Below, one piece after another: positions 1 to 64,000 of a stretch of DNA of 64,000 bases. Source of the DNA: Halovenus carboxidivorans (GTDB lineage Archaea; Halobacteriota; Halobacteria; Halobacteriales; Haloarculaceae); contig NZ_WUUT01000001.1 of the NCBI RefSeq assembly GCF_009831575.1, positions 248,001 through 312,000 on the forward strand. Reading direction: 5' to 3'. A program made the translations under genes and the position numbers. How positions within the stretch are numbered: position 1 is the stretch's first letter; each line of letters opens with the position of its first letter. The notes beneath the pieces were generated by a model. The model was not told the DNA's origin. It saw only the letters and a list, made by a program, of their open reading frames with translations, and did no database searches.

Positions 1-9
1 GGACCGGAG

Positions 10-285
10 CTACGGGTTCGCTCCGTCGAGTTCGTCGGCGATCGCTTCGAGTTCCGCTTTTCGGAACGACCGATCGACGGGTTCGTCCGCGTCCACGCCG
101 ACGCTGGACAGAATACCGGCTCGCAGTTCCCCTTTCGGCGGCAGCGGATCGAGGTCGATTCCGCAGTCGACCGCTTCGCAGATTGCCGCGAGATCCTCCT
201 TGGTGAACGCGGCGGCGATCTCCCGCTCGAACCGGCCGACCGCGACTCTGATCTCGTTTCTGAGGTCGTCGACAGTGTTCGCCAT
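10..285 (-). CDS. Small acidic hypothetical protein
   Basis: This encodes a 91-residue acidic, mostly helical protein that I do not recognise. It has no signal peptide, membrane segment or metal-binding cysteine pattern; the two cysteines (in AICEAVDCGI) are not arranged as a zinc site. The N-terminal half is amphipathic helix, the middle is proline-rich (DPLPPKGEL), and the C-terminus ends in another acidic helix. It lies just downstream of the membrane-protein gene on the same strand, 27 bp away, so it may share its transcript. The residue composition and clean third-position GC bias suggest a real gene; function unknown. Confidence 0.6.
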   Translation of the reverse strand: MANTVDDLRNEIRVAVGRFEREIAAAFTKEDLAAICEAVDCGIDLDPLPPKGELRAGILSSVGVDADEPVDRSFRKAELEAIADELDGANP

Positions 286-312
286 GCGTGGACTGGGAGG
301 GGCGAACGTGTG

Positions 313-804
313 TCAGTTCTGGTCGCGGGCCGTTCGGTGAGTGGCTTCCTCACCCCCGGCTGCTCGTCTGTCGCGGAGGACGACCGCCGCCGCGAGCAAC
401 CAGATCCCGACTTCGAGCACGAACGCCGGTGACCCGAGATAGTAGAGGGCGAACTCCCCGGGCGGGAGACCGAGCGGGTCCGGCGGCGCGACGGCTGGCC
501 ACCCGAGAGAGAGGACATCGCTCGGGCGGCCGTTGATGAGTATCTGTCCCGCGTCGAGTGCGAGATGCAACGCCCAGCCGACGACGACCGCACGACCTCG
601 CGGATCGCCGAGCACGAGCGGCGCCAACACCCCTAAGACGAGGACCGAGTGACCGACGGTGTGATAGATGTCTGCGACGCCGACGAGTCCCAGCGGCTTG
701 TCGATCACGTCGGGCAGCGCAGCCCCGACGACCGCCCACGGCGTCGACAGCCGCGACGTGCGGCCGACCATCGCCGCCGCGAGGAGATGCGTCGGAAAGA
801 GCAT
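313..804 (-). CDS. YdjM/DUF457-type integral membrane protein (putative metal-dependent hydrolase)
   Basis: This is a 163-residue polytopic membrane protein. The N-terminus FPTHLLAAAMVG, the following PDVIDKPLG and the HTVGHS motif match the YdjM/DUF457 family, annotated as membrane-bound metal-dependent hydrolases (PgpB-like substrates are suspected but unproven). I chose the ATG at 804, which gives the family N-terminus MLFPTHLL, over the upstream in-frame start at 843, which would overlap the neighbouring gene. About four hydrophobic segments are visible. It follows the CDP-alcohol phosphatidyltransferase-like gene by about 25 bp on the same strand, so the two are probably co-transcribed and may both act on membrane lipids. 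Confidence 0.75.
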   Translation of the reverse strand: MLFPTHLLAAAMVGRTSRLSTPWAVVGAALPDVIDKPLGLVGVADIYHTVGHSVLVLGVLAPLVLGDPRGRAVVVGWALHLALDAGQILINGRPSDVLSLGWPAVAPPDPLGLPPGEFALYYLGSPAFVLEVGIWLLAAAVVLRDRRAAGGEEATHRTARDQN

Positions 805-829
805 AGTGTGGATACGGGAGTAGCGCTTT

Positions 830-1600
830 TTACTGCTCCGCACCGATGCGACCGGTCACGACCAGGAAATCGCGAGCGAAGACGAGTAGCGAGGGGAGGA
901 GGACGAACGGGGCGACCTGCCAGACCAGCGATGTCGGGACGGTCGGGGCGAGCGCGGCGGTGAGAAACACCATCTGCGTCCCGGCGAGATACTTCCCGAG
1001 GTTGCTGTCGGGGGGATCGAACAGCGGTCGGTTCCGGAAGGCTCGCCAGCCGAGTCCGGCCCGATAGACGTATCGGGCGCTCGAAATCGAGAGATACCAC
1101 ACCGGGAGCTGTCCCCACGCGACGGCGACCAGCGGCGCGGCGACGAAGCCGAAGGTGTCGAAGGCCATGTCGAGTCGCTCTCCCAGAAGCGTCACCTCTC
1201 CGACCGTCCGGGCGACGGCACCGTCGAGTCTGTCGAGCACCGCCCCCGCCCCGTAGAACAGCGCCGGCCCCCAGGCGAACATGGTCTCCGGAGCGACGAC
1301 GACAAAGCCGGCCACGACCGCGTACAGCGAGCCCCGACACAGCGTCAACGCGTTCGCCACGCCGAATAACCCGAACAGCGGCCGCTGCTCGGCGCCGGAT
1401 CGACGGACGCTGTGGCTGACGTACAGCAACTGACCGGCCAGACAGCCCCCGGCGACGAGCGCGGGGTCGAACACCCGCGTTTCGAGTCCGCCGGGCGGGT
1501 ACAGCGCCCTGAGCACAACCACGAGGACGACCGCCGTGGCTATCGGGACCCCGACCTGTGCGCCGACAGAGCGTAGCCGCCCGGAACGTTGTTCGGTCAC
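830..1600 (-). CDS. CDP-alcohol phosphatidyltransferase family membrane protein
   Basis: A 256-residue membrane enzyme of the CDP-OH-P transferase family, which displaces CMP from CDP-archaeol or another CDP-alcohol with an alcohol to make phospholipid headgroups. The complete signature D-x2-D-G-x2-A-R-x8-G-x3-D-x3-D is present at about residues 123-148 (LDRLDGAVAR then GERLDMAFD), with all four aspartates intact, so it should be catalytically competent. Two N-terminal hydrophobic segments precede the usual NALTLCRG helix, longer than minimal family members. The substrate cannot be read from sequence; archaetidylserine, -glycerol and -inositol phosphate synthases all share this motif. It is the first gene of a short minus-strand operon with the YdjM-like gene. 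Confidence 0.85.
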   Translation of the reverse strand: MTEQRSGRLRSVGAQVGVPIATAVVLVVVLRALYPPGGLETRVFDPALVAGGCLAGQLLYVSHSVRRSGAEQRPLFGLFGVANALTLCRGSLYAVVAGFVVVAPETMFAWGPALFYGAGAVLDRLDGAVARTVGEVTLLGERLDMAFDTFGFVAAPLVAVAWGQLPVWYLSISSARYVYRAGLGWRAFRNRPLFDPPDSNLGKYLAGTQMVFLTAALAPTVPTSLVWQVAPFVLLPSLLVFARDFLVVTGRIGAEQ

Positions 1601-1715
1601 CTGTAATCACCCGCTGCTCGGTCGCCCCCAACCGCGCTCGAGAGCCGAGGTCCGGGGTTCGCCTTGCCTGTCGTCACCTCGGGCCCGCGTCCATCTAAGG
1701 GTCCGACCTCACTAG

Positions 1716-2096
1716 TCAGGACCGCAGGAGGACGACCAACACTCCGAGGAGCACGACCTGCGCGAGTTTGTCGACGGCCCCCAACGTCCCGATGTCGCCC
1801 GGGAACGATTTCGGCCCGCCGAGGAAGTTCAGCGCGAACCACAGGACGATCTGGACGAGAACGAACGGCACTCCGACGGCGTACACCGCCCGGCGACGGT
1901 AGCCGACGACTACGAGGCCGACCGCCCCGACGAATCCCAGTCCCGCGAGGACGAAACTGATCCCCAACCCGGACGACAGCATCCGGACCCCGAGCAGGAG
2001 GTGGACCCCGGCACTGACCAGCGCCGCGCAGATCCCGATCCAGTGTATCCCTGTCAACGCCCCCAGACCGACCGCTGTTCGGTTCCCCGCACTCAT
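1716..2096 (-). CDS. Four-helix haloarchaeal membrane protein
   Basis: A 126-residue hydrophobic protein with about four transmembrane helices (around residues 9-30, 36-60, 65-90 and 105-125). It has no catalytic motif I can identify. A short loop, FLGGPKSFPGDIGT, separates helices 3 and 4. I placed the start at the ATG at 2096 (MSAGNRTAV) rather than 2120. It stands between the phosphatidyltransferase operon and the oxidoreductase fusion, about 115 bp upstream of the former. Probably one of the uncharacterised DUF families restricted to haloarchaea; function unknown. Confidence 0.7.
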   Translation of the reverse strand: MSAGNRTAVGLGALTGIHWIGICAALVSAGVHLLLGVRMLSSGLGISFVLAGLGFVGAVGLVVVGYRRRAVYAVGVPFVLVQIVLWFALNFLGGPKSFPGDIGTLGAVDKLAQVVLLGVLVVLLRS

Positions 2097-2185
2097 ACCC
2101 CACAGTTGGGCGGTATTCACGTAACGGTGCCGTCGGCCCCCGCTAACGACATCGTGCTCCGCGTATTCTTTCTACCGGGGAGACA

Positions 2186-4159
2186 CTACCGCGAAAAGTC
2201 GGGCTGTCGGAGCGAGTCGATCCGCTCGATCTCCGTCGGCGTCAGCCGTTCGGTCCCGGCCGCGAGATTCGAGACGATGTGAGACTCGGTCGTACTCGAC
2301 GGGATGGGCACGACCCCCCGTGTCACGTTCCACGCCAAGACGACACCCGCCGGAGCGCATCCGTGTCGGTCGCCAATTTCGGCCAGGACTGGCTCGTCGA
2401 GGAGTCCGGGCGCGGACAGCGGTGAGTGGGCGACGACCCGGATCCCGCGCTCGTGACAGAACGAGACGAGATCGTTCTGCGGCTTGTACGGGTGGCGTTC
2501 GATCTGGACGAGCGCCGGTCGGATCCGCCCCGCGTCGAGGATCCGCTCCAGTTGTGATCTGGTCACGTTCGAGACGCCGAGTGTTCGCGCGTGTCCCTCC
2601 TCGTGTACCGCTTCGAGGTTTCGCCAGGCCCGTTCGAGGGGGATGTCGGCGGTCTCGATCTCACCGTGTTCGTCTTCGGGAAAGGTGAGCCGTTCCTGAA
2701 CGTCGACTGGTTTCTCCGCCAACCGCGTCAGTTCGCCCCGGTGCGCCCAGGCCTCGGGCCAGTGTAGGGCGTAGCAGTCGAAGGCGTCGATGCCCAGCTC
2801 GGAGCGGCTCCCCGCCGCCGCGTCGAGCATCTGCTCGCGGCGGTGGTTCGTCCGCCAGACTTTCCCCAGCACGAACACCGCGTCGCGGTCGGGCGCGCCG
2901 GGCGCAGCGAGTAACTCCCCGATCCGATGCTCGTTGCCGTACAGTTCCGCGCTGTCCAGAAGTCGATACCCCGCGTCGAGCGCCGTCGCAATCGACTCCC
3001 GGCGGTCGACGTACTCGCCGCCGCGGTACCGCGAACAGCCGAATCCGACCGGCGGAAGCCGAATCGCCCGCCGCTCCGGTGGCTCCTGCGGCTTCGCCGT
3101 CGGCCCGACTGCCGGTTCGGGGATCGACTCCTGCTCGACGCCGCAGTCTGGAACCTCGACCGGGCCGCCGCCGGTCGCGGCCTCCTCGATTGCGGAACAG
3201 ACGGCGACGACGTGCGCCCCTCGTCGCCCGGTTTGCCGGCTCGGCGTGTCGTCGCGGACGCTCTCTGCGAGCCGCTGGACTCCGTCGGCGTACTCCAGCG
3301 CGGACGGCGGCGACTGCGGCGGAACGGCCGTGTACTCGCGGCCGATCCGGCCGAACTGCACGTGATCGACGGCCGTCTCCATCGCTCCCGTCCCTCGCAG
3401 ATACAGCGAGCCGTCGTCGCCGTGCAGTTCCAGACCGTAGAACTCCCGACTCCGGTGCGGGGCGTAGAAACTCGCGGTCAGCCGAACCGTCGGACCCGCG
3501 GCGAACTCGACCATCGCCTCGACGTGACTCGGCGTCGACGGCCGCGCTTGCGCCCGTTCGGGCCAGCTATCGAGCGCGTCCGCGGTCCTGATCCGCTCGA
3601 CCGGCCCGAACCACGAGACGAGCAGCGTCAGCGGGTACGCCCCGCCGTCGTACAGCGGCCCGACCGACAGAAACGACTCCGGGCGGTCGTGCCAGTCAGT
3701 CACGCGGCCGACGTGGGCGTGGGCGTACCCGAGTTGTACCGGACCGAGCCGCCCGTCCGCCAGCAACCGCGCCGCGCGGCGCTGCGACGGTCCCCGGGGA
3801 CTCTCCGGCGCACAGCCGAGCGCGAGGTTGCGCTCCCTGGCGAGCGTCACAAGCTCCGCGGCGGTGTCGGCCTCAAGCGCGAGCGGCTTCTGTGAGTAGA
3901 CGTGTCGACCCGCTCGCAGCGCCGTCCGGGTCACGTCCGCGTGGGCGGCGTGGCTCGTCAGATTCACCACCACTGGGGCGTCGACCGCCGTCAGGGCTCG
4001 GTCGAGCGACTCGAACGCCGGGCAGTCGTACGCCCCGGCGAGCGCGTTCGCTCTGTCGCGGTCGAGATCACAGACGCCCGCTACCGAGAGCGACGACGCG
4101 GCGATTCCCGAGGCGTACTCCGAGGCGATTGCGCCTGCGCCCACCAGCAGACAGTCCAT
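2186..4159 (-). CDS. Fused Gfo/Idh/MocA-type oxidoreductase and aldo/keto reductase
   Basis: One 657-residue chain carries two NAD(P)-dependent oxidoreductases. Residues 1-340 are Gfo/Idh/MocA: Rossmann motif GAGAIASEY at 7-15, the QKP equivalent of the catalytic EKP at 90-92 and a DGGAYP motif near 171. A proline-rich linker at about 340-365 leads into an aldo/keto reductase. Its full tetrad is visible: D402 and Y407 in DSAELYGNE, K433 in LGKVW and H466 in LHWPEAW, with GVSN near 528 and IPSSTT near the end typical of the NADPH site. Both halves look active, suggesting sequential redox on a sugar-like substrate. Reading is continuous with no internal stop. It is divergent from the AlkP-like gene by 144 bp and opens the 2-9.6 kb cluster. 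Confidence 0.85.
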   Translation of the reverse strand: MDCLLVGAGAIASEYASGIAASSLSVAGVCDLDRDRANALAGAYDCPAFESLDRALTAVDAPVVVNLTSHAAHADVTRTALRAGRHVYSQKPLALEADTAAELVTLARERNLALGCAPESPRGPSQRRAARLLADGRLGPVQLGYAHAHVGRVTDWHDRPESFLSVGPLYDGGAYPLTLLVSWFGPVERIRTADALDSWPERAQARPSTPSHVEAMVEFAAGPTVRLTASFYAPHRSREFYGLELHGDDGSLYLRGTGAMETAVDHVQFGRIGREYTAVPPQSPPSALEYADGVQRLAESVRDDTPSRQTGRRGAHVVAVCSAIEEAATGGGPVEVPDCGVEQESIPEPAVGPTAKPQEPPERRAIRLPPVGFGCSRYRGGEYVDRRESIATALDAGYRLLDSAELYGNEHRIGELLAAPGAPDRDAVFVLGKVWRTNHRREQMLDAAAGSRSELGIDAFDCYALHWPEAWAHRGELTRLAEKPVDVQERLTFPEDEHGEIETADIPLERAWRNLEAVHEEGHARTLGVSNVTRSQLERILDAGRIRPALVQIERHPYKPQNDLVSFCHERGIRVVAHSPLSAPGLLDEPVLAEIGDRHGCAPAGVVLAWNVTRGVVPIPSSTTESHIVSNLAAGTERLTPTEIERIDSLRQPDFSR

Positions 4160-4303
4160 AGTGGTGTCACGGTCGGCGGAACCATATGACTCCCGCCGGC
4201 CACGACGCCTCGCGGTTCCGGTGGCGACCGCTCCCGTCGCGGTCGTGCCGGTCGACCGGTTCGGCCACGGTGGCCATATGTACGGCCGCGTCCAAACAGC
4301 AGT

Positions 4304-5188
4304 ATGCGCGAACCGGGAATGGGGCTGCTCGGGACGGCGTATCTGCGCGCGCTGCAGGCGGTCGGCCGCCGACTCCCGTACGGACAGTCGGTCTACGAGA
4401 GAGAGTGGGACGTGCTGGTCGTGCTGGATGCCTGCCGCGCGGACCTGTTCCGCTCCGTCGCCCCCGAGACCGATCTCTTCGAGGAGATAACCGCGATGCG
4501 GTCGGTTGGTAGTTGCTCTTCAGAGTGGCTCGAACACACCTTTTGCGGCCGTCCAGAGACCGGGCAGACGGTGATGGTCACCGGCAACACCTGGACGGAT
4601 CGGTATCTCGACGCCGAGGCCTTCGCCGCCCTCGATGAAGTCTGGAAGTACGCCTGGGACGAGGGCCTCGATACCGTCCCGCCGTCGGCGGTGACCGACC
4701 GGGCGATTGCAAACGCCCGCGAGCGCGACCCCGAGCGGCTGGTCGTCCACTACATGCAACCTCACCACCCGTTCGTCCCGGAGCCAGTCACCGGCGACGA
4801 CGGCATGGCGCGCACCGGGGCCCACAGCAGCGAGTCGAACCCGTGGACGCTGCTCCGACGCGGCGAGCTATCGGTCGAGACCGTCTGGGAGGCCTACGAG
4901 GCCAATCTGCGGTACGTCCTCCCGGAGGTCGCTTCGCTCGTCGAAAACGTCACCGGAACCGTCGCGGTCACCGCCGACCACGGCAACCTCTTCGGCGAGT
5001 GGGGGCTGTACGGCCACCCGATGCAGACGCCCGTTCCGGCGCTGCTCGACGTTCCCTGGGCGACGACGACGGGTGCCGGCCGGCGAACGCGGACGCCGTC
5101 GCTCACGCCGCCGGAATCGCTGCCGGTGAGCCGGGTCTACGGCGCGGCGAGCGAGACCGACCGTCTCGACGCGCTCGGTTATCTCTGA
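4304..5188 (+). CDS. Alkaline phosphatase/sulfatase superfamily protein
   Basis: A 294-residue soluble protein with AlkP-superfamily core motifs: VVLDACRADLF near residue 40 (metal-binding Asp), a GSCSSEW segment near 67 where the nucleophile is expected, HYMQPHHPF near 148 and VAVTADHGNLFGEWGLYGHP near 222 (the Asp-His metal ligands). This is the compact haloarchaeal form often annotated as a sulfatase-like hydrolase or transferase and often found near glycan genes. It could cleave or transfer sulfate or phosphate esters; the substrate is unknown. No signal peptide is visible, so it is likely cytoplasmic. An alternative ATG lies at 4319. It sits between the oxidoreductase fusion and the MDR-PTPS-GT cluster. 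Confidence 0.75.
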   Translation: MREPGMGLLGTAYLRALQAVGRRLPYGQSVYEREWDVLVVLDACRADLFRSVAPETDLFEEITAMRSVGSCSSEWLEHTFCGRPETGQTVMVTGNTWTDRYLDAEAFAALDEVWKYAWDEGLDTVPPSAVTDRAIANARERDPERLVVHYMQPHHPFVPEPVTGDDGMARTGAHSSESNPWTLLRRGELSVETVWEAYEANLRYVLPEVASLVENVTGTVAVTADHGNLFGEWGLYGHPMQTPVPALLDVPWATTTGAGRRTRTPSLTPPESLPVSRVYGAASETDRLDALGYL

Positions 5189-5369
5189 GCGCCGGCCACT
5201 GCCGACCGAGCGCCCGGTCGACCCACCGCGTACGCTGGTCGGTGCGACGCCGAGCCTAGATTTTAGTCTCAGAAACCCCACCGTACACTGTGTTCCTCAG
5301 CACTCGCCCCGCCGGCCCCGCCACGCTGGACAGCAGAGACACGACGACAGCCGACCGTCACTCGGGATC

Positions 5370-6356
5370 ATGACCGGTCGGGCACTGTACTTCACCGGCG
5401 AGCGGTCAGTCTCGGTGCGAGACGAACCCGTCCCGGACCCCGGCCCCGACGAAGTGCTCGTCCGGACGGAGCGGTCGGCCGTCAGTCCCGGCACGGAACT
5501 GCTCGTGTACAACGACGAGGTCGACGACGGCACGGTAGCCGACGAGACGATCGACTCGCTCGACGGCACCCTGTCGTATCCGCTGCAGTACGGCTACTCG
5601 GCGGTCGGTCGGGTCGTCTCCGTCGGCTCCTCGCTCGACGAACAGTGGCTCGACCGCCGGGTGTTCGCCTTCAACCCCCACGAGAGCCACTTCACCGCCG
5701 AGCCGGAACGACTGACCCCGACGACGCTCGATCCAGACCAGGCGCTTTTCATCCCGAACGTCGAGGCCGCGGTCAACTTCGTGATGGACGCCCGACCCCG
5801 GATCGGCGCCCGCGTCGCCGTCTTCGGTCAGGGCCCGGTCGGGCTGTTGACGACCAGCCTGCTCGCCGAGTTTCCGCTCTCTGAACTCGTCACTGTCGAC
5901 CGCTACGAGAAACGCCGCTCGCTGTCACGCTCGTTCGGGGCCGACAGAGCCGTCCGGGCGGCAGAGGGGGCCGACGCCGTCGACGATGTCGACATCACCT
6001 TCGAGCTGTCCGGGAACCCCTCCGCCCTGGATGCGGCCATCGACGCCACCGGCTACGCCGGGCAGGTCATCGTCGGCTCGTGGTACGGGACCAAAGACGT
6101 CTCCCTGGAGCTAGACGGGGAGTACCACCGCAGTCACGTCCGGATGCAGAGCAGCCAGGTGAGCCGGCTCGACCCCGCTCACGCGGACCGCTGGGACAAG
6201 GATCGGCGGATGGAGTTCGTCCGGTCGTGGCTCGCGGAGACCGACCTCTCCCCGCTGCTCACCCACGAACTCCCCATCGACCGTGCACCCGACGCGTATC
6301 GGCTCCTGTCGGACAACCCAGACGAGGCCGTCCAGGTCGCGTTTCGCTACGACTGA
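5370..6356 (+). CDS. MDR-family dehydrogenase lacking catalytic zinc ligands
   Basis: A 328-residue medium-chain dehydrogenase/reductase. The GroES-like N-terminal domain (1-130) is followed by a Rossmann domain with FGQGPVGLL near 154. The zinc-ligand Cys is replaced (RSAVSPGTELL) and the usual GHE motif reads GYSAVG, so the active-site zinc is absent, as in the BchC/quinone-reductase-like MDR branch. It probably oxidises or reduces a carbinol or enoyl group with NAD(P)H. Only 44 bp separate it from the PTPS-like gene, then come GT4 and methyltransferase in overlapping frames, so it is likely the first gene of a four-gene operon. Substrate unknown. Confidence 0.8.
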   Translation: MTGRALYFTGERSVSVRDEPVPDPGPDEVLVRTERSAVSPGTELLVYNDEVDDGTVADETIDSLDGTLSYPLQYGYSAVGRVVSVGSSLDEQWLDRRVFAFNPHESHFTAEPERLTPTTLDPDQALFIPNVEAAVNFVMDARPRIGARVAVFGQGPVGLLTTSLLAEFPLSELVTVDRYEKRRSLSRSFGADRAVRAAEGADAVDDVDITFELSGNPSALDAAIDATGYAGQVIVGSWYGTKDVSLELDGEYHRSHVRMQSSQVSRLDPAHADRWDKDRRMEFVRSWLAETDLSPLLTHELPIDRAPDAYRLLSDNPDEAVQVAFRYD

Positions 6357-6400
6357 TCGCGCGACCTCGGTTTTAGGTGAGCGCCGCCCTTACAGACCCT

Positions 6401-6778
6401 ATGTACTCGACGACAGTGCTGACAGCCTTCGTCGCACAGCACTACCTGACGGTCCCGGACCCGGGGCCGGAAGGGGTCCCACACTCCCATCACTTCGAGG
6501 TAGAGTTGACCTTTCGCGGTCCCGAACTCAACGAGTACGACTACCTCGTCGACATCGACGACGCCAGGGCGGCCCTCGAGCACATCGCGGACCGGTACCG
6601 CGACCAACTCCTGAACGACCTCCCCGAGTTCGAAGGATACAACCCGAGCGTCGAACGGTTCGCGCGGGTCGTCTTCGACCGGGTGACCGACGTCGTCACC
6701 GACGACACCGTCACCGAACTCGCCGTGACGATCTGGGAAGACGAGACGGCCGCGGCGACCTACGACGCAGCCGTATGA
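6401..6778 (+). CDS. 6-pyruvoyl-tetrahydropterin synthase/QueD-like protein
   Basis: A 125-residue T-fold protein of the PTPS/6-carboxytetrahydropterin synthase family. Zinc ligands H14 (AQHYL), H28 and H30 (PHSHHFEVEL) are in place, and NPSVERFARVV near 81 and IWEDETA near 111 match the conserved C-terminal region that binds the pterin. The usual catalytic Cys before HxH is replaced by E24, resembling the PTPS-III subgroup, where Glu serves in a dihydroneopterin-aldolase-like reaction. The family HGHN is HSHH here. I chose ATG 6401, not 6377, because MYSTTVLTAF is the family N-terminus. Its stop overlaps the next start (ATGA). It may make a pterin intermediate or act on an analogous substrate. 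Confidence 0.75.
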   Translation: MYSTTVLTAFVAQHYLTVPDPGPEGVPHSHHFEVELTFRGPELNEYDYLVDIDDARAALEHIADRYRDQLLNDLPEFEGYNPSVERFARVVFDRVTDVVTDDTVTELAVTIWEDETAAATYDAAV

Positions 6779-7839
6779 GGGTCGGACTGACGCTGTACGG
6801 CAGTCTCGACGAACGCTCCGGCGGGTTCCGCTACGACCGCAAACTGGTCGAACAGCTCCGCCGTGCGGGCCACACCGTCGAGACGATCGAACTGCCGTGG
6901 CGCGAGTACCACCGCGGGCTTCTCGACAACGCCTCGCCGACACTCCGGGACCGACTCGCTGTCGACGTGGATGTCATGCTACAGGACGAACTCGCACACC
7001 CGTCGCTGGTCGCCACGAACCGCCGCCTCCCCTATCCGATCGTCAGCATCGTCCACCACCTCCGGGCGAGCGAGGGGCGCGCGCTCTCCGGGCTCTATCG
7101 CGCGGTCGAGCGCCGGTATCTCGACACGGTCGATGGGGTCGTCTGCAACAGCACCGCGACCCGAGATGTCGTGACCGGCCTCGGCGTCGACGCCGAGTCG
7201 ACCGTCGTTGCGCCGCCCGCGGGCGACCGGTTCGATCCGGACCTATCCGGGAAGACAATTGCCGAACGCGCCCACAGTCGCCCGCTGCAGGTTGTCTTCG
7301 TCGGAAACATCGCCCCGCGAAAGGGGCTGGATACGCTCGTCGAGGGGCTGGCCGCCGCCGGGGTCGACGCCGAACTGACCGTCGTCGGACGAACGGTCGA
7401 CGAAGCGTACGTCGACGAGATCCGGGACTATCTCGCGGACAGCGACGTGGGTGACCGCGTGCACCTGGTCGGCGAACTGTCCGACGAGCAACTGGCCGCG
7501 ACGCTCCGCGAGAGCCACGTCCTCGCGGTTCCCTCCCGGTACGAGGGATTCGGCATCGTCTATCTCGAAGGCATGAGCTTCGGCCTCCCCGCAATCGCCT
7601 CGCGGGCCGGCGGCGCGACGGACGTAGTTACCGACGGCGAGACCGGCGTCCTCGTCGGCCCGGGGGACGTGACCGCCGTCGCCGGGGCGCTGACCCGACT
7701 GTCCGATCCCGAGCGGGTGGCGGCGATGGGCCAGGCCGCCAGAGAGCGCTACGAACGACACCCAGGCTGGGAGGAGACGACCGCTCGCGTCGGGCGATTG
7801 CTGGCCGATGTCGCGTCGGTGCGGGAGGTGTCAGCGTGA
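6775..7839 (+). CDS. GT4-family glycosyltransferase
   Basis: A 354-residue GT-B glycosyltransferase. The C-terminal nucleotide-sugar domain shows VGNIAPRKGLDTLVEGL near 177 and the EX7E motif E257...E265 in PSRYEGFGIVYLE, diagnostic of GT4 retaining transferases. The N-terminal acceptor domain begins MRVGLTLYGS. The start overlaps the PTPS-like stop by 4 bp (ATGA) and its own stop overlaps the methyltransferase GTG start by 4 bp, so the three are translationally coupled. No membrane anchor is seen. Being locked into an operon with a pterin-type enzyme and a methyltransferase suggests glycosylation of a small cofactor-like molecule, or assembly of a surface glycan; the sequence does not settle which. 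Confidence 0.88.
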   Translation: MRVGLTLYGSLDERSGGFRYDRKLVEQLRRAGHTVETIELPWREYHRGLLDNASPTLRDRLAVDVDVMLQDELAHPSLVATNRRLPYPIVSIVHHLRASEGRALSGLYRAVERRYLDTVDGVVCNSTATRDVVTGLGVDAESTVVAPPAGDRFDPDLSGKTIAERAHSRPLQVVFVGNIAPRKGLDTLVEGLAAAGVDAELTVVGRTVDEAYVDEIRDYLADSDVGDRVHLVGELSDEQLAATLRESHVLAVPSRYEGFGIVYLEGMSFGLPAIASRAGGATDVVTDGETGVLVGPGDVTAVAGALTRLSDPERVAAMGQAARERYERHPGWEETTARVGRLLADVASVREVSA

Positions 7840-8762
7840 CGGAGTCCTTCCAGCGGTATCTCCGGGCCAAGCGAACTGTCGACGACCGCGCCCTCGACGC
7901 TCGTCTGATTGCGGACCTGCGCGAGGCGCTGGCGGCCCGAGCCGAAGACAGTGACGGCCCGCTGCGCGTCCTCGAAGTCGGGGCCGGCATCGGCACCATG
8001 GTCGCCCGGTTCTTCGAGTGGGAGATCCTCCCGCCGGGAGCGACCGCGTACACCGCCGTCGATCACCAGTCCGAAAACGTCGCCGAACTCCCGCGATATC
8101 TCCGGTCGTGGGCGGCGGACCGCGACGTGTCCGTCGACGACGCGGGACGGACGCTTCTCGGACCGGATCGGCGGGTCGACCTCGAAACCGTCGACGGCGA
8201 CGCACTCGCGCACGCGGAGCGAACCGACGAGGAGTACGACCTCGTCGTCGGGGCGGCGCTGCTCGACATCATCGACCGCTCGAATCTGGACGCGCTACTC
8301 GGAACGCTCGCACCCGGCGGAACGTATTACTTCCCGATCACGTTCGACGGCGAGACGCGTTTTTATCCCGCTCACGACGCAGACCGCACGGTCGAACGCC
8401 ATTACCACGCCCACATGGACGCCAAACCGGGCGGGAGCAGTCGGGCGGGCGGCGAGACGCTCGCTCGCCTTCAGGCCACCCCCGGGGTCAGCGTCGACGC
8501 TGCGGGCTCCGACTGGGTCGTGACCCCCGCCGAAGCGGGCTATCCGGCCGACGAAGCCTACGTCCTCCGGCACATCCTGAGCACTGTCGAGGAGGCGGTC
8601 ACGGAGATAACCGACGGGGAGTTCGAGCAACTCGACCGGTGGATCGACCGCCGCACCGAACAGGTCGACGCCGGCCGGTTGATCTATCTCACTCACCAAC
8701 TCGACCTGCTCGGGCGCGTCGACGATCCGTCCCGGATCGCTTCCGACTCGGCCCGACAGTAG
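7836..8762 (+). CDS. SAM-dependent methyltransferase (class I)
   Basis: A 308-residue Rossmann-type methyltransferase. Motif I is LEVGAGIGTM near residues 46-55, an acidic motif II follows in AVDHQS, and DLVVGAALLDII then LAPGGTYYF supply post-I and motif III. The start is GTG overlapping the glycosyltransferase stop (GTGA). After the core there is a 110-residue C-terminal extension including HYHAHMDAKPGG. It is the last gene of the MDR-PTPS-GT4-MT operon. Likely acceptor is the product of the upstream enzymes, possibly a glycosylated pterin or sugar; the fold alone does not tell whether it is an O-, N- or C-methyltransferase. Confidence 0.8.
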   Translation: MTESFQRYLRAKRTVDDRALDARLIADLREALAARAEDSDGPLRVLEVGAGIGTMVARFFEWEILPPGATAYTAVDHQSENVAELPRYLRSWAADRDVSVDDAGRTLLGPDRRVDLETVDGDALAHAERTDEEYDLVVGAALLDIIDRSNLDALLGTLAPGGTYYFPITFDGETRFYPAHDADRTVERHYHAHMDAKPGGSSRAGGETLARLQATPGVSVDAAGSDWVVTPAEAGYPADEAYVLRHILSTVEEAVTEITDGEFEQLDRWIDRRTEQVDAGRLIYLTHQLDLLGRVDDPSRIASDSARQ

Positions 8763-8819
8763 TCGGCGCTGTCTGTCGCTTCCCGAACATAAATGTCTCG
8801 CGGCTCCCTCACATACGCT

Positions 8820-9581
8820 GTGACGAACACCCAAATCGCGCTGATTCAGATCGACAACTACGGTCCCTGGACCACGACGCCGGAGCCGCGACGCGAGGTC
8901 GACCTCCAGACCCTGCAGTCGCGGTTGTACGCCGACGTTTCCCAACTCGTCGGGAACCGCGAAGGGTACGCCTTTTTCGCTCGCTTCGACAACCTCGTCA
9001 CCGTCACGAACGGTCTCGACCGCGAGGCCCACCGACTCATCCAGACCTCGCTGGCGAACCGGTACCCGGTCACGGCGAGCATCAGCATCGGCGTCGATCC
9101 GCTCCCCATCGAGGCCCTCGGCGCGGCGTCCCGGGGACTGCAGGAAGCCGGCAGTGCGCAGGACAGCAAGCGTCGAGAGATTCTCTCCGGGGAACCGCTG
9201 TCCGAGGACGACCGGACGGACGAGGATCTTCAGATTGCCCACTTCGACGTCAACAACGCCACCGAGAAGTACACGGACGAACTCAACGAGTTCGATACCT
9301 TCATCAACATCGAACAGGGCTACGCCGAGTTGATGCGACACATGCGGATGGCCCACGACTCACTGTCCTTTTTCGTCGGCGGTGACAACGTCATCGCCGT
9401 CTGTTCGGGGATGGACAAGTCAGACTACCACGAGACCATCGAACACGTCCGTGACGCCGTCGACGTCGACCTGAAGGTCGGGGTCGGACGTGCGCGGACG
9501 GCCCAGCAGGCGGGGATGGAGGCCAAACACGCCCTCGAAGAGTGCCGCGAGAACGGCTCACTCGTCGAACTCGGCTGGTGA
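8820..9581 (+). CDS. gch3: GTP cyclohydrolase III
   Basis: A 253-residue homologue of archaeal GTP cyclohydrolase III, which hydrolyses GTP to 2-amino-5-formylamino-6-ribosylaminopyrimidinone 5'-phosphate and feeds riboflavin and deazaflavin F420 synthesis. Two tandem GGDEF-like palm domains are visible, with FFARFDN near residue 55 and FFVGGDN near 190 as the metal-binding turns. I chose GTG 8820 because it gives the expected N-terminus MTNTQIALIQIDNYGPWT; the ATG at 8793 adds nine atypical residues. It lies 57 bp after the methyltransferase on the same strand and may be read with that operon, which would place a GTP-opening enzyme next to a PTPS-like enzyme. Confidence 0.92.
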   Translation: MTNTQIALIQIDNYGPWTTTPEPRREVDLQTLQSRLYADVSQLVGNREGYAFFARFDNLVTVTNGLDREAHRLIQTSLANRYPVTASISIGVDPLPIEALGAASRGLQEAGSAQDSKRREILSGEPLSEDDRTDEDLQIAHFDVNNATEKYTDELNEFDTFINIEQGYAELMRHMRMAHDSLSFFVGGDNVIAVCSGMDKSDYHETIEHVRDAVDVDLKVGVGRARTAQQAGMEAKHALEECRENGSLVELGW

Positions 9582-9619
9582 CCCCTCCGGCGCTCGTTCG
9601 ACGCCTTGCCCTCCGAACC

Positions 9620-9627
9620 CTTATACG
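9620..9627 (+). promoter_or_regulatory. Putative TATA box for the TIGR00266 gene
   Basis: The motif CTTATACG lies about 32 bp before the ATG at 9655. Archaeal transcription normally begins about 25 bp past the box, which would give a leader of only a few bases, as usual in haloarchaea. A purine-rich BRE-like stretch (CCGAAC) precedes it. Confidence 0.45.
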
Positions 9628-9654
9628 TGATTCCGAGCACATCCTCGCCGTCTC

Positions 9655-10359
9655 ATGGAATACGAGATCGTGGGCGATTCCGCCTTTCCGGAACTCGAGG
9701 TCTCGCTCGCAGCAGACGAACAGATCGTCGCGGAGCCAGGTGCGATGCTTCGGTACTCGCCGGGTATCGAGATGACCACCGATACCGGCAGCGGCGGGCT
9801 GGTCGACACGGCCAAGCGGGCGGCGCTCGGCGGCGAATCCGTGTTCGTGAACACCTTCACCGTACAGTCGCCCGGGAGCGTCACGCTGGTCCCACCGGCA
9901 CCCGGCGACGTGAGCGGGCGGTTTCTGAACCAGGAGACGATATACGCGAAATCCGGTGCCTTCCTCGCCGCCGAACCCGACGTCGACATCGGCACCGAGT
10001 TTCGGGGCGCCTCGTCGTTTTTCGGGGGCGGCGACGCGTTTCTGCTACAACTCAGCGGCGTCGGAACCGTCTTCCTCGACAGCTACGGCGCGCTGGGACA
10101 GATCGAACTCGACGGGGACGAACAGACGGTCGTCGACACGGACCACGTCGTCGCCTTCGACTCCTCGGTGCAGCACTCGACATCCCGGGCCGGCGGCCTG
10201 ACGAGCCGTGCGTTCGGCAACGAGGGGAAGACCGCCGAGTTCACGGGTCCGGGCACGGTCTGGGTCCAGAACCGCGACTTCGAGCGCCTCGCCGAGAACG
10301 TCATCGCAGAGGAGGGCCCCGGCGGTGACGAGGCCACGAGCGTGACGGATTTCCTCTGA
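9655..10359 (+). CDS. TIGR00266/AIM24 family protein
   Basis: A 234-residue beta-rich protein of the AIM24/TIGR00266 family. Typical family features are the opening MEYEIVGDSAFPELEVSL, the phrase VAEPGAMLRYSPGIEM near 25, the glycine-rich FRGASSFFGGGDAFLLQL near 115 and a C-terminal WVQNRDFERLAENV. Its biochemical role is unknown; the yeast mitochondrial relative affects inner-membrane organisation. There is no signal peptide or membrane helix. It stands alone between gch3 and the convergent alpha/beta hydrolase, whose stop is 4 bp away. Confidence 0.85.
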   Translation: MEYEIVGDSAFPELEVSLAADEQIVAEPGAMLRYSPGIEMTTDTGSGGLVDTAKRAALGGESVFVNTFTVQSPGSVTLVPPAPGDVSGRFLNQETIYAKSGAFLAAEPDVDIGTEFRGASSFFGGGDAFLLQLSGVGTVFLDSYGALGQIELDGDEQTVVDTDHVVAFDSSVQHSTSRAGGLTSRAFGNEGKTAEFTGPGTVWVQNRDFERLAENVIAEEGPGGDEATSVTDFL

Positions 10360-10363
10360 TCAC

Positions 10364-11188
10364 TCAGCCACCGAGCGTCCCGAAAAACTCCGCGCAGGCC
10401 TCGTTGAACGCCGCGGGGTTGTCCCTGTTGACGAGGTGGGCGGCGTCGGGGAGTTCCAGCCACCGCCCGTGGTGGGCGTCGTCTGCGAGTCTGCGCCCCT
10501 GTCGTTTGATCCGGCCGGTCTCGTCCGCTCCGTAGAGGACCAGAAGCGGCGTCTCGACGCCCGAGAGGTCGACCGGTTCGGCGTCGTACATCGCCTCGAA
10601 GATCTTCGAATACTCGGATTCCGGCACGGCTCTGGCCGTCGTGACGGTCTCTGCGCGCACGTCGCGGTCCCGGCTCAGCCACCGCCCCCCGTTGGCCGCC
10701 CGCATCGCGTTGAGCATCGATCGGAACGCCCCCGCAGAGCCGAGCGTCGCAGCCATCTGTTTGACTCCCTGCACCGGAGAAAACAGCGGGTTCAGGTCGC
10801 TAAACGGAACCACCGACGGCATCGACTGGAACGGGCCGGCGACGACCGCCCCGCGGACGGCTTCCGGGTGTCGGCCGAGATAACTGCTCGCGATCAGCCC
10901 GCCGACGGATATCCCCACCAGTATCGGCCGTTCGAGACCGAGCGCCGCTACGAGGGCTTCGAGGTCGTCGGTGAACAACTCGATCGAGTACTCCGACGCG
11001 GCCGTCGCGCCGGTCTCTCCGTGACCGCGGATGTCGTAGGTAATCACCGTGTACTCCTCGGCGAAGCGTTCGACCTGCTCGGCCCACGAAGTGGAGTCCT
11101 GCCAGCCCCCGTGGATGAACACGAGCGGCGGCCCGCTCCCCCGGCGTTCGTAGTACAGCGATCCCGTGTCGAGCGATACTCTCGGCAT
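10364..11188 (-). CDS. Alpha/beta-hydrolase fold protein
   Basis: A 274-residue alpha/beta hydrolase. The oxyanion-hole motif HGG is at 26-28, the nucleophile elbow GISVGG puts Ser at 94, the acid is likely the Asp in LYGADETG near 222, and the base is the His in PDAAHLVNRDNP near 250. The triad is complete. The family covers esterases, lactonases, epoxide hydrolases and haloperoxidase-like enzymes; nothing here picks one. No signal peptide is present. It is convergent with the TIGR00266 gene and divergent from the histidine kinase, sharing with it an AT-rich upstream region. Confidence 0.82.
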   Translation of the reverse strand: MPRVSLDTGSLYYERRGSGPPLVFIHGGWQDSTSWAEQVERFAEEYTVITYDIRGHGETGATAASEYSIELFTDDLEALVAALGLERPILVGISVGGLIASSYLGRHPEAVRGAVVAGPFQSMPSVVPFSDLNPLFSPVQGVKQMAATLGSAGAFRSMLNAMRAANGGRWLSRDRDVRAETVTTARAVPESEYSKIFEAMYDAEPVDLSGVETPLLVLYGADETGRIKRQGRRLADDAHHGRWLELPDAAHLVNRDNPAAFNEACAEFFGTLGG

Positions 11189-11278
11189 CTCCCCGAGTTA
11201 GGACGGTCCTACCTCTAAATACCTCCGATCGCCCGGCCCGCGTCGACGACTCCGGGATTGTCTCGCCAACCGACTGGT

Positions 11279-11292
11279 GTATAAAGTTATAC
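11279..11292 (+). promoter_or_regulatory. TATA box within a GTATAA-AG-TTATAC inverted repeat
   Basis: A 6-bp inverted repeat with a 2-bp spacer overlaps the likely TATA box 25-38 bp before the kinase ATG at 11317. A dimeric regulator binding here would compete directly with TBP. The same symmetry could also serve the divergent hydrolase gene, although that start is 90 bp away. Confidence 0.4.
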
Positions 11293-11316
11293 TTAGCTGT
11301 GAATCTGTCTGTTCAC

Positions 11317-13836
11317 ATGGCGATCTCATCGGCGGTCCGGATCCTCCACGTCGACGACGATCCGGGGTTTGCAGACCTCACAGCCGAGATGCTCGAACGG
11401 GAGAACGAGGCCTTCTCTGTCGACACGGCGACGACACCAGACGCGGCACTCGAACGGCTCCAGCAGACCGACTTCGACTGTATCGTCTCCGATTACGAGA
11501 TGCCCCAGACCGACGGAATCGAACTGTTGCGTACGGTCCGGGAGACCCACCCGACGACTCCGTTCATCCTGTTCACCGGCAAGGGTAGCGAGGAGGTCGC
11601 GAGCGAAGCGCTCTCGGCCGGCGCGACAGATTATCTCCAGAAACAGCCGGGGGCGGAACAGTACGAACTGCTCGCGAACCAGATCGCAAACGCCGTCTCG
11701 GCCCGCGCGGCCGAACGGCGAGCGGAGCGCCAGACGGATCTGATCCGCCAGTCCGAGTTCCTCGGTGACACCGGGGGGTGGGAACTCGACCTCGACACCG
11801 GAGCCGTCCGCTGTACGCCCGGAACTCGACGGCTCTGCGGCCGGTCCGAGATACCCGACAGAGCGGCGTTCGTCGGGTGCTTCGCGGCGTCAGACCGCCC
11901 CGCTGTCCGGGCGGCCCTCCAGGAGGCGGCCGACGCCGCAGAGCAGGTCCGCGGCGAGTACCGCCTCGACCCCTCCGGGGGGAGCGAACGGACCGTCCAA
12001 CTTACAATCGATCCCGTTAGCGAGGATAGATCGGTCGTCGCTCTCCGGGGGGCGTTGCGAGACATCACCGACCGGCTCGAACGTGAGAAGGCGCTGAAAC
12101 GGGCCGAGACGGTGTTCACCCACGCACAGGACATGTTGTTCGTCATCTCCCACCGCGACGGCGAGTTCAGATACCGGCGAGTCAACGAGGCCTACGAGGA
12201 GGCTACCGGTCTCCTGAACGAGTACGTCCGGGGAAAGACGCTTCAGGAGGTGTTCGGTGAGCAGCGCGCCGCGGAGATCGCACAGCGGTACCGCGAGTGC
12301 ATCGAGCGCGGCGACGCCATCAGATACGAGGAGAGCTACGAGCGGGCGGACGTACCGACGGAAGCGCCCGGCCCCGACGAGACAACCTACTGGGAAACCC
12401 AGATTGCCCCGGTCGAGATCGACGGCACCGTCGAGTACATTATCGGTGCCACGCGGGACATCAACGACCGCAAGCAGCGAGAGTGGGAGCTACAGCGGTA
12501 CCAGACCGTGTTCGACGAGGCTCCCGATCCCATCGTCGTCTGCGACGAGACGGGCTGTTACGACCTCCTCAACGACGCCGCGGTCGACCTGCTCGATAAC
12601 ACGCGCGACGCGCTCAGCGGAACCGAAAGTCAGTATCTCGCACAGATCCAGTCCGACCACCCAGAGGAGTACGAGGCGCTCCGCAGCGGCGACCGGGAGA
12701 GCCTGCGTGTCGAACTGACCGCGGAGTTTCCCGGTGCTGGCGAACGGACGCTCGATTGCCGGCTAGCCCGTGTCAGATGTTCGGAGGGGCCGGGTGAGAT
12801 CGCGGTGCTGACGAGGGATATCACCGAGCGTACGCGACGTGAACGGGAGCTTCAAACGCTGACGAGACAGTACCAGACGCTGGTCGAGCACTTCCCCGAC
12901 GGCGGCGTCTTCCTGTTCGACTGCGACTGTCGGTACGTCCGGGCAGGGGGACAAGAACTCGCCGAGGTCGGACTCGCCAGCGACGAGTTCATCGGACAGA
13001 CGCCGCACGATCTGTTTCCCGAGCCGATCGCCGCCGAGACGGTGGAGAACTACCGGGCGGTGCTGGACGGCGAGAGCAACACCTTCGAGCAGGAGTACCA
13101 GGGCGAACACTACCGGATCCAGACCGTACCGGTCCGAGACGACGACGGCGAGATCACCCACGGGATGGCTGTCTCGGAGAACGTGACAGCACAGCTCCAG
13201 CGTCGCCAGCGGCTCGAACGCCAGAACGAGCGGCTAGCGGAGTTCGCGAGCATCGTCAGCCACGACCTGCGCAACCCCCTGCAGGTCGCCAGCAGCCACC
13301 TCGCGCTCGTCGAGCCGGACGCGGAGAGTGAACACGTCACGGCCGCCGCAGAGGCGCTGGATCGCTGTGGCGAACTCATCGACGACCTGCTCGCGCTCGC
13401 CCGCGACGGTGTGCAGATCGACGCCCTCGATACCGCCGACCTCGGGACCGTCGCGACGGAGGCCTGGGAGACTGTCCGGACCGACAGCGCGGAACTCGTC
13501 GTCGCGGCGACGGAGCCAATCCAGGCCGATCCCGGGCGTCTGCGACAGCTGTTCGAGAACCTGTTCAGAAACGCCGCCGAACACGCCGGCCCGGACGTGA
13601 CCGTCACTGTGGGGCTACTCGACGACGGCTTCTACGTCGAGGACGACGGCGAGGGGATCCCCGCCGACCGCACCGACGAGGTGCTCCAGGCCGGCTACTC
13701 GACCGGTGACGGCACCGGCTTCGGCCTCCGAATCGTCGATCAGATCGTCCGGGCCCACGGCTGGGGGATCGAGATCACGGAGAGTGAGGCCGGCGGCGCG
13801 CGCTTCGAGATCACGGCCGTTGCGACGGCGGAGTGA
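11317..13836 (+). CDS. Receiver-PAS histidine kinase
   Basis: An 839-residue cytoplasmic hybrid sensor kinase. Residues 1-125 form an intact receiver: acidic pocket HVDDD, phospho-acceptor D59 in DCIVSDYEMP, the FTGKG segment and the lysine of DYLQK. Four PAS-like modules follow, recognisable from repeated DIT/DIN linkers such as LRDITDRLERE and ATRDINDRKQRE. The HisKA H-box is IVSHDLRNPL and the ATPase has N-box LFENLFRNAAEH and G-boxes DDGEGIP and GTGFGLRIV. No membrane segment is seen, so the signal is intracellular, perhaps redox or a small ligand. I chose ATG 11317 over 11299. It is a close paralogue of the kinase at 15288, with an MFS gene between them. Confidence 0.9.
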   Translation: MAISSAVRILHVDDDPGFADLTAEMLERENEAFSVDTATTPDAALERLQQTDFDCIVSDYEMPQTDGIELLRTVRETHPTTPFILFTGKGSEEVASEALSAGATDYLQKQPGAEQYELLANQIANAVSARAAERRAERQTDLIRQSEFLGDTGGWELDLDTGAVRCTPGTRRLCGRSEIPDRAAFVGCFAASDRPAVRAALQEAADAAEQVRGEYRLDPSGGSERTVQLTIDPVSEDRSVVALRGALRDITDRLEREKALKRAETVFTHAQDMLFVISHRDGEFRYRRVNEAYEEATGLLNEYVRGKTLQEVFGEQRAAEIAQRYRECIERGDAIRYEESYERADVPTEAPGPDETTYWETQIAPVEIDGTVEYIIGATRDINDRKQREWELQRYQTVFDEAPDPIVVCDETGCYDLLNDAAVDLLDNTRDALSGTESQYLAQIQSDHPEEYEALRSGDRESLRVELTAEFPGAGERTLDCRLARVRCSEGPGEIAVLTRDITERTRRERELQTLTRQYQTLVEHFPDGGVFLFDCDCRYVRAGGQELAEVGLASDEFIGQTPHDLFPEPIAAETVENYRAVLDGESNTFEQEYQGEHYRIQTVPVRDDDGEITHGMAVSENVTAQLQRRQRLERQNERLAEFASIVSHDLRNPLQVASSHLALVEPDAESEHVTAAAEALDRCGELIDDLLALARDGVQIDALDTADLGTVATEAWETVRTDSAELVVAATEPIQADPGRLRQLFENLFRNAAEHAGPDVTVTVGLLDDGFYVEDDGEGIPADRTDEVLQAGYSTGDGTGFGLRIVDQIVRAHGWGIEITESEAGGARFEITAVATAE

Positions 13837-15102
13837 CTAGCCCGCGGCCCGTTCGGCGGCGGTCTGCGGCGAAAGTTTCGCGACGAACAGGCAGACGACG
13901 CCGCCGCCGCTGCCGACGACGGCCGCGCCGATCCCGGACAGCCGCAATGCGGTGGTGAATCCGACACGGGGGGCGGCCGCTCCGATCGCCGCGCCCATCA
14001 ACACGGGCGTCAGCGTCGCGATCAGCCGGCCGTTGGCCTCAGCCAGGCTGACGATTCCCGCTCTGAGCTTCTGGGGCGCGAGCCCGGTGACGATGCTCCG
14101 GTACAGCGACAGCGCCGTCCCGAATCCCGCCCCGCTGAGCACGATGCCCGCCGCGGCGGTCGCGATACCGGGCGCGTACAGCACCACTCCGAACCCGACC
14201 GCGAGCGCGGTATGCGCCGCCACCAGCGGGACGAACCGGCTGTCGACCAGCGCCGTGATTCGGCCCGCCTGGCTCGCCGCCGCGGCGTAGGCGAGACTCC
14301 CCAGCGCCACCAGCAGCCCCGCCTGCCCCGGCGTGCCGCCCTGGATCTGGACGACGATGATCGAGTTGTAGGTCAGGAAGGCGATCCAGACCACGATCGG
14401 TAGCCCGCGGGCGAGCACGAGCGACAGGACCCGCGGTTTCCGCACGAGTCCGAACAGCTCTCTGGCGTAGCTCCGCCCGTCAGTGCCGCCGTCAGTCGCC
14501 GGCTCTGTGCCCGGACTGCCGGGTTCCTCGAAGCGGGCGGCGACCAGCAGCGCGACCGGAAACGCCATCGCGTAGATCAGGAATGGCAACTGCCAGGCGA
14601 CGGTGACGATCAGCCCGGCAAACAGCGGGAACACCGTCTGGGCGAGCCCGGAGCCGGTAAAGCGAAGTCCCTGCGCCGTCGCCTCTCGGGTCCCCGCGTA
14701 CAGGTCGCCAATACTCGTGATGATCACCGGCGTCAGTCCGCCGAACGCCGCCCCCTGGAGCAGTCGGAGCGCGAGCGCCACCCGGAAATTCGTGGTCAGC
14801 GCAATCGCCGTCCCGGCGGCTCCGAACAGAAGCAGCGATCCGACGATGACCGGCTTGCGTCCGTAGCGGTCCGCGAGCATCCCGGCGAGCGGAATGACCA
14901 GAATCGGCGGCGCGGTGAAAAACGACATCATCAGTCCGATATCGGCCGCCGTCGTCCCGAACGGCTCGATCAGCGAGTCGAGCACCGGCGAGAGCAGGGC
15001 GGTCCCCAGCGGCGGCAACAGATTCGCCAACAGCAGTAGCTGGAAACTCGTCTCGCCGAGAACGGCCGCGTCGTCACCGAACAGCGAATCGAGCGCACTC
15101 AC
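13837..15102 (-). CDS. MFS transporter
   Basis: A 421-residue major facilitator with twelve hydrophobic segments. Typical features are the PPLGTALLSPVLDSL first helix, motif A in AGMLADRYGRKPVIVGSLLLFG between helices 2 and 3, and LRLLQGAAFGGLTP in helix 4. It looks like a drug/H+ antiporter-type exporter, but substrate cannot be inferred. GTG 15102 gives MSALDSLFGDD; an in-frame GTG at 15138 would add MLFTPGLRRRND and is possible because a TATA-like TGTATTAG lies upstream near 15175. It sits tail-to-tail (0 bp) with the first kinase and divergent from the second, so one of them may control it. Confidence 0.85.
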   Translation of the reverse strand: MSALDSLFGDDAAVLGETSFQLLLLANLLPPLGTALLSPVLDSLIEPFGTTAADIGLMMSFFTAPPILVIPLAGMLADRYGRKPVIVGSLLLFGAAGTAIALTTNFRVALALRLLQGAAFGGLTPVIITSIGDLYAGTREATAQGLRFTGSGLAQTVFPLFAGLIVTVAWQLPFLIYAMAFPVALLVAARFEEPGSPGTEPATDGGTDGRSYARELFGLVRKPRVLSLVLARGLPIVVWIAFLTYNSIIVVQIQGGTPGQAGLLVALGSLAYAAAASQAGRITALVDSRFVPLVAAHTALAVGFGVVLYAPGIATAAAGIVLSGAGFGTALSLYRSIVTGLAPQKLRAGIVSLAEANGRLIATLTPVLMGAAIGAAAPRVGFTTALRLSGIGAAVVGSGGGVVCLFVAKLSPQTAAERAAG

Positions 15103-15254
15103 GTCGTTTCGGCGTCTGAGTCCCGGCGTGAAAAGCACCCCGACACGACCGCTTTCTTCTCAACTGATTGACTAATACAGCAGTCGCTTCACTCCGGCCC
15201 CGACGTGCCGACGTGACGGCACGACCCCCGCGTGCCGGGTCGTAGTTCACGAAG

Positions 15255-15264
15255 TTTGATATAT
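15255..15264 (+). promoter_or_regulatory. TATA box of the second histidine kinase
   Basis: TTTGATATAT lies about 28 bp before the ATG at 15288, the spacing expected for a leaderless or nearly leaderless haloarchaeal transcript. Confidence 0.5.
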
Positions 15265-15287
15265 GACGGGACAAGTACACAGACACG

Positions 15288-17564
15288 ATGAGTGAGGCCA
15301 TCCGCGTCCTCGTTGTCAGCCCATCCGCAGTGGAGGCGGACGCGGTTGCGACCTCCCTCGAAACCGAGCCGACGGAGTTCGCGGTCACGACCGCGACCAG
15401 CGGAGCCGAGAGCATCGAGCACCTGGACTCCGGCCGGTTCGACTGCATCGTTCTGGAGTCCGATCCCCCCGACCAACCCGGGGTCGAACTGCTCGACACC
15501 CTTCGGGAACACGACTACCGCCAGCCGGTCGTGCTATACACCGAGACCGAGCGTCCGGAGGTCGTCGCCGCTGCGGCGTCGGCGAACGTCACCCGGCTTC
15601 GACAGAGCGATCAGCACTCGCGGCTGGCGCAGACGATCTCGGAGGTAGTCGACGTCTCCAGTCCGCGGATCGACGCGGATCGCGTTCCGGACCGCCTGAA
15701 ACAGATCCTTAAGACCGTTCCTGCCTGTGTCGTCGAATTGGACGACAACGGGGAGTTTATCTACGCCAATCAGCGCGCCACGGAGGTTCTCGGATTGCAA
15801 CGGTCGGAGGTGACCGAACGAACGTACAACGACCCGGAGTGGGAGATTCGAGATCTGGACGGCGACCCGATCCCGGACGAACAGCTCCCCTTCCAGCAGG
15901 TCTGGCGGACCGGCGAACCGCTGTACGACTCCCAGCACTCGATCCGGTGGCCGGACGGGACGGAGAAGGTCCTCTCGGTGAGCGGTGCGCCACTGCGGGA
16001 CGAACACGGGGACATCGAGAGCGTCGTCTTTTCGATCACCGACGTTACCGAGCGACAGAGACGGGCGGCGGACCTCCGGCGGTACCAGCGGATCGTCGAA
16101 CATCTCGACGACATTGCGACGATTATCGAGCCCGACGGGACGATCACCTACGTGAGCCCCGCTGTCGAGCGGATCCTCGGATACGACCCCGACGAACTGA
16201 TCGGCGAAAACGGCTTCGGCTACCAGCCGCCGGCGACGAGGGGGGCCGTCGAGGAGGCAATCGAGACGGTGCTGGCCCACCCCGACGAGCCACAGACGGT
16301 CCAGACGGAGTTTCGCCGGGCGGACGGGTCGATGACCTGGATCGAATCGACGCTACGGAACCGACTGGACGACGACGTGATCAGCGGGATCCTCGTCAGC
16401 AGTCGAGAGATCAACGAGCGCCGGACACAGAAACAGCGGCTCAGGGACCGGGAGCGGCAGTTGAGCCAGCTACACGAGGCGACGCGCGATCTTCTGGGTG
16501 CCGAGACGCCACACGAGGTGGCCGAACTGGCGAGTCAGGCCGCCGTCGAGATCCTCGACCTCCCGCTGAACGGGATCCACTTCTACGACGAGGCTGTCGA
16601 CGGACTCGCCCCGGCCGCGGTCTCGGACCGGAGTCGAGAGCTGTTCGGCGAGATCCCGACGATCGACGAAGGAATCGCCTGGGGCGTCTACGAGACCGGC
16701 GAGGAACAGATATACGGCGACCTCAGCAGAGCCGAGGATCTGTACAACAGCGAAACCCCCGTCGAGAGCGAACTCTACCTGCCGCTGGTCGACCGCGGAG
16801 TGTTTATCATCTCGGCGACGGAGACGGAGGCGTTCACCGAGACCGATATCGAACTCGCGCGGGTGCTGGCCGCGAACACCGAGGCGGCGCTCGAACGGAT
16901 CAGCACGGAACAACAGCTCCGGGACCGGGAGACCGAACTCGAAACCCAAAACGAGCGGCTGGCGGAGTTCGCGAGCATCGTTAGCCACGACCTCCGCAAT
17001 CCCCTGAACGTCGCACAGTTACGGGTGGACTTGCTCGCCGAGGAATCCGACAGCGAACACCTCCCGGCAATCGACCGGGCGCTCGACCGGATGGCAGACC
17101 TCGTTTCGGACACGCTCACGCTCGCTCGACAGGGCGACGCCGTCACCGAGACGGAGGAGATCGACCTGGCTGCCCTCGTCGACACCTGCTGGCAGACAGT
17201 CGCGACCGGGGGCGCTACGGTCGCGGTCGTCGACGAGGCGACGATCCGCGGGGATCGGAGCCGACTCCAGCACGTCTTCGAGAATCTGTTCAGAAACGCC
17301 GTCGAGCACGGCGGACCGGACGTGACGGTTCGGGTCGGACGCATCGACGACGGATTCTACGTCGAAGACACCGGCCCGGGGATTCCGGACCACGCCAAAG
17401 AGCGGGTGTTCGACCCGGGCCACACCTCCGAGGACGGCGGCACGGGATTCGGGCTGACGATTGTCAACCGGATCGCCGAGGCACACGGCTGGGCGGTGGC
17501 CGTCGTCGACGGTACCGACGGCGGTGCCCGTTTCGAGTTCACCGGCGTCGAGATTGTCGACTGA
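15288..17564 (+). CDS. PAS-PAS-GAF histidine kinase with degenerate receiver
   Basis: A 758-residue cytoplasmic sensor kinase. Residues 1-120 align with the receiver of the neighbouring kinase, but the acidic pocket is lost (VVSPSAV) and the phospho-acceptor position is Glu (DCIVLESD), so it is a pseudo-receiver. Two PAS domains follow (about 140-265 and 265-385), then a GAF domain (about 390-540) with LPLNGIHFYDEAVDG. The kinase core is intact: FASIVSHDLRNPLNVA, LFENLFRNAVEHGG, DTGPGIP and GTGFGLTIV. The core is nearly the same as in the kinase at 11317, pointing to duplication and sensor shuffling. A T-tract follows at 17637. Confidence 0.9.
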   Translation: MSEAIRVLVVSPSAVEADAVATSLETEPTEFAVTTATSGAESIEHLDSGRFDCIVLESDPPDQPGVELLDTLREHDYRQPVVLYTETERPEVVAAAASANVTRLRQSDQHSRLAQTISEVVDVSSPRIDADRVPDRLKQILKTVPACVVELDDNGEFIYANQRATEVLGLQRSEVTERTYNDPEWEIRDLDGDPIPDEQLPFQQVWRTGEPLYDSQHSIRWPDGTEKVLSVSGAPLRDEHGDIESVVFSITDVTERQRRAADLRRYQRIVEHLDDIATIIEPDGTITYVSPAVERILGYDPDELIGENGFGYQPPATRGAVEEAIETVLAHPDEPQTVQTEFRRADGSMTWIESTLRNRLDDDVISGILVSSREINERRTQKQRLRDRERQLSQLHEATRDLLGAETPHEVAELASQAAVEILDLPLNGIHFYDEAVDGLAPAAVSDRSRELFGEIPTIDEGIAWGVYETGEEQIYGDLSRAEDLYNSETPVESELYLPLVDRGVFIISATETEAFTETDIELARVLAANTEAALERISTEQQLRDRETELETQNERLAEFASIVSHDLRNPLNVAQLRVDLLAEESDSEHLPAIDRALDRMADLVSDTLTLARQGDAVTETEEIDLAALVDTCWQTVATGGATVAVVDEATIRGDRSRLQHVFENLFRNAVEHGGPDVTVRVGRIDDGFYVEDTGPGIPDHAKERVFDPGHTSEDGGTGFGLTIVNRIAEAHGWAVAVVDGTDGGARFEFTGVEIVD

Positions 17565-17636
17565 CGGTACCTCTCCTCCCACTCGATCAACACGCTGGCC
17601 TCGTGTGAGACATCTCGACAGCCCCGTTCGAAATCG

Positions 17637-17642
17637 TTTTTT
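17637..17642 (+). terminator. T-tract terminator after the histidine kinase
   Basis: A run of six T residues lies about 70 bp after the kinase stop. Archaeal terminators are typically U-tracts without an obligatory hairpin. It also lies just before the small membrane-protein gene. Confidence 0.45.
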
Positions 17643-17664
17643 CCGTCTCCGCCGAACAACCTGT

Positions 17665-17814
17665 ATGTGGGTTCTCCTACACAGCGGTCACAACCACTCC
17701 GAGTCGGCGGAAGCCTCCTCGGCGGCGCTCGGTCCCGAAGTGACGATTCTCGGCGTCGTCGTCCTGCTCGTCGTCGGTCTCGTCGCCGCGTACGTCGGGC
17801 GACGGTACCTGTAG
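17665..17814 (+). CDS. Small single-span membrane protein (49 residues)
   Basis: A 49-codon frame starting at ATG 17665 encodes a His/Ser-rich head (HSGHNHSESAE) followed by one strongly hydrophobic helix (about residues 26-43) and a basic tail GRRYL, the classic topology of a small membrane protein. It ends with TAG 7 bp before the convergent dabA stop. It has no recognised family. The histidine-rich head could bind metal. Its proximity to dabAB may be accidental because it is on the opposite strand. Confidence 0.55.
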   Translation: MWVLLHSGHNHSESAEASSAALGPEVTILGVVVLLVVGLVAAYVGRRYL

Positions 17815-17821
17815 GGTATCG

Positions 17822-20227
17822 TCAGTCGTCGGCGGCCAGCGGTTCGGTCTCCTCGGGAGTCGAGAGTTCCTCGTCGGAGACCGGCGTCCACTCGAGGTCC
17901 TCCTCGTAGCGGAGCGCGCGGTGGCCCTGGGTCGGGTCGACGACCGTCAGCGAGAGCCAGTTGTTGTCGAGTAGTTCCTGTAGCTCCTCGTGCTCGGCCA
18001 GAATCTCGGTCACCCGGTCGACCGGCGCGTGGACGACCGTCGAGAGGCGGAGCGGCTGGTGGTACGGCTCCTCGTCCGCGCTCATCAGCGACTGCAGCGG
18101 GAGGCCGGTCATGATATCGCCGCCGTTGCCCTGGTAGACGCCGACGTTACCGACCGGGTTGTGCGTCACCTTCGAGCCGCTGCCGTAGGCGGCGTTGTCG
18201 ACGGTCGCGAAGTAGTACTGCGTGTTGATCCACTGTGTGACGACCATCGGTCCGGTCATGATCGCCGCCAGCGCCTCGCCGTCGGCGTCGGTCGTCCAGT
18301 CGTAGGAGTGCAGGAACGCCCGCCCGTCGAGGTCGATGTCGTCGGTCAGTTCGCGCGGGCCGACGACGAACCCGGCGTTGCCGGCCAGCCCCCACTCGGG
18401 GCGGGTCTCCGCCCAGTCGGCGGCGCGGCGCTCGGTCTCGCGGACCGCAGCGTCGCTCCCCGTGGCGCTCTCGCCGGTCCGTTCGGCCGCCGCCGCTGTC
18501 CGCGCCGCCTCCAGATCGGCCCGGAGTTGGCCGATGTCGGCCTCGTGGCTCTCGGGCACGTCTCCGTACAGCTCGATTTCGTCGGTCGTGGTGTTGTGCT
18601 CGCCGGCCAGAAAGAGGGTGTCCTCGGGAATCTCGATCCCGCGCTCGCGGAGCCGCTCCCGGACCGCGCTGTCGTTGCAGATCGCCGCGAGGACGCGGGC
18701 GTTCGGCCCGCCGGGGTTGCCGGCACAGGCCCCACAGTCCAGGCTGGAGTCGAACGGATTGTTCGCCGTCTCGCTTCTGTGTCCGGCGAAGACGACGACC
18801 CGTGCGAACTGCTCCCAGCCCATGAGTTCGAAGGCCGTCGCGGCGTACTCGACTTTCTCCTCCAGGGTCAGTCCCGCCGGCAGGTCGTGGCCGGCATCGG
18901 GGTCGTGATCGATCGCCGGCTCGCAGAACTCGTGGCTGTCGGGGGTCTTCTCTGCGCTGTCGCGCAGACCGCGAACCCGGGCGGGCAACAGCGTCCGGGC
19001 GGCCAGCGCGGCCCCGTAGCCCGCGCCGGTGCTCTCGACGAAACTGAACGCGGTCGCGACGTTCGACCTGAGACGACTGATCGCGCCCGTGGCGCTCTCC
19101 CGGAGGGACTGCCAGCGCTCGTACTCTTCGCGGCCGTCCTCGCTCACCGGCCGCTCGGTGATCCGGTGTTCGGCGTCGAGGATCGGCGGACAGGCGTCGA
19201 CGGTCGTCTCGCCGTCGACATCGCTGTACCGCATCGGCACGCCGAAGAAGCCGGCGTAGCCGTGTGTCTCGTACTCGCCGGTCGCCTCGATGTGTCGGCG
19301 GATGATCTCCGAGCGCGTGTCGATACAGAACACCAGTTGCGCGTCGGGGCGTTCGGTCGTCTCCGCCGCTTCGAGGGACTCGCTCGCGTCGGTGAGCGAA
19401 TCGGTCAACTCGGCGCGGTAGCTCTGCTCCCACGCCCGCAGCCACACCTCGGCCAGCGGGGGCTCACTTTCGGTCCCCGCGGTGTCTGCGTCCGTCTCCG
19501 TCGGTGACAGCGGGGCGTCGAACTGCTCGACCAGCGCCAACCGGGCCGCCAGATAGCCGCTGAGCGTGATCGGATAGGCGGACTGCCAGGCCCCGCCGTC
19601 GTCGGCGCGCTGTTTGAGCAGCCCGGTCCAGCCGGGTAGCGCGGCCAACTGGAACTCGAAGATATCCGCCCAGTGGTCCGTCGGGTACTCGGCGAGGTGG
19701 TCCCGAATCGCATCGACCGGCTCGTCGGGCAACGCCGCGATGGCGTCGCCGTCGGGAATCTCCCCGTCGTGGCGGGCGACGCTCCGGAAGGCCCCGTAGA
19801 ACCCCTGCTCGCGGTTCGGCATCGGCCACTTGGCCTGTCCCTGATCGAGAAAGGCCGCCAGCCACTTCGACAGCACCGTATCGACCCGATCCATCGCCGT
19901 CTCCCGCTCGGCCGACCCCGCCGACTCCGTCTCTTCGAGTTGTTCGAGCGAGCGCTCGATGTCGTCGTCGAAGCCGTGCTCGGACAGCGCCGAGCGCAGC
20001 AGTTCGGGGTCGATCTGACCCGTCTCGTAGGCCCGACGGAACACCCCGGCGTCCGGGTAGCCGTCGCCGCCGAGCAGCCGTTCCGCCTCGGAGACAGCCT
20101 CGTGGAAGGGTCGGTCCTCGAACCCGGCGAGCGGGTTCGCGGTGACGAACGAGTGCAGCGGCCAGACCGATCCGACCGATTCTGCCGCCGAGTCGATACA
20201 GTCCTCGATTGGGGATTCAGTATTCAT
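17822..20227 (-). CDS. dabA: DabA: inorganic carbon transporter subunit (DUF2309)
   Basis: An 801-residue protein of the UPF0753/DUF2309 family, the cytoplasmic beta-carbonic-anhydrase-like subunit of the DAB energy-coupled CO2/bicarbonate accumulation complex. The signature opening VWPLHSFVTANPLAGFED is present at about 21-38. The zinc site is complete: Cys and Asp in VFCIDTRSE near 300, His in FAGHRSETANN near 483 and Cys 15 residues later in DCGACAGNPGG, the same spacing as known DabA. Its start overlaps the dabB 3' end by 11 bp, so the two are translationally coupled. It likely converts CO2 to bicarbonate, driven by ion flow through DabB. Confidence 0.92.
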   Translation of the reverse strand: MNTESPIEDCIDSAAESVGSVWPLHSFVTANPLAGFEDRPFHEAVSEAERLLGGDGYPDAGVFRRAYETGQIDPELLRSALSEHGFDDDIERSLEQLEETESAGSAERETAMDRVDTVLSKWLAAFLDQGQAKWPMPNREQGFYGAFRSVARHDGEIPDGDAIAALPDEPVDAIRDHLAEYPTDHWADIFEFQLAALPGWTGLLKQRADDGGAWQSAYPITLSGYLAARLALVEQFDAPLSPTETDADTAGTESEPPLAEVWLRAWEQSYRAELTDSLTDASESLEAAETTERPDAQLVFCIDTRSEIIRRHIEATGEYETHGYAGFFGVPMRYSDVDGETTVDACPPILDAEHRITERPVSEDGREEYERWQSLRESATGAISRLRSNVATAFSFVESTGAGYGAALAARTLLPARVRGLRDSAEKTPDSHEFCEPAIDHDPDAGHDLPAGLTLEEKVEYAATAFELMGWEQFARVVVFAGHRSETANNPFDSSLDCGACAGNPGGPNARVLAAICNDSAVRERLRERGIEIPEDTLFLAGEHNTTTDEIELYGDVPESHEADIGQLRADLEAARTAAAAERTGESATGSDAAVRETERRAADWAETRPEWGLAGNAGFVVGPRELTDDIDLDGRAFLHSYDWTTDADGEALAAIMTGPMVVTQWINTQYYFATVDNAAYGSGSKVTHNPVGNVGVYQGNGGDIMTGLPLQSLMSADEEPYHQPLRLSTVVHAPVDRVTEILAEHEELQELLDNNWLSLTVVDPTQGHRALRYEEDLEWTPVSDEELSTPEETEPLAADD

Positions 20228-21704
20228 TGTATTCCTCCGTCGCAGTCAACTGCGTCTCGGCAGGTGGTTGCGTCGCGTTCAACAACAGCACGTACAGCCG
20301 CGTGCTGTGCTTGTACACGCCGCTGTCGACGGCGAGATACGCCGCGAAGAAGGCCGCCACGACGACGCCGTGAACGACCGTCAGATCCGCCGTGTATCCG
20401 ACGGCCGGCAGCCCCGACAGGGCCGCCGTGATCCCGCGGTAGACGGCGGCGTAGATACCGATTGCCGGCAGCGCCACCAGCGGCACGGCGCCGTACCGCA
20501 CCGCCGTCGGGAGCTCACCGCGGGGAACGATTTCGCGTGCGGCGTGCAGGACCGTCAGCACGACGATCAGGGTGAGGACGAGCCCGCCACCCAGTTTCGT
20601 CCCCTTGCCGGTCAGCACGCCGAACAACACCCCGCCGACGACGGCCGTGAGACCGATCACGAGGGCGTCGACCGGGCCGGTGGTCTTCGCGGCGTTCGTC
20701 TTCGCCGGGCTCTCGTGGCTCACCGCCGCCCCCGCGCTCAGGAACTGATAGGCCTTGTAGAAGCCGTGGAGGATGAGATGCGTGATCGCGGCGCCGAACA
20801 GCCCCAGCCCGGCCTGCATAATCATAAAACCCATCTGGCCGGTCGTCGAGCAGGCCAGCGTGCTCTTGATGTCCGTCTGGACTGTCTTCAGCAGTTTGCC
20901 CAGCAGCGCGCTCGCCGCGCCGACGAGCACGATGGCGAACATCACCGCGGTCTCGACGGTCACGACCGGGGCGAACCGGACGAGCAAGACCCCGCCCGCG
21001 TTGACGAACCCCGCGTGCATCAGCGCCGACGCCGGCGTGGGTGCGGTCATCGACGACAGCAGCCAGGTCTGAAACGGCACCAGCGCGGACTGGATCATCG
21101 CCGCGAGCACAAGCGCCCCCGCCGCCGCGAGGACGACCGGCGTCGGGACGGTCCCGACGGCGGACGCGACGCCGGAGACGGTCGTCGCTCCCGTCTGGCT
21201 CCACAGCAGTCCGACCCCGACCGCGAGCGCCGCGGTGCTCCCGAGGAAGTACCGACGGGCGAGCGCGCCCGCGGCCTGTGCTTGGGGCCAGCTCTCGACG
21301 TGCCCGATCAGCGAGGCCATCGCCAGCCCCATCGCGAGCCAGGCGGCCACGAACAGGACCAGCGCGTCCGCCGCGACCAGCACCATCACCGACAGCGTGA
21401 ACGCGAACACCCGTCCGAAGAACCGGTCGATGGTCTCGCTGCCGGCCATGTACCGCCGGGAGTAGCTGTGGACGATTCCGCTGAAGAAGGTGACAGCCGT
21501 CCACATCACGACCGTCAGGCCGTCGACGACCGCCACCCCCGGAAGCTCCCAGGGACTGCCCCCCAGCACGGTCGCCGCCAGCACGCCGACGCTCGCGAGC
21601 CACAGCGCCCAGACCAGCCGGCTCAGCACGACCGGGACGTGCCCGTCGTCGCTGCTCGGTGATGGAACCTGTCCGACCGTCGTCCGCTGCTGTTGTCCTG
21701 ACAT
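20217..21704 (-). CDS. dabB: DabB: NuoL/MrpA-like membrane subunit of the inorganic carbon transporter
   Basis: A 495-residue polytopic membrane protein of the NADH-quinone oxidoreductase subunit 5/Mrp antiporter superfamily, with about 13 hydrophobic segments. Family motifs include FFSGIVHSYSRRYM near 75, PFQTWLLSSMTAPTPASALMHAG near 210 and the lysine/histidine line GKLLKTVQTDIKS...HGFYKAYQF that carries protons. With DabA it forms the ion-driven inorganic carbon pump. There are no other Nuo or Mrp genes nearby, which favours the DAB assignment over respiratory complex I. It is first in the dabBA operon; an AT-rich promoter region lies upstream. Confidence 0.9.
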   Translation of the reverse strand: MSGQQQRTTVGQVPSPSSDDGHVPVVLSRLVWALWLASVGVLAATVLGGSPWELPGVAVVDGLTVVMWTAVTFFSGIVHSYSRRYMAGSETIDRFFGRVFAFTLSVMVLVAADALVLFVAAWLAMGLAMASLIGHVESWPQAQAAGALARRYFLGSTAALAVGVGLLWSQTGATTVSGVASAVGTVPTPVVLAAAGALVLAAMIQSALVPFQTWLLSSMTAPTPASALMHAGFVNAGGVLLVRFAPVVTVETAVMFAIVLVGAASALLGKLLKTVQTDIKSTLACSTTGQMGFMIMQAGLGLFGAAITHLILHGFYKAYQFLSAGAAVSHESPAKTNAAKTTGPVDALVIGLTAVVGGVLFGVLTGKGTKLGGGLVLTLIVVLTVLHAAREIVPRGELPTAVRYGAVPLVALPAIGIYAAVYRGITAALSGLPAVGYTADLTVVHGVVVAAFFAAYLAVDSGVYKHSTRLYVLLLNATQPPAETQLTATEEYNEY

Positions 21705-22052
21705 CGTTTTTCCATCCTGATCGACTGCGCATCACTCCGTCTCCCAGCCGATCGACTCTACCTCATGTACGAACAGATTGACTATTAAATCTGTCTATAT
21801 TACCAGATCGTTCATAGAGTGGTGGTAACGGTAACATATTGATTATATTACGCTCCTAATATGGGTTGTGTTGTCGTGACGTACTTCCTCCACGACCGCC
21901 GCCGCATCGGTCGTTGCGAGAAAATCAGCCCACAGGCGCTCTCAGACCGCTGTTCTGTTGCTCCCCTCCCGCCGATCTGGTTCAGCCCGTCGACGCGACG
22001 GGCCGTTCGGCACATAGAAAGACCATTTTGTGACCGTCACCACGGTACCCGC
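21705..22052. other. Divergent promoter region between dabB and the amidohydrolase
   Basis: This 348-bp gap has no convincing gene. Its middle (about 21770-21860) is AT-rich. On the minus strand the sequence ATTTAATAG at 21782-21790 is a plausible TATA box for dabBA, giving a leader of roughly 55 bases; several other AT motifs (CTATATTA, GATTATATTA) are spread through the same stretch. The half toward the amidohydrolase returns to high GC. I saw no clear operator repeat. Confidence 0.5.
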
Positions 22053-23069
22053 ATGGAAGAACTCACAGGGACAGTACTCGCTGGCGAGTCGTTCGAGCCG
22101 ATCTCCGGCAGGGTGGTCGTCGACGACGGCCGTATCACGGCCGTCGAAGAAACGGAGACCGCCTCGACGGACATCATCGTCCCGGCGTTCGTCAACGCTC
22201 ACACACATCTCGGCGACTCCGTCGCGAAGGACGCGGCCGTCGGACTCTCGCTCGAGGAGGCGGTCGCCCCGCCGGACAGTCTGAAACACCGCAAACTGGC
22301 CGAGGCCGACCGAGCGGACCTCGTGGACGCGATGCGCCGGACACTGCAGTACATGAGCGAGACGGGAACGGTCTCCTGTCTCGATTTCCGCGAGTCGGGC
22401 GTCGAGGGGGCACGCGCGCTCCGGGAGGCCGGCGAGTCCGCCGGCGCCGAGCCGTTCATCTTCGGCAGCGGCGATCCGTCCGTGCTGGCGGTGGCCGACG
22501 GGTACGGCGCGAGCGGCGCGAACGACGACGACTTCGCGGACGAGCGCGCGGCGGCGCGGGAGGCGGGGGTTCCCTTCGCGATCCACGCCGGCGAACCCGA
22601 TCCGACCGATATCCACCCGGCGCTGGATCTGGAGCCGGATCTCCTGATCCACATGGTTCACGCGGAGCAGGAGCATCTCGACCGCGTCGCCGAGCAGTCG
22701 GTCCCTGTCGCGGCCTGTCCGCGGACAAACTCCGTTCTGGGCGTCGGACGACCGCCGATCCGTGACCTCCTGGATCACACCACCGTCGCGCTTGGCACGG
22801 ACAACGTGATGCTCAACCCGCCGTCGATGTTTCGAGAGATGGCGTATACGGAGCGGGAGTTCGACGTGAGTGCACGAGAAGTGCTGCGGATGGCGACGAC
22901 CGCGGGAGCGGAGATTGCCGGGCTGGACTGCGGCGTAATCGAACCGGGGCGGCGAGCGGCCCTCACCGTCCTCGACGGCGATTCACACAACCTCGCCGGC
23001 ACGGACAACCCCGTCGAGTCCGTGGTCCGGCGTGCGACCGGCCGGGACGTGAAACGCGTTCTCCGTTAG
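22053..23069 (+). CDS. Amidohydrolase-superfamily deaminase/hydrolase
   Basis: A 338-residue amidohydrolase of the cytosine deaminase/chlorohydrolase type. Metal ligands are visible: H50 and H52 in NAHTHLGD, the His of AIHAGEPD near 180, the His of HMVHAEQEH near 207 and the Asp of ALGTDN near 250. The N- and C-terminal beta-sandwich strands that frame the barrel are present (GRVVVDDGRITAVE; IEPGRRAALTVLDGD). Reaction is probably hydrolytic deamination or dechlorination of a ring compound; substrate unknown. ATG 22053 gives the family N-terminus; the long upstream open frame is not supported. It overlaps the convergent Lrp gene by 4 bp. Confidence 0.85.
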   Translation: MEELTGTVLAGESFEPISGRVVVDDGRITAVEETETASTDIIVPAFVNAHTHLGDSVAKDAAVGLSLEEAVAPPDSLKHRKLAEADRADLVDAMRRTLQYMSETGTVSCLDFRESGVEGARALREAGESAGAEPFIFGSGDPSVLAVADGYGASGANDDDFADERAAAREAGVPFAIHAGEPDPTDIHPALDLEPDLLIHMVHAEQEHLDRVAEQSVPVAACPRTNSVLGVGRPPIRDLLDHTTVALGTDNVMLNPPSMFREMAYTEREFDVSAREVLRMATTAGAEIAGLDCGVIEPGRRAALTVLDGDSHNLAGTDNPVESVVRRATGRDVKRVLR

Positions 23070-23545
23070 CTCTCGCTGTCGGCCTCCGGGTCGAACATGC
23101 CGAACGGCGTCGTCTTGTGGCTCCGGACGAGCACCTCGTCGGCGACGGTCAGCCCCATATCGAGCAGTTCCTGTGCGACCGGCGTGATGTCGTCGTCGGA
23201 CTCGCCCACGGCAGTGACGAGCAGGTTCTGTTCGCCGGTGACTAGCTCCTGGACGGAGACGACACCGTTGATCTCCAGTATCTCGTCGATCAGTTCGCCG
23301 CGCTCGGGAATCGGCGCGGTACAGAACAGCAGCATCCGGAGCGGATAGCCGGACTGCTGGTAGTCGACCTCGGCGCTGTACCCCTTGATGACACCTTCCT
23401 CCTCCAGGCGCTGGATCCGCTTGCGGACGGTGCTGTCCGAGGTCCCGGTCCGCTCCGCGATGTCCCCCGAAGAGAGGTTCCGGGCGTCCTCCTGCAGCGC
23501 GTACAGGATGGCTGTGTCTACCTCGTCGATGTCGTCGCTACCCAT
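23066..23545 (-). CDS. Lrp/AsnC-family transcriptional regulator
   Basis: A 159-residue regulator. Residues 5-60 form the winged helix-turn-helix (VDTAILYALQEDARNLSSGDIAERTGTSDSTVRKRIQRLEEEG in the family pattern), followed by the GYSAEVDYQ linker typical of Lrp proteins and an alpha/beta RAM-like domain for effector binding and oligomerisation. The C-terminus carries an extra RSHKTTPFGMFDP segment common in haloarchaeal members. It may respond to an amino acid. It is convergent with the amidohydrolase and 70 bp upstream of the MFS gene stop, so no obvious target adjoins it. Confidence 0.9.
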   Translation of the reverse strand: MGSDDIDEVDTAILYALQEDARNLSSGDIAERTGTSDSTVRKRIQRLEEEGVIKGYSAEVDYQQSGYPLRMLLFCTAPIPERGELIDEILEINGVVSVQELVTGEQNLLVTAVGESDDDITPVAQELLDMGLTVADEVLVRSHKTTPFGMFDPEADSES

Positions 23546-23613
23546 GTTCGTTGTTCCGGAGCAGAGCTACTTTACTTTTCGACGTCACAGCCGAAAGCGA
23601 CCCGGTCGCTCCC

Positions 23614-24921
23614 TCAGGCGGACTCGGGAGTGGGTGTCGCCGCTGTCGTCGCACGTTGTGAGAGGACTACGACGAGGGCGGCCGCAGAGCCGATCAGCCC
23701 GCCGGCGACACCGAAGGCGACGAGATACCCGAAGGCGGCGAGCCAGCCGCCGAGCAGCCCCCCGAGACCGCCGCCGACGGCGACGAGCGCGCTGTACGCT
23801 CCGAGTGCCTCGCCGCGGATCGCCGGCGGGGCGAGTTTCGTCACCAGCGTCGCCGCAGTCACGGCGATGACCGCCCACGTCGTGCCGACGACGAACAACA
23901 GTCCCCCGACCGCCCACAACTCCGCGACCGGATTCCGAAGCACCACCCCGACCGGGACGAGAAGCGCCATCATCGCCGCCCGGAGGAGCAGTCCCCCGGC
24001 GTGTACGGTCGTCACGTCGAATCTCTCCCCGAGGCTCGCGGCCTGCCCGAAAAAGACCGCCGCGCCGACGTTGAGCAACAGATACAGGCCGAACGTCTCG
24101 CTCGACCCGTAGCCGGCCTCGGCGAGGTGGGCGGGAAGCGGGGCGAAGAAGACGCCGAAACCGGTGAACGCGACGAGTACAGCCAGAAAGTACAGCCCCA
24201 ACTGCGGGGAGAACCGCCGGAGGAGCACGCGGGGGTGTAGCCCGCGTGGATCGAACCGGGCCGGCGCGAACGGAAACGCCGCGCCGCGGACGTTGAACCG
24301 ACCCGCCCGCCGGACCTGCCGGCGGAGTCGCCCGGGCGAGGGCTCCGTTCCGGCGGCCGGGTCCGCCGGGAGCGTCCGGACCCCGAGCACCAGCCCCGCC
24401 CCGGCACTGGCCGCCGAGGCGAAACAGACCCACCGCTGTGCGGTCACGGTATCGACGGCTCCCGACGATCCGGCGACGATTGCGAACCCGACCCCGAGTC
24501 CTGCCGCCCAGCCGATCCCCTGAATCCTGTTGAGTCGAGCGATGAGCAGGCTCCAGCGGTCCTCCGGTTCGCCGGCGACGACCAGCAGGGTCAACACCGG
24601 GGTCGCGGCCGCGAACCCGAACCACAGGGCCGCGTTCGCGAAGACGACCTGCGGGATCCTGTCGAGCAGCGGAATCGCGGCCATCGCCGCGGCCGTGATC
24701 CCCATCGCCGCGAGGACGAACACGCGCCGTTTCCCCGTCCGGTCGGCCAGGTTACCGAACACGAGCGCGCCGGGGACTCCGATGAACGAGCCAGTCGCAA
24801 AGAGGACTCCCAGATCGAAGGCGTCGCCGCCGAGTTCGACCAGATACAGCGGGACGATCAGCGACGCACTGCCGAACGCCAGCGCGGTCAACCCCCAGGC
24901 CGCCAGCCATCGGTCGGACAT
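23614..24921 (-). CDS. MFS transporter
   Basis: A 435-residue major facilitator with twelve hydrophobic segments. Motif A is degenerate but recognisable in VFGNLADRTGKRRVFVLAAMG between helices 2 and 3, and the second half repeats the fold with FFGQAASLGERFDV. A long central cytoplasmic loop (about 195-225) carries LHPRVLLRRFSPQL. Substrate unknown. It is transcribed away from the lipoprotein gene at 25069 with a 147-bp divergent spacer. Confidence 0.85.
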   Translation of the reverse strand: MSDRWLAAWGLTALAFGSASLIVPLYLVELGGDAFDLGVLFATGSFIGVPGALVFGNLADRTGKRRVFVLAAMGITAAAMAAIPLLDRIPQVVFANAALWFGFAAATPVLTLLVVAGEPEDRWSLLIARLNRIQGIGWAAGLGVGFAIVAGSSGAVDTVTAQRWVCFASAASAGAGLVLGVRTLPADPAAGTEPSPGRLRRQVRRAGRFNVRGAAFPFAPARFDPRGLHPRVLLRRFSPQLGLYFLAVLVAFTGFGVFFAPLPAHLAEAGYGSSETFGLYLLLNVGAAVFFGQAASLGERFDVTTVHAGGLLLRAAMMALLVPVGVVLRNPVAELWAVGGLLFVVGTTWAVIAVTAATLVTKLAPPAIRGEALGAYSALVAVGGGLGGLLGGWLAAFGYLVAFGVAGGLIGSAAALVVVLSQRATTAATPTPESA

Positions 24922-25068
24922 ACGTAGGCTGGTGAGCGCGGGGATAAATATCTGGTTTCCGCTCGCCGGCCGCTCGACAGCCTCGCTATCGCCGTGCGAC
25001 GATCCTGACCGACGCGCCGCGTAGCCGGCGTACCCGGGGTTTTTCAGCGCCCCGAGAGACAGTCACGT

Positions 25069-25491
25069 ATGCAACGGCGTCGAATTCTCGTGGCCGCTGG
25101 CGCGGCGCTTACGACGGGTCTAGCCGGCTGTTCCGGCGGCGACGAGGAACCCGACCGACGGCCCGAACCGGCGGCGTCGGAGCTTCAGATCTCCGTGACG
25201 AACGACGACTCTCGCGCCCACTCCGTGCGGTTCGTCCTCGACACGACGCGAGAGGATCTCACCGTGATCACGGGGTTCGACGCCGGAGAGATCGACCCGG
25301 GGACGACGTGGACCCGCGAGTCGGCGGACCTGGAGCCGGGAAGCTACGACCTTACCGTCGATATGTCGACGCTGAACACCGAGAGCACGCTGTCGTGGAT
25401 CGGCCACGAGTGTCCGATCAAAGCAGTCGAGATCACTCTCCGCACGGACGGCTTCCGGATCCGGGATCGCTGTCCGGACGAGCGCAGTTGA
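25069..25491 (+). CDS. Tat-type lipoprotein, hypothetical
   Basis: A 140-residue secreted lipoprotein. The N-terminus MQRRRILVAAGAALTTGLAG then Cys is a twin-arginine signal with a LAGC lipobox, so the mature protein starts at Cys21 and is lipid-anchored outside the cell. A short acidic linker leads into a beta-sandwich-like domain (about 38-135) with two cysteines (HECPIKA and RDRCPDE) that could form a disulfide. The pattern resembles small Ig-like haloarchaeal exported proteins; function unknown. Its stop is 1 bp from the convergent exchanger stop. Confidence 0.8.
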   Translation: MQRRRILVAAGAALTTGLAGCSGGDEEPDRRPEPAASELQISVTNDDSRAHSVRFVLDTTREDLTVITGFDAGEIDPGTTWTRESADLEPGSYDLTVDMSTLNTESTLSWIGHECPIKAVEITLRTDGFRIRDRCPDERS

Positions 25492-25492
25492 C

Positions 25493-26470
25493 TCACCCGA
25501 AGAGCCGCAGGATACCCGCGGCCCAGCGAGCCATCTCGGAGAGGGCAAAGACCAGTCCTTCGGGTCGAGTCAGTTTCCGGCCGGTCCACAGCGCCCCGAC
25601 CATGAGCACCGTGACGACGGTCAACCAGACCGCGCTCTCGATCGCCGCGAACCCGACCGACAGCGGCTGAACGACCGACGCGATGCCGAGGATCCCGAGG
25701 ATGTTGAAGATGTTGCTGCCGACGACGTTACCGACGGACATCCCGATGTGTCCTCGCCGGATCGCGACCAGCGAGACGGCGAACTCGGGCGTCGACGTCC
25801 CGGCAGCGACGATCGTTCCGCCGATCACCCAGTCGGAGATGCCGGCGTCCCGCGCGAGCGAGGAGGCGGCTTCGACCATGAAGTGACCGCTGACTAACAC
25901 CAGCGCGAGCCCGCCGACCAGCAAGAGCAGATCCCGCGCTCCGAACGACTCGGACGTGGAGACCGCTCTGCTCACCTGTGACTCCGGATACTCGGTATCC
26001 GTCGGCTGTGCCCGCTCGTCTCGAATCATGTAGGCCGTGTACGCGACGAACAACCCGATGAGAACGACGCCTTCGACGCTGGTCACGAGTTGGTCGAACA
26101 GAACGGCGAACCCGGACAGCGTCGCGAGGATCAGCGCGACCCCGTCCCGGTGGAGCAACGACCGTTCGACCGGGACGACCTGCACGAGCGAGACGACGCC
26201 GAGAATGAACGCGAGGTTGTAGATGTTCGACCCGACGACGTTCCCGACGGCGATATCCCCCAGGCCGGCGAGCGCGGCGTCGATCGAGACGACAATCTCC
26301 GGCGTCGAGGTGCCGATCGCGACGATTGTCAGCCCGATCGTGAGTTCGGACACGCCGAACTGGTGTGCCAGTTTGACCACCGCGTCGACGAGCGTCCGGG
26401 CGCCGAGCCACAGCCCCAGTACGGTCCCGACGATGACTGCGATCTGCACGCCGACTCCTCCCTGCACCAT
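25493..26470 (-). CDS. Sodium/calcium exchanger family membrane protein (CaCA, YrbG-like)
   Basis: A 325-residue CaCA-superfamily exchanger with about ten membrane segments arranged as two inverted repeats. The alpha-1 repeat reads IGTSTPEIVVSI then GNVVGSNIYNLAFILG; the alpha-2 repeat reads AGTSTPEFAVSL then GNVVGSNIFNILGILG. The two glutamates of TSTPE are the ion-coordinating residues. It exports Ca2+ or a similar cation in exchange for Na+ or H+, sensible in a sodium-rich habitat. It has no signal peptide. The gene is monocistronic as far as spacing shows. Confidence 0.9.
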   Translation of the reverse strand: MVQGGVGVQIAVIVGTVLGLWLGARTLVDAVVKLAHQFGVSELTIGLTIVAIGTSTPEIVVSIDAALAGLGDIAVGNVVGSNIYNLAFILGVVSLVQVVPVERSLLHRDGVALILATLSGFAVLFDQLVTSVEGVVLIGLFVAYTAYMIRDERAQPTDTEYPESQVSRAVSTSESFGARDLLLLVGGLALVLVSGHFMVEAASSLARDAGISDWVIGGTIVAAGTSTPEFAVSLVAIRRGHIGMSVGNVVGSNIFNILGILGIASVVQPLSVGFAAIESAVWLTVVTVLMVGALWTGRKLTRPEGLVFALSEMARWAAGILRLFG

Positions 26471-26565
26471 GTGTTGAGTTCTCCGCTGGGGAGGTATTAA
26501 AAACCGAGTGTCCCGGACGCCTGTTTCGCACGCGCAGGACCGTCATAACAGCCCGACCTGCGCGG

Positions 26566-27485
26566 TTACGTCGATTCGGGACCGTACTCCGCCAGCGGCT
26601 CGTCGATACCGAGCATCGCCGCGCTCTCCTCCCACAGCCGTCTCCCCGCCTCGCGGTCGCTCGCGGCCGCCGAGGGGGGCCGTGGCTGCTGGCTCGCGAA
26701 GTACCGGCCGGTGACATCCGCAGTCCGCGGCGAGATACCGGCGAACAGCAGTTCTGCGGCCCCGTCCGCGACGGAGGTGACTCCCGGAACTCCCTCGAGT
26801 TTCCGCACCAGCCACGGCAGCGGACCGGGGAGAAACCGGCTGAACCCGGTCCCCGGAATCGCGCCGGGGTGGATGCTGTTCGAGGGGACCCCCCGCCCGG
26901 CCGATTCGAGCCGTCGAGCTAGCTCCGACGCGAAGAGGAGTTCGCGAGCTTCGAGTGCGAGTACGCCTCCATCCCGGTCTTCGGAGACGGCCCGCGGACC
27001 CCGTCGATATCGAGGACGGCCCCCTGATGGGCGGCCGACGCGGTCGTGACGATCCGGCCCTCGACGTGATCCAGCAACTCCGCGGTCAACAGGTACGGCG
27101 AGAGGTGGTTGACGTGGAAGGTGATCCCGACGCCGAGATCGGTCACCGTTTCGTCTCGAAAGAAGCCGCCAGCGTTGTTGATCAACAGATCCAGACCGTC
27201 TGTCTCCTCACGGACCCTCCTTGCGAGCCGACGGACGGCCTCGGTAGAAGTAAAATCTGCCTGTACGAACGTCGCAGTCGCACCGATCTCGGTGAGTCGG
27301 TCGACGACTTCGCCCCCGGCAGCAGCGTCGCGGCCGTGCACGATCACGTCCGCCCCCAGTCGCCCGAGCGCCAGCGCCGCGGCGCGGCCGATCCCGCTCG
27401 TCGAGCCGGTTATCACCACCTGTTTGCCCGTGCAGTCGACTCCCTCGACACCTGCGAGTTGCTCCGGACGTGAACTCATTGCCAC
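26566..27485 (-). pseudogene. Frameshifted short-chain dehydrogenase/reductase
   Basis: The 5' part (27485 down to about 26940) encodes an SDR of the retinol-dehydrogenase-like group: cofactor motif ITGSTSGIGRA, NNAGG and the catalytic YSHSK. Directly after YSHSKLAN the frame runs into SSSRRS and a stop at 26919. Moving to the neighbouring frame at that point restores a normal SDR C-terminus (LLFASELARRLES, SIHPGAIPGTGF, TGRYFASQQ) ending at 26566. At the break the sequence has one GAAC (26940-26943) where two in tandem would restore ANELLFASEL, so a 4-bp slippage deletion fits. Either a true pseudogene or an assembly error. It lies between CaCA and MATE genes. Confidence 0.8.
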
Positions 27486-27524
27486 GGATACGGCCTGGAC
27501 GGTGAAAACTCCCGATCCCGGGGG

Positions 27525-28928
27525 TCAGTGTCCGCTCGGTCGGTACTCCCGACTGACGACCTTCCAGCGGCCGCTCCGGTAGCGCCACGCGTTGATGAGA
27601 ATCGGCACGCCCGCGCCGAGCACGAGCGCGCCGTACAGGCCGGCGACGCCCAGCGGCGTGACGAGACCGACGGCGGCGACCGGCAGCGCGACTCCGTACT
27701 GGCCGACGACCGTCGCCACGAACGGCCAGTTCGTGTCACCAGCGCCGCGAAGCGCGCCGACGATGGCACCGTTCGCGCCGAGCAGTACCGCCGCGACCGC
27801 GCTGACGCGGACGAAGACGGTGGCCTGGGCGAGCTCGGCCGGCCTGGAGACGAACAGTTCGGCCACCCACGGGGCAGCCAGCACGACCACCGCCGCGGCC
27901 AGCGCGTGGACGACCAGCGACAGCCGGGTAATCGCGCCGCCGTAGGCCGCGGCCTCGGTCTCGTCACCCCCGCCGAGTTCCTGGCCGACGAGCGTGCTGG
28001 AGGCCGTCGAGAACCCCCAGCTGAAACTGATCAACAGATCGCGGACCCGCCGTCCGATCTCGAAGGCAGCGACGACGACCGGTCCGAAGACGCCGGCGAT
28101 CCACAGAAGCGGGAAGATGATCGCCATCTCACCGATTCCGCGAGCGATCAGCGGCGCGGAGACGGTGAGGAGTTGCCGGCCGAGTTCGGTGTCGATCTGC
28201 GGGCCGCCGACCTCGAAGGTGACCGGGCTGGCCTGCATCCCCGGCACGGGGTAGGAGCCGCCGAGCACCCCCCAGCCGAGCACGACGGTGACCACGGCCG
28301 TCGAGACGAGCGTCCCGAGCGCGACGCCGACGACACCCATCCCGGCGACGACGAAGGCGACGCTCAGGAGGATATTGAGCACGCCGCCGGTCGCCCGGAC
28401 CACCATCGGCGTGAACGTATCGCTGACGCCGGCGTAGGTCCGGCTCATCAGCAGATTCAGATACTCGAAGGCGAGCGCGGGCGCGACGATGACGAGGTAC
28501 GTCACGCCGTGGCCGATCGGCCCCGGTTCCGAGCCGAGCACGCCGATCAGCGGCTCCGCGAACAGCGCGTAGACGGCCACCACGGGGAGGACGATGGCCA
28601 GCGCGATCCAGACGCCCTGCTTGACGACCAGCGAGGCCCGGCCCGTCTCGTCGCCGCCGTAGTTCTGTGAGACCAGCGCGACGGCTCCGCCCGCGAGCCC
28701 GATTCCGACGAACTTCGCGAGCGTCCAGTAGGCGTAGGCGTACGCGAGGCCGGCGACGGCGGCCGACCCGACCGCCCAGCCGACCAGCGCGAGGTCGACG
28801 GTCTGTTTGGACATGATGGCGAAGCCGGTGACGATCCGCGGCCACGACAGTTCGACAGTCCGGTCGAGCCGCTGTCGGTCGATGATACCGGCCCAGGCCA
28901 GCAGTGCGGCGACGCGCTCGTAGACCAC
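27525..28928 (-). CDS. MATE-family efflux transporter
   Basis: A 467-residue membrane protein with twelve hydrophobic segments in two six-helix halves, typical of MATE (NorM/DinF) Na+- or H+-coupled exporters. Landmarks are SKQTVDLALVGWAVGSAAVAG near helix 1-2, LVSQNYGGDETGRA after helix 2, and LVGQELGGGDETEAA in the second half, the two symmetric VxQ(N/E)xGG motifs. It probably exports organic cations or metabolites. The start codon is GTG. It is divergent from the EEP nuclease gene with a 90-bp spacer. Confidence 0.9.
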   Translation of the reverse strand: MVYERVAALLAWAGIIDRQRLDRTVELSWPRIVTGFAIMSKQTVDLALVGWAVGSAAVAGLAYAYAYWTLAKFVGIGLAGGAVALVSQNYGGDETGRASLVVKQGVWIALAIVLPVVAVYALFAEPLIGVLGSEPGPIGHGVTYLVIVAPALAFEYLNLLMSRTYAGVSDTFTPMVVRATGGVLNILLSVAFVVAGMGVVGVALGTLVSTAVVTVVLGWGVLGGSYPVPGMQASPVTFEVGGPQIDTELGRQLLTVSAPLIARGIGEMAIIFPLLWIAGVFGPVVVAAFEIGRRVRDLLISFSWGFSTASSTLVGQELGGGDETEAAAYGGAITRLSLVVHALAAAVVVLAAPWVAELFVSRPAELAQATVFVRVSAVAAVLLGANGAIVGALRGAGDTNWPFVATVVGQYGVALPVAAVGLVTPLGVAGLYGALVLGAGVPILINAWRYRSGRWKVVSREYRPSGH

Positions 28929-29018
28929 ACTCGTCCAACGGCTGGGACCGCCTTTTCGGTGTCGGTCGCGCCCGCCTCAGGTCGAACAGCAAAGTGCGTG
29001 CAGTCCTACGACAAGACG

Positions 29019-29789
29019 ATGGATCCAGTCACGGTGCTGAGCTACAACGTCCGCCACGCGGTACTGGACGACGACGAACACGCCTGGCGGCTCCGTCGAG
29101 ACGGCGTCGCGGAGCGCGTTCGGGCCGCCGAGCCGGACATTCTCGGCGTTCAGGAGTGTACCGGCGAGCAGCACGAGCAACTGGCCGCCGACCTCCCGGG
29201 CTACGAGTGGGTCGGCGTCGCCGCCGAGCCCGGTTCCGGCGAACACACGCCCATCGGATACGCCGATTCGTGGAAGTGCGAGCGGACGGAGACGATCTGG
29301 CTCTCGGAATCCGGCGACCCCGGAAGCGTCGGCTGGGACGCGGAGTACCCCCGCGTGCTGACGACGGCGACGCTCCGTCGGCCCGCCAACGGTGCGGTCC
29401 TGACGGTGGTCAACACGCATTTCGATCACGTCGGCGAGCGGGCGCGACTCGAAAGCGCCCGCCTCGCCCGCGAACGGATCGACGCGCTCCCGGCCGACCG
29501 CCCGGCAGTCCTGCTCGGCGATTTCAACGCCGAACCCGGAAGCGAACCGTACGAGAGCCTGATCGGTGACGGGTTCGACCGCGCGCTACGGGACGCTCGC
29601 ATCGCCGCCCGGGAGCGTGCCGGGCCGGCGACGACGCTGACGGATTTCGAGTCCTCGCGCGAGCGCATCGTCGACCACGTCTTCGTCACCGCGGAGTGGC
29701 AGGTCGACCGCTACGCGGTCGACGACACGAGACACGAGGGCGCGTACCCGTCGGACCACCTGCCGGTGGTCGTCTCCCTGAAGCGTTAA
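29019..29789 (+). CDS. Endonuclease/exonuclease/phosphatase family protein
   Basis: A 256-residue EEP-fold phosphodiesterase. Motifs in order are VLSYNVRH (Asn), ILGVQECT (Glu metal ligand), NTHFDHVG (His), LLGDFNAEPGS (Asp/Asn) and the C-terminal SDHLPVVV (Asp-His), the full catalytic set. Members cut DNA, RNA, phosphoinositides or sphingomyelin; with no signal peptide this one is cytoplasmic and its substrate is open. I chose ATG 29019 (MDPVTVLSYN), as the family usually begins a few residues before the first strand. Followed 53 bp later by a lipoprotein gene. Confidence 0.88.
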   Translation: MDPVTVLSYNVRHAVLDDDEHAWRLRRDGVAERVRAAEPDILGVQECTGEQHEQLAADLPGYEWVGVAAEPGSGEHTPIGYADSWKCERTETIWLSESGDPGSVGWDAEYPRVLTTATLRRPANGAVLTVVNTHFDHVGERARLESARLARERIDALPADRPAVLLGDFNAEPGSEPYESLIGDGFDRALRDARIAARERAGPATTLTDFESSRERIVDHVFVTAEWQVDRYAVDDTRHEGAYPSDHLPVVVSLKR

Positions 29790-29842
29790 ATGAACGACGT
29801 ACCTTCCAGAAAATATTTGCCAGTACCGCCGGTCCTCCGGGT

Positions 29843-31267
29843 ATGCGCCGACGTGCCCTCCTCACCTCGCTCGCGGCCGCGACGGCCGCCGTCGCCGGCT
29901 GTCAGTCGACGAACGACGACCCGTCCGGAGCGGCCGAACCCGGGTCGGGCCAGACCAGTCCGCCGGTCGAAGAGCCCGGCGAGCGGACAGCCGTCATCGA
30001 CCTCGAAACCGGTCCCCGGACGTACGCGCTCTCGACGACGAGCTGGCACACCGACGACAACGGCCGGGTCGCACTCTGGTTCGCCCAGACCGCAACGCCC
30101 GATCACCCCCCGGTCGTCCGCGGGCTGTTCGAGAACAGAAACGACTTCGAGAACACCTTCGACACCCAGTTGATCGCCGCCCTCGGCGACGGCCGCGGCG
30201 ACCACCCGGACCGCACCGACGCCCACCTCCGGCTCGCCCCGACGGAGCGCAACGACCTGGCCGAGGACGTTCCTGAACTCGAACGCGGCGACGACGGCTA
30301 CTGGCGCGTGACCGACGCCGGCGGCTGGATGACCGACCGCGTCCGACTCGCGGCCGGCGAACGCCGCGGACTCGAATTCGCCCTCGTCGGCGGGGCAGAC
30401 GTGACAGGTCGCCCGACCGGTCGCTACGAGTTCCGAGGATCCCCTGACTCGCTGCGGGTCGCCGTCTGGCACACGGCCGAACCGGGACCCGTGGTCGACT
30501 CCCGGTTCGCTGGCCGCGAGCCTCCCGCCCTCGAAGACGAGAGAACTGTTCAGTGGTATCACGAGGCAGACCCGACCACGCCGGCGTTCGTCCGGCCGTC
30601 GGCCGAACGGCTCGAACTCGACGGGCGGCTCTCCGTCGAGATGGTCAATCACAGCGACGGCACCCTCACCTGTGGACACTGGAACCTGTACAAACTCGTC
30701 GACGGCCAGTGGTTTCACGTCGATCCGTTCGTTCACACGAGCGACTGTCGCAGCCTCCCACCCGGGGGCCGCAAAGAGTGGTCGCTGCGGGCGTTCAACG
30801 GCGAGGCCGTCCCCTGCAACTGCGGCGGCGGACTCACGCGGGGCCACCTCGGCGGCGGCGAGTACGCCGTCGTCGCCGGCTACGGCTCTCCGACCGACGC
30901 GAGCGCGGCGCTGATCGAACTCGTCGGTGAGCCGGTGACGCTGGCCCCGACCGAGGACGTACAGGTCGAACGCGACGGCGATACCGTCACGGTCACGGCC
31001 CCGCCGTACGGCGACGAGGAACTCCCGCCGGACGCGACGTACGTCCTGACACGTGCCGAGACGGCGGAGCGACGACTCGTCCCCGAACAGGTGATGCGGT
31101 CCGGCGACTTCACCGGTGACTGGTACGCGATCAGGAACATGCTCGCCCCCGTGGCTCCCGATGTCGAGCGGGTCCGCCTGCGGAGCGACGGGAGCGCGCT
31201 CGCTCTCCGCGACGGACCGCGGCGGTTTCGGTTCCGGGGGCAGGCCTACGAGATCAGGCAAGTGTGA
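29843..31267 (+). CDS. Large Tat lipoprotein, hypothetical
   Basis: A 474-residue exported lipoprotein. MRRRALLTSLAAATAAVAGC is a twin-arginine signal with lipobox AVAGC. The mature protein is beta-rich, with no enzyme motif I recognise. A central segment (about 250-340) contains a cluster of cysteines: CGHWNLYKL, TSDCRSLPPGG and PCNCGGGL, which may bind metal or form disulfides. GC and codon bias match neighbours. It is probably a cell-surface protein of a haloarchaeal family; function unknown. The ATG at 29843 is preferred because it alone gives a Tat signal. Confidence 0.8.
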   Translation: MRRRALLTSLAAATAAVAGCQSTNDDPSGAAEPGSGQTSPPVEEPGERTAVIDLETGPRTYALSTTSWHTDDNGRVALWFAQTATPDHPPVVRGLFENRNDFENTFDTQLIAALGDGRGDHPDRTDAHLRLAPTERNDLAEDVPELERGDDGYWRVTDAGGWMTDRVRLAAGERRGLEFALVGGADVTGRPTGRYEFRGSPDSLRVAVWHTAEPGPVVDSRFAGREPPALEDERTVQWYHEADPTTPAFVRPSAERLELDGRLSVEMVNHSDGTLTCGHWNLYKLVDGQWFHVDPFVHTSDCRSLPPGGRKEWSLRAFNGEAVPCNCGGGLTRGHLGGGEYAVVAGYGSPTDASAALIELVGEPVTLAPTEDVQVERDGDTVTVTAPPYGDEELPPDATYVLTRAETAERRLVPEQVMRSGDFTGDWYAIRNMLAPVAPDVERVRLRSDGSALALRDGPRRFRFRGQAYEIRQV

Positions 31268-31301
31268 TCCCGCCCCTCGGCCTCAGGCGGCGTTGCCGTA
31301 A

Positions 31302-31308
31302 GTATATA
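31302..31308 (+). promoter_or_regulatory. TATA box for the DUF2391 gene
   Basis: GTATATA lies 32-38 bp before the ATG at 31340, compatible with a leader shorter than ten bases. Confidence 0.5.
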
Positions 31309-31339
31309 GGTCGGCTCGCACAACCGGCGTACGGAAGGT

Positions 31340-32668
31340 ATGTCGAAGACCACAGCATCCGAAACCGGGCCAACCGCCGCTGGTGAGGATGCCGACCCCG
31401 CGACGATCGAGGATCTCTTCGCGGATCTCATCACGCTCCGGGAGGAGGCCGACGACGAGGAGACCCACGAGGAGATTCTCGACATCAAACACCTGCTCGT
31501 CGAGGCCCACGACCGCGGACTGATCGAGTCCGGCGTCCGAGATCTGGACGGCCGGGACGCCGCCGAGGCCTTCGTCGGTAGCGTGATCTTCGCGTCGCCG
31601 CTTCTGGTCGAGGGCGGCATCTTCGATATCGGCGCGTATCTCTTCGAGTTCACCGTGGCCGGGGTCCCGATCTTTCTGATTCTCAACACGGTCTTCGTCG
31701 TCGTGATGACCTACGCGCTGATGGAGTGGACCGGCCAGGACAGATCGGAGGCGCGGGCGCTGTTCGGCACCGTCCCGGTCAGGTTGGTCATGACGCTGGT
31801 GATCTCGTTTCTGGTCGCCGCGGTGTTGATGACGGTCTGGGGCCGGGTCAACGGCTGGCGGTCGCCGGTCGAAGCGCTCGCCCGGATCAACGTGATCTGG
31901 ACCGTCGGCTCGCTCGGGGCGGCACTCGGTGACATCCTCGCCGAGGACGAGGGGCCGCCCGAGGTCGCCCTCGAAAGCGCCATGCTACGAGCGGACGCAC
32001 GGCTCTCGGAGCGGGACGATCTGACGGCCGTCGAGACACCGGCGGAGGTCAAGCGGATGAGCGACGGCGCGCTGATCGACGCGCTCCACCGCGAGTTCGA
32101 CGACCTGGAAGCCGTCGTCGACGAATCCGACAACCGCGAGGAGGTCAACCGTCTCCGCGACGAGACCGTCGAGGCCACGCTCGACGACGTGTTCGGGGAC
32201 AAGATCCAGAAGTACACCTCCCGGGACATCGCGGAGGCGTTCGTCGGATCGATTTTTTTCGCCATCCCGTTTCTCGTGGAGGACGGCGTCTTCGAGATTG
32301 CCGAGTTCTTCCTGTCCTTCCGGATCGGTGTCTTCCCGGTCTACTTCCTGATCAACACCGCCTTCGTCCTGCTGATGATCCTGGCGCTGGTCTACTGGGC
32401 CGGCCCGCAGGAGGTCCAAGTCAACCGCCCCATCTTCGGGTTCATCCCCCGGCGGATGGTCGGTATCGCCGTCGTCTCCTTTCTCACCTCGGCGGCGCTG
32501 ATGACGATGTGGGGGCGGGTGAACAACTGGGCCGATCCGGTCGTGGCGCTGGCGCGGATCAGCGTCGTCTGGACCGTCGCCTCCTTCGGGGCCTCGCTCG
32601 GTGACATCCTCCCCGGCGAGAGTTCCGGCTCCGATATCAACGACGAACTCCGGGAGATCGGTGACTGA
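31340..32668 (+). CDS. Integral membrane protein with duplicated DUF2391 domains
   Basis: A 442-residue protein made of two homologous halves. Each half has a soluble acidic helical segment (31-65; 225-290) and then three to four membrane helices. Matching blocks are RDAAEAFVGSVIFASPLLVEGG / RDIAEAFVGSIFFAIPFLVEDG in pattern, VRLVMTLVISFLVAAVLMTVWGR / RRMVGIAVVSFLTSAALMTMWGR in pattern, and the closing SLGAALGDIL / SFGASLGDIL. These are DUF2391-type repeats, function unknown. The central linker is coiled-coil-like. The ORF is uninterrupted, so this is a real internal duplication and not two genes. It precedes the DHH gene by 43 bp. Confidence 0.88.
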   Translation: MSKTTASETGPTAAGEDADPATIEDLFADLITLREEADDEETHEEILDIKHLLVEAHDRGLIESGVRDLDGRDAAEAFVGSVIFASPLLVEGGIFDIGAYLFEFTVAGVPIFLILNTVFVVVMTYALMEWTGQDRSEARALFGTVPVRLVMTLVISFLVAAVLMTVWGRVNGWRSPVEALARINVIWTVGSLGAALGDILAEDEGPPEVALESAMLRADARLSERDDLTAVETPAEVKRMSDGALIDALHREFDDLEAVVDESDNREEVNRLRDETVEATLDDVFGDKIQKYTSRDIAEAFVGSIFFAIPFLVEDGVFEIAEFFLSFRIGVFPVYFLINTAFVLLMILALVYWAGPQEVQVNRPIFGFIPRRMVGIAVVSFLTSAALMTMWGRVNNWADPVVALARISVVWTVASFGASLGDILPGESSGSDINDELREIGD

Positions 32669-32711
32669 ACGGGGCCGGTACGCTTGTGCCCCGGGCGGCC
32701 GTAGCTCCCGT

Positions 32712-33725
32712 ATGTCGAACGTCGAATCGCTCCGCGAACTGCTCTCGACCGGCGAGGAACTCACCATCGTCTGTCACAACAACCCCGACCCGGACTGTCT
32801 GGCGAGCGCGTTCGCGCTCGGTCGGATCGCCGCCGAGGCGGGCATCGACGAGCGACGGATCCTCTACAGCGGCGACATCTCCCACCAGCAGAACCGCGCG
32901 TTCATCAACTTACTCGATATCGAGTTGACCGAGTTCGACGCCAGTACGGTCCGAAACCGGCCCGAGGAGTCGCTTCTGGCCTTCGTCGATCACTCCGTGC
33001 CAGGTGCGAACAACCGCGTGCCGGAGGGCACACCCGTCGACATCGTCATCGATCACCACCCGACCGAGGGCGTCGAGGGCCGGTTCGTCGACCACCGCGA
33101 GTCTATCGGCGCGACGGCGACGATTCTGGCGGAGTACCTGCGCGCGCTCGAACTGGATCTCGACACCCATCTCGCGACGGCGCTTCTGTTCGCCATCCGC
33201 CGGGAGACGCTCGGCTTCCTCCGCGGCGCGACCGAGGCCGAGTACACCGCCGCCGGCTCCCTCCACGACGCGGCGGATCTCTCGCTGCTGCGAGAGCTCT
33301 CGAACCCGTCCGTGACGGGTGCGACCGTCGACGCAATCGGCCGGGCGATCGGCAACCGTATCGTCCGCGGGTCGGTGCTAATCAGTCACGTCGGCCGGAC
33401 GAGCGAGCGCGACGCGCTGCCGCAGGCGGCGGATTATCTCGCCACGCTCGAAGGCGTCGAGACGGCAATCGTCTTCGGTATCGTCGACGAGAGTATCCAC
33501 CTGAGCGCCCGGTCGACGGACTCGCGGATTCACATCGGCCGGGTGCTAGACGAGGCGTTCGACGACGTCGGGAGCGCGGGCGGCCACCGGGAGATGGCCG
33601 GCGGGGAAGTGCCGCTCGGGATCTTCTCTGACGCGGTCGGCGATAGCGCACAGCTAGTCGACATCGTCGAAGGGATCGTCACCGCCCGACTCAACAGCTG
33701 TCTCAATCTCCGCGCCGAGGAGTGA
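32712..33725 (+). CDS. DHH/DHHA1 family phosphoesterase
   Basis: A 337-residue DHH-superfamily phosphoesterase (NrnA/RecJ-like). Visible motifs: CHNNPDPDCLASAFAL near 19 (motif I metal ligands), FVDHSVPG near 98, VIDHHPTE near 117 (the DHH motif), and a DHHA1 domain ending in SAGGHREMAGG near 295, which binds substrate. Family members degrade nano-RNA, pAp or cyclic di-AMP/pApA; c-di-AMP turnover is one candidate because haloarchaea use that messenger, but the sequence does not separate these. Cytoplasmic. ATG 32712 gives a sensible N-terminus. Confidence 0.9.
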   Translation: MSNVESLRELLSTGEELTIVCHNNPDPDCLASAFALGRIAAEAGIDERRILYSGDISHQQNRAFINLLDIELTEFDASTVRNRPEESLLAFVDHSVPGANNRVPEGTPVDIVIDHHPTEGVEGRFVDHRESIGATATILAEYLRALELDLDTHLATALLFAIRRETLGFLRGATEAEYTAAGSLHDAADLSLLRELSNPSVTGATVDAIGRAIGNRIVRGSVLISHVGRTSERDALPQAADYLATLEGVETAIVFGIVDESIHLSARSTDSRIHIGRVLDEAFDDVGSAGGHREMAGGEVPLGIFSDAVGDSAQLVDIVEGIVTARLNSCLNLRAEE

Positions 33726-33729
33726 CCGC

Positions 33730-33879
33730 TCAGTCCTCCTCGGGGTCGGGCGATTCGAGGTTGACCTCCGGCGGGCCGCCGTCCCAGCCGTAGGAGAACA
33801 GCACGAACAGGATCGTTGCGAGCCCCACGAGGGCGAACCCGTACACCACGAGCGATCGAAGCGTTCCGAACAGTCCCAT
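33730..33879 (-). CDS. Small single-span membrane protein (49 residues)
   Basis: A 49-codon frame encodes MGLFGTLRSLV, one hydrophobic helix (about 10-29), then SYGWDGGPP and an acidic tail. The GWDGGPPEVNLESPD segment is typical of small haloarchaeal membrane proteins of unknown role that are conserved as single genes. It is convergent with the DHH gene, whose stop lies 5 bp away, and upstream of nothing on its own strand for 70 bp. Too short for ordinary gene finders, but its codon bias, topology and acidic tail support it. Confidence 0.6.
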   Translation of the reverse strand: MGLFGTLRSLVVYGFALVGLATILFVLFSYGWDGGPPEVNLESPDPEED

Positions 33880-33952
33880 ACTCGGCTCTCGGAGTCGGGG
33901 GCTCAAAGAGCTACTGCTTGGCGCTCGGCGGTGCCGTCGGCCGGACGCCGGC

Positions 33953-34189
33953 TCAGGCGTGGCGAATCTCGACGTGGAACAGATTCGGCTCGACCTGCTC
34001 GGTCTCGTGGGCGAACCCGCGCTGTGAGAGCACGTCGTACAGCGGCTCCGGCTCGAAACTGCTCTGCAACAGCAGCGTCTCTCCGGGCTCTAAGGCGTCG
34101 AGTTCGGCCATGATGTCGTCGAACGGCGCACCTTCGATCTGTCGCACGTCGATGGTCCGATCCGCATCGGCGCTGTCTACCTGGCTCAT
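33953..34189 (-). CDS. DUF2249-like small protein
   Basis: A 78-residue soluble protein with the DUF2249/TusA-like alpha-beta fold: IDVRQIEGAPFDDIMAELDAL is the first strand-helix, LEPGETLLLQSSFEPEPLYDVLSQRG the second, and LFHVEI the last strand. It lacks the TusA cysteine, so it is not a sulfur-relay protein by sequence. DUF2249 proteins often accompany nitric-oxide or denitrification genes, but no such gene is nearby. I chose ATG 34189 (MSQVDSADADRT) over upstream starts. It is divergent from the cupin gene. Confidence 0.75.
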   Translation of the reverse strand: MSQVDSADADRTIDVRQIEGAPFDDIMAELDALEPGETLLLQSSFEPEPLYDVLSQRGFAHETEQVEPNLFHVEIRHA

Positions 34190-34292
34190 ACCTCCTGCTC
34201 CGTCCCGGTGGGTCCTGTGGATTGTTCCGATTATGTTCGGTCGGGAGATGTTCGGGACAGCACACTTGCCCGGCAGCGTCGAACTGTGAGTC

Positions 34293-34595
34293 ATGCCAGA
34301 GCACGCGTCGCTCGACGACCTGGAGGCAGCGCCGCACGCCCGACCGTTCGAGGCCGGCGAACCGACGGTGATCCGACTGGCGCTCGAGGCCGACGAACGC
34401 GTCGATCCGCACACCCACCCCGAGCGGGAGATCGTCCTCTATCTCCGGTCGGGACGGCTGGAGGTGGATCTCGACGAGGAGACCTACGACGTGGCCCCGG
34501 GAGATGTGGTTCGGTTCGACGGCCGGCGCGAGGTCTCGCCGTACGCCGTCGAGGACAGCGAAGCGCTGTTAGTTCTCGCCCAGCGCAGCGACTGA
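34293..34595 (+). CDS. Cupin-domain protein
   Basis: A 100-residue single-domain cupin. Motif 1 is VDPHTHPEREIVLYLRSGRL (HxH then E, the metal ligands) and motif 2, APGDVVRFDGRREV, has lost the usual histidine. The small beta-barrel may bind a metal with three ligands or act as a sugar or ligand sensor. No signal or DNA-binding domain. It precedes the acyltransferase by about 40 bp on the same strand and could be co-transcribed; the divergent DUF2249 gene lies 103 bp away. Confidence 0.85.
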   Translation: MPEHASLDDLEAAPHARPFEAGEPTVIRLALEADERVDPHTHPEREIVLYLRSGRLEVDLDEETYDVAPGDVVRFDGRREVSPYAVEDSEALLVLAQRSD

Positions 34596-34637
34596 CGGGT
34601 CGCGTGTTTGAAGTCACTCCCCCCCGAACTGCGGGCT

Positions 34638-35168
34638 GTGACAGCAGCGGACCGAGACGAGGCAGACGCGAGGACGCCGAGTGACGACCGCCGCGACCGC
34701 GTCGACCGTCACCCGCGGCCACACGTCGGCACCTCGCTGGGGAAGTGGTACCAGATCAGAAATCCGCTCCGCGTCGCCGTCAACTACGCCGTCATTCTGC
34801 TCTGTCGGATCTCCCCGAGCCTGACGCTGAAACGCGTCCTCCTCCGACGCCTCGGCGTCACTGTCGGCGAGGGCGTCGCCTTCGGACTGGAATCGACGCC
34901 GGACGTGTTCTGGCCGGAACTCATCACCATCGAGGACGACGTGATCGTCGGCTACGACGCGACGATCCTCTGTCACGAGTTCCTCCGCGAGGAGTACCGC
35001 ACCGGCGCGGTCCACATCCGCGAGGGGGCGATGATCGGGGCCGGCGCGATCGTCCTCCCGGGCGTCGAGATCGGTGAGAACGCGCAGGTGGCGGCGAACT
35101 CGCTGGTCACGGAGGACGTGCCGCCGGAGACGACCGTCGTGGGGGTCCCGGCGGAACCGGAGGAGTGA
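34638..35168 (+). CDS. Left-handed beta-helix (hexapeptide) acyltransferase
   Basis: A 176-residue hexapeptide-repeat acyltransferase of the LbetaH fold (maltose/galactoside O-acetyltransferase-like). After an arginine-rich N-terminal segment and one hydrophobic helix (about 45-60) come imperfect hexads: GVTVGEGVAFG, ITIEDDVIVGYDATI, VHIREGAMIGAGAIVLPG, VEIGENAQVAANSLVTEDVP ending VVGVPAEP. The His of LCHEF is the likely base. Donor probably acetyl-CoA; acceptor unknown. The start is uncertain: GTG 34638 is chosen, but an in-frame TTG at 34608 adds ten residues. Confidence 0.8.
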   Translation: MTAADRDEADARTPSDDRRDRVDRHPRPHVGTSLGKWYQIRNPLRVAVNYAVILLCRISPSLTLKRVLLRRLGVTVGEGVAFGLESTPDVFWPELITIEDDVIVGYDATILCHEFLREEYRTGAVHIREGAMIGAGAIVLPGVEIGENAQVAANSLVTEDVPPETTVVGVPAEPEE

Positions 35169-35224
35169 GTTCACGGCGGATGCCAAACAGGACGGCTTTT
35201 ATTGCTCGGCGGTAACAGACGAGT

Positions 35225-35629
35225 ATGGACTACGATGATATGCTCGACCGGGGGATCGACCAGACTCCCGAGATCGACGCCGACTCGGAGCGGTTCGAGG
35301 TGCCCGACCCGGACGTTCGCCAGGAGGGCCACGCGACCGTCTTCGAGAACTTCCAGACCGTCTGTGACGATCTGGGCCGGGAGGAGGATCACCTCCTGAA
35401 GTTCCTGCAGGACGAACTTGGGACGAGCGCACACATCGACGAGAGCCGCCGCGCACGGCTCACCGGCGAGTTCGACGCCCGCCGGATCGCGGAGGCCATC
35501 GACGCCTACACCGAACAGTACGTCCTCTGCTCGGAGTGTGGCCTTCCGGATACGAACATCGACCGCGAGCAGGGTGCAGAGGTGCTCCACTGCGCGGCCT
35601 GTGGCGCCGTCTCCCCGACCTCAACCTAG
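35225..35629 (+). CDS. Translation initiation factor aIF2 beta subunit
   Basis: A 134-residue aIF2-beta, part of the heterotrimer that delivers Met-tRNAi to the ribosome. It has the alpha-beta core (HLLKFLQDELGTSAHIDESRRARLTGEFDARRIAEAI in the family pattern) and a C-terminal zinc ribbon with CSECGLPDT then HCAACGAVSP, two CxxC pairs. Length matches the family. A short Asp-rich N-terminus (MDYDDMLDRGIDQ) mediates gamma binding. Its 3' end overlaps a convergent small zinc-finger gene by 9 bp. Confidence 0.95.
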   Translation: MDYDDMLDRGIDQTPEIDADSERFEVPDPDVRQEGHATVFENFQTVCDDLGREEDHLLKFLQDELGTSAHIDESRRARLTGEFDARRIAEAIDAYTEQYVLCSECGLPDTNIDREQGAEVLHCAACGAVSPTST

Positions 35630-35800
35630 CTGTTTGACCGTCCGGAGGTCGTGTTCTGTCCGCATGAACTCCGAGAGCCGCCGGCTCGCGTGGCAGTTCG
35701 GACAGTGAAAGTTCGCGGTCGTCTCCGGTAACTCGGAGGGAGCCGTACGCCAGTTTTTGCCGCACTCCGGACAGAGCACGCGGACCTGTGTCTCTTCCAT
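35621..35800 (-). CDS. Small CPxC zinc-finger protein (59 residues)
   Basis: A 59-codon frame with two zinc knuckles, LCPECGKNW and HCPNCHASRR, separated by about 20 residues, the compact zinc-ribbon pattern. The remainder is basic and acidic, EFMRTEHDLRTVKQLG. Likely binds nucleic acid or a protein partner; this is a common class of conserved but unnamed haloarchaeal small proteins. It is convergent with aIF2-beta and overlaps it by 9 bp (35621-35629). It lies 51 bp downstream of tfb on the same strand. No ORF over 60 residues fits this position, so the cysteine spacing is the main evidence. Confidence 0.65.
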   Translation of the reverse strand: MEETQVRVLCPECGKNWRTAPSELPETTANFHCPNCHASRRLSEFMRTEHDLRTVKQLG

Positions 35801-35851
35801 GCGTGTCTATCACACACACTTCCGTCGGACAAAAGCGTTGTGACCGGGGGG

Positions 35852-36835
35852 TTACTGCGCGACGGCGTCGGTCTCGACGTCCAGCAGTTCGTGATAGCGG
35901 TTCCGGATCGTCACTTCGGAGATGTCGGCGACCTCGCTCACCTGGTTCTGTGTGACCTTCTCGTTTGTCAGCAGTGAGGCGGCGTAGATCGCCGCGGCGG
36001 CCAGTCCGACCGGCGACTTTCCGCTGATCACTTCGGTCCCCTCGGCGCTTTCGAGTAGCTCTCGGGCGCGGCGTTCGACCTCCTCAGAGAGGCCGAGTTC
36101 GGAGACGAACCGGGGGACGTAGCTTTTCGGATTCGCCGGCTTGACCTCGAGGTTCAGTTCCTGGACGATGTACCGGTACGTCCGGGTGAGTTCCATGCGG
36201 TCGACGCGGGAGACGTGGTTGACCTCGTCGAGCGAGCGCGGCGTCCCCGCCTGTCGAGCGGCGGCGTACAGCGAGGCGGTCGCGACGCCTTCGATGGAGC
36301 GGCCGGGCAGTAGATCCTCTTCGAGCGCTCGTCGGTAGATGACGCTCGCGGTCTCGCGGACGTTCTCCGGGAGCCCCAGCGCGGAGGCCATCCGGTCGAT
36401 CTCGCCCAGCGCCTGCTTGAGATTCCGTTCCTTGGAGTCACGGGTGCGGAACCGCTCGTTCCAGGTCCGGAGCCGCTGCATCTTCTCGCGCTGGCGACTC
36501 GACAGGGAGTTCCCGTACGCGTCCTTGTTCTGCCAGCCGATGTTCGTCGACAGTCCCTTGTCGTGCATCATCTTCGTCGTCGGTGCGCCGACGCGGGACT
36601 TCTGATCCTGCTCGCGGGAGTCGAACGCCCGCCACTCCGGACCGGGATCGATTTCGTTCTCCTCGACGACCAGCCCACACTCCTGACAGACCGTCTCGCC
36701 GTGTTCCGCGTCGTTGACGAGGTTGCCACCACACTCCGGGCAGACCTCCGTCTCCGCTTCGGTCCGCTCGGATTCCGTCTCGTTCGTGCGTTCTCGTGTT
36801 CGCTCTCGACCGTCTGTCCGCTGTGATTCACTCAT
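35852..36835 (-). CDS. tfb: Transcription initiation factor TFB (TFIIB)
   Basis: A 327-residue TFB. An acidic/Arg-rich N-terminal segment (about 1-35) precedes the zinc ribbon CPECGGNLVNDAEHGETVCQECG, then the B-reader/linker with WRAFDSREQDQKSRVGAP, and two cyclin-fold repeats, each ending in an HTH-like helix (about 145-235 and 245-325). The second repeat's QNQVSEVADISEVTIRNRY contacts BRE DNA. It recruits RNA polymerase to TBP-TATA complexes. ATG 36835 (MSESQRTDGR) is chosen; an in-frame extension to 36940 would run over the promoter. Haloarchaea have several TFBs; which paralogue this is cannot be said. Confidence 0.95.
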   Translation of the reverse strand: MSESQRTDGRERTRERTNETESERTEAETEVCPECGGNLVNDAEHGETVCQECGLVVEENEIDPGPEWRAFDSREQDQKSRVGAPTTKMMHDKGLSTNIGWQNKDAYGNSLSSRQREKMQRLRTWNERFRTRDSKERNLKQALGEIDRMASALGLPENVRETASVIYRRALEEDLLPGRSIEGVATASLYAAARQAGTPRSLDEVNHVSRVDRMELTRTYRYIVQELNLEVKPANPKSYVPRFVSELGLSEEVERRARELLESAEGTEVISGKSPVGLAAAAIYAASLLTNEKVTQNQVSEVADISEVTIRNRYHELLDVETDAVAQ

Positions 36836-36864
36836 GATGATCTCCTGTTGCCGTGGGGGCAATC

Positions 36865-36876
36865 TATAAATATGTC
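36865..36876 (-). promoter_or_regulatory. TATA box of tfb
   Basis: On the minus strand ACATATTTATAG centres about 33 bp upstream of the tfb ATG at 36835, predicting a leader of only a few bases. The surrounding 36,840-37,060 region is AT-rich with two further TATA-like clusters (near 36,893 and 36,913), so alternative starts are possible. Confidence 0.55.
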
Positions 36877-37011
36877 CTACGGGCTTCGTTAATGTATAGT
36901 TACTGCTACACACATATAAATGTTTTGCCTCTATTATCATCTAGAATACTCCCTGACGCCTTCTAACGGCAGTTTATCCGATTGTGGTACAGATTACCGT
37001 GGGCAAAAGGG

Positions 37012-37020
37012 ATAAAAATC
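37012..37020 (-). terminator. T-tract terminator after kae1-bud32
   Basis: Reading the minus strand, about 45 bp past the kae1-bud32 stop at 37062 the sequence is GATTTTTAT, a short U-tract typical of archaeal termination. It separates this gene from the tfb promoter. Confidence 0.4.
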
Positions 37021-37061
37021 TATTGGTGGTGTATCGGCCTCTCTGCGGCGGCCGAATCTGA

Positions 37062-38657
37062 TTACTGATAGCGACCCCGGCCCGCGATCTCCCGGAGCTG
37101 TTCGAGCACCGCTTCGTCGCCGACGCGACGATAGGCCTCGACTGCCGCCTCTCCCAACCGCTCGCCGTCGCCGTCCGTGCTCTCCAGGCTCCCAAGCAGG
37201 ACGTGCAGGTCCATCGCGTGGTCTTCCGGGTCGTTGCTGTCGTAGCCCAGGCCGAAATCGATCAGCGAGACGCGGTCGCCGACGCGGACGTTCCGCGGGG
37301 TGGGGTCGCCGTGAACGAGTCCGGCCTCGTGCAGCCGTGCGAGCTGTTCGGCCACCGTCTCGACGCGTTCGCTCGTGAGGTCGTCTTGCAGGTCACATCG
37401 GCCGACGTGCTGGAGCGTCAGCCGCATCTCCGATGTGTCGATATCCCGGACCAGCGGCGTCGACACGCCCTGCCGGCGGGCCTCGTGTAACAGCCGTGCC
37501 TCCTGGCGCGTGCGCTCGCGGCGCAGCCGTTCGTCCAGTTCGGGATGGCGGTACGCGCGGCTGTGGCGGTGTTTCTCGACGCTGTCACCGAGAGTGACCG
37601 CGGACTCCGCGCCCTGAACGAACTCCTCGCGCTCGCGGGTGACGGTCGCCTCCGGCGGACGCCAGGTCACTTCGACCTCGTCCGGGCGGAAGTTCGAGTC
37701 GATGCCCGACTCCGCGACTGGGACCGTCTGGCCGGCCCGGAACATCTTCGCGCCCAGTACGGCGATCATCCCCGCGTTGTCCCGCAGAAACCGGTTCTCC
37801 GGGACGAAAAACGACGCGCCGCGCTGCTCGCACATCGAGGTCAGCATCTCCCGGAGCCGTTCGTTCTGCCCGACGCCGCCGCCGAGGACTAACTCCTCGC
37901 TGCCGGTCAGCGCGAGCGCGCGCTCGGAGACCTCCGTGAGCATCGCGAAGATGGTCTCTTGCAGGCCACAGCAGACGTCTTCGACCGGTGTGCCGTCGTC
38001 GTACTCCTGCTTTGCCGCGGACATGATCCCGGAAAAGGAGAAATCCATCCCCTTGACGACGTAGGGGAGTTCGACGTACTCGCCGTCTTCGGCGGCTTCC
38101 TCTACCTTCGGGCCGCCGGGGTGCGACCAGCCGACGTGGCGGGTGAACTTGTCGATTGCGTTGCCGACCCCGGTGTCCATCGTCTCGCCGAGCACGCGAT
38201 AACGGCCGGCCCGGTAGCCCAGCAGGTGCGCGTTCGCACCGCTCGCGTTCAGACAGACCGGCGCGTCGAAGCCGGCGAAGTGGCGACCGATCTCCAGGTG
38301 TGCGACCATGTGATTGACGCCGACCAGCGGCAGATCGAATCGCTGCGCCACCGCGCGGGCGCTCGTCCCGACGAGTCGCAGACAGGGGCCGAGTCCCGGC
38401 CCCCGAGAGAAGGCCACGCAGTCGAACGGCTCCGGACCGTACTCCTCGCGTGCGTACTCGATGATTCGCTCGATGACCTCGGGGAGGTGGTCGGCCATGT
38501 GTTCGGCGGCTTCACGGGGGTGGAGGCCGCCGCTGTCCGGCAGATACGCCTCCGTTTCGATCTCCACGGAATCGCTCGCGCTGTCGTAGACGGCGGCGCT
38601 GGCGGCCCACGCCGTCCCCTCGATGCCGAGCACGCGCACGTCGCTGTCGGTCTCCAT
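37062..38657 (-). CDS. Fused Kae1-Bud32 (tRNA t6A synthase and its kinase)
   Basis: A 531-residue fusion. Residues 1-335 are Kae1 (TsaD-like), which transfers threonylcarbamoyl to A37 of ANN-decoding tRNAs. ASKHA features are present: GIEGTAWAAS, GPGLGPCLRLVG, metal ligands H116 and H120 in VNHMVAHLE, and GGGVGQNERLREML. Residues about 340-531 are the Bud32 atypical kinase/ATPase: VEKHRHSRAYRHPELD for the ATP-binding lysine region, LVHGDPTPRNV catalytic loop and IDFGLG metal motif. The two are subunits of the KEOPS complex and are fused in many archaea. ATG 38657 gives METDSDVRVLGIEG. Codon use is normal. Confidence 0.95.
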   Translation of the reverse strand: METDSDVRVLGIEGTAWAASAAVYDSASDSVEIETEAYLPDSGGLHPREAAEHMADHLPEVIERIIEYAREEYGPEPFDCVAFSRGPGLGPCLRLVGTSARAVAQRFDLPLVGVNHMVAHLEIGRHFAGFDAPVCLNASGANAHLLGYRAGRYRVLGETMDTGVGNAIDKFTRHVGWSHPGGPKVEEAAEDGEYVELPYVVKGMDFSFSGIMSAAKQEYDDGTPVEDVCCGLQETIFAMLTEVSERALALTGSEELVLGGGVGQNERLREMLTSMCEQRGASFFVPENRFLRDNAGMIAVLGAKMFRAGQTVPVAESGIDSNFRPDEVEVTWRPPEATVTREREEFVQGAESAVTLGDSVEKHRHSRAYRHPELDERLRRERTRQEARLLHEARRQGVSTPLVRDIDTSEMRLTLQHVGRCDLQDDLTSERVETVAEQLARLHEAGLVHGDPTPRNVRVGDRVSLIDFGLGYDSNDPEDHAMDLHVLLGSLESTDGDGERLGEAAVEAYRRVGDEAVLEQLREIAGRGRYQ

Positions 38658-38805
38658 CGCTTGCCCTGTGTTGGCTGTGCGGCAGTGAAGACCACTTCGA
38701 TTCGGTGGGTAGCCGCCGTGGCTGGCGGCTCCGAACGACCCGAGTACGCTCCGCGAGCATCGGGAGTCCGACCGCATTTTTGAGTATCGAGACGGTACGG
38801 GGAGT

Positions 38806-39813
38806 ATGATCGATCTACGGAGCGATACCGTCACCAAACCGAGCGAGGAGATGCGCGACGCCGCCCGCGACGCGGAGGTCGGGGACGACGTCTACGGCGA
38901 GGATCCGACGATCAACGAACTCGAAGCGCGGACGGCGGAGATTCTCGGCACCGAGGACGCGCTGTACGTCCCCTCGGGGACGATGGGCAACCAGATCGCC
39001 GGCCGAATCCACACCGAGCGGGGCCAGGAACTGCTCTGTGAGCGCGAGAGCCACATCTACAAGTGGGAACTCGCGGGGCTGGCCCAGCACGCGGAGGTCC
39101 AGCCGCGGACGATCGATGCCGGTCCGCGCGGCGTCATCGAACCGGAGCAGGTCCGGACGGGCTACGTCGAGCAGAGCGGACACCGACCCGGAACCGGTGC
39201 GCTGGCGGTCGAAGACACCCACAACAGCCACGGCGGCACCGCAATCGCGCCCGAGAAAATCGCCGCCGCGGCCGAGGCCGCCCACGACTTCGGGCTGACC
39301 GTCCACCTCGACGGCGCGCGACTGTTCAACGCCGCGGCCGCCCACGACCGCCCGGCCGCCGAGTTCGTCGACCCGGTCGATACCGTGATGTGCTGTCTCT
39401 CGAAGGGGCTGGGCGCGCCCGTCGGCTCGATGCTGGCCGGCCCCGAGGCGATGATCGAGGAGGCCCACCGCGTCCGAAAGCTCCTCGGCGGCGGGATGCG
39501 ACAGGCCGGGATGATCGCCGCGCCTGGACTGGAGGCGCTGGCGAACCGGGACCGACTGAGCGAGGACCACCGCCGAGCGGAGCGACTCGCGGAGGGGCTC
39601 GGCCGCGTCGACAGCCTGAGCGTCGACGACCCCGAGACGAACATCGTCCTCGTCCACACCGACCGACCCGCCGAGGCCGTCCTCGACGACTGCGAGGAGG
39701 AGGGCGTGCTGGGCGTGCCCTTCGCCGAGCACACGATCCGCTTCTGTACGCACTGGGACGTCGACGACGACGACATCGACCGGGCAATCGAGGGCGTCGA
39801 GCGGGCGGTCTGA
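38806..39813 (+). CDS. PLP-dependent beta-eliminating lyase/threonine aldolase family protein
   Basis: A 335-residue fold-type I PLP enzyme of the low-specificity threonine aldolase/GntG group. Family hallmarks are the opening MIDLRSDTVTKPSEEM, GDDVYGEDPTINELE, the cofactor stacking VPSGTMGN, the Asp of LHLDGARLFNA and the Schiff-base lysine of CCLSKGLGAPVGS. It likely cleaves L-threonine or L-allo-threonine to glycine and acetaldehyde, supplying glycine. It is followed 57 bp later by the ornithine-cyclodeaminase-like gene on the same strand and shares a 148-bp divergent spacer with kae1. Confidence 0.88.
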   Translation: MIDLRSDTVTKPSEEMRDAARDAEVGDDVYGEDPTINELEARTAEILGTEDALYVPSGTMGNQIAGRIHTERGQELLCERESHIYKWELAGLAQHAEVQPRTIDAGPRGVIEPEQVRTGYVEQSGHRPGTGALAVEDTHNSHGGTAIAPEKIAAAAEAAHDFGLTVHLDGARLFNAAAAHDRPAAEFVDPVDTVMCCLSKGLGAPVGSMLAGPEAMIEEAHRVRKLLGGGMRQAGMIAAPGLEALANRDRLSEDHRRAERLAEGLGRVDSLSVDDPETNIVLVHTDRPAEAVLDDCEEEGVLGVPFAEHTIRFCTHWDVDDDDIDRAIEGVERAV

Positions 39814-39870
39814 GCGCAGCTACGGACTCGGCGGCGCACATATAAGTGCGTCCCAGCGAAACCGCACAGT

Positions 39871-40854
39871 ATGCAGACGGTCCTTCTCGATCCCGAGGCT
39901 GTCACGGCGAGCACGGAGATGGGGGAAGTAATCGACGCCGTCGAGTCCGCGTTCGCGGCCTACGCCGACGGCGACACGCAGATGCCCGCAAAGTCCTACA
40001 TCGACCTGCCACAGCACAACGGCGACTTCCGCTCGATGCCGGCGTACATCGAGACCGACGACTGGGAGGCCGCCGGCGTCAAGTGGGTCAACTCGCACGC
40101 GGACAACCCCGAGCGACACGGTCTCCCGACGGTGATGGGGACGATGATCTACTCCGATCCCGAGACGGCCTTTCCGCTGGCGCTGATGGACGGAACCGGA
40201 CTCACCCGACTGCGGACGGGCGCGGCCGCCGCGGTCGCGACCCGCTATCTCGCCGCCGAAGACGCCACCTCGCTCGGGTTGGTCGGCGCGGGAATCCAGG
40301 CGTACACGCAGTTGGAGGCCATCGCGCAGGTCCGAGACGTCCAGACGGTCGTCATCAGCGACCTCCGTGAGGAGGCCATCGAGGCCTTCATCGACGAGTT
40401 CGCCGGCGAGTTCGACGTCCGAGAGGGATCGATCACCGAGGCGGCGTCGTGTGACATCGTCTCGACGACCACGCCGGTCACCGAGCCGATCGTCGAGGCG
40501 GTCGGTGAGCACACTCACATCAACGCGATGGGAGCCGACGCGCCCGGCAAGAACGAAATCGCCTTCGACGTCGTCGCGGACGCGACCATCGTCATCGACG
40601 ACTACGAACAGTGCACCCACTCCGGCGAGATCAACGTCCCGTGGAGCGACGGACGGCTGGACGACGACGACCTCCACGGCGAACTCGGTGACGTGGTCAC
40701 GGGCCGAGTCGACCGACCCGACCCGGACGGCGTGACGCTGTTCGACTCCACCGGACTCGCCATTCAGGACGTTGCCGCGGCCCGCGTCATCTACCAGCAC
40801 GCGACCGAGAACGACATCGGCACCGAGTTCGCGCTCGTGGGAACTGACACCTGA
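39871..40854 (+). CDS. Ornithine cyclodeaminase/alanine dehydrogenase-like protein (mu-crystallin family)
   Basis: A 327-residue NAD(P)-dependent enzyme of the OCD/mu-crystallin family. Substrate-binding Arg/Lys are in SMPAYIETDDWEAAGVKWVNSH and LTRLRTGAAAAVATRYL; the Rossmann motif is LGLVGAGIQAYTQL near 133, and NAMGADAPGKNE carries the catalytic Asp. Family reactions include ornithine to proline, alanine dehydrogenation (the archaeal AlaDH of this fold) and ketimine reduction; those cannot be separated here. The gene follows the PLP aldolase, fitting an amino-acid catabolic pair. Confidence 0.85.
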   Translation: MQTVLLDPEAVTASTEMGEVIDAVESAFAAYADGDTQMPAKSYIDLPQHNGDFRSMPAYIETDDWEAAGVKWVNSHADNPERHGLPTVMGTMIYSDPETAFPLALMDGTGLTRLRTGAAAAVATRYLAAEDATSLGLVGAGIQAYTQLEAIAQVRDVQTVVISDLREEAIEAFIDEFAGEFDVREGSITEAASCDIVSTTTPVTEPIVEAVGEHTHINAMGADAPGKNEIAFDVVADATIVIDDYEQCTHSGEINVPWSDGRLDDDDLHGELGDVVTGRVDRPDPDGVTLFDSTGLAIQDVAAARVIYQHATENDIGTEFALVGTDT

Positions 40855-40869
40855 GCCGCCGTCGACGCC

Positions 40870-41685
40870 TCAGGACTCCCGCTCGATGGACAGTTCGACC
40901 TCCTCGCCGACGGGGAGATCCATCTCGTAATCGACCAGTTTCACGCCCAGCCGATCCCGGCCGCAGAACAGCGCCACTCCGGTGATCGGGCTCCCGTTCG
41001 CCAGGACAGTACACTCCTCCCAGGCGACGGTTCGATCCGAGAGCGTGCCGACCGCCCGCCCGGCGAGTTCGGCCCGGGTGCCGCCGGCGAGGACGCCGCC
41101 GCCCTCGTAGTGGGGAAAGCCGCCGTCGAGCACGCCGCCGCCGCTCTCGACGCCCGCGAACTGGTCCCCCGGAGCGGGATGGGTTGGCTCGTCGAGGCGC
41201 ACCCACGTCTCTCCGGCGTCGGTGACGGTGCCGGTTCCGTCCCACGGTACCGCCCGGAGGTCGGTATCGACGCTGATCGGCAGCGACCCCGAGGCGCGAT
41301 AGAGGTTGTCCTCATGGTTACGGAAGCCGAGGTGGATGTGGTTGGGGACCCACGGCGCGAAAAAGCCCGCCCGGACGAGGTCGCCGAGCGGATCGCCCAC
41401 CGAGACCGTCTCTCCGGGTTCGACGGTCGGATCGACGTGTAGCGTCCGGGCGACGTACTCGCCGGTATCGATCAGGATGAGGTGGTCGTGCTCGGCGGCG
41501 TAGGGCTTCGACGGCGCTTCGACCGTCTTCGTGTCGATGACCTCTCCGGCGACCGGGGAGGGTGCGGTCTCGGTCTCCGGATACAGATCGATCGCCCGCC
41601 CCTCGTCGTGGGCGGTAAACGGGGAGTTGTACAGCGAGAACCGATAGTACTGAAACAGCGTCTCCGGGCCGAGCGTGACTGCCAT
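40870..41685 (-). CDS. LytM/M23-like beta-barrel protein
   Basis: A 271-residue cytoplasmic protein. Its N-terminal half has the M23/LytM layout: the H-x-n-D pair in AHDEGRAIDLYPE, SPVAGEV, HDHLILIDTG and the closing HxH of VPNHIHLGFR. These are the zinc ligands of M23 peptidases. Haloarchaea lack murein and there is no signal peptide, so it is unlikely to cut peptidoglycan; a cytosolic peptidase or carrier role is possible. The C-terminal half (about 150-271) is beta-rich with GGGVLDGGFPHYEGGGVLAG. I prefer ATG 41685 (MAVTLGPET) over 41712. Convergent with the OCD-like gene. Confidence 0.65.
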   Translation of the reverse strand: MAVTLGPETLFQYYRFSLYNSPFTAHDEGRAIDLYPETETAPSPVAGEVIDTKTVEAPSKPYAAEHDHLILIDTGEYVARTLHVDPTVEPGETVSVGDPLGDLVRAGFFAPWVPNHIHLGFRNHEDNLYRASGSLPISVDTDLRAVPWDGTGTVTDAGETWVRLDEPTHPAPGDQFAGVESGGGVLDGGFPHYEGGGVLAGGTRAELAGRAVGTLSDRTVAWEECTVLANGSPITGVALFCGRDRLGVKLVDYEMDLPVGEEVELSIERES

Positions 41686-41728
41686 CGTCACAGTGTTGGC
41701 CGACACGACCAAAGCCTCGTCGGTCGGT

Positions 41729-42607
41729 TCAGAGCAACTCGCCGCGCGCCACGGGAACGACTTCGCCGCCGACCTCCACGGCGATTGTGTCGTCCTCGGG
41801 GCTCGCCCGCAGGGACAGCAGCGACGGCCGACCGAGTTCGTAGCCCTGTTCGACGCGGGCCTCGACGGCCGGCGCGCCGAAGTATTCGTGCTCGGAGAGA
41901 TAGGCGGCCAGACAGCCGTTCGCCGACCCGGTCGCCGGATCTTCGCGGACGCCCAGCGCGGGCGCGAACATCCGAGCGGCGATATCGTTCTCGTCTGCCC
42001 GCGGATCGGGACAGAACGCGTGGACCAACTTCGCCTCTCGGCCGCCGACGAGGTCGTGATACGCGTCCAGATCGAGTTCGATCCCGGTCAGCGCGGCCCG
42101 GTCGCGCAGCGGGACGATGATCGTCGCCAGGCCAGTCGAGACGATCTGTACGGGATAGTCGGTATCGAGCTGTGTCTCCTCCAGTCCGAGCACCGCCGCG
42201 AGGTCAGCGTGGCCGAGTCGCTCCCCGAACTCCGGCGGTTGTTGGCGCATCCAGAACCGGTCGCCGTCCTCGGCCTGGCGCCGTTCGACCGGCACCTCTC
42301 CGACGGCCAGATCGAGGACGACATTTTCAGGAGCGCCGTCGGCGAGGCTGTCGCGGATCACGGCCGCGGTCCCCAGCGTCGGGTGCCCGGCGAAGGGCAC
42401 CTCGTCGGTCGGGGTGAAGATCCGGACCGGCCACGCTCCGTCTGTCGGTTCACCGGTCACGAACGTCGTCTCCGAGTAATCCATCTCGGCGGCGATCGCC
42501 TGCATCTCCTCGGCGTCGAGACCTGCGGCGTCGGTGACGACGGCGAGTTGGTTTCCGGTGTATCGCTCCTGGGCGAAGACGTCGACGATAGAGAACTGGC
42601 GGGACAT
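41729..42607 (-). CDS. PhzF-family isomerase-like protein
   Basis: A 292-residue protein of the PhzF/diaminopimelate-epimerase fold. The acid-base Glu lies in AEMDYSETTFV near 44-50; other marks are FTPTDEVPFAGHPTLGTA near 62 and the C-terminal GVREDPATGSANGCLAAYL near 220. PhzF isomerises dihydro-hydroxyanthranilate in phenazine synthesis, but most homologues act on unknown substrates. No other phenazine gene is near. It follows the LytM-like gene's start by about 44 bp on the same strand. ATG 42607 gives the family N-terminus MSRQFSIVDVFAQ. Confidence 0.88.
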   Translation of the reverse strand: MSRQFSIVDVFAQERYTGNQLAVVTDAAGLDAEEMQAIAAEMDYSETTFVTGEPTDGAWPVRIFTPTDEVPFAGHPTLGTAAVIRDSLADGAPENVVLDLAVGEVPVERRQAEDGDRFWMRQQPPEFGERLGHADLAAVLGLEETQLDTDYPVQIVSTGLATIIVPLRDRAALTGIELDLDAYHDLVGGREAKLVHAFCPDPRADENDIAARMFAPALGVREDPATGSANGCLAAYLSEHEYFGAPAVEARVEQGYELGRPSLLSLRASPEDDTIAVEVGGEVVPVARGELL

Positions 42608-42692
42608 ACCCACCGGATACGGTGCGACCGACATAATCGCTGTTGATCTTCCCCCACAAGGGCTATGCGGCTCCGCCCCCGCCTGCACAACT

Positions 42693-43370
42693 ATGACTGG
42701 GACCAACGGCGGACGGCGGCGGTCACGGCGAGGGTATCTGGCCGCGACGGGGGCAGCAGCGATTGCCGGAATCGCGGGCTGTCTGGACGTGATTACCGGC
42801 GGTGCGGCCGAGTTCGAGGCCAACCCCTCGCGGGTTCCACAGAGCGTCCTCGACGAGACGGGCTACGAACTCGACGGCGTCTCCGATCGGGAGATCACTC
42901 GGACGTTCGAGGCCGGCGGCGAGAGCCGAGATGTCGTCGTGACGAACAAACTCGCCGAACACCACAAATCTATCAGCGTTCCCACGGCGGGGCTCGACGG
43001 GGCCGACGCGGCGGTCTTCACCGCACTGACGACACCGCAGGTGAACGTCCTCGGACGGAATTTCAATCCCGTCGAGGATATGTCCGCACAAGAACTCGCA
43101 CAGATGGTCCAACAGCAGTACGACATGGCCGCCGCCCCCTCCGAAGAAGACGAACAGACCGTGACGATCAACGGCGAGCAGACGCCGCTGGTGAGATTCA
43201 GGGCCGACGCCCGGTTCCAGGGCAATCCCATCGAACTGTTCATCCACATCAGCGAGGCCGTCGAACTCGGCGACGACTTCGTTGTGGTCTTCGGCGGCTA
43301 TCCGACCGTCCTCTCCGGCGAGGGAGAGAATATCGTCCAGATGGCAGAAGCGGTCGAACAGGGCGGGTAG
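42693..43370 (+). CDS. Tat lipoprotein of the DUF6517 type
   Basis: A 225-residue exported lipoprotein. Signal MTGTNGGRRRSRRGYLAATG then IAGIAGC is a clear twin-arginine, lipobox signal; Cys30 is the anchor. The mature domain (about 40-225) is mostly alpha/beta with the phrase VPQSVLDETGYELDGVSD near the start, DREITRTFEAGGESRDVVVTN in pattern and a FFVVVFGGYPT-like strand near the end. This is a haloarchaeal family without known function. ATG 42693 fits the signal; the upstream open frame does not. It is convergent with the DUF2062 gene. Confidence 0.85.
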   Translation: MTGTNGGRRRSRRGYLAATGAAAIAGIAGCLDVITGGAAEFEANPSRVPQSVLDETGYELDGVSDREITRTFEAGGESRDVVVTNKLAEHHKSISVPTAGLDGADAAVFTALTTPQVNVLGRNFNPVEDMSAQELAQMVQQQYDMAAAPSEEDEQTVTINGEQTPLVRFRADARFQGNPIELFIHISEAVELGDDFVVVFGGYPTVLSGEGENIVQMAEAVEQGG

Positions 43371-43374
43371 GCGC

Positions 43375-43884
43375 TCACTCCTCGGAGGGGGTCGTCTCGG
43401 TCGGGAAACCGACCTGCGGGTGGTCGTCGCTTCTGACCCGGCGGCGGAACTCGTTGACGATCCGGAGCGCGAGCAGGTAGCCGATGATCGCGAACAGCGT
43501 CGCGAGGATGAGGTTGCCGAGCCAGAGCCGAACGAGCAGATCCGGACCCGCCGACAGCGACACGTCGGCGTTGGTGAAGGTGACGCCCGGTGCAGGTCCG
43601 AGAATAAACCGCCCGAGCGAGTAGCTCGCGCCGTAGACGCCCCACTTCACGACCGGATTGAGGACGACGACGGAGGCGAACAGTGCGATCTTGCTCAGGC
43701 GATCGAAGAGATACGCGAGTACGACGAACACGAGCAGCCCCGTTCCCAGCGAGGGCAGGGCGGTGATGAAGACGCCGAGGCTGAAACTGAACGCGACCTC
43801 CTGGGAGGTGTGATCCTCCACGAAGGCTTCGATCAATCGGTCTTTGACTTCTGCGAGGACCTCGTTCACCCGCTGGCGGACCAT
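43375..43884 (-). CDS. DUF2062 membrane protein
   Basis: A 169-residue membrane protein with three to four helices. Residues 1-30 form a basic amphipathic helix; the family segment SFSLGVFITALPSLGTGLLV is followed by NPVVKWGVYGASYSLGR, typical of DUF2062, then one further helix near 118-145 and a basic/acidic C-terminus. In other organisms this domain is attached to glycosyltransferases; here it is alone. Function unknown. Its stop lies 4 bp from the lipoprotein stop on the opposite strand. Confidence 0.85.
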   Translation of the reverse strand: MVRQRVNEVLAEVKDRLIEAFVEDHTSQEVAFSFSLGVFITALPSLGTGLLVFVVLAYLFDRLSKIALFASVVVLNPVVKWGVYGASYSLGRFILGPAPGVTFTNADVSLSAGPDLLVRLWLGNLILATLFAIIGYLLALRIVNEFRRRVRSDDHPQVGFPTETTPSEE

Positions 43885-44041
43885 TCAATTCGTGCAACGA
43901 GCGTGAAGAACATCAACGCTTTCCTTGCCCGTGGGAGCCGATGTCGCACCCACTCCCGACACGCCGCAGTGGCGGTCACGACCTCCGGGGATCGATTGCT
44001 CCTGTCCCGAGTTTGGGTCCGGTCCCGAAGCAAAGCCAGGG

Positions 44042-44048
44042 TTTATTA
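44042..44048 (+). promoter_or_regulatory. TATA box of the pilin gene
   Basis: TTTATTA lies 26-32 bp before GTG 44074, so transcription would begin at or just before the start codon. This spacing is the main reason for preferring GTG 44074 as the start of a leaderless mRNA. Confidence 0.5.
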
Positions 44049-44073
44049 CACAGAACGAGCGGAATATTCGGTT

Positions 44074-44580
44074 GTGCTCGGAGTACAATCTACGCTACGT
44101 AACGACGATAGCGCAGTCAGTCCAGTGATCGGCGTGATCTTGATGGTCGCGATCACGGTCATTCTCGCGGCCGTCATCGCCTCGTTCGTGCTCGGACTCG
44201 GCGGGAACAACGAGCCCGCGCCGCAGCCGACTATCGAGTCGAGTCTGGACAACTCGACGGGAAACGTCACGCTCAGCGTGACCGGCGGTGACGCGTTCGA
44301 GGCAGGTGTCGTGACCCTCGAAGGCGAGATTGACGGCGAGACGCTGGAGGCGGAGTTGGACGGAACCAGCACCAGCGAGATCTCCGCCGGCGACGACATC
44401 GTGATCGACCTCGACGATTCGGCCGGCACCGGTAGCCCCTCGGTGTTCGTCAACGGTGAACCGGTTGGAGCCACCAGCATCCCGAGCAACACCGACCTCT
44501 CGACGGCGGACTGGGAACTCGAACTCGTCTGGAACCCGGCCGACCAGAACTCACAGATTATCTACTCGGACTCGTCGTAA
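44074..44580 (+). CDS. Type IV pilin (archaeal Pilin_N family)
   Basis: A 168-residue class III/archaeal pilin. The N-terminus MLGVQSTLRNDDSAVSPVIG is a short signal with the archaeal prepilin-peptidase context SAVSPVIGVILMVAITVILAAVIA, the conserved hydrophobic helix that packs the filament core. PibD would cut just before this segment. The rest (60-168) is a Ser/Thr/Asp-rich beta domain lacking cysteines, with likely N-glycosylation sites NSTGN and NVTLS. It stands alone; no pilus assembly genes are in the window. Start is GTG, nearly leaderless. Confidence 0.88.
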   Translation: MLGVQSTLRNDDSAVSPVIGVILMVAITVILAAVIASFVLGLGGNNEPAPQPTIESSLDNSTGNVTLSVTGGDAFEAGVVTLEGEIDGETLEAELDGTSTSEISAGDDIVIDLDDSAGTGSPSVFVNGEPVGATSIPSNTDLSTADWELELVWNPADQNSQIIYSDSS

Positions 44581-44874
44581 GGGTTTTCGGTCATTCTGAC
44601 TTTCCACAGTTCGGATCGAACGACCGGGAACTCCTGTCACGTCCAGTCAGCATCTGGTTGTCGCCTTTGGTATGGCACTCAGAAACAAAACTACCGCGCA
44701 GATCCAGGCCATCCATGCGTGTCTGATCTCTTCCAATACCTCTCTGACCGGCCTGTGTCGGTCTCAGCCAAATAACATATATTTATTAGTCGAGTAATAA
44801 TACTATGTAAAAAATTTAGTTATAATTTGTGCGAGTACGTCAGATATATTTACAACAGGGCTTTCCTGGGAGAC
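44581..44874 (+). other. AT-rich intergenic region before an orphan lipoprotein
   Basis: This 294-bp gap holds no convincing gene. A 41-codon ATG frame near 44,672 is unsupported. The final 120 bp (44,757-44,874) is markedly AT-rich (for example ATATTTATTAGTCG and AAAAAATTTAG), unlike the GC-rich background, and carries the lipoprotein promoter. Confidence 0.5.
44843..44852 (+). promoter_or_regulatory. TATA box of the orphan lipoprotein
   Basis: GATATATTTA lies 23-32 bp before the ATG at 44875, predicting a leaderless mRNA. Confidence 0.5.
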
Positions 44875-45255
44875 ATGGTAGATCGGGAACGGCGTGAACT
44901 CGTGCGAAACGGGATTGTAACTCTTTCACTCGGATCGGTAGCAGTTGCCGGCTGCTCGGACGCTGTAGATGAAGCGACCGGCGGACCTGATTTGGAGGTG
45001 ACAGATATCAGTAGCGAGACAACAACATTCGGCAACGTCCGCCTGGGAATTAGAGTTGTTAACAACGGAAATGAAGCCGGTACAAATACCCTCGTTGGTC
45101 AAGTCGATATCCAAGGCGGCGATACCTATACCCAGAGACAGTCGATAACTGTCAACGCCGACAGTGGAAATGACTTCACAATGGAATTTGATATAGATAT
45201 CTCTGAATCATTGTCCGGCAGCCGGTATACTGCCGACGCGTTTCTCGAAGAATAG
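44875..45255 (+). CDS. Low-GC orphan lipoprotein with a CARDB-like domain
   Basis: A 126-residue exported lipoprotein. MVDRERRELVRNGIVTLSLG then AVAGCSD gives a signal with lipobox; the twin arginine is imperfect. The mature part is one beta-sandwich (about 38-126) with LEVTDISSETTTFGNVRLGIRVVNNGNEAG, the pattern of CARDB/FxLYD-type domains that mediate adhesion or ligand binding. Its codons use A/T at third positions far more than neighbouring genes, suggesting recent acquisition. It lies beside tRNA-Arg, a common integration site, although no integrase or att repeat was found. Confidence 0.75.
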   Translation: MVDRERRELVRNGIVTLSLGSVAVAGCSDAVDEATGGPDLEVTDISSETTTFGNVRLGIRVVNNGNEAGTNTLVGQVDIQGGDTYTQRQSITVNADSGNDFTMEFDIDISESLSGSRYTADAFLEE

Positions 45256-45435
45256 AATATCAGCATCGAGTCTACAAAAGTTGAGGTCGCGACCAGATTT
45301 TCTCCCTGGGTGATATTAAAAAGAATCCCTTGGAGTTGTTTGGAGGGGTGTGCTTAATCTCTCCCTCGTAGCGGGAGCGTCCGTGGATCGATTAGGCCGG
45401 TCGGACAGTCATAACGTGTAGATACGCCCGAGAAC

Positions 45436-45450
45436 CTGCGCTTCGCGCAG
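45436..45450 (-). terminator. Hairpin downstream of tRNA-Arg
   Basis: CTGCGC-TTC-GCGCAG is a perfect 6-bp stem with a 3-base loop about 65 bp past the tRNA 3' end on the minus strand. It could protect or terminate the tRNA precursor; no U-tract follows directly, so the role is uncertain. Confidence 0.35.
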
Positions 45451-45514
45451 AGCTCGCTCTCGTTCAAATCGCCACGTCTGCCGCTCGGCTCCTCACTCCG
45501 TTCGTCGCACGAGC

Positions 45515-45619
45515 GGGCACGGTGGGATTTGAACCCACGACCGTCGGATGACTTCCCCCGACCGAACACCGGCCGCAGATAGAAGTCCGACGCTCTAGTC
45601 CGGACTGAGCTACGTGCCC
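45515..45619 (-). tRNA. tRNA-Arg(TCT) with a 30-nt intron
   Basis: Minus-strand tRNA. Acceptor GGGCACG pairs with CGTGCCC; D stem GCTC/GAGC; T arm GTGGG-TTCAAAT-CCCAC; anticodon stem TCGGA/TCCGA with loop C-T-TCT-A-A, anticodon at 45581-45583 (TCT, reads AGA). A 30-nt intron (45550-45579) sits between positions 37 and 38. Its ends form the canonical bulge-helix-bulge: exon CTTC pairs with intron GAAG as the 4-bp helix, flanked by the 3-nt bulges TA^T and TC^A, cut by the archaeal splicing endonuclease. No CCA is encoded. With A37 after an AGA-reading anticodon it is a Kae1 (t6A) substrate candidate, ANN-decoding. Confidence 0.93.
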
Positions 45620-45660
45620 TCACTGATATGTACGAGCCGATCCATATTGGTGTTGTGTTC

Positions 45661-46740
45661 TCAGGCGGCTTCGAGCTGATCCCCCGCCCACGACTCCGCG
45701 ACCGCGAACGAGAGCGTGCTCGCGAGCCCGAGCAGCGTCCCGCCGGTCAACATGAAGGCGAGGTACTCCAGCGACCCCTGATCGAGGAAGAAGGCACTCA
45801 GCCCGTGCAAGATGCTCGCAATCGCGACGACGTAAAACGGCGCGTTGAGATACCGCCAGTGGAACTCCCCGGAGAGATACTCGTCGGTGACGCGGCCGAA
45901 ACTGCTCGTGACGCCCGCCGCGGCGATCCACTGCACCGACCCGAACAGCAACGCGGCGATGATCTCGACGGCGTCGAGTTGTCCCGACCCGCCCATCCGC
46001 TCGACGGTGTCGACGCCGCTGACGCCGCCGACGACCAGAAGCGCCGCCGCCACGAGAGACGTGATCAGGGTCACCCGGCCGGTGAACAGCGCCGTCCTGG
46101 TCTGCTCGACCGAGCGGTCGATCCACTCGACCAGTCCCAGCCCACGGGCGAGGATGTACAGGCCGAGCATCCCCGAAACGACGCCGAAGACGGTGCCGGG
46201 GAAGCCGACCAGGTTCGCGAGAATCGTCAGCGGATAGATCAACAGCAAGATGCCGAGCGGCACCAGTAGCGTCCCGCGGGTCTCGGGGTCGTCGAGCACC
46301 TGTTTGATCGTGTAGTACATCGACTCCAGATCCTGCGACTGCCGAACGACAACTCTGCGGACGCTGTCGACTTGGATCCGCGAGCGGATCACCGGAATGA
46401 CCGTCTCGTCCTGTGCCCCGTCGGTGACGACGACTGCGCGGACGTCTTCGCCCGTCGCGAGTTCGGCGAGTACGCGGTCGACCTCCTCACCGACCTGTCG
46501 GTTCGCCTCGACCTCGCGGCCGTCGACGCCGGTCACCGCCGCGACCTCGACGGACTCGTCGGTGATCTCCTCGGCGAGGTGAATCCCCTGAAAGAGGACG
46601 TTCACGTCGCTGTCCTCGGGGTCGGCCGTGGCGAGATCGACCGCCGCCTCGCGGACGCGCTCCCGGCCGACGACGGGCGTGTCGACGCCGGTCTTGCGGC
46701 CGAGGTCGTCGTCCAGGTCGACACACAGGACCAGCAGCAT
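45661..46740 (-). CDS. DUF373 family membrane protein
   Basis: A 359-residue protein of the archaeal DUF373 family. The soluble N-terminal domain (1-140) begins LLVLCVDLDDDLGRKTGVDTPV and contains VNVLFQGIHLAEEI and AVVVTDGAQDETVIPVI, a Rossmann-like nucleotide- or metal-binding layout. A linker RRVVVRQSQDLES leads to six membrane helices (about 155-345). Function unknown; conserved in nearly all Euryarchaeota. Downstream on its strand comes the tRNA-Arg, 42 bp away. It shares a 96-bp divergent promoter region with the DUF255-like gene. Confidence 0.9.
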   Translation of the reverse strand: MLLVLCVDLDDDLGRKTGVDTPVVGRERVREAAVDLATADPEDSDVNVLFQGIHLAEEITDESVEVAAVTGVDGREVEANRQVGEEVDRVLAELATGEDVRAVVVTDGAQDETVIPVIRSRIQVDSVRRVVVRQSQDLESMYYTIKQVLDDPETRGTLLVPLGILLLIYPLTILANLVGFPGTVFGVVSGMLGLYILARGLGLVEWIDRSVEQTRTALFTGRVTLITSLVAAALLVVGGVSGVDTVERMGGSGQLDAVEIIAALLFGSVQWIAAAGVTSSFGRVTDEYLSGEFHWRYLNAPFYVVAIASILHGLSAFFLDQGSLEYLAFMLTGGTLLGLASTLSFAVAESWAGDQLEAA

Positions 46741-46836
46741 TATCCGTCTCTACGAAATCGCAATATATCTGTTTTCGGGGTTGGGGCCGCGGACCGGGAT
46801 TGAAACGGCTTTAGGGCTCACTCCCGAAGCGGAGGT

Positions 46837-48477
46837 ATGACCGACGGTGCGGACGCGACGAAAGTCGAATGGAACGACTGGGGCCGGCAGGCCTTCGAGA
46901 CCGCCGAGCGGACGGGCAAGCCGGTGTTGCTCGCGCTGGTCACCTCCTGGGCCGAGGAGTGTGCGGAGATGGACGAGACGACCTACGCGGAACCGCGGAT
47001 CGCGGCGAACATCAACGACGGGTTCGTCCCTGTCCGAGTCGACGCCGACCGCCACCCCCGCGTCCGGGAGCGGTACAACATGGGCGGGTTCCCGTCGACG
47101 GTCTTTCTGACTCCCAGCGGCGACATTCTCACCGGTGCGACGCTGCTCGGCGTCGACGGGTTCCGCGGGATCCTCGACAGCGTCCGAGAAACTTGGGACA
47201 GCAAGGGCGAAGCGGCTGGCTCGAAACCCCGTGCCGTCCGGGACGAGACGCCGCCGGCCGGCGAGATCGACGACCGGATCGAGGAACACATGATCGAGCA
47301 GTTGCTCGGCGCGTACGACGACGAGTTCGGCGGCTGGGGAACCGACGCGAAGTTCCCGATGCCTCGGACCATCGAGTTCGCGCTCGTCCGCGCCCGCGAC
47401 CAGGCGACGCGCACTCTCGAAGCCGTCCAGACCCACCTGCTCGACACCTACGACGGCGGCTTCTACCGTGTCGCGCGCAACCGCAACTGGGGGGCCGCCC
47501 GCCGGGAGAAACTGCTCGACGAGAACGCCGCGATCATCCGCGCGTTCGCACACGGCTACCGCTACACCGGCGACGAGACCTACCGCGAGGCCGCCGAGAG
47601 CGGCGTCGAGTATCTCACGACGACGCTGTGGACCGGCGACGCCTTCGCGGCCAGTCAGGGCGGTGACGAGGAGTACTTCACCCTCGACCCGACCGCCCGC
47701 GAGGATGCCGACAGTCCCCCGGTCGACGAGACGATTCTCGCGGACCGCAACGGACTCGCTATCGACGGTCTCCTCCAGTACGTCGCGTACACGGACGACG
47801 ACCGCGCACGAGAGTACGCCCGCCGCGCCCGCGAGCACGTCGTCGAGACGCTGGTCGACGACGGCGAGGTGACCCACTTCATTGCCGACGACGAGACCGG
47901 TGAATCCGGGTTGCTACTCGATCAGGCCCGCCTGCTGACGGGTCTGACGACATCGTGGGAGGTGCTGGGCGAACCGGGACCGGCCGTCGAGGTTGCCGAC
48001 TGGACGCTCGACACTCTCAAGGCAGACAGCGGGGAGTTCCACGACGGTCCGGTCAGCGACGTTGCACTCCTGGACACGCCGCTGTCCCCGCTCGATACCA
48101 ACGTCAACACCGCGCAAGCACTCCTGGATCTGGCGCTGCTGACCGGCGACACGCGGTACGAAGCCGCCGCCCGCGAGGCCATCGAGGCCTTCGCCGGCGC
48201 GGCCGACCGGATGGGTGTCGAAGTCGCCGAGTTCGCTTCTGCGGCCGCTCGCCTCCAGAGCCCGCAGGTGATCGAAGTCGGCACGGAGGCGGGCAGTGAC
48301 CTCCACCGCGCGGCCCTCCGACTCGCTGACCACGAAACAGTGGTCGCGCCGCGGGCCTCCGAACGAGCGGGCGCGGCCGCCGAGACGCCCGACGGGACCG
48401 CCCGCCTCGTCGTCGACGGAGACGAACAGGGGACGGCGGACTCGCCCGAGGCGCTGGAATCGCTGCTGGTCGAGTGA
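46837..48477 (+). CDS. DUF255 thioredoxin-like/YyaL-type protein
   Basis: A 546-residue protein. Residues 1-120 are the DUF255 thioredoxin-like domain (WGRQAFETAERTGKPVLLAL, RVDADRHPRVRERYNMGGFPSTVFL), and the rest is an alpha/alpha barrel (EFGGWGTDAKFPMPRTIEFAL, YDGGFYRVA, LDENAAIIRAFAHGYRYTGD). This matches YyaL/spermatogenesis-associated protein 20. The usual CHWCHVM motif is replaced by SWAEECAEM, removing the redox CxxC, and the chain is about 100-150 residues shorter than full YyaL proteins. A thioredoxin reaction is therefore unlikely; the barrel may bind sugars. Divergent from DUF373. Confidence 0.85.
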   Translation: MTDGADATKVEWNDWGRQAFETAERTGKPVLLALVTSWAEECAEMDETTYAEPRIAANINDGFVPVRVDADRHPRVRERYNMGGFPSTVFLTPSGDILTGATLLGVDGFRGILDSVRETWDSKGEAAGSKPRAVRDETPPAGEIDDRIEEHMIEQLLGAYDDEFGGWGTDAKFPMPRTIEFALVRARDQATRTLEAVQTHLLDTYDGGFYRVARNRNWGAARREKLLDENAAIIRAFAHGYRYTGDETYREAAESGVEYLTTTLWTGDAFAASQGGDEEYFTLDPTAREDADSPPVDETILADRNGLAIDGLLQYVAYTDDDRAREYARRAREHVVETLVDDGEVTHFIADDETGESGLLLDQARLLTGLTTSWEVLGEPGPAVEVADWTLDTLKADSGEFHDGPVSDVALLDTPLSPLDTNVNTAQALLDLALLTGDTRYEAAAREAIEAFAGAADRMGVEVAEFASAAARLQSPQVIEVGTEAGSDLHRAALRLADHETVVAPRASERAGAAAETPDGTARLVVDGDEQGTADSPEALESLLVE

Positions 48478-48527
48478 GTCGGCGGCATCGACTGCCGGGA
48501 GCGGAGACAACACCAAACGCGTTTCAC

Positions 48528-48554
48528 GTTTCGTAAACAGACGGTTCGTTTATG
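48528..48554 (+). promoter_or_regulatory. TATA box with candidate operator for the TrmB-like gene
   Basis: GTTTATG at 48548-48554 is about 27-33 bp before ATG 48580. Just upstream, GTTTCGTAAAC (48528-48538) is an inverted repeat of GTTT/AAAC around three bases, and GTTTC also occurs at 48521. This is a natural place for autoregulation by the TrmB-type protein; binding is untested. Confidence 0.4.
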
Positions 48555-48579
48555 CCGTTGGGAACAGAGACCGTAGACA

Positions 48580-49383
48580 ATGGCAAGTCTCAGGGATCTC
48601 GGGCTGTCTGAGTACGAATCACGCGCCTACCGGTCGCTGCTGCAGACCGGTCCGACAACGGCCAAGGAGTTGTCCCGGACCAGCGACGTGCCGATGGGCC
48701 GGATCTACGACGTGCTCAACAGTCTGGAGACGCACAATCTGATCCGGAGTCAGACCGCGAGCCGGCCGAAGAAGTACGTCGCGGTCGAGCCCGAGACCGC
48801 ACTCGACCGCCTCCTCGAGAACAAACGCGAGGAACTCGAAGAGAAGATCACCCAGTACGAGGAGATTGCGACGGAACTCGAAGACAAACTCGAGACGGCA
48901 GAGCCGGTCGACGAGCCGTTCTGGACGGCCGCACTCGGCGGCGGTGAGGCGGCAGAACTACTGGTCGAGCGGATCCAGGCCGCCGACGATCGGATCATCT
49001 TCGTCGCTGCGACCACCGCATCCTACGTCGATCTCGACGTCGTCGGCGAACAGATCGCCGAGGAACTCGAAGCCGCCATCGAGCGCGGCGTGTCGGTCTC
49101 GATTCTGCTTCACCCGAACGTCGTCGACGAACTCCCCGAGAGCGTCGGCCGCCGGTACCGATATCACCTCCAGAACCACGAGGAGTTCGAGGTTCGGGTC
49201 GGGCCGGACATCACAGCGACGTTCTCGCTGATCGACCGCGGCGAGGTCTGCATCGAGGTCCCCCACCCGACCGACGCCTCCGAACTCTTCGCGATCATCA
49301 ATCTCAAGGACACGGAGTTTGCGGCAAACGTGAAACACGCCTTCGAGCCGCGCTGGGAGGAGGCGACCGAACTCGAACTCTGA
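48580..49383 (+). CDS. TrmB-family transcriptional regulator
   Basis: A 267-residue TrmB-type regulator. Residues 3-75 form the winged helix-turn-helix (LGLSEYESRAYRSLLQTGP, TAKELSRTSDVPMGRIYDVLNSLE), followed by a coiled-coil (about 85-110) and a C-terminal phospholipase-D-like domain without the catalytic HKD residues (DDRIIFVAATTASYVDLDVVGEQI). TrmB proteins sense sugars or other metabolites. It lacks the long sugar-binding extension of TrmB itself, so the effector is uncertain. It lies convergent with a small membrane protein (2 bp). Confidence 0.9.
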   Translation: MASLRDLGLSEYESRAYRSLLQTGPTTAKELSRTSDVPMGRIYDVLNSLETHNLIRSQTASRPKKYVAVEPETALDRLLENKREELEEKITQYEEIATELEDKLETAEPVDEPFWTAALGGGEAAELLVERIQAADDRIIFVAATTASYVDLDVVGEQIAEELEAAIERGVSVSILLHPNVVDELPESVGRRYRYHLQNHEEFEVRVGPDITATFSLIDRGEVCIEVPHPTDASELFAIINLKDTEFAANVKHAFEPRWEEATELEL

Positions 49384-49384
49384 G

Positions 49385-49774
49385 TCAGGCGGTCGGAACG
49401 CCCTCCTCTCGGAGCGCGGCCCCGAGCGACCGACGAGCGACGAGTGCGACACCGACGACCGCCAGCATCGTCCCGAGAGCAAGCGGGAGCGGCCGGCTCC
49501 CGACGAGCCAGGTACCCGCCGGTGTCCCGTAGAGTATCGTCGCCGGCGCGCCCCCGCCGAGGGCCACGGCCGCCGCGCCGGTGAGCGTCTGACTGACGTA
49601 CTGCTCCGGCTCGACGTATCGCACGACTCCAGCGAGTACCGGAATCGTTCCGAGCGCGAGCCCGACTATCTCCCCAGTGAGTGGGTCGACGTACAAGATC
49701 CAGTACAGCGCGACGAACGCGCCAGTGATGATCGTCAGATCGAACGTCTGTGATGCAGAGAGCAAGCGGCGCAT
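49385..49774 (-). CDS. Hypothetical membrane protein
   Basis: A 129-residue protein with four hydrophobic segments (about 12-30, 35-53, 66-90 and 95-118) and no recognised motif. I chose ATG 49774 (MRRLLSASQTFDL) over 49819 because the upstream residues are polar and lack a continuous signal. It lies between the TrmB-like gene (convergent) and mptA (same strand upstream). Unrecognised; likely a haloarchaeal-specific family. Confidence 0.65.
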   Translation of the reverse strand: MRRLLSASQTFDLTIITGAFVALYWILYVDPLTGEIVGLALGTIPVLAGVVRYVEPEQYVSQTLTGAAAVALGGGAPATILYGTPAGTWLVGSRPLPLALGTMLAVVGVALVARRSLGAALREEGVPTA

Positions 49775-49859
49775 ACCCCGACTGCGGGGCGAGCGGATAT
49801 ACGCGCGCCCCTCGCTCAAATCACCGTTGTAGTCGAGCGACGGCCGCGCCGTAGCGGAT

Positions 49860-50795
49860 TCACTCCTCGCTGCCGACTTCCTCGCGCAGCGTCCCGAGTT
49901 CGGCGACCCGTTCGGCGTGTGCGTTGTGCTGGTGGATCGACTCGTCGTTGGACTGTTTCATCGTCACGACGGCGTCGTCCGGCAGATCTGGGAACTCCTC
50001 GACGACCCCCTCGGCCATCGAGCGCACGCAGTCCTCGACGAACTTCGCGTTCTGGTGGGACTGGTAGGTCATGTGATCCTCGTCGGGCCGTTTGGCCATG
50101 TTGTAGATCCGGGCGCTCATCGAGTCTCGGGCGACCTCGATCAGATCGTTGAGGTCGACCTCCGGCGCGCCGGAACTCTCGACGGTCAGCGTGGCGTGGC
50201 CGCGCTGGGAGTGTCCGGGCTGGGGCGCCTCTTCGAGGAACTGGTCGATCGTCTCGTCGTCGACGTCGAGGCTCCGGAGCGTCTCGCGGGCGCGACTCGC
50301 GGACATCCCCTGCGAGCAGGGACAGACTGTCATTCCGGTCACGCGTGCGCCGATCTTCTCGGTCGTCCCCCCGTCCTCGGTCGCCGTCGCGGCGGCGATG
50401 ATGTCGGCAGAACTCTGCGTCGGACGCCCGCTCTCGGGCGTCTCCTCTCTGATGACGTACTCTGCTTCCATCCGTACCTCGGCTTTGGACGTGTAATCGT
50501 GCTTGTCGAGTAGCCGCTCGGCAGTATCGCCGCAGACATCCTCTACGCGATAGGTCGGCTCGCTGACGGCCTCCTCGAGCGTCTCGTCGATAACCTCCAT
50601 ATTCCGACTCATATCCGCACCTTTCCGCCAGGAGGGGAGATCGACGAACACCTCGAACTCCGCCATGAGGACGATCGGCCGCTTCTCCGGCCGGGCGACC
50701 TTGACGAGTTTCTCGACGCCTGTGACACCAACGCGGTTGAGTCCAACAGTGACCTCGGGACTGGAGGCCTGCACGTCCGGCAGTTGCTGACTCAT
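49860..50795 (-). CDS. mptA: GTP cyclohydrolase MptA (GTP cyclohydrolase IV)
   Basis: A 311-residue member of the FolE2/MptA family, converting GTP to 7,8-dihydroneopterin 2',3'-cyclic phosphate, the first step of tetrahydromethanopterin- or folate-type pterin synthesis. Metal and active-site marks include [17 protein letters not shown] near 147 (Cys ligand), [15 protein letters not shown] near 190 and [11 protein letters not shown] near 285. Length and the HNAHAER terminus match the archaeal Fe(II)-dependent group. It is separate from the pterin-type cluster at 6.4-9.6 kb but supplies the same kind of precursor. Divergent from the rhomboid. Confidence 0.92.
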
Positions 50796-50965
50796 CGAAC
50801 CATATTATGGGGGAATAGGGGTTAGTGCTTTCGATCCGTGCAATCTCATTTTCGGATTCCGACAAGGATCGTTGCGTTCTCCAGACGAGTTTTTCGGCCG
50901 CCGCGCCCGACCGACCGAACGCCTCAAGCACAATTCATTTGCAATTCCCGCTCGAAGGTCCGGTG

Positions 50966-51883
50966 ATGGCAGAGTGTGATATCTGCGGCGAGGAAGAGAG
51001 TATGCCGTACAACTGCCGCCACTGTGGCGGCACCTACTGCGGCGATCACCGCCTGCCCGAATCACACGATTGTCCGGGACTCGACCAGTGGGAACAGCAG
51101 GGTCCCGTCTTCGACAGCGGCTTCGAGGAGACCGTCGACCCGACGGCCTCCTCGGACTCTGGGCTCGCCGACCGACTCGGCATCGACACCGGCCCGGGCG
51201 GCACGCTCGCGTACTTCCGCGGCAACATGACCTTCGTCTTCCTCGGTTTGATGTGGATCACGTTCGCCCTCCAGTTGATCGTCCGCATCGGTTTCAGTCC
51301 GCAACTCGAACAGGCGCTGTTCGTTCTCTCGCCGGAGAACCCGCTGTACGTCTGGACGTGGGTCACCTCCGTCTTCGCTCACGGCAGTCCGCTCCACATC
51401 TTTTTCAACAGCATCGTGATCTTCTTCTTCGGCCGACTGGTCGAGCAGTACGTCGGCTCGAAGGAGTTCGCGGCACTGTTTCTCGGCAGCGGCGTCGTTG
51501 CAGGGCTGGCACAGATCGCTCCGGAGGTGCTCGGCTTTCAGGCGCTCGGCCCCGGCGTGGTCGGTGCCAGCGGCGCCGCGCTGGCACTGATGGGCGTCCT
51601 GACGATCATGAACCCGCAGTTGACGGTCTATCTCTACTTCATCATCCCGGCTCCGATCTGGCTGATCACCGGGGGCACGGTCGTCGTCAGCGCCTTCTTC
51701 GTGGTGTTCGACCCGAGCGCCTTCGGCATCGCACACATGGCCCACCTGGTCGGCGTGGTCATCGGCCTGGCGTACGGCCAACGAGTCAAGAAACGCGTGA
51801 GCATCCCCCAGCAGGTCCGCTTCGGCGGCGGTCCCGGCGGCCCGGGCGGCCCCGGCGGACCGCGCCGCCGCGGCCCCTTCTGA
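50966..51883 (+). CDS. Rhomboid protease with N-terminal AN1-type zinc finger
   Basis: A 305-residue intramembrane protease. Residues 4-36 are an AN1 zinc finger with ligands C4, C7, C17, C20, C25, H28, H34 and C36 in the canonical spacing. The rhomboid core (about 85-270) has six helices with the catalytic dyad: Ser in VVGASGAALAL and His in IAHMAHLVG, plus SVFAHGSPLHIFFNSI in helix 2. The C-terminus is a Gly/Pro-rich repeat (FGGGPGGPGGPGG) ending RRRGPF. The zinc finger may recruit substrates or ubiquitin-like tags such as SAMPs. The endonuclease V start follows the stop by 2 bp. Confidence 0.92.
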   Translation: MAECDICGEEESMPYNCRHCGGTYCGDHRLPESHDCPGLDQWEQQGPVFDSGFEETVDPTASSDSGLADRLGIDTGPGGTLAYFRGNMTFVFLGLMWITFALQLIVRIGFSPQLEQALFVLSPENPLYVWTWVTSVFAHGSPLHIFFNSIVIFFFGRLVEQYVGSKEFAALFLGSGVVAGLAQIAPEVLGFQALGPGVVGASGAALALMGVLTIMNPQLTVYLYFIIPAPIWLITGGTVVVSAFFVVFDPSAFGIAHMAHLVGVVIGLAYGQRVKKRVSIPQQVRFGGGPGGPGGPGGPRRRGPF

Positions 51884-51885
51884 CC

Positions 51886-52617
51886 ATGCAGCCGGTTCGT
51901 CCCGAATTTGCCCCCGATCCGGCGCTGGACCGCGCGGAGATGGAGTCGCTCCAGCGAGAGATCGCAGAGACGGCGACCTTCGCGGACGACCTGTCGGTCG
52001 ACCCCCTCGACCCGCATACCCTCGTCGCTGGCGTCGATCAGGGCTTTTCCGACGGCACCGCGACCAGTGCCATCGTCGTCACTCGTGGCGGCAACGTCGT
52101 CGAGCGTGTCCACGCGCGCGTCGACACGGAGATTCCGTACATTCCGGGGCTGTTGAGCTTTCGAGAGGGCGGAGCGATCCTCGCCGCTCTCGACGAGCTA
52201 TCGACCGATCCCGACGTGTTCATGTTCGACGGGAGCGGGCGAATCCACTTCCGGGAAGCGGGGCTGGCGACACACATCGGCGTCATGCTCGACGCCCCGG
52301 CGCTGGGCGTCGCGAAGAATCTCCTCTGTGGCCAGCCTCGGGAGTCCCTTGACGAGCCGCTGCCGGAGGGCACGCGGGTCCCAATCGAGGCCGACGGGGA
52401 GGTGACCGCTCCCGACGGAACAGTGATCGGCCACGCGGTCCAGAGCCGCCAGTACGACTCCGGGAACCGGTACATCAACCCGCTGTACGTCAGTCCCGGC
52501 CATCGGCTGAGCGCCGAGACGGCCGCCGATATCGCCGAACACTGCTGTGACGGTTACAAGCTCCCGGAGCCGACGCGACTGGCGGACGCCCACGCGGCTG
52601 ACGTGAGTCGTAAATAG
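51886..52617 (+). CDS. nfi: Endonuclease V
   Basis: A 243-residue DNA repair enzyme that nicks next to deaminated bases such as hypoxanthine. Motifs: VAGVDQGFSDG near 45 (catalytic Asp), EIPYIPGLLSFREGGAIL near 84 (Glu; the Tyr wedge), and FDGSGRIHFREAGLATHIGV near 118 (Asp), then ALGVAKNLLCG near 140 and HRLSAETAADI at the C-terminus. The DQG in motif I differs from the common DVS/DVG, a mild variation. ATG 51886 is 2 bp after the rhomboid stop, so the two genes are likely one transcript, which may extend to the SDR. Confidence 0.92.
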   Translation: MQPVRPEFAPDPALDRAEMESLQREIAETATFADDLSVDPLDPHTLVAGVDQGFSDGTATSAIVVTRGGNVVERVHARVDTEIPYIPGLLSFREGGAILAALDELSTDPDVFMFDGSGRIHFREAGLATHIGVMLDAPALGVAKNLLCGQPRESLDEPLPEGTRVPIEADGEVTAPDGTVIGHAVQSRQYDSGNRYINPLYVSPGHRLSAETAADIAEHCCDGYKLPEPTRLADAHAADVSRK

Positions 52618-52653
52618 CCGGTAATTAACTATCCCCCGTTCGTCGGGACCCAC

Positions 52654-53478
52654 ATGCCGAACAAGACGGTACTCATCACAGGCTGCTCCTCCGGAATCGG
52701 TCGCGCCAGTGCCGAACGCTTCCTCGACGAGGAGTGGGAGGTCTACGCGACGGCGCGCCAGGAATCCGACATCGCGGACCTCGACGGGGCCGGCTGTCGA
52801 ACGGCCGAACTCGACGTGACGAGCGCGGCGGATATCGAACGCGTCACCGACCGCATCGAGGAGGAGACCGGCCGACTCGACTGTCTGGTCAACAACGCCG
52901 GCTTCGCACAGTACGGCCCGCTCGAAGATATCTCGACGGAGCGCGTCCGCGAGCAGTTCGACGTGAACGTCTTCGGCCCGCATCGGCTCACCCGAGAAGT
53001 CCTCCCGATGATGCGAGCACAGGAGGACGGCACTATCGTCAACGTGTCGAGCGTCTACGGCCGTATCTCGACGCCCGGTGCGGGGCCGTACGCGGGCTCG
53101 AAGTTCGCGCTGGAGGCGATGAGCGACTCGCTGCGGGCGGAGGTCGACGGCCTGGGAATCGACGTGGTGGTCGTCCAACCCGGTCCCGTCACGACGGAGT
53201 TCAGTTCCCGCGCGACCGAGGAACTCGAAGACCTTCCGCAGACCCGGGAGTACGGCTGGGTATACGAGGCAATCGAGGACGCGACCATCACCTCGGACTC
53301 GCTGCCGTTCGCGCTCGACCCCGACGAGGTGGCGACGGTGATCCACGACGCCGCCTCGCTCAGCGACCCCGAACCACGGTATCCGGTCGGCCAGTTCGCC
53401 AAACTGTCGGCGTACACTCGCTTCCTCCCGGACCGGCTACGCGATACGGTCTTCGGGTTCATGCGGACGTTGTTCTGA
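52654..53478 (+). CDS. Short-chain dehydrogenase/reductase
   Basis: A 274-residue classical SDR. Cofactor motif LITGCSSGIGRASAERF at 6-22, NNAG at about 88, catalytic Ser in VNVSSVYGR near 130 and YxxxK in GPYAGSKFALEAMSDSL near 145-160 are all intact. Lack of an acidic residue at the end of strand 2 (VYATAR) suggests NADP(H). Substrate unknown; the family includes sepiapterin-like and fatty-acyl reductases. Its 3' end overlaps the convergent membrane protein by 20 bp. It follows endonuclease V on the same strand by 36 bp. Confidence 0.9.
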   Translation: MPNKTVLITGCSSGIGRASAERFLDEEWEVYATARQESDIADLDGAGCRTAELDVTSAADIERVTDRIEEETGRLDCLVNNAGFAQYGPLEDISTERVREQFDVNVFGPHRLTREVLPMMRAQEDGTIVNVSSVYGRISTPGAGPYAGSKFALEAMSDSLRAEVDGLGIDVVVVQPGPVTTEFSSRATEELEDLPQTREYGWVYEAIEDATITSDSLPFALDPDEVATVIHDAASLSDPEPRYPVGQFAKLSAYTRFLPDRLRDTVFGFMRTLF

Positions 53479-54268
53479 GATCGTAGACGACCCCGACCGT
53501 GACGGCGTGTAGCGAGGCGCCGACCCCGAAACTGACCACTGTGCCGCCGACGGGTAGGAGGCCGCTCGCCCACACCGCCAGCCCGAGTACGACGACGACA
53601 CCGACGGTCGTCCATCCGAACCCGCGGATCGCTCTGTTGCTCCGGCGCACTGCCGCGAGAACCCCGTCACCGTCGACGAGCGCCGCGGGCACGACGAACA
53701 GTCGCACGGTGACGTAAAACCACAGGACGAGCAGCGGAATCCCCAGCAGCAGCGCCCCGCCGGTGAAATCGACCTGCAACGAGACGAAGGGCCAGGTCCA
53801 CCCGACGGTGAGAAACGCGTACAGCAGGTAGGTGCCGGCGCCGGTGGCCGACAGGTCCGCGTCGAGCACCCGCGCAATCGTCAGATACCCCGCGAGCGAG
53901 ACGGCGACGATCCCGAGCAGTTCGAGGCCGATCCCGTAGACCAGCAGTCGCGGCTGGAGATCGATCAGCCCGCCGAGCGTTCTGCTGGTCTGCTGTATCC
54001 CGCTCGGGACGGGAAACAGGTCGACGCTGATCTCGAACTCCCCCGGCGGTCCAGCCGTAGAGCGAGCGGGAAGCGGATCACGGCGCCGGAGTTCGTCGAT
54101 CAGCGCGATCACGAAGCCGACGACCACAAACGGTGCCAGGAGCGTCGGGTCGGCGGCGAAGCGGCCGAACACGCGAGAGAGAACGCCGAGGGTGTTCTCC
54201 GACGACGACCCCTCGCCTGGTGTCTCCGGCGGCGCTTCCGTCTCCGTCTCGACAGCCTGGTCGGTCAT
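53459..54268 (-). CDS. Polytopic membrane protein, hypothetical
   Basis: A 269-residue protein. A 25-residue acidic N-terminus (MTDQAVETETEAPPETP) precedes five to six hydrophobic helices; a soluble loop (about 65-95) follows the first. The segment VRLFVVPAALVDGDGVLAAVRRSNRAIRG, in outline, is reminiscent of membrane proteins with a glycerophosphoryl-transfer-like DUF4013 fold, but I cannot assign it. Its ATG overlaps the upstream beta-propeller stop by 4 bp (ATGA), so translation is coupled. Last gene of the 53.4-58.2 kb minus-strand operon. Confidence 0.7.
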   Translation of the reverse strand: MTDQAVETETEAPPETPGEGSSSENTLGVLSRVFGRFAADPTLLAPFVVVGFVIALIDELRRRDPLPARSTAGPPGEFEISVDLFPVPSGIQQTSRTLGGLIDLQPRLLVYGIGLELLGIVAVSLAGYLTIARVLDADLSATGAGTYLLYAFLTVGWTWPFVSLQVDFTGGALLLGIPLLVLWFYVTVRLFVVPAALVDGDGVLAAVRRSNRAIRGFGWTTVGVVVVLGLAVWASGLLPVGGTVVSFGVGASLHAVTVGVVYDLRTTSA

Positions 54269-55512
54269 GGTCCCTCCAATGCGAGTGTCTGATTGTAGGA
54301 GTTACAGTACAGTCGACCGTCGCCGACGACCGGCGGAGACAACGGTCCCCGTAGCTGATCCGAGTACTCGAACTCGAACAACAGGTCGCCGTTTCCTACG
54401 TCGAACGCAGCGAGGCGATCCGTCCCTGTCGCGTAGACCACACCGTCGGCGATGACCGGCGCTCGCCCGCAATCGCCGGCGGTCCACAGCGTCTCCCCGG
54501 TTTCGAGATCGAAGGCGTACAGCGTCTGCCCGCGCACGACCGCGCTGATTTCGTCCGTGACTGCGGCCGTCGATATCTCCGGTGTCTCCGACCGCTCTGG
54601 CGTCCGGTTCCAGCGGACGGTGCCGTCGTAACCAAGTAGCGTGACTCCGGACTCGTGTGGGACGAGCAGGCCAGTCGCGCTGGCGGTCAGCGCAGTTGTG
54701 TTTTGCAGATCCAGACTCTCGCGCCACCGCTGTGTGGAGCCGTCTGCTGCGACGGCGATGACGGTCCCGTTTGTACTCGCCGCATAGAGCGTATCGTTCC
54801 GAAAAACGGGGCGAGACAGTGGCGCGAAAAATCCCCACTCCGGAACCTCCGGCCGACGTTGCCACTGTACGGAGCCGTCGTTCGGATCGATGGCTACGAC
54901 CGCGACTCGTCCGCCACGGGGAACGAGCGTGTAGAGTGTCCCGTCCCAGGGAACCGGGCGCGACGCGGGTCGTCGCGGGTTGCCGAACCCGGTGATCTGC
55001 TCCTCTCTGTGGACGAACTCGTTCGACAGCCACCGCCGAGTGGCGTAGTTCGTCCCGAATAACTCGACCCCGCCCCCGGCGTTCTCCCCGACGATTCCCC
55101 GCTGTGTGACGGCGGCGATTGTCCCCGTCTCGTAGTGCTCGGCACGAGCGCGCACGGGGGGCGTCGTGTACTCGGCGTCGCTCTCGAACCGTACCGTTCC
55201 GTCGTCGACGGCCAGCGCGCGGAGACGGCGTCCGGCGGTGTACAGCGCCGATCCGACTCGAATCGGTGCGAGCGGCCCCTCCCCCTCGACCCCGAGAAAC
55301 GTCTGTCCGCGCGTCTCCCACCGTATCGTCGGCTCCGCTTTCGGACCGCTCGCCTCCGTGGTGTGTGCCGTCCCGGCGGCGTCGTATCGGCTCATCGGCC
55401 AGTCGTACGGGGACGATCCCGGAGACCAGCCGTCCCGAGCGAACACGCCCCCGAGTAGGCCGGTGAGTCCGAGGCCGCTTCCTGCGAGTACCGTTCGTCT
55501 GGAGGGCGACAT
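54265..55512 (-). CDS. Tat-exported PQQ-like beta-propeller protein
   Basis: A 415-residue protein. Its start MSPSRRTVLAGSGLGLTGLLGG is a twin-arginine signal without a lipobox cysteine, so it is exported free or retained by the hydrophobic helix. The body consists of repeated blades with DGTVRFESD, NDGSVQWQRR, GSTQRWRESL and ETGETLWTAGD, the WD/PQQ quinoprotein-like pattern (BamB/pyrrolo-quinoline). About seven blades fit the length. No PQQ-binding residues can be claimed; such proteins often serve as surface scaffolds. It overlaps the next gene by 4 bp. ATG 55512 replaces 55530 to begin the signal. Confidence 0.85.
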   Translation of the reverse strand: MSPSRRTVLAGSGLGLTGLLGGVFARDGWSPGSSPYDWPMSRYDAAGTAHTTEASGPKAEPTIRWETRGQTFLGVEGEGPLAPIRVGSALYTAGRRLRALAVDDGTVRFESDAEYTTPPVRARAEHYETGTIAAVTQRGIVGENAGGGVELFGTNYATRRWLSNEFVHREEQITGFGNPRRPASRPVPWDGTLYTLVPRGGRVAVVAIDPNDGSVQWQRRPEVPEWGFFAPLSRPVFRNDTLYAASTNGTVIAVAADGSTQRWRESLDLQNTTALTASATGLLVPHESGVTLLGYDGTVRWNRTPERSETPEISTAAVTDEISAVVRGQTLYAFDLETGETLWTAGDCGRAPVIADGVVYATGTDRLAAFDVGNGDLLFEFEYSDQLRGPLSPPVVGDGRLYCNSYNQTLALEGP

Positions 55513-55574
55513 CGTGACAGCCAACAGCACGCGAGAGTATGTATTTTTCCCAACTGGACGTGCGAAAAATCAAC

Positions 55575-56633
55575 TCAGCCGGGTCGAAGTACCATCCGGA
55601 CGACGGTCCAGCCGTTTTCGGTTCGCTCGTATTCGAGCTGTCCGTCACAGATCTCGACGGTACAGCGGGCGAGCCAGAGGCCGAGTCCGGTGCCGTGCTG
55701 GAGCTGTGTGATGTCGCCGCGCTCGAAGACCGGCCGCCGCTCGGAGGCGGGGATGCCGGGCCCGTCGTCGGCAATCTCGATGACGGCGCGTTTCGGCTCG
55801 TAGCGCGCGGAAACGCGGACAGTCGGGTCGTCGTCGTTGTGGACGATTCCGTTCTCGATCAGCGCCTCGATGGCTGTCGACAGCTCCGGGATTGCCTCGA
55901 CCTGCAGCGACTCGGCACCGTCGACGGTGACCGTCCCGTCGAGTCGCTCTCTGAGGTGTTCGGCCGCCTCGGTACACATCGAGACGGCATCGACCGGTTC
56001 GAGCGCCCGGTCCTCCGTGAGCACTCGTTCGAGCGTCTGTGCCTCCTTCCCGAGGCTCGCTAGCTCGTGGGCGTGGTGGCTGATCTGTGCCGCTCGCTGC
56101 TCGATCTGCTCGCGGTCGCTCTCCGCTTCGAGTAGCTGTGCGGCGCTGAGAATCACCGACAGTTCGTTCCGGAGGTTGTGCCGGAGGATCCGGTGGATGA
56201 CCTGGATGTGTCGCTCGTAGGTTCGCTGCTCGGTGATGTCGGAGTAGATCGCAAAGCCGAAGCGGCGGCCGTCGGCCCCCTCGTAGGGAACGCCGCGATA
56301 CAGAAACTCCCGGACGCCGGTCGCGGTCTCGCGGCGGACGATCGCGTGATTCTGCCTGCCGGCGGCCGTTCGCTCGTCGAAGGTGTCGGCCTCGGTCTCG
56401 TGGTGATCGGGGATGATGTACTCGTTCAGTGACTCCCCGAGCACCTGCGTCTCGCTGTACCCGAACACCTCCTCGAAAGCGGGGTTGACGGCGCGGACGA
56501 CCGGCGTCGTCTCGACCAGTTCGATCTCGACGACGGCGTCCCCGATCAGATTGAAGAGGTGACCGAACCGGTCTGCCGTTCCGTCGTCCGGCCGCGGTGG
56601 GTAGCAGTCCCCGGCGGGGTCCGGCGGACTCAT
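55575..56633 (-). CDS. PAS-domain histidine kinase
   Basis: A 352-residue cytoplasmic sensor kinase. One PAS domain (about 25-150: LFNLIGDAVVEIELVETTPVVRAVNPAFEEVFGY in family pattern, closing with FAIYSDITEQRTYERH) is followed by the H-box RILRHNLRNELSVI, the variant used by many haloarchaeal kinases, and an intact ATPase with LIENGIVHND, DDGPGIP and GTGLGLWLAR. There is no receiver; its partner regulator is not adjacent. The ATG lies 3 bp after the stop of the transducer-like gene, so the two are coupled, suggesting a shared signalling unit. Confidence 0.9.
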   Translation of the reverse strand: MSPPDPAGDCYPPRPDDGTADRFGHLFNLIGDAVVEIELVETTPVVRAVNPAFEEVFGYSETQVLGESLNEYIIPDHHETEADTFDERTAAGRQNHAIVRRETATGVREFLYRGVPYEGADGRRFGFAIYSDITEQRTYERHIQVIHRILRHNLRNELSVILSAAQLLEAESDREQIEQRAAQISHHAHELASLGKEAQTLERVLTEDRALEPVDAVSMCTEAAEHLRERLDGTVTVDGAESLQVEAIPELSTAIEALIENGIVHNDDDPTVRVSARYEPKRAVIEIADDGPGIPASERRPVFERGDITQLQHGTGLGLWLARCTVEICDGQLEYERTENGWTVVRMVLRPG

Positions 56634-56636
56634 CGG

Positions 56637-58205
56637 TCAGTCACCACGCACGGAGACCGCGGTGTTCGTCGGCCCAAGCGAGCGCGGCGGCGCGGAGCCG
56701 GTCGGAGAGTCACGAACGACGACGGACCGATCGCCGTCGCTCCCGGTCAGTTCGAGCACCTGGTCGCCAGCACCGGCGTAGAACGCGCCGAAGGTCTCGT
56801 CGACGGATCGCTCGTCGACGACGTTACAGACGGTATCGGAGGGCTCGAAGACCGTCGAGTCGTTCTCGTACCGGGCCGCACGCGCGGTCTCCTCGCCGAG
56901 CACAGCGATCTCGCCGGCGATGTTGCCGACGATCAACAGCGGTTCGTCCCGCCGGGCTGCGGTCTCCTCGTTGACCGCTGCCAGCGAGCGCGAGTCGACG
57001 TCGAAGACGTTGGTGCCGGCGTTCCATTCGTCGAACATGTCGAGGACGAACAGGCGGTCGGTCCCGAGCGCGTCACCGAGCGACTGGCCGTAGCTTTCGA
57101 GTCCGTCGGCGAGCACCGACCGTGAGAGCCCCTCCGGCGGCATCAGCGAGACGGCGTAGCCGGCGGCGAGCGCGGAGCCACACAGCGTCGCGACGACATC
57201 GACGATGGGGGTCTCGTGCTAGATGACACTCTGCCCGCCGACGAGCAGGCCGCCGCCGGTCGCCCCGTCGAGCGGTTCGATCCCGGTCGGAATCCGGTCG
57301 ATCTCGTCGACGGAGAGCGTCGGCGTCGCGTCTCCGAGCGCTCGGTCGATCTCCTCCAGCATGACCGTCTGTTCGGCCCGAAACTCGTCGATGTCGCTGA
57401 CGGTCTCGGTCATCTCCGTCGCCTGCTCCGCGGCGGACGTACAGCGATTCATGACGCTCTGACTGACGCGGGCCTGCTCGTCTGTCGCCTCCGAGACGGC
57501 GGTGACGTCTCTTGCAGTCTCGTCGACCGCGTCGGCGACGGCCGCGAGCTGTTCGAGGGCGTGCTCGACTTCGCCGGTGCTCTCGGTCACCTCCGACAGC
57601 GCGGCGTCGAGTTCGGAGCCGGTCGCGTCCGCTGCCGCCCGCACGTCAGTGAGAGTCCCCTCGATCTCGTCGGCGCGTTCCTGAGACTCTGCGGCGAGCG
57701 ATTCGATCTCGTCGGCGACGACGGCGAAGCCGTCGCTGTCGTCACCGGCCCGGGCCGCTTCGATCGAAGCGTTCAACGCGAGCATGTTCGTCTGCTCGGC
57801 GATCCGCGTGATGCCCGCCAGCGCGGACTCGATCTCGTCGATCTGTTCGAGCAGCCCGTCCAGTTCCGTCTGTACCCCGATCATCGTCTCCTGGATGCTG
57901 TCCATCCGTTCCATCGCCTGCGTCGCGGACTCGTGGCCCTCCGTAACCCGGGCGGCCGCGTCTGTCGAGCGCTCCTCGACCTGTTCCGCGCTGGCAGCGA
58001 TCTCCTCGATCGTGGCGCTCAACTCCGACACCGCGTCGGCTACCTCTGTGAGTTCTCCTTCCTGCTGATCCGCCCGGTCGAGTAGCCGCTGTAACCGGCT
58101 GTCGACCGATTCGGAGGTCGTCCGGACGACCTGTACCGCCCCCTGTGCGTTGACCAACGTCCGCCGATCCGAGTCGTCGATGTGTGCTGAACTACGACCG
58201 GTCAT
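56637..58205 (-). pseudogene. HTR-like transducer with in-frame TAG (interrupted gene)
   Basis: Residues 1-328 (58205-57219) form a soluble methyl-accepting-type coiled coil. The signalling hairpin [20 protein letters not shown] and the preceding helix heptads are well kept, and the segment ends [15 protein letters not shown] then QSVI. A TAG at 57219-57221 stops the frame, but reading straight through the same frame for 193 codons gives an intact domain: HETPIVDVVATLCGSAL, YAVSLMPPEGL, RLFVLDMFDEWN, PLLIVGNIAGEIA, ending at 56637. The two parts together match the layout of haloarchaeal HTR-like proteins with a degenerate KaiC-like C-terminal domain. The stop could be a real nonsense mutation, an error, or read-through. 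The histidine kinase follows 3 bp later. Confidence 0.8.
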
Positions 58206-58498
58206 TGTTGAATATCTCTGGTAGTTTTCGAGTCCACAAACAGATTACCGAAGCTCTGTGGTGTATTTCTCTACGAATGTGCCCAAAATTGCGTGTAGAG
58301 TTAAGGGTTTCTCTAACACAGTAATAGCGTCCTTATACAGTACCTACTCGGCTGAGTGACAGGTGCCCGTGGGTTCTGATGGCACCCGCTGTTTGTATCC
58401 GGACAACGTTTATTATTCTGAATACACACTTTTGATCTGTATCGTAGCACGAACGACTGGCTTTCATCGGGAAGTCCAAACATACGATTACTAAAGAT
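58206..58498. other. Divergent regulatory region between the transducer and glnK genes
   Basis: A 293-bp gap with no convincing gene. It is AT-rich relative to the background, with candidate TATA boxes for the anchored PII gene at 58409-58415 (TTTATTA) and nearer the start (ATTACTAAAG, about 58487). The inverted repeat GGTGCC...GGCACC lies within it. No promoter for the minus strand is unambiguous. Confidence 0.5.
58362..58386. repeat. GGTGCC-N13-GGCACC inverted repeat
   Basis: GGTGCC at 58362-58367 is the exact inverse complement of GGCACC at 58381-58386. It sits about 25 bp upstream of a TATA candidate for the PII gene, in the place of a regulatory operator, perhaps nitrogen-responsive. 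It could instead form a hairpin in RNA. No protein can be assigned. Confidence 0.4.
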
Positions 58499-59047
58499 AT
58501 GATACAACGCCTTACGATCGAGTTGACGACAGCAGAACTGTTGAGCGTCGCCGTTTTCCTCGGCGCGGTCTTCGGGGCGCTCGCGATGGTCGGCCTCAGA
58601 CGGCTCTCTCGGGCAGAGTCCGTCCAGGCGGAACCGCCGGACACCCCAGCTATCGCCACCGACGGCGGTATCGAGACGCACGATCTCCGGGCCGACGGCG
58701 GCAGTGCCATCGAGATGGTCGTCGCGTACGTCCGCCCGGACAAACTCGGCGATGTCAAGCAAGGACTCGCCGAGGCCGGTGCGCCGTCGCTGACGGTCAC
58801 GAACGTCTCCGGCCGGGGCTCCCAGCCGGCGAAGAAAGGGCAGTGGCGCGGCGAGGAGTACACGGTCGACCTGCACCAGAAGGTCAAAATCGAGTGTGTC
58901 GTCGCCGACGTGCCGACGGAGGATGTCGTCGAGGCGATCTCCGAGGCGGCGCACACGGGTGAACCCGGTGACGGCAAGGTCTTCGTGATGCCCGTCGAGG
59001 ACGCGCTCCAGATCCGCACCGGCAAACGCGGTACCGAAGCAGTCTGA
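58499..59047 (+). CDS. glnK: Membrane-anchored PII protein (GlnK-like)
   Basis: A 182-residue PII signal protein fused to a single membrane helix. Residues 10-34 ([23 protein letters not shown] in outline) form one hydrophobic segment, then a linker, and residues 69-182 are PII. The T-loop contains [25 protein letters not shown]; the Tyr used for uridylylation elsewhere is kept in EEY. The PII ends [16 protein letters not shown] with intact B and C loops. The domain is almost the same as the C-terminal PII of the Amt protein at 59484. It probably sits at the membrane and controls ammonium uptake in response to 2-oxoglutarate and ATP/ADP. Confidence 0.88.
58653..59047 (+). repeat. Direct repeat copy 1 (PII coding sequence)
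   Basis: This stretch is a direct repeat of 60811-61211. The protein products differ at about eight of some 113 PII positions, and copy 2 carries two extra residues (TGS for S). The identity begins at the short linker ATDGG and runs to the stop codon, so the duplicated unit includes the linker and complete PII. Confidence 0.9.
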
Positions 59048-59483
59048 CCATACACTCATCTTTTGAGATTCCTGGTGTACAAACGTCTAAGAGTGGGGCG
59101 CGAGCCCGGATTTCGGCCGTATCGCGGCGTTACTCCCCCAGTTTGCCCGGTACGGATCGACGCACGGCTGTCAACAAAACGAACGGTGGTCGCCGGGAGC
59201 GCGCGAGCGCCGCTTCACTGCCCCGATCGGACCAATTGGACTACACAATCGTCAGAAAGTTGCGGACATTTGCACGCATTTCTGTACGGTAAAGAACCTT
59301 ATATTCATTGTATCGTGGCATATTTTGGTCGTTTGGACAGATATTCCGTGAAATTAAGTCCAATGTTAAGGCAACCCTTTTATGTTGGGATTGCACACAG
59401 TCTGGCGTGATCCGAATTACAAACACGCGGCAATCGCGGAAATACTTGGACAGGTTCGAAACCAAAACGGAGGCTAGCAAATA
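59048..59483 (+). other. Long leader/intergenic region before amt
   Basis: This 436-bp gap carries no convincing gene. Its 3' half (59,280-59,483) is AT-rich with two candidate TATA boxes, CTTATATTC near 59,298 and CTTTTATG at 59377-59384; the latter predicts a 5' leader of about 75 bases. Such a long leader is unusual for haloarchaea and could carry regulation. A short CGCG-N5-CGCG inverted repeat lies near 59,427-59,440. Confidence 0.5.
59469..59473 (+). promoter_or_regulatory. Shine-Dalgarno site of amt
   Basis: GGAGG lies ten bases before ATG 59484. Most starts in this window lack one, so amt is translated from a leadered mRNA. It confirms ATG 59484. Confidence 0.6.
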
Positions 59484-61211
59484 ATGATCGAGTCAGTGCT
59501 ACTCAGTTCGAGCGCAGCGGCAACCGAAACGGCAATCAGGGAAACTGCATCGGCAGTCAGTCAGACATGGATCCTGACGGTGACGTTTCTCATCTTCTTC
59601 ATGCACGCCGGCTTCGCGATGCTGGAGTCCGGTCAGGTCCGCTCGAAGAACGTCGCCAACCAGCTCACCAAGAACCTGCTGACGTGGGCAATTGGCGTAA
59701 CGGTGTACTTCCTGATCGGCGTCGCGATTGCGAACGTCGCGTCGGGACAGCCGGCCAGTCCGCCGTTCCAGGGAGCAGCCAGCGGATACATCGGCTGGCT
59801 CTACGGCGCAGTGTTCGCGATGACTGCGGCGACGATTGTCTCCGGGGCAGTTGCAGGCCGTGCACGACTCCGTGCGTACGTCGGATACACGATCCTCCTG
59901 TCGGCGGTCATCTACCCGGTCGTGCTGGCGATGACCTGGACCGGTCAGGGGACCGAAAGCGGCGGTCTCGTCGAGGTCGTCACCGGCGTGGCCTTCGCAG
60001 ACTTCGCAGGCGGTATGATCGTCCACGGTATGGGCGGCATCGCCGGGCTGACCGCGGCCTGGATCCTCGGCCCGCGGATGGACAAGTACGACGAGGACGG
60101 AAACGCGAACATCATCCCGGGTCACTCGCTGACCTTCGCCGTCCTCGGCACGCTAATTCTCGCGTTCGGCTGGTTCGGCTTCAACGTCGGTACCGCCTCC
60201 GGCATCGCTTTCGAGACGACTGACAGCGGTACCATCATCCTCGACACCATCGCCAACAACAACGCCGTACTCGGCCGCGTTGCGATGACGACGACGCTCG
60301 CGATGGCGATGGGTGCGGTCGGCGCTGGCGTCGTGTCGGTCCTCAAAAACGGCAAGGTCGACACGCTGTACGTCGCGAACGGCCTGCTCGCCGGCCTCGT
60401 CGGTATCACGGCGATTCCGAACACGACGACCTGGTGGGGCGCGCTGATCGTCGGCTCGCTCGCCGGCATCCAGCTCCCACTGGTCTTCGATTTCGTCCAG
60501 CACAGGCTCAAAATCGACGACGTGTGTGCGGTCTTCCCGGTCCACGGTAGCGCAGGCGTGCTCGGCACCCTGCTGTACCCCTTCGTCGCGACGAGCAGCG
60601 CGCTCGGCGACACGTCGGTTCTCAACGCCTTCGTCGGACAGGCGTTCGGCGTCTTCATGATCACCATCTGGACGGTCACCGCGACGGCGCTCATCTGGGG
60701 CGCCTTCCGACTCGTCGGCCAGGCACGCGTCACCGAAGAACACGAGCGCGAAGGTCTCGACATCGCCGAACACGGCGTCGAGACCTACCCCGAATTCGGC
60801 GAACCGAACGTCGCCACCGACGGCGGACTCGACACCCACGACCTGCGACCCGACGGCGGCACCGGCAGCGGCATCGAGATGGTCGTCGCCTACATCCGTC
60901 CGGACAAACTCGGCGACGTGAAGAAGGGTCTCTCCGAGGCCGAGGCCCCGTCGCTGACGGTCACGAACGTCTCCGGGCGCGGCTCTCAGCCGGCGAAGAA
61001 AGGGCAGTGGCGCGGCGAGGAGTACAGCGTCGACCTGCACCAGAAGGTCAAAATCGAGTGCGTCGTCGCCGACGTGCCGACCGAAGATGTCGTCGAGGCA
61101 ATCGCCGAGGCCGCCAGCACCGGCGAGCCCGGTGACGGCAAGGTCTTCGTGATGCCCGTCGAGGACGCACTCCAGATCCGCACCGGCAAACGCGGCACCG
61201 AAGCGGTCTAA
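59484..61211 (+). CDS. amt: Ammonium transporter fused to a PII domain (Amt-GlnK)
   Basis: A 575-residue fusion. Residues 1-425 are an Amt/MEP/Rh channel with eleven helices; landmarks are [38 protein letters not shown] with twin-His partner 1, [13 protein letters not shown] and [11 protein letters not shown] with twin-His partner 2. The N-terminus ([14 protein letters not shown]) is outside. After helix 11 and a tail [16 protein letters not shown], residues 445-575 are a complete PII domain identical in layout to the anchored PII upstream. PII normally plugs Amt channels from the cytoplasm; here it is built in, so the trimer carries its own gate. Length exceeds plain Amt by about 140 residues. 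Confidence 0.93.
60811..61211 (+). repeat. Direct repeat copy 2 (PII coding sequence)
   Basis: Second copy of the unit at 58653-59047, forming the C-terminus of the Amt-PII fusion. The spacing and orientation make the pair prone to recombination that would excise the amt channel portion, or to gene conversion that keeps the two PII domains alike. Confidence 0.9.
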
Positions 61212-61346
61212 CGCGGCGTTTCCCCGTCTGACGCTCCCTTCTTTTCGCACGCAGGAGGCCGCGAGGCGTTCGTGCGATTCGCTGCCCCCTCGGGGGCGAT
61301 ACTGTTCGACAGTAGATTCTTTCTGTCTCCGGCCAAACGCTCCCGT

Positions 61347-62684
61347 ATGAACCACGAGCAGTCCCGATCGCTGTACGACCGTGCGCTCTCGGTTTTGCCC
61401 GGCGGTGTCAACTCCTCCGTGCGCGCGACCCAGCCCTATCCGTTCTTCATCGAGCGGGGTGACGGCGGACACGTCATCGACGCCGACGGCAACAAGTACG
61501 TCGACTTCGTGATGGGCTACGGGCCGTTGCTTCTGGGCCACGACCTCCCCGAGCAGGTCCAGGCGGCCGTCCAACAACACGCCAGCCAGGGGCCGATGTA
61601 CGGCGCACCGACCGAGGTCGAGGTCGAACTGGCCGAGTTCGTCGCCCGACACGTCCCGAGCGTCGAGATGACCCGTTTCGTCAACAGCGGCACCGAGGCG
61701 ACGGTCTCGGCGGTGCGACTCGCTCGCGCGTACACCGGCCGCGACAAGATTGTCGTCATGGAGGGCGGCTACCACGGCGCGCAGGAGTCGACGCTGGTCG
61801 AGGGCTCGGGCGCGGACACCCACCCCTCCAGTCCCGGCATTCCCGACTCCTTCGCCGAACACACGCTCACGGTCCCGTTCAACGACGAGGAGGCGATCCA
61901 CGCGGTCTTCGAGGAGCACGGCGAGGACATCGCGGCTGTGATGACCGAACCGATTCTGGGCAACTACGGCATCGTCCACCCCATCGACGGCTACCACGAG
62001 ACCCTGCGGGACCTGACCGAGGACCACGGCGCGCTGCTGATCTTCGACGAGGTCATCACCGGGTTCCGGGTCGGCGGCCTGCAGTGCGCCCAGGGGAAAC
62101 TCGGCGTCACCCCCGACATCACCACCTTCGGGAAGATCGTCGGCGGCGGCTTCCCGGTCGGGGCCATCGGCGGCCGCTCGGAGATCATCGAGAACTTCAC
62201 GCCCGCCGGGGAGGTCTTCCAGTCCGGGACCTTCTCTGGCCATCCGGTGACGATGGCCGCCGGCCTCGAAACGCTGCGGTACGCCGCCGAGAACGACGTC
62301 TACGAGCACGTCAACGAACTCGGCGAGAAACTGCGGTCGGGACTGACGGATATCGTCGCGGACCAGGCCCCGAACTACACCGTCGTCGGGACCGACAGCA
62401 TGTTCAAGACGATCTTCACGCGGGAGGGGCCGGACGGCCGTGACGGCCACTGTGAAGCGGGCTGCAAACAGCGGGAGTCCTGCTCGCGGTACGACCACTG
62501 TCCGAAAAACGGGATGGACGTGAAACGGACCGAGACGGACCGCTGGGAACGGCTGTTCTGGCAGGACATGAAAGATGCGGGAGTCTTTCTCACCGCGAAC
62601 CAGTTCGAGTCACAATTTATCTGCGACGCGCATACAGAGTCAGATATCGAGACGGCCCTGGAAGCGTACAAGGCCGTGCTGTAG
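61347..62684 (+). CDS. hemL: Glutamate-1-semialdehyde 2,1-aminomutase
   Basis: A 445-residue PLP-dependent aminomutase that makes 5-aminolevulinate for haem and cobalamin. Family motifs are [50 protein letters not shown] and the PLP lysine in [14 protein letters not shown]. Near the C-terminus an insertion, about residues 368-392, carries four cysteines ([19 protein letters not shown]), not present in typical bacterial HemL. Starts at ATG 61347, giving the family N-terminus. It is followed 2 bp later by a beta-propeller gene, so the two form an operon. Confidence 0.95.
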
Positions 62685-62686
62685 CT

Positions 62687-63550
62687 ATGACAGAGCTCAC
62701 ATCAGACGACGACGGCGAGGTAGAGGGCGACAACGCAGACGACGAACGGATGCTGTTCGGCGAGAAACGCGAGGAGACGACGCTTCTGGCCGGCAGCGGG
62801 CTCGGGATCACTCGCATCGACGTGGCCGCCGCACAGGTCGGGCAGTTCTCCCTGCTCGACCGGGCGACCGTCCGCGGACTCGCGAGCGACGGCCGCGACG
62901 TTGTCGTCGCGACTGACCAGCACGTCGCGGTCCGAACCGACGACGGCCTGCACCCGCTCGGATTCGGCCCGGCCGAGGCCGTCGGTCTCGACGACTCGTG
63001 GATCTACGCGGCCGACGGCGAGCGGGTCGCCCGACTCGACCGATCCGCCGGACTCGACGCCACCGCCGGCGACTGGGAGACCGTCGGCTCCGTCGATCAC
63101 CCTCGACGGTTCGCCGGCGACCTGCTCGCCGGCGACCGACTCGTCCGGGTCGGAGACACCCTCGACGCACAGGGACTCTCGGCCGTCCGCGACCTCTCCG
63201 CCGACGGCGCTCTGGCCGCGACAGCCGACGGCGTCTACGAGCGTCGCGGCGGGGAGTGGGTCGAAGTGCTCGCCGGAGATGCGACGGCGGTCGTCGCGGA
63301 CGGCGACCGCGCACACGCCGTCGTGGACGGACGACTGCTCGAGCGCGACGGCGCGGAGTGGTCCGAACTGACGTTGCCCGGCGGGGAGACGCCCCATCTC
63401 CTCGCGTACACGCAGACACTCGCCGTCATCGACACCGCCGGGACGGTCCACGTCGCGGCGGACCCCGACGTGACCCACGACGGCCACGGCGGGTGGCGCT
63501 CGCAGGCCATCGGACTGCCCGACGTGACGGCGCTGATCGCGGTCCGTTAA
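62687..63550 (+). CDS. HVO_0234-type beta-propeller protein
   Basis: A 287-residue acidic protein. After a Asp-rich head (SDDDGEVEGDNADDER) come repeated blades (LASDGRDVVVATDQ, LDDSWIYAADGERVARLD, DRLVRVGDTLDAQG, LAATADGVYERRGGEWVE) closing with WRSQAIGLPDVTALIAV, a beta-propeller. There is no signal peptide, so it is cytoplasmic. A haloarchaeal protein family of this layout is known as HVO_0234-like; I assign it on pattern only. It lies 2 bp after hemL and ends convergent (4 bp) with the rhodanese. Confidence 0.7.
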   Translation: MTELTSDDDGEVEGDNADDERMLFGEKREETTLLAGSGLGITRIDVAAAQVGQFSLLDRATVRGLASDGRDVVVATDQHVAVRTDDGLHPLGFGPAEAVGLDDSWIYAADGERVARLDRSAGLDATAGDWETVGSVDHPRRFAGDLLAGDRLVRVGDTLDAQGLSAVRDLSADGALAATADGVYERRGGEWVEVLAGDATAVVADGDRAHAVVDGRLLERDGAEWSELTLPGGETPHLLAYTQTLAVIDTAGTVHVAADPDVTHDGHGGWRSQAIGLPDVTALIAVR

Positions 63551-64000
63551 CTCGTCTCGATCGGGCGACCGTCCGCCTCCCACTCGGTCAGGCTCCCCTC
63601 GTAGAAGCCGACGTTCGGGTAGCCGAGATAGCGCAGCACGACGTAGGTGTGGCTGATCCGTCGAGCCGTGTTACAGTACAGCAACACGCGTTTCTCCGGG
63701 ACGATTCCGCGCTCGTCGAGAATCGCCTCCATCTCCTCGACTGGCTTGAGTCCCCGGGTGTCGTCGTCGACCAGTTCCCGCCAGTCCAGTCGCACCGCGC
63801 CGGGGATGTGTCCCTCCTCGTACTCCCACTCCTCTCTGGTGTCGACGATCACCGTGTTCTCGTCGTCGAGGGCCTCGGCGACGGTCTCGGCGTCGACCAG
63901 CGGTGTGTCCTCCGGGCGTCGAATCTCGTACTCCGTGGGTTCGACCGTCGGCGGCTCCGAACTCACCTCCCGCTGTAGTTGCCACGCGCTGAAATCGCCG
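63547..64000 (-). CDS. Sulfurtransferase (rhodanese), C-terminal part; gene continues past the window
   Basis: Only the C-terminal portion (about 150 residues) is inside the window; the frame runs uninterrupted to 64000 and begins upstream. It is the second rhodanese domain of a thiosulfate/3-mercaptopyruvate sulfurtransferase: VIVDTREEWEYEEGHIPGAV carries the structural Asp, RLDWRELV follows, and the active loop is LLYCNTARRISHTYVVLRYL with the catalytic Cys. A preceding FSAWQLQREV segment and the PTEYEIRRP opening match the linker between domains. It transfers sulfur from thiosulfate or mercaptopyruvate to cyanide or thiol acceptors. Confidence 0.88.
   Translation of the reverse strand, partial: GDFSAWQLQREVSSEPPTVEPTEYEIRRPEDTPLVDAETVAEALDDENTVIVDTREEWEYEEGHIPGAVRLDWRELVDDDTRGLKPVEEMEAILDERGIVPEKRVLLYCNTARRISHTYVVLRYLGYPNVGFYEGSLTEWEADGRPIETS

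Follow-up and report, generated by a model that had tools for sequence, protein, structure and literature searches.

A group of genes in Halovenus carboxidivorans, located in a window of 64,000 nucleotides (the whole stretch analysed, positions 248,001 to 312,000 of contig NZ_WUUT01000001.1), is well supported as serving one GTP-derived pathway. Four core genes, encoding an MDR dehydrogenase, a PTPS-like protein, a GT4 glycosyltransferase and a class I SAM methyltransferase (MT), share one order across archaea, actinobacteria and proteobacteria, and this conserved operon is linked to two unrelated GTP ring-opening enzymes, one exchanged for the other. Because the core order is kept across domains and the ring-opening enzyme is swapped, this arrangement is strong evidence for a shared, undescribed metabolite. 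In addition, the core co-occurs with a CDP-alcohol phosphotransferase, and the PTPS-like protein has lost the PTPS catalytic residues. The reading we favour, with evenly balanced confidence, is an undescribed pathway that branches off at the early riboflavin-type pyrimidines and yields a pyrimidine or pterin conjugate that is glycosylated, methylated and probably anchored in the membrane; the lipid anchor and the ring chemistry are what we infer.

The preliminary description had listed seven genes between 2186 and 9581, and all seven are open reading frames at those places. A Gfo/Idh dehydrogenase-aldo-keto reductase fusion (AKR; 2186-4159, Pfam match), read as a tailoring redox enzyme, lies on the reverse strand. 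The other six are on the forward strand: an AlkP-superfamily-like protein, tentatively a phosphohydrolase or phosphotransferase (4304-5188); the MDR dehydrogenase (5370-6356), the PTPS-like tunnel-fold protein (6401-6778) and the GT4 glycosyltransferase (6775-7839), each with a Pfam match; the methyltransferase (7836-8762), with a weak Pfam family match and a conserved SAM motif (E47, G49, G51, G53); and ArfA, i.e., GTP cyclohydrolase III (GCH III; 8793-9581). The start of the PTPS-like gene is best placed at ATG 6401, the beginning of the conserved protein, which corrects the earlier placement. The 4-bp overlaps between the PTPS-like and GT4 genes (6775-6778) and between the GT4 and MT genes (7836-7839) are exact; among related loci, the former recurs in 25 of 58 and the latter in 36 of 47. 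The boundary has to be extended, as region 313-2120 also belongs to the cluster. This region encodes, on the reverse strand, a YdjM-like small membrane protein (313-804), a CDP-alcohol phosphatidyltransferase (830-1600; CDP-alcohol phosphotransferase below) and a DUF7475 small membrane protein with two conserved histidines, H26 and H40 (1716-2120). The YdjM-like gene itself has no Pfam match, and a YdjM family member is found beside the CDP-alcohol phosphotransferase in other clusters.

The order MDR-PTPS-GT4-MT, or the same order minus GT4 or minus MT, is present in most of 80 named haloarchaeal loci, and recurs in part in other archaea. The full order is found in Streptomyces, Thiodictyon, Methylosinus, Agrobacterium, Neorhizobium, Peteryoungia, Rhizobium and Microbacterium, the bacterial search having covered plasmids. 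Profiles built from the haloarchaeal proteins match the bacterial genes at the corresponding places (MDR, 197-230 bits; GT4, 84-205; MT, 45-78; PTPS, 40-60; CDP-alcohol phosphotransferase, 80-105), compared with 24 bits for an unrelated nearby MDR. Genes for cytochrome b561, LPG_synthase_TM and a sulfatase are additional members of several bacterial clusters, and no credible relatives of ArfA, the AlkP-like protein, DUF7475 or YdjM were seen at the bacterial loci. Some carriers have no GT4 or MT gene in the cluster, and some PTPS paralogues on Streptomyces plasmids occur in other contexts. Overall, both haloarchaea and bacteria keep the PTPS-like gene next to GT4, MT or both; the idea that these genes form one assembly line thus passed the synteny check, and the cluster finding is stronger than had been proposed. 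Term searches of the literature accessible to us found no description of this gene cluster and nothing on SCO6650 or HVO_1281-1283; HVO_1284 was found solely in PMC8305020.

A GTP ring-opening enzyme is often encoded beside the core, namely GCH III (ArfA) in haloarchaea and, in bacteria as well as in one other archaeon, GCH II (RibA). The ArfA of the window is a clear family member (Pfam GCH_III, 290.2 bits against a cut-off of 21.3; NCBIfam, 402.1 against 306), and the genome carries another copy (G000:C5:265131). ArfA lies within 8 kb of the PTPS-like gene in 32 of 87 genomes, against 0.4 expected from position alone, and 14 of the 16 PTPS-positive genomes with two ArfA genes have one copy beside it. 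On account of these duplicate copies and the replacement by GCH II, chance adjacency was rejected. In many haloarchaea the ArfA near the cluster is the only copy and serves riboflavin synthesis too, and therefore part of the linkage could reflect riboflavin. RibD is present in several clusters and creatininase in some; the RibD proteins examined, from two bacterial clusters, consist of the reductase domain alone. In Streptomyces RibA, Met occupies the position of E. coli Tyr105, and a creatininase gene adjoins the ribA gene; the alphaproteobacterial RibAs have Tyr at this position and no annotated creatininase nearby. The haloarchaeal loci yielded just two creatininases and no homologue of RibD.

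Judged by its sequence, the PTPS-like protein is not a functional PTPS or QueD. It lacks the catalytic Cys, Asp and His and keeps the His triad and the Glu that anchors the ring in the PTPS fold, this Glu being invariant in 22 haloarchaeal sequences. The CxxxHGH motif of QueD and PTPS-I is ExxxHSH here, with the Cys-replacing Glu likewise invariant in 22 sequences, and the Asp-His pair (LDHH in E. coli) is replaced by YRDQ at the aligned place. The PTPS-III motif, ExxHGH, also differs, the Glu of the PTPS-like protein being one residue further out. All three NCBIfam matches (QueD, 6-PTPS and a related domain) are below their cut-offs, with QueD at 44.6 bits against 89.25, and the genome has a separate second PTPS-family gene. 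The best PDB match in both sequence and fold is SCO6650 of Streptomyces coelicolor (PDB 3d7j; E 7e-14, TM 0.86). The FGPAQ signature of the PTPS-IV group reads PGPEG in haloarchaea, with FGPET of other archaea as an intermediate form. In the bacterial PTPS-like proteins the triad is reduced by loss of its third His, and the chemistry may therefore differ between archaea and bacteria. Ring opening by GCH III or GCH II gives pyrimidines, not dihydroneopterin triphosphate. Because the catalytic residues are missing and the partner cyclohydrolases are of the ring-opening kind, dihydroneopterin triphosphate is probably the wrong substrate, and the earlier proposal of PTPS-type chemistry is not upheld.

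Of the 88 genomes that have the PTPS-like gene, 81 carry the CDP-alcohol phosphotransferase gene, as does only one of the 57 genomes lacking the former (phi 0.89); thus 81 of the 82 phosphotransferase carriers also have PTPS, and in 29 of those the two genes are unlinked. The phosphotransferase motif DxxDGxxARx8Gx3Dx3D is intact and is invariant in 46 homologues. This enzyme, omitted from the preliminary description, strengthens the suggestion made there, still a fair guess, that the product is a modified cofactor or polar lipid headgroup carrying glycosyl and methyl groups. Enzymes of this kind are also able to form soluble phosphodiesters, so the association falls short of proof that the product is a lipid.

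The AlkP-like protein has no match among the curated Pfam and NCBIfam families, and its predicted model is poor (pLDDT 54.7). Residues resembling a metal site (D42, D225, H226, H238) are conserved, and the best-ranked folds mostly belong to AlkP-superfamily phosphotransferases and sulfatases, without reaching significance (best E 0.003); the superfamily assignment is tentative. The MDR protein had been described as lacking zinc; the zinc-site Cys is unaligned in a local alignment to threonine dehydrogenase, the His site being judged only by eye. The bacterial clusters contain no close counterpart of the Gfo/Idh-AKR fusion, with one weak match. A single-sequence search found no solved relatives of the methyltransferase, the AlkP-like protein or the CDP-alcohol phosphotransferase.

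In the proposed pathway, GCH III would open GTP to give the formylamino-pyrimidine ribotide (FAPy ribotide), the known reaction of this family; the linkage suggests that this compound feeds into the pathway. A creatininase-type deformylase and then a RibD-type reductase, borrowed from the riboflavin route and encoded within some bacterial clusters, would lead to 2,5-diamino-6-ribitylamino-pyrimidinone phosphate. The conserved Glu of the PTPS-like protein could hold the 2-amino-4-oxo ring of this pyrimidinone, and the PTPS-like and MDR proteins might act on a second ring, closing or modifying it, or on the side chain, through reactions unlike those of PTPS or QueD. The CDP-alcohol phosphotransferase would then couple the polyol part to an archaetidyl group (phosphatidyl in bacteria), and AlkP, GT4, MT and Gfo/Idh-AKR would trim, glycosylate, methylate and adjust the conjugate. 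The end product would be a membrane-anchored pyrimidine or pterin conjugate, possibly redox-active. A bolder version, possible though less likely than not, is that GTP gives rise to a glycosylated redox carrier of pterin- or flavin-like type, anchored in the membrane, common to haloarchaea, other archaea, actinobacteria and proteobacteria, and working with cytochrome b561-type membrane proteins in bacteria or DUF7475 in haloarchaea.

The evidence for a GTP-derived branch applies equally to a soluble product, such as a glycosylated, methylated pterin or pyrimidine resembling a pterin glycoside cofactor, to which the CDP-alcohol phosphotransferase adds a small phospho-alcohol instead of a lipid. 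This is a real possibility of some weight, though well short of even: some haloarchaea, Haloferax elongans among them, link no more than ArfA-MDR-PTPS-GT4, whereas the near-perfect co-occurrence with a membrane CDP-alcohol phosphotransferase and the flippase-like, cytochrome b561 and DUF7475 membrane genes of the clusters argue against it. Omitting GTP instead of the lipid gives a polar lipid or glycolipid headgroup pathway, in which the PTPS-like protein acts on a sugar and ArfA is a chance neighbour. The CDP-alcohol phosphotransferase, GT4, AlkP, Gfo/Idh-AKR and MT are indeed common lipid and sugar tools; this reading is nevertheless improbable, given that two unrelated GTP ring-opening families adjoin the same core in different lineages, that RibD accompanies it in several clusters and creatininase in some, and that the ring-anchoring Glu is invariant.

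The linkage to ArfA could also mean that the PTPS-like gene and those around it take part in riboflavin or F420 synthesis proper, for instance by supplying a deformylase or phosphatase that is missing there, with the glycosyl and methyl genes only loosely associated. Haloarchaeal riboflavin synthesis has gaps, and deletion of HVO_1284 causes riboflavin auxotrophy (PMC8305020); PTPS-IV has been mentioned, as unpublished work, in F420 synthesis (PMC5041015). Such a role is unlikely: of 145 haloarchaeal genomes, 140 have ArfA and yet 57 show no PTPS-like match, 14 genomes gain a further ArfA copy with the cluster, and GT4 and MT keep a fixed order in bacterial carriers. The specific identification of the PTPS-like protein as the missing deformylase ArfB is likewise unlikely on this distribution, and is disfavoured by the two creatininases of the Halovenus carboxidivorans genome. 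A genuine PTPS, QueD or PTPS-III reaction on dihydroneopterin phosphates, for which the fold and the Pfam match speak, is extremely improbable: the Cys-to-Glu replacement and the absent Asp-His pair are the grounds for rejecting plain PTPS/QueD chemistry, and the sub-cut-off NCBIfam matches and the second PTPS-family gene point the same way.

For the SCO6650/PTPS-IV group, the proposed conjugate pathway suggests concrete substrates, namely pyrimidine ribitides that have been ring-opened and reduced, and a partner enzyme, the CDP-alcohol phosphotransferase. Should the product prove to be membrane-bound and redox-active, it would represent a new cofactor class.

SCO6650 and the PTPS-IV group (FGPAQ motif) are the closest relatives of the PTPS-like protein in sequence and fold, and share the MDR-PTPS-GT4-MT context, a feature derived in the present analysis. 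A Streptomyces copy of SCO6650, 91.5% identical, lies within MDR-PTPS-GT4-MT together with CDP-alcohol phosphotransferase, creatininase and ribA genes. To our knowledge, no function has been reported for SCO6650. The archaeal protein is about 30% identical to SCO6650 and keeps the third His of the triad, and its cluster has GCH III where the Streptomyces cluster has GCH II. QueD (6-carboxytetrahydropterin synthase) shares the tunnel fold, the His triad and the ring-anchoring Glu, and differs in having the catalytic Cys, Asp and His that the PTPS-like protein lacks; the latter scores below the NCBIfam cut-off for QueD. Toxoflavin-type pathways contain GCH II, RibD-like and methyltransferase genes; like the cluster, they have a cyclohydrolase and a methyltransferase of their own and branch off at early intermediates of the riboflavin route, and they are not known to contain PTPS, MDR, GT4 or CDP-alcohol phosphotransferase. 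The early steps of archaeal riboflavin and F420 synthesis (ArfA, ArfB, ArfC) use the same first enzyme family, and the reductase-only RibD of bacterial clusters and the creatininase of some of them extend this likeness; to these steps the cluster adds the PTPS-like protein, MDR, GT4, MT and the CDP-alcohol phosphotransferase, in a distribution that is patchy rather than universal.

The cluster in the 3.2-Mb genome of Halovenus carboxidivorans spans positions 313–9581 of the window. All the genes named in the preliminary description lie where it placed them, i.e., a Gfo/Idh-AKR fusion (2186–4159), an AlkP-superfamily protein (4304–5188), an MDR enzyme (5370–6356), a PTPS-like protein (6401–6778), a GT4 transferase (6775–7839), a methyltransferase (MT; 7836–8762) and ArfA, which is GTP cyclohydrolase III (GCH III; 8793–9581), but the limits it set (2186–9581) are too narrow. 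The MT assignment is supported by a conserved SAM motif, with a weak Pfam match, and the AlkP assignment by conserved residues together with a weak match in fold. Across 80 named haloarchaeal loci, which as best matches are biased towards relatives of the window, the families most frequently neighbouring the PTPS-like gene were MDR (67 members), MT (62) and GT4 (60), followed by CDP-alcohol phosphotransferase (47), DUF7475 (45), Gfo/Idh-AKR (30), ArfA (27) and AlkP (22), these counts being approximate because custom-script gene calls and single-linkage family labels were used. Positions 313–9581 contain all eight, including the CDP-alcohol phosphotransferase (830–1600) and DUF7475 (1716–2120) genes. 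The PTPS–GT4 and GT4–MT overlaps are both exactly 4 bp, as first described; among related loci the former is shared by 25 of 58 and the latter by 36 of 47, so that translational coupling is conserved. The DUF7475 membrane protein carries two near-invariant His residues, spaced 14 residues apart, that might bind haem. In two Haloarcula, a creatininase-family gene adjoins the cluster (L115:2213–2971 and L048:3208–3957) and might encode a formamide hydrolase.

The placement of GT4, MT or both beside the PTPS-like gene recurs across haloarchaea and in bacteria. Bacterial relatives were found by tblastn against plasmids using the window protein and Streptomyces coelicolor SCO6650 as queries, and the bacterial evidence consists of plasmid records only. 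The annotated order zinc-binding alcohol dehydrogenase, 6-carboxytetrahydropterin synthase, glycosyltransferase family 4, methyltransferase is present in Streptomyces fungicidicus, Thiodictyon, Methylosinus, Agrobacterium, Neorhizobium, Peteryoungia, Rhizobium and Microbacterium; Arthrobacter has MDR-PTPS-GT4, and Rhodobacteraceae SC52 and Palleronia have PTPS then MT without GT4 between them. HMMs built from haloarchaeal proteins alone match the bacterial genes at corresponding places with strong scores. Some bacterial clusters add CDP-alcohol phosphotransferase, ribA, RibD, cytochrome b561, LPG_synthase_TM protein, sulfatase or creatininase genes; unannotated stretches in bacterial clusters (L117:14668–15522 and L119:15660–16580) match flippase-like and sulfatase genes of rhizobial clusters. 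Beyond the haloarchaea, members of this archaeal phylum carry MDR-PTPS, in some cases followed by GT4, and in one of them MT, GCH II, MDR, PTPS and GT4 are consecutive, with a creatininase nearby. Streptomyces plasmid loci L114, L118 and L124 carry a PTPS-IV paralogue without MDR or GT4, next to genes for cupin, MBL-fold, sigma factor and BTAD regulator proteins, which is a second, unrelated context of this family.

Several Halorubrum carry close relatives of the entire block (PTPS identity 84–88%), compared with about 55% in other Halorubrum; Natrinema ejinorense (85%) and Saliphagus (74%) likewise stand out within their family. This pattern points to the block having been transferred as one unit. 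In Halorubrum G038, an acquired PTPS-like gene is broken into two overlapping pieces (C1:179633–180006), a decaying cluster copy, and a second copy is intact.

PTPS-like and CDP-alcohol phosphotransferase genes occur in 88 and 82 of 145 haloarchaeal genomes, respectively (both, 81; PTPS only, 7; phosphotransferase only, 1; neither, 56; phi 0.89; Fisher p = 4e-31, which assumes independent genomes and is not to be read literally). Mere linkage does not explain this co-occurrence, as the two genes are unlinked in 29 of the 81 genomes with both. Shared descent alone is also insufficient, because their presence varies jointly within several genera (e.g., five with both and three with neither in genus g3). 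Genome G110 has two ArfA copies and the phosphotransferase without a PTPS-like match; its PTPS-like gene might be divergent or lost.

ArfA matches are found in 140 of 145 haloarchaeal genomes, as expected from the requirement of riboflavin synthesis for ArfA; the five without a GCH III match are G079, G089, G139 and G144 (genus g6) and G044. Deletion of arfA (HVO_1284) causes riboflavin auxotrophy, and the haloarchaeal riboflavin route has gaps (PMC8305020). No more than 8 kb separates ArfA from the PTPS-like gene in 32 of 87 genomes, compared with 0.4 expected by position alone, a value computed without regard to relatedness of genomes. Two ArfA matches occur in 18 genomes, 16 of which carry a PTPS-like gene; in 14 of these 16, including that of the window, one ArfA adjoins it, and thus the cluster often brings its own cyclohydrolase. 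The core thus often adjoins a cyclohydrolase, which is GCH III in haloarchaea and GCH II in bacteria and in one other archaeon.

No description of the cluster was found in a literature search covering few subscription papers, and parts of it might have been noticed earlier. In the pathway that we propose, every chemical step beyond GTP opening by GCH III is inferred. A deformylase and a reductase from the riboflavin route would then produce a diamino-ribitylamino-pyrimidine phosphate; candidates in the window's genome are creatininases on contigs C6 and C3 and a RibD_C protein (C1:181539), respectively. The PTPS-like protein and MDR would modify or close the ring, and the CDP-alcohol phosphotransferase, whose best, weak NCBIfam matches (archaetidylinositol phosphate synthase and pgsA) act on phospho-polyols, would join the product to a lipid or alcohol. 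GT4, MT, AlkP and Gfo/Idh-AKR would complete the molecule.

S. coelicolor SCO6655 is a variant of GCH II in which Met stands in place of E. coli Tyr at position 105, so that the formyl group is retained. In the Streptomyces cluster, RibA shows this Met and its gene adjoins a creatininase; in alphaproteobacterial clusters, RibA carries Tyr, and no creatininase is annotated close by. This pattern is suggestive, but it is no rule, as the archaeal GCH II reads SKLKSYNLQ (Tyr, by eye) although a creatininase is nearby. In both bacterial clusters examined, RibD has the reductase domain only, which fits the archaeal/fungal step order retaining the 2-amino group.

PTPS-IV has been placed in F420 synthesis, given as unpublished, and the role of PTPS-V is unclear (PMC5041015); FGPAQ is the PTPS-IV signature, and FolE2 occurs in PTPS-IV neighbourhoods (PMC5445326). 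SCO6650 is the best PDB match of the confident AlphaFold model of the PTPS-like protein (pLDDT 92.7), and also the best by sequence. Gln13-His14, Glu24, His28-Ser-His30 and Glu113 are invariant across 22 haloarchaeal sequences. Compared with E. coli QueD, the His triad and ring-anchoring Glu are retained, whereas Glu replaces the catalytic Cys and the Asp-His pair is missing; the roles of these residues, including anchoring of the 2-amino-4-oxo ring by the retained Glu, are those known for the family. The PTPS-type pterin chemistry assumed in the preliminary description is thus not upheld, and these residues suggest a protein that would bind a pyrimidine- or pterin-like ring without performing the PTPS or QueD reaction. 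Unlike the haloarchaeal form (PGPEGxxHSH), bacterial members (FGPAQxxHGA) lack the third His of the triad, and FGPETRLHGH of other archaea is intermediate between the two.
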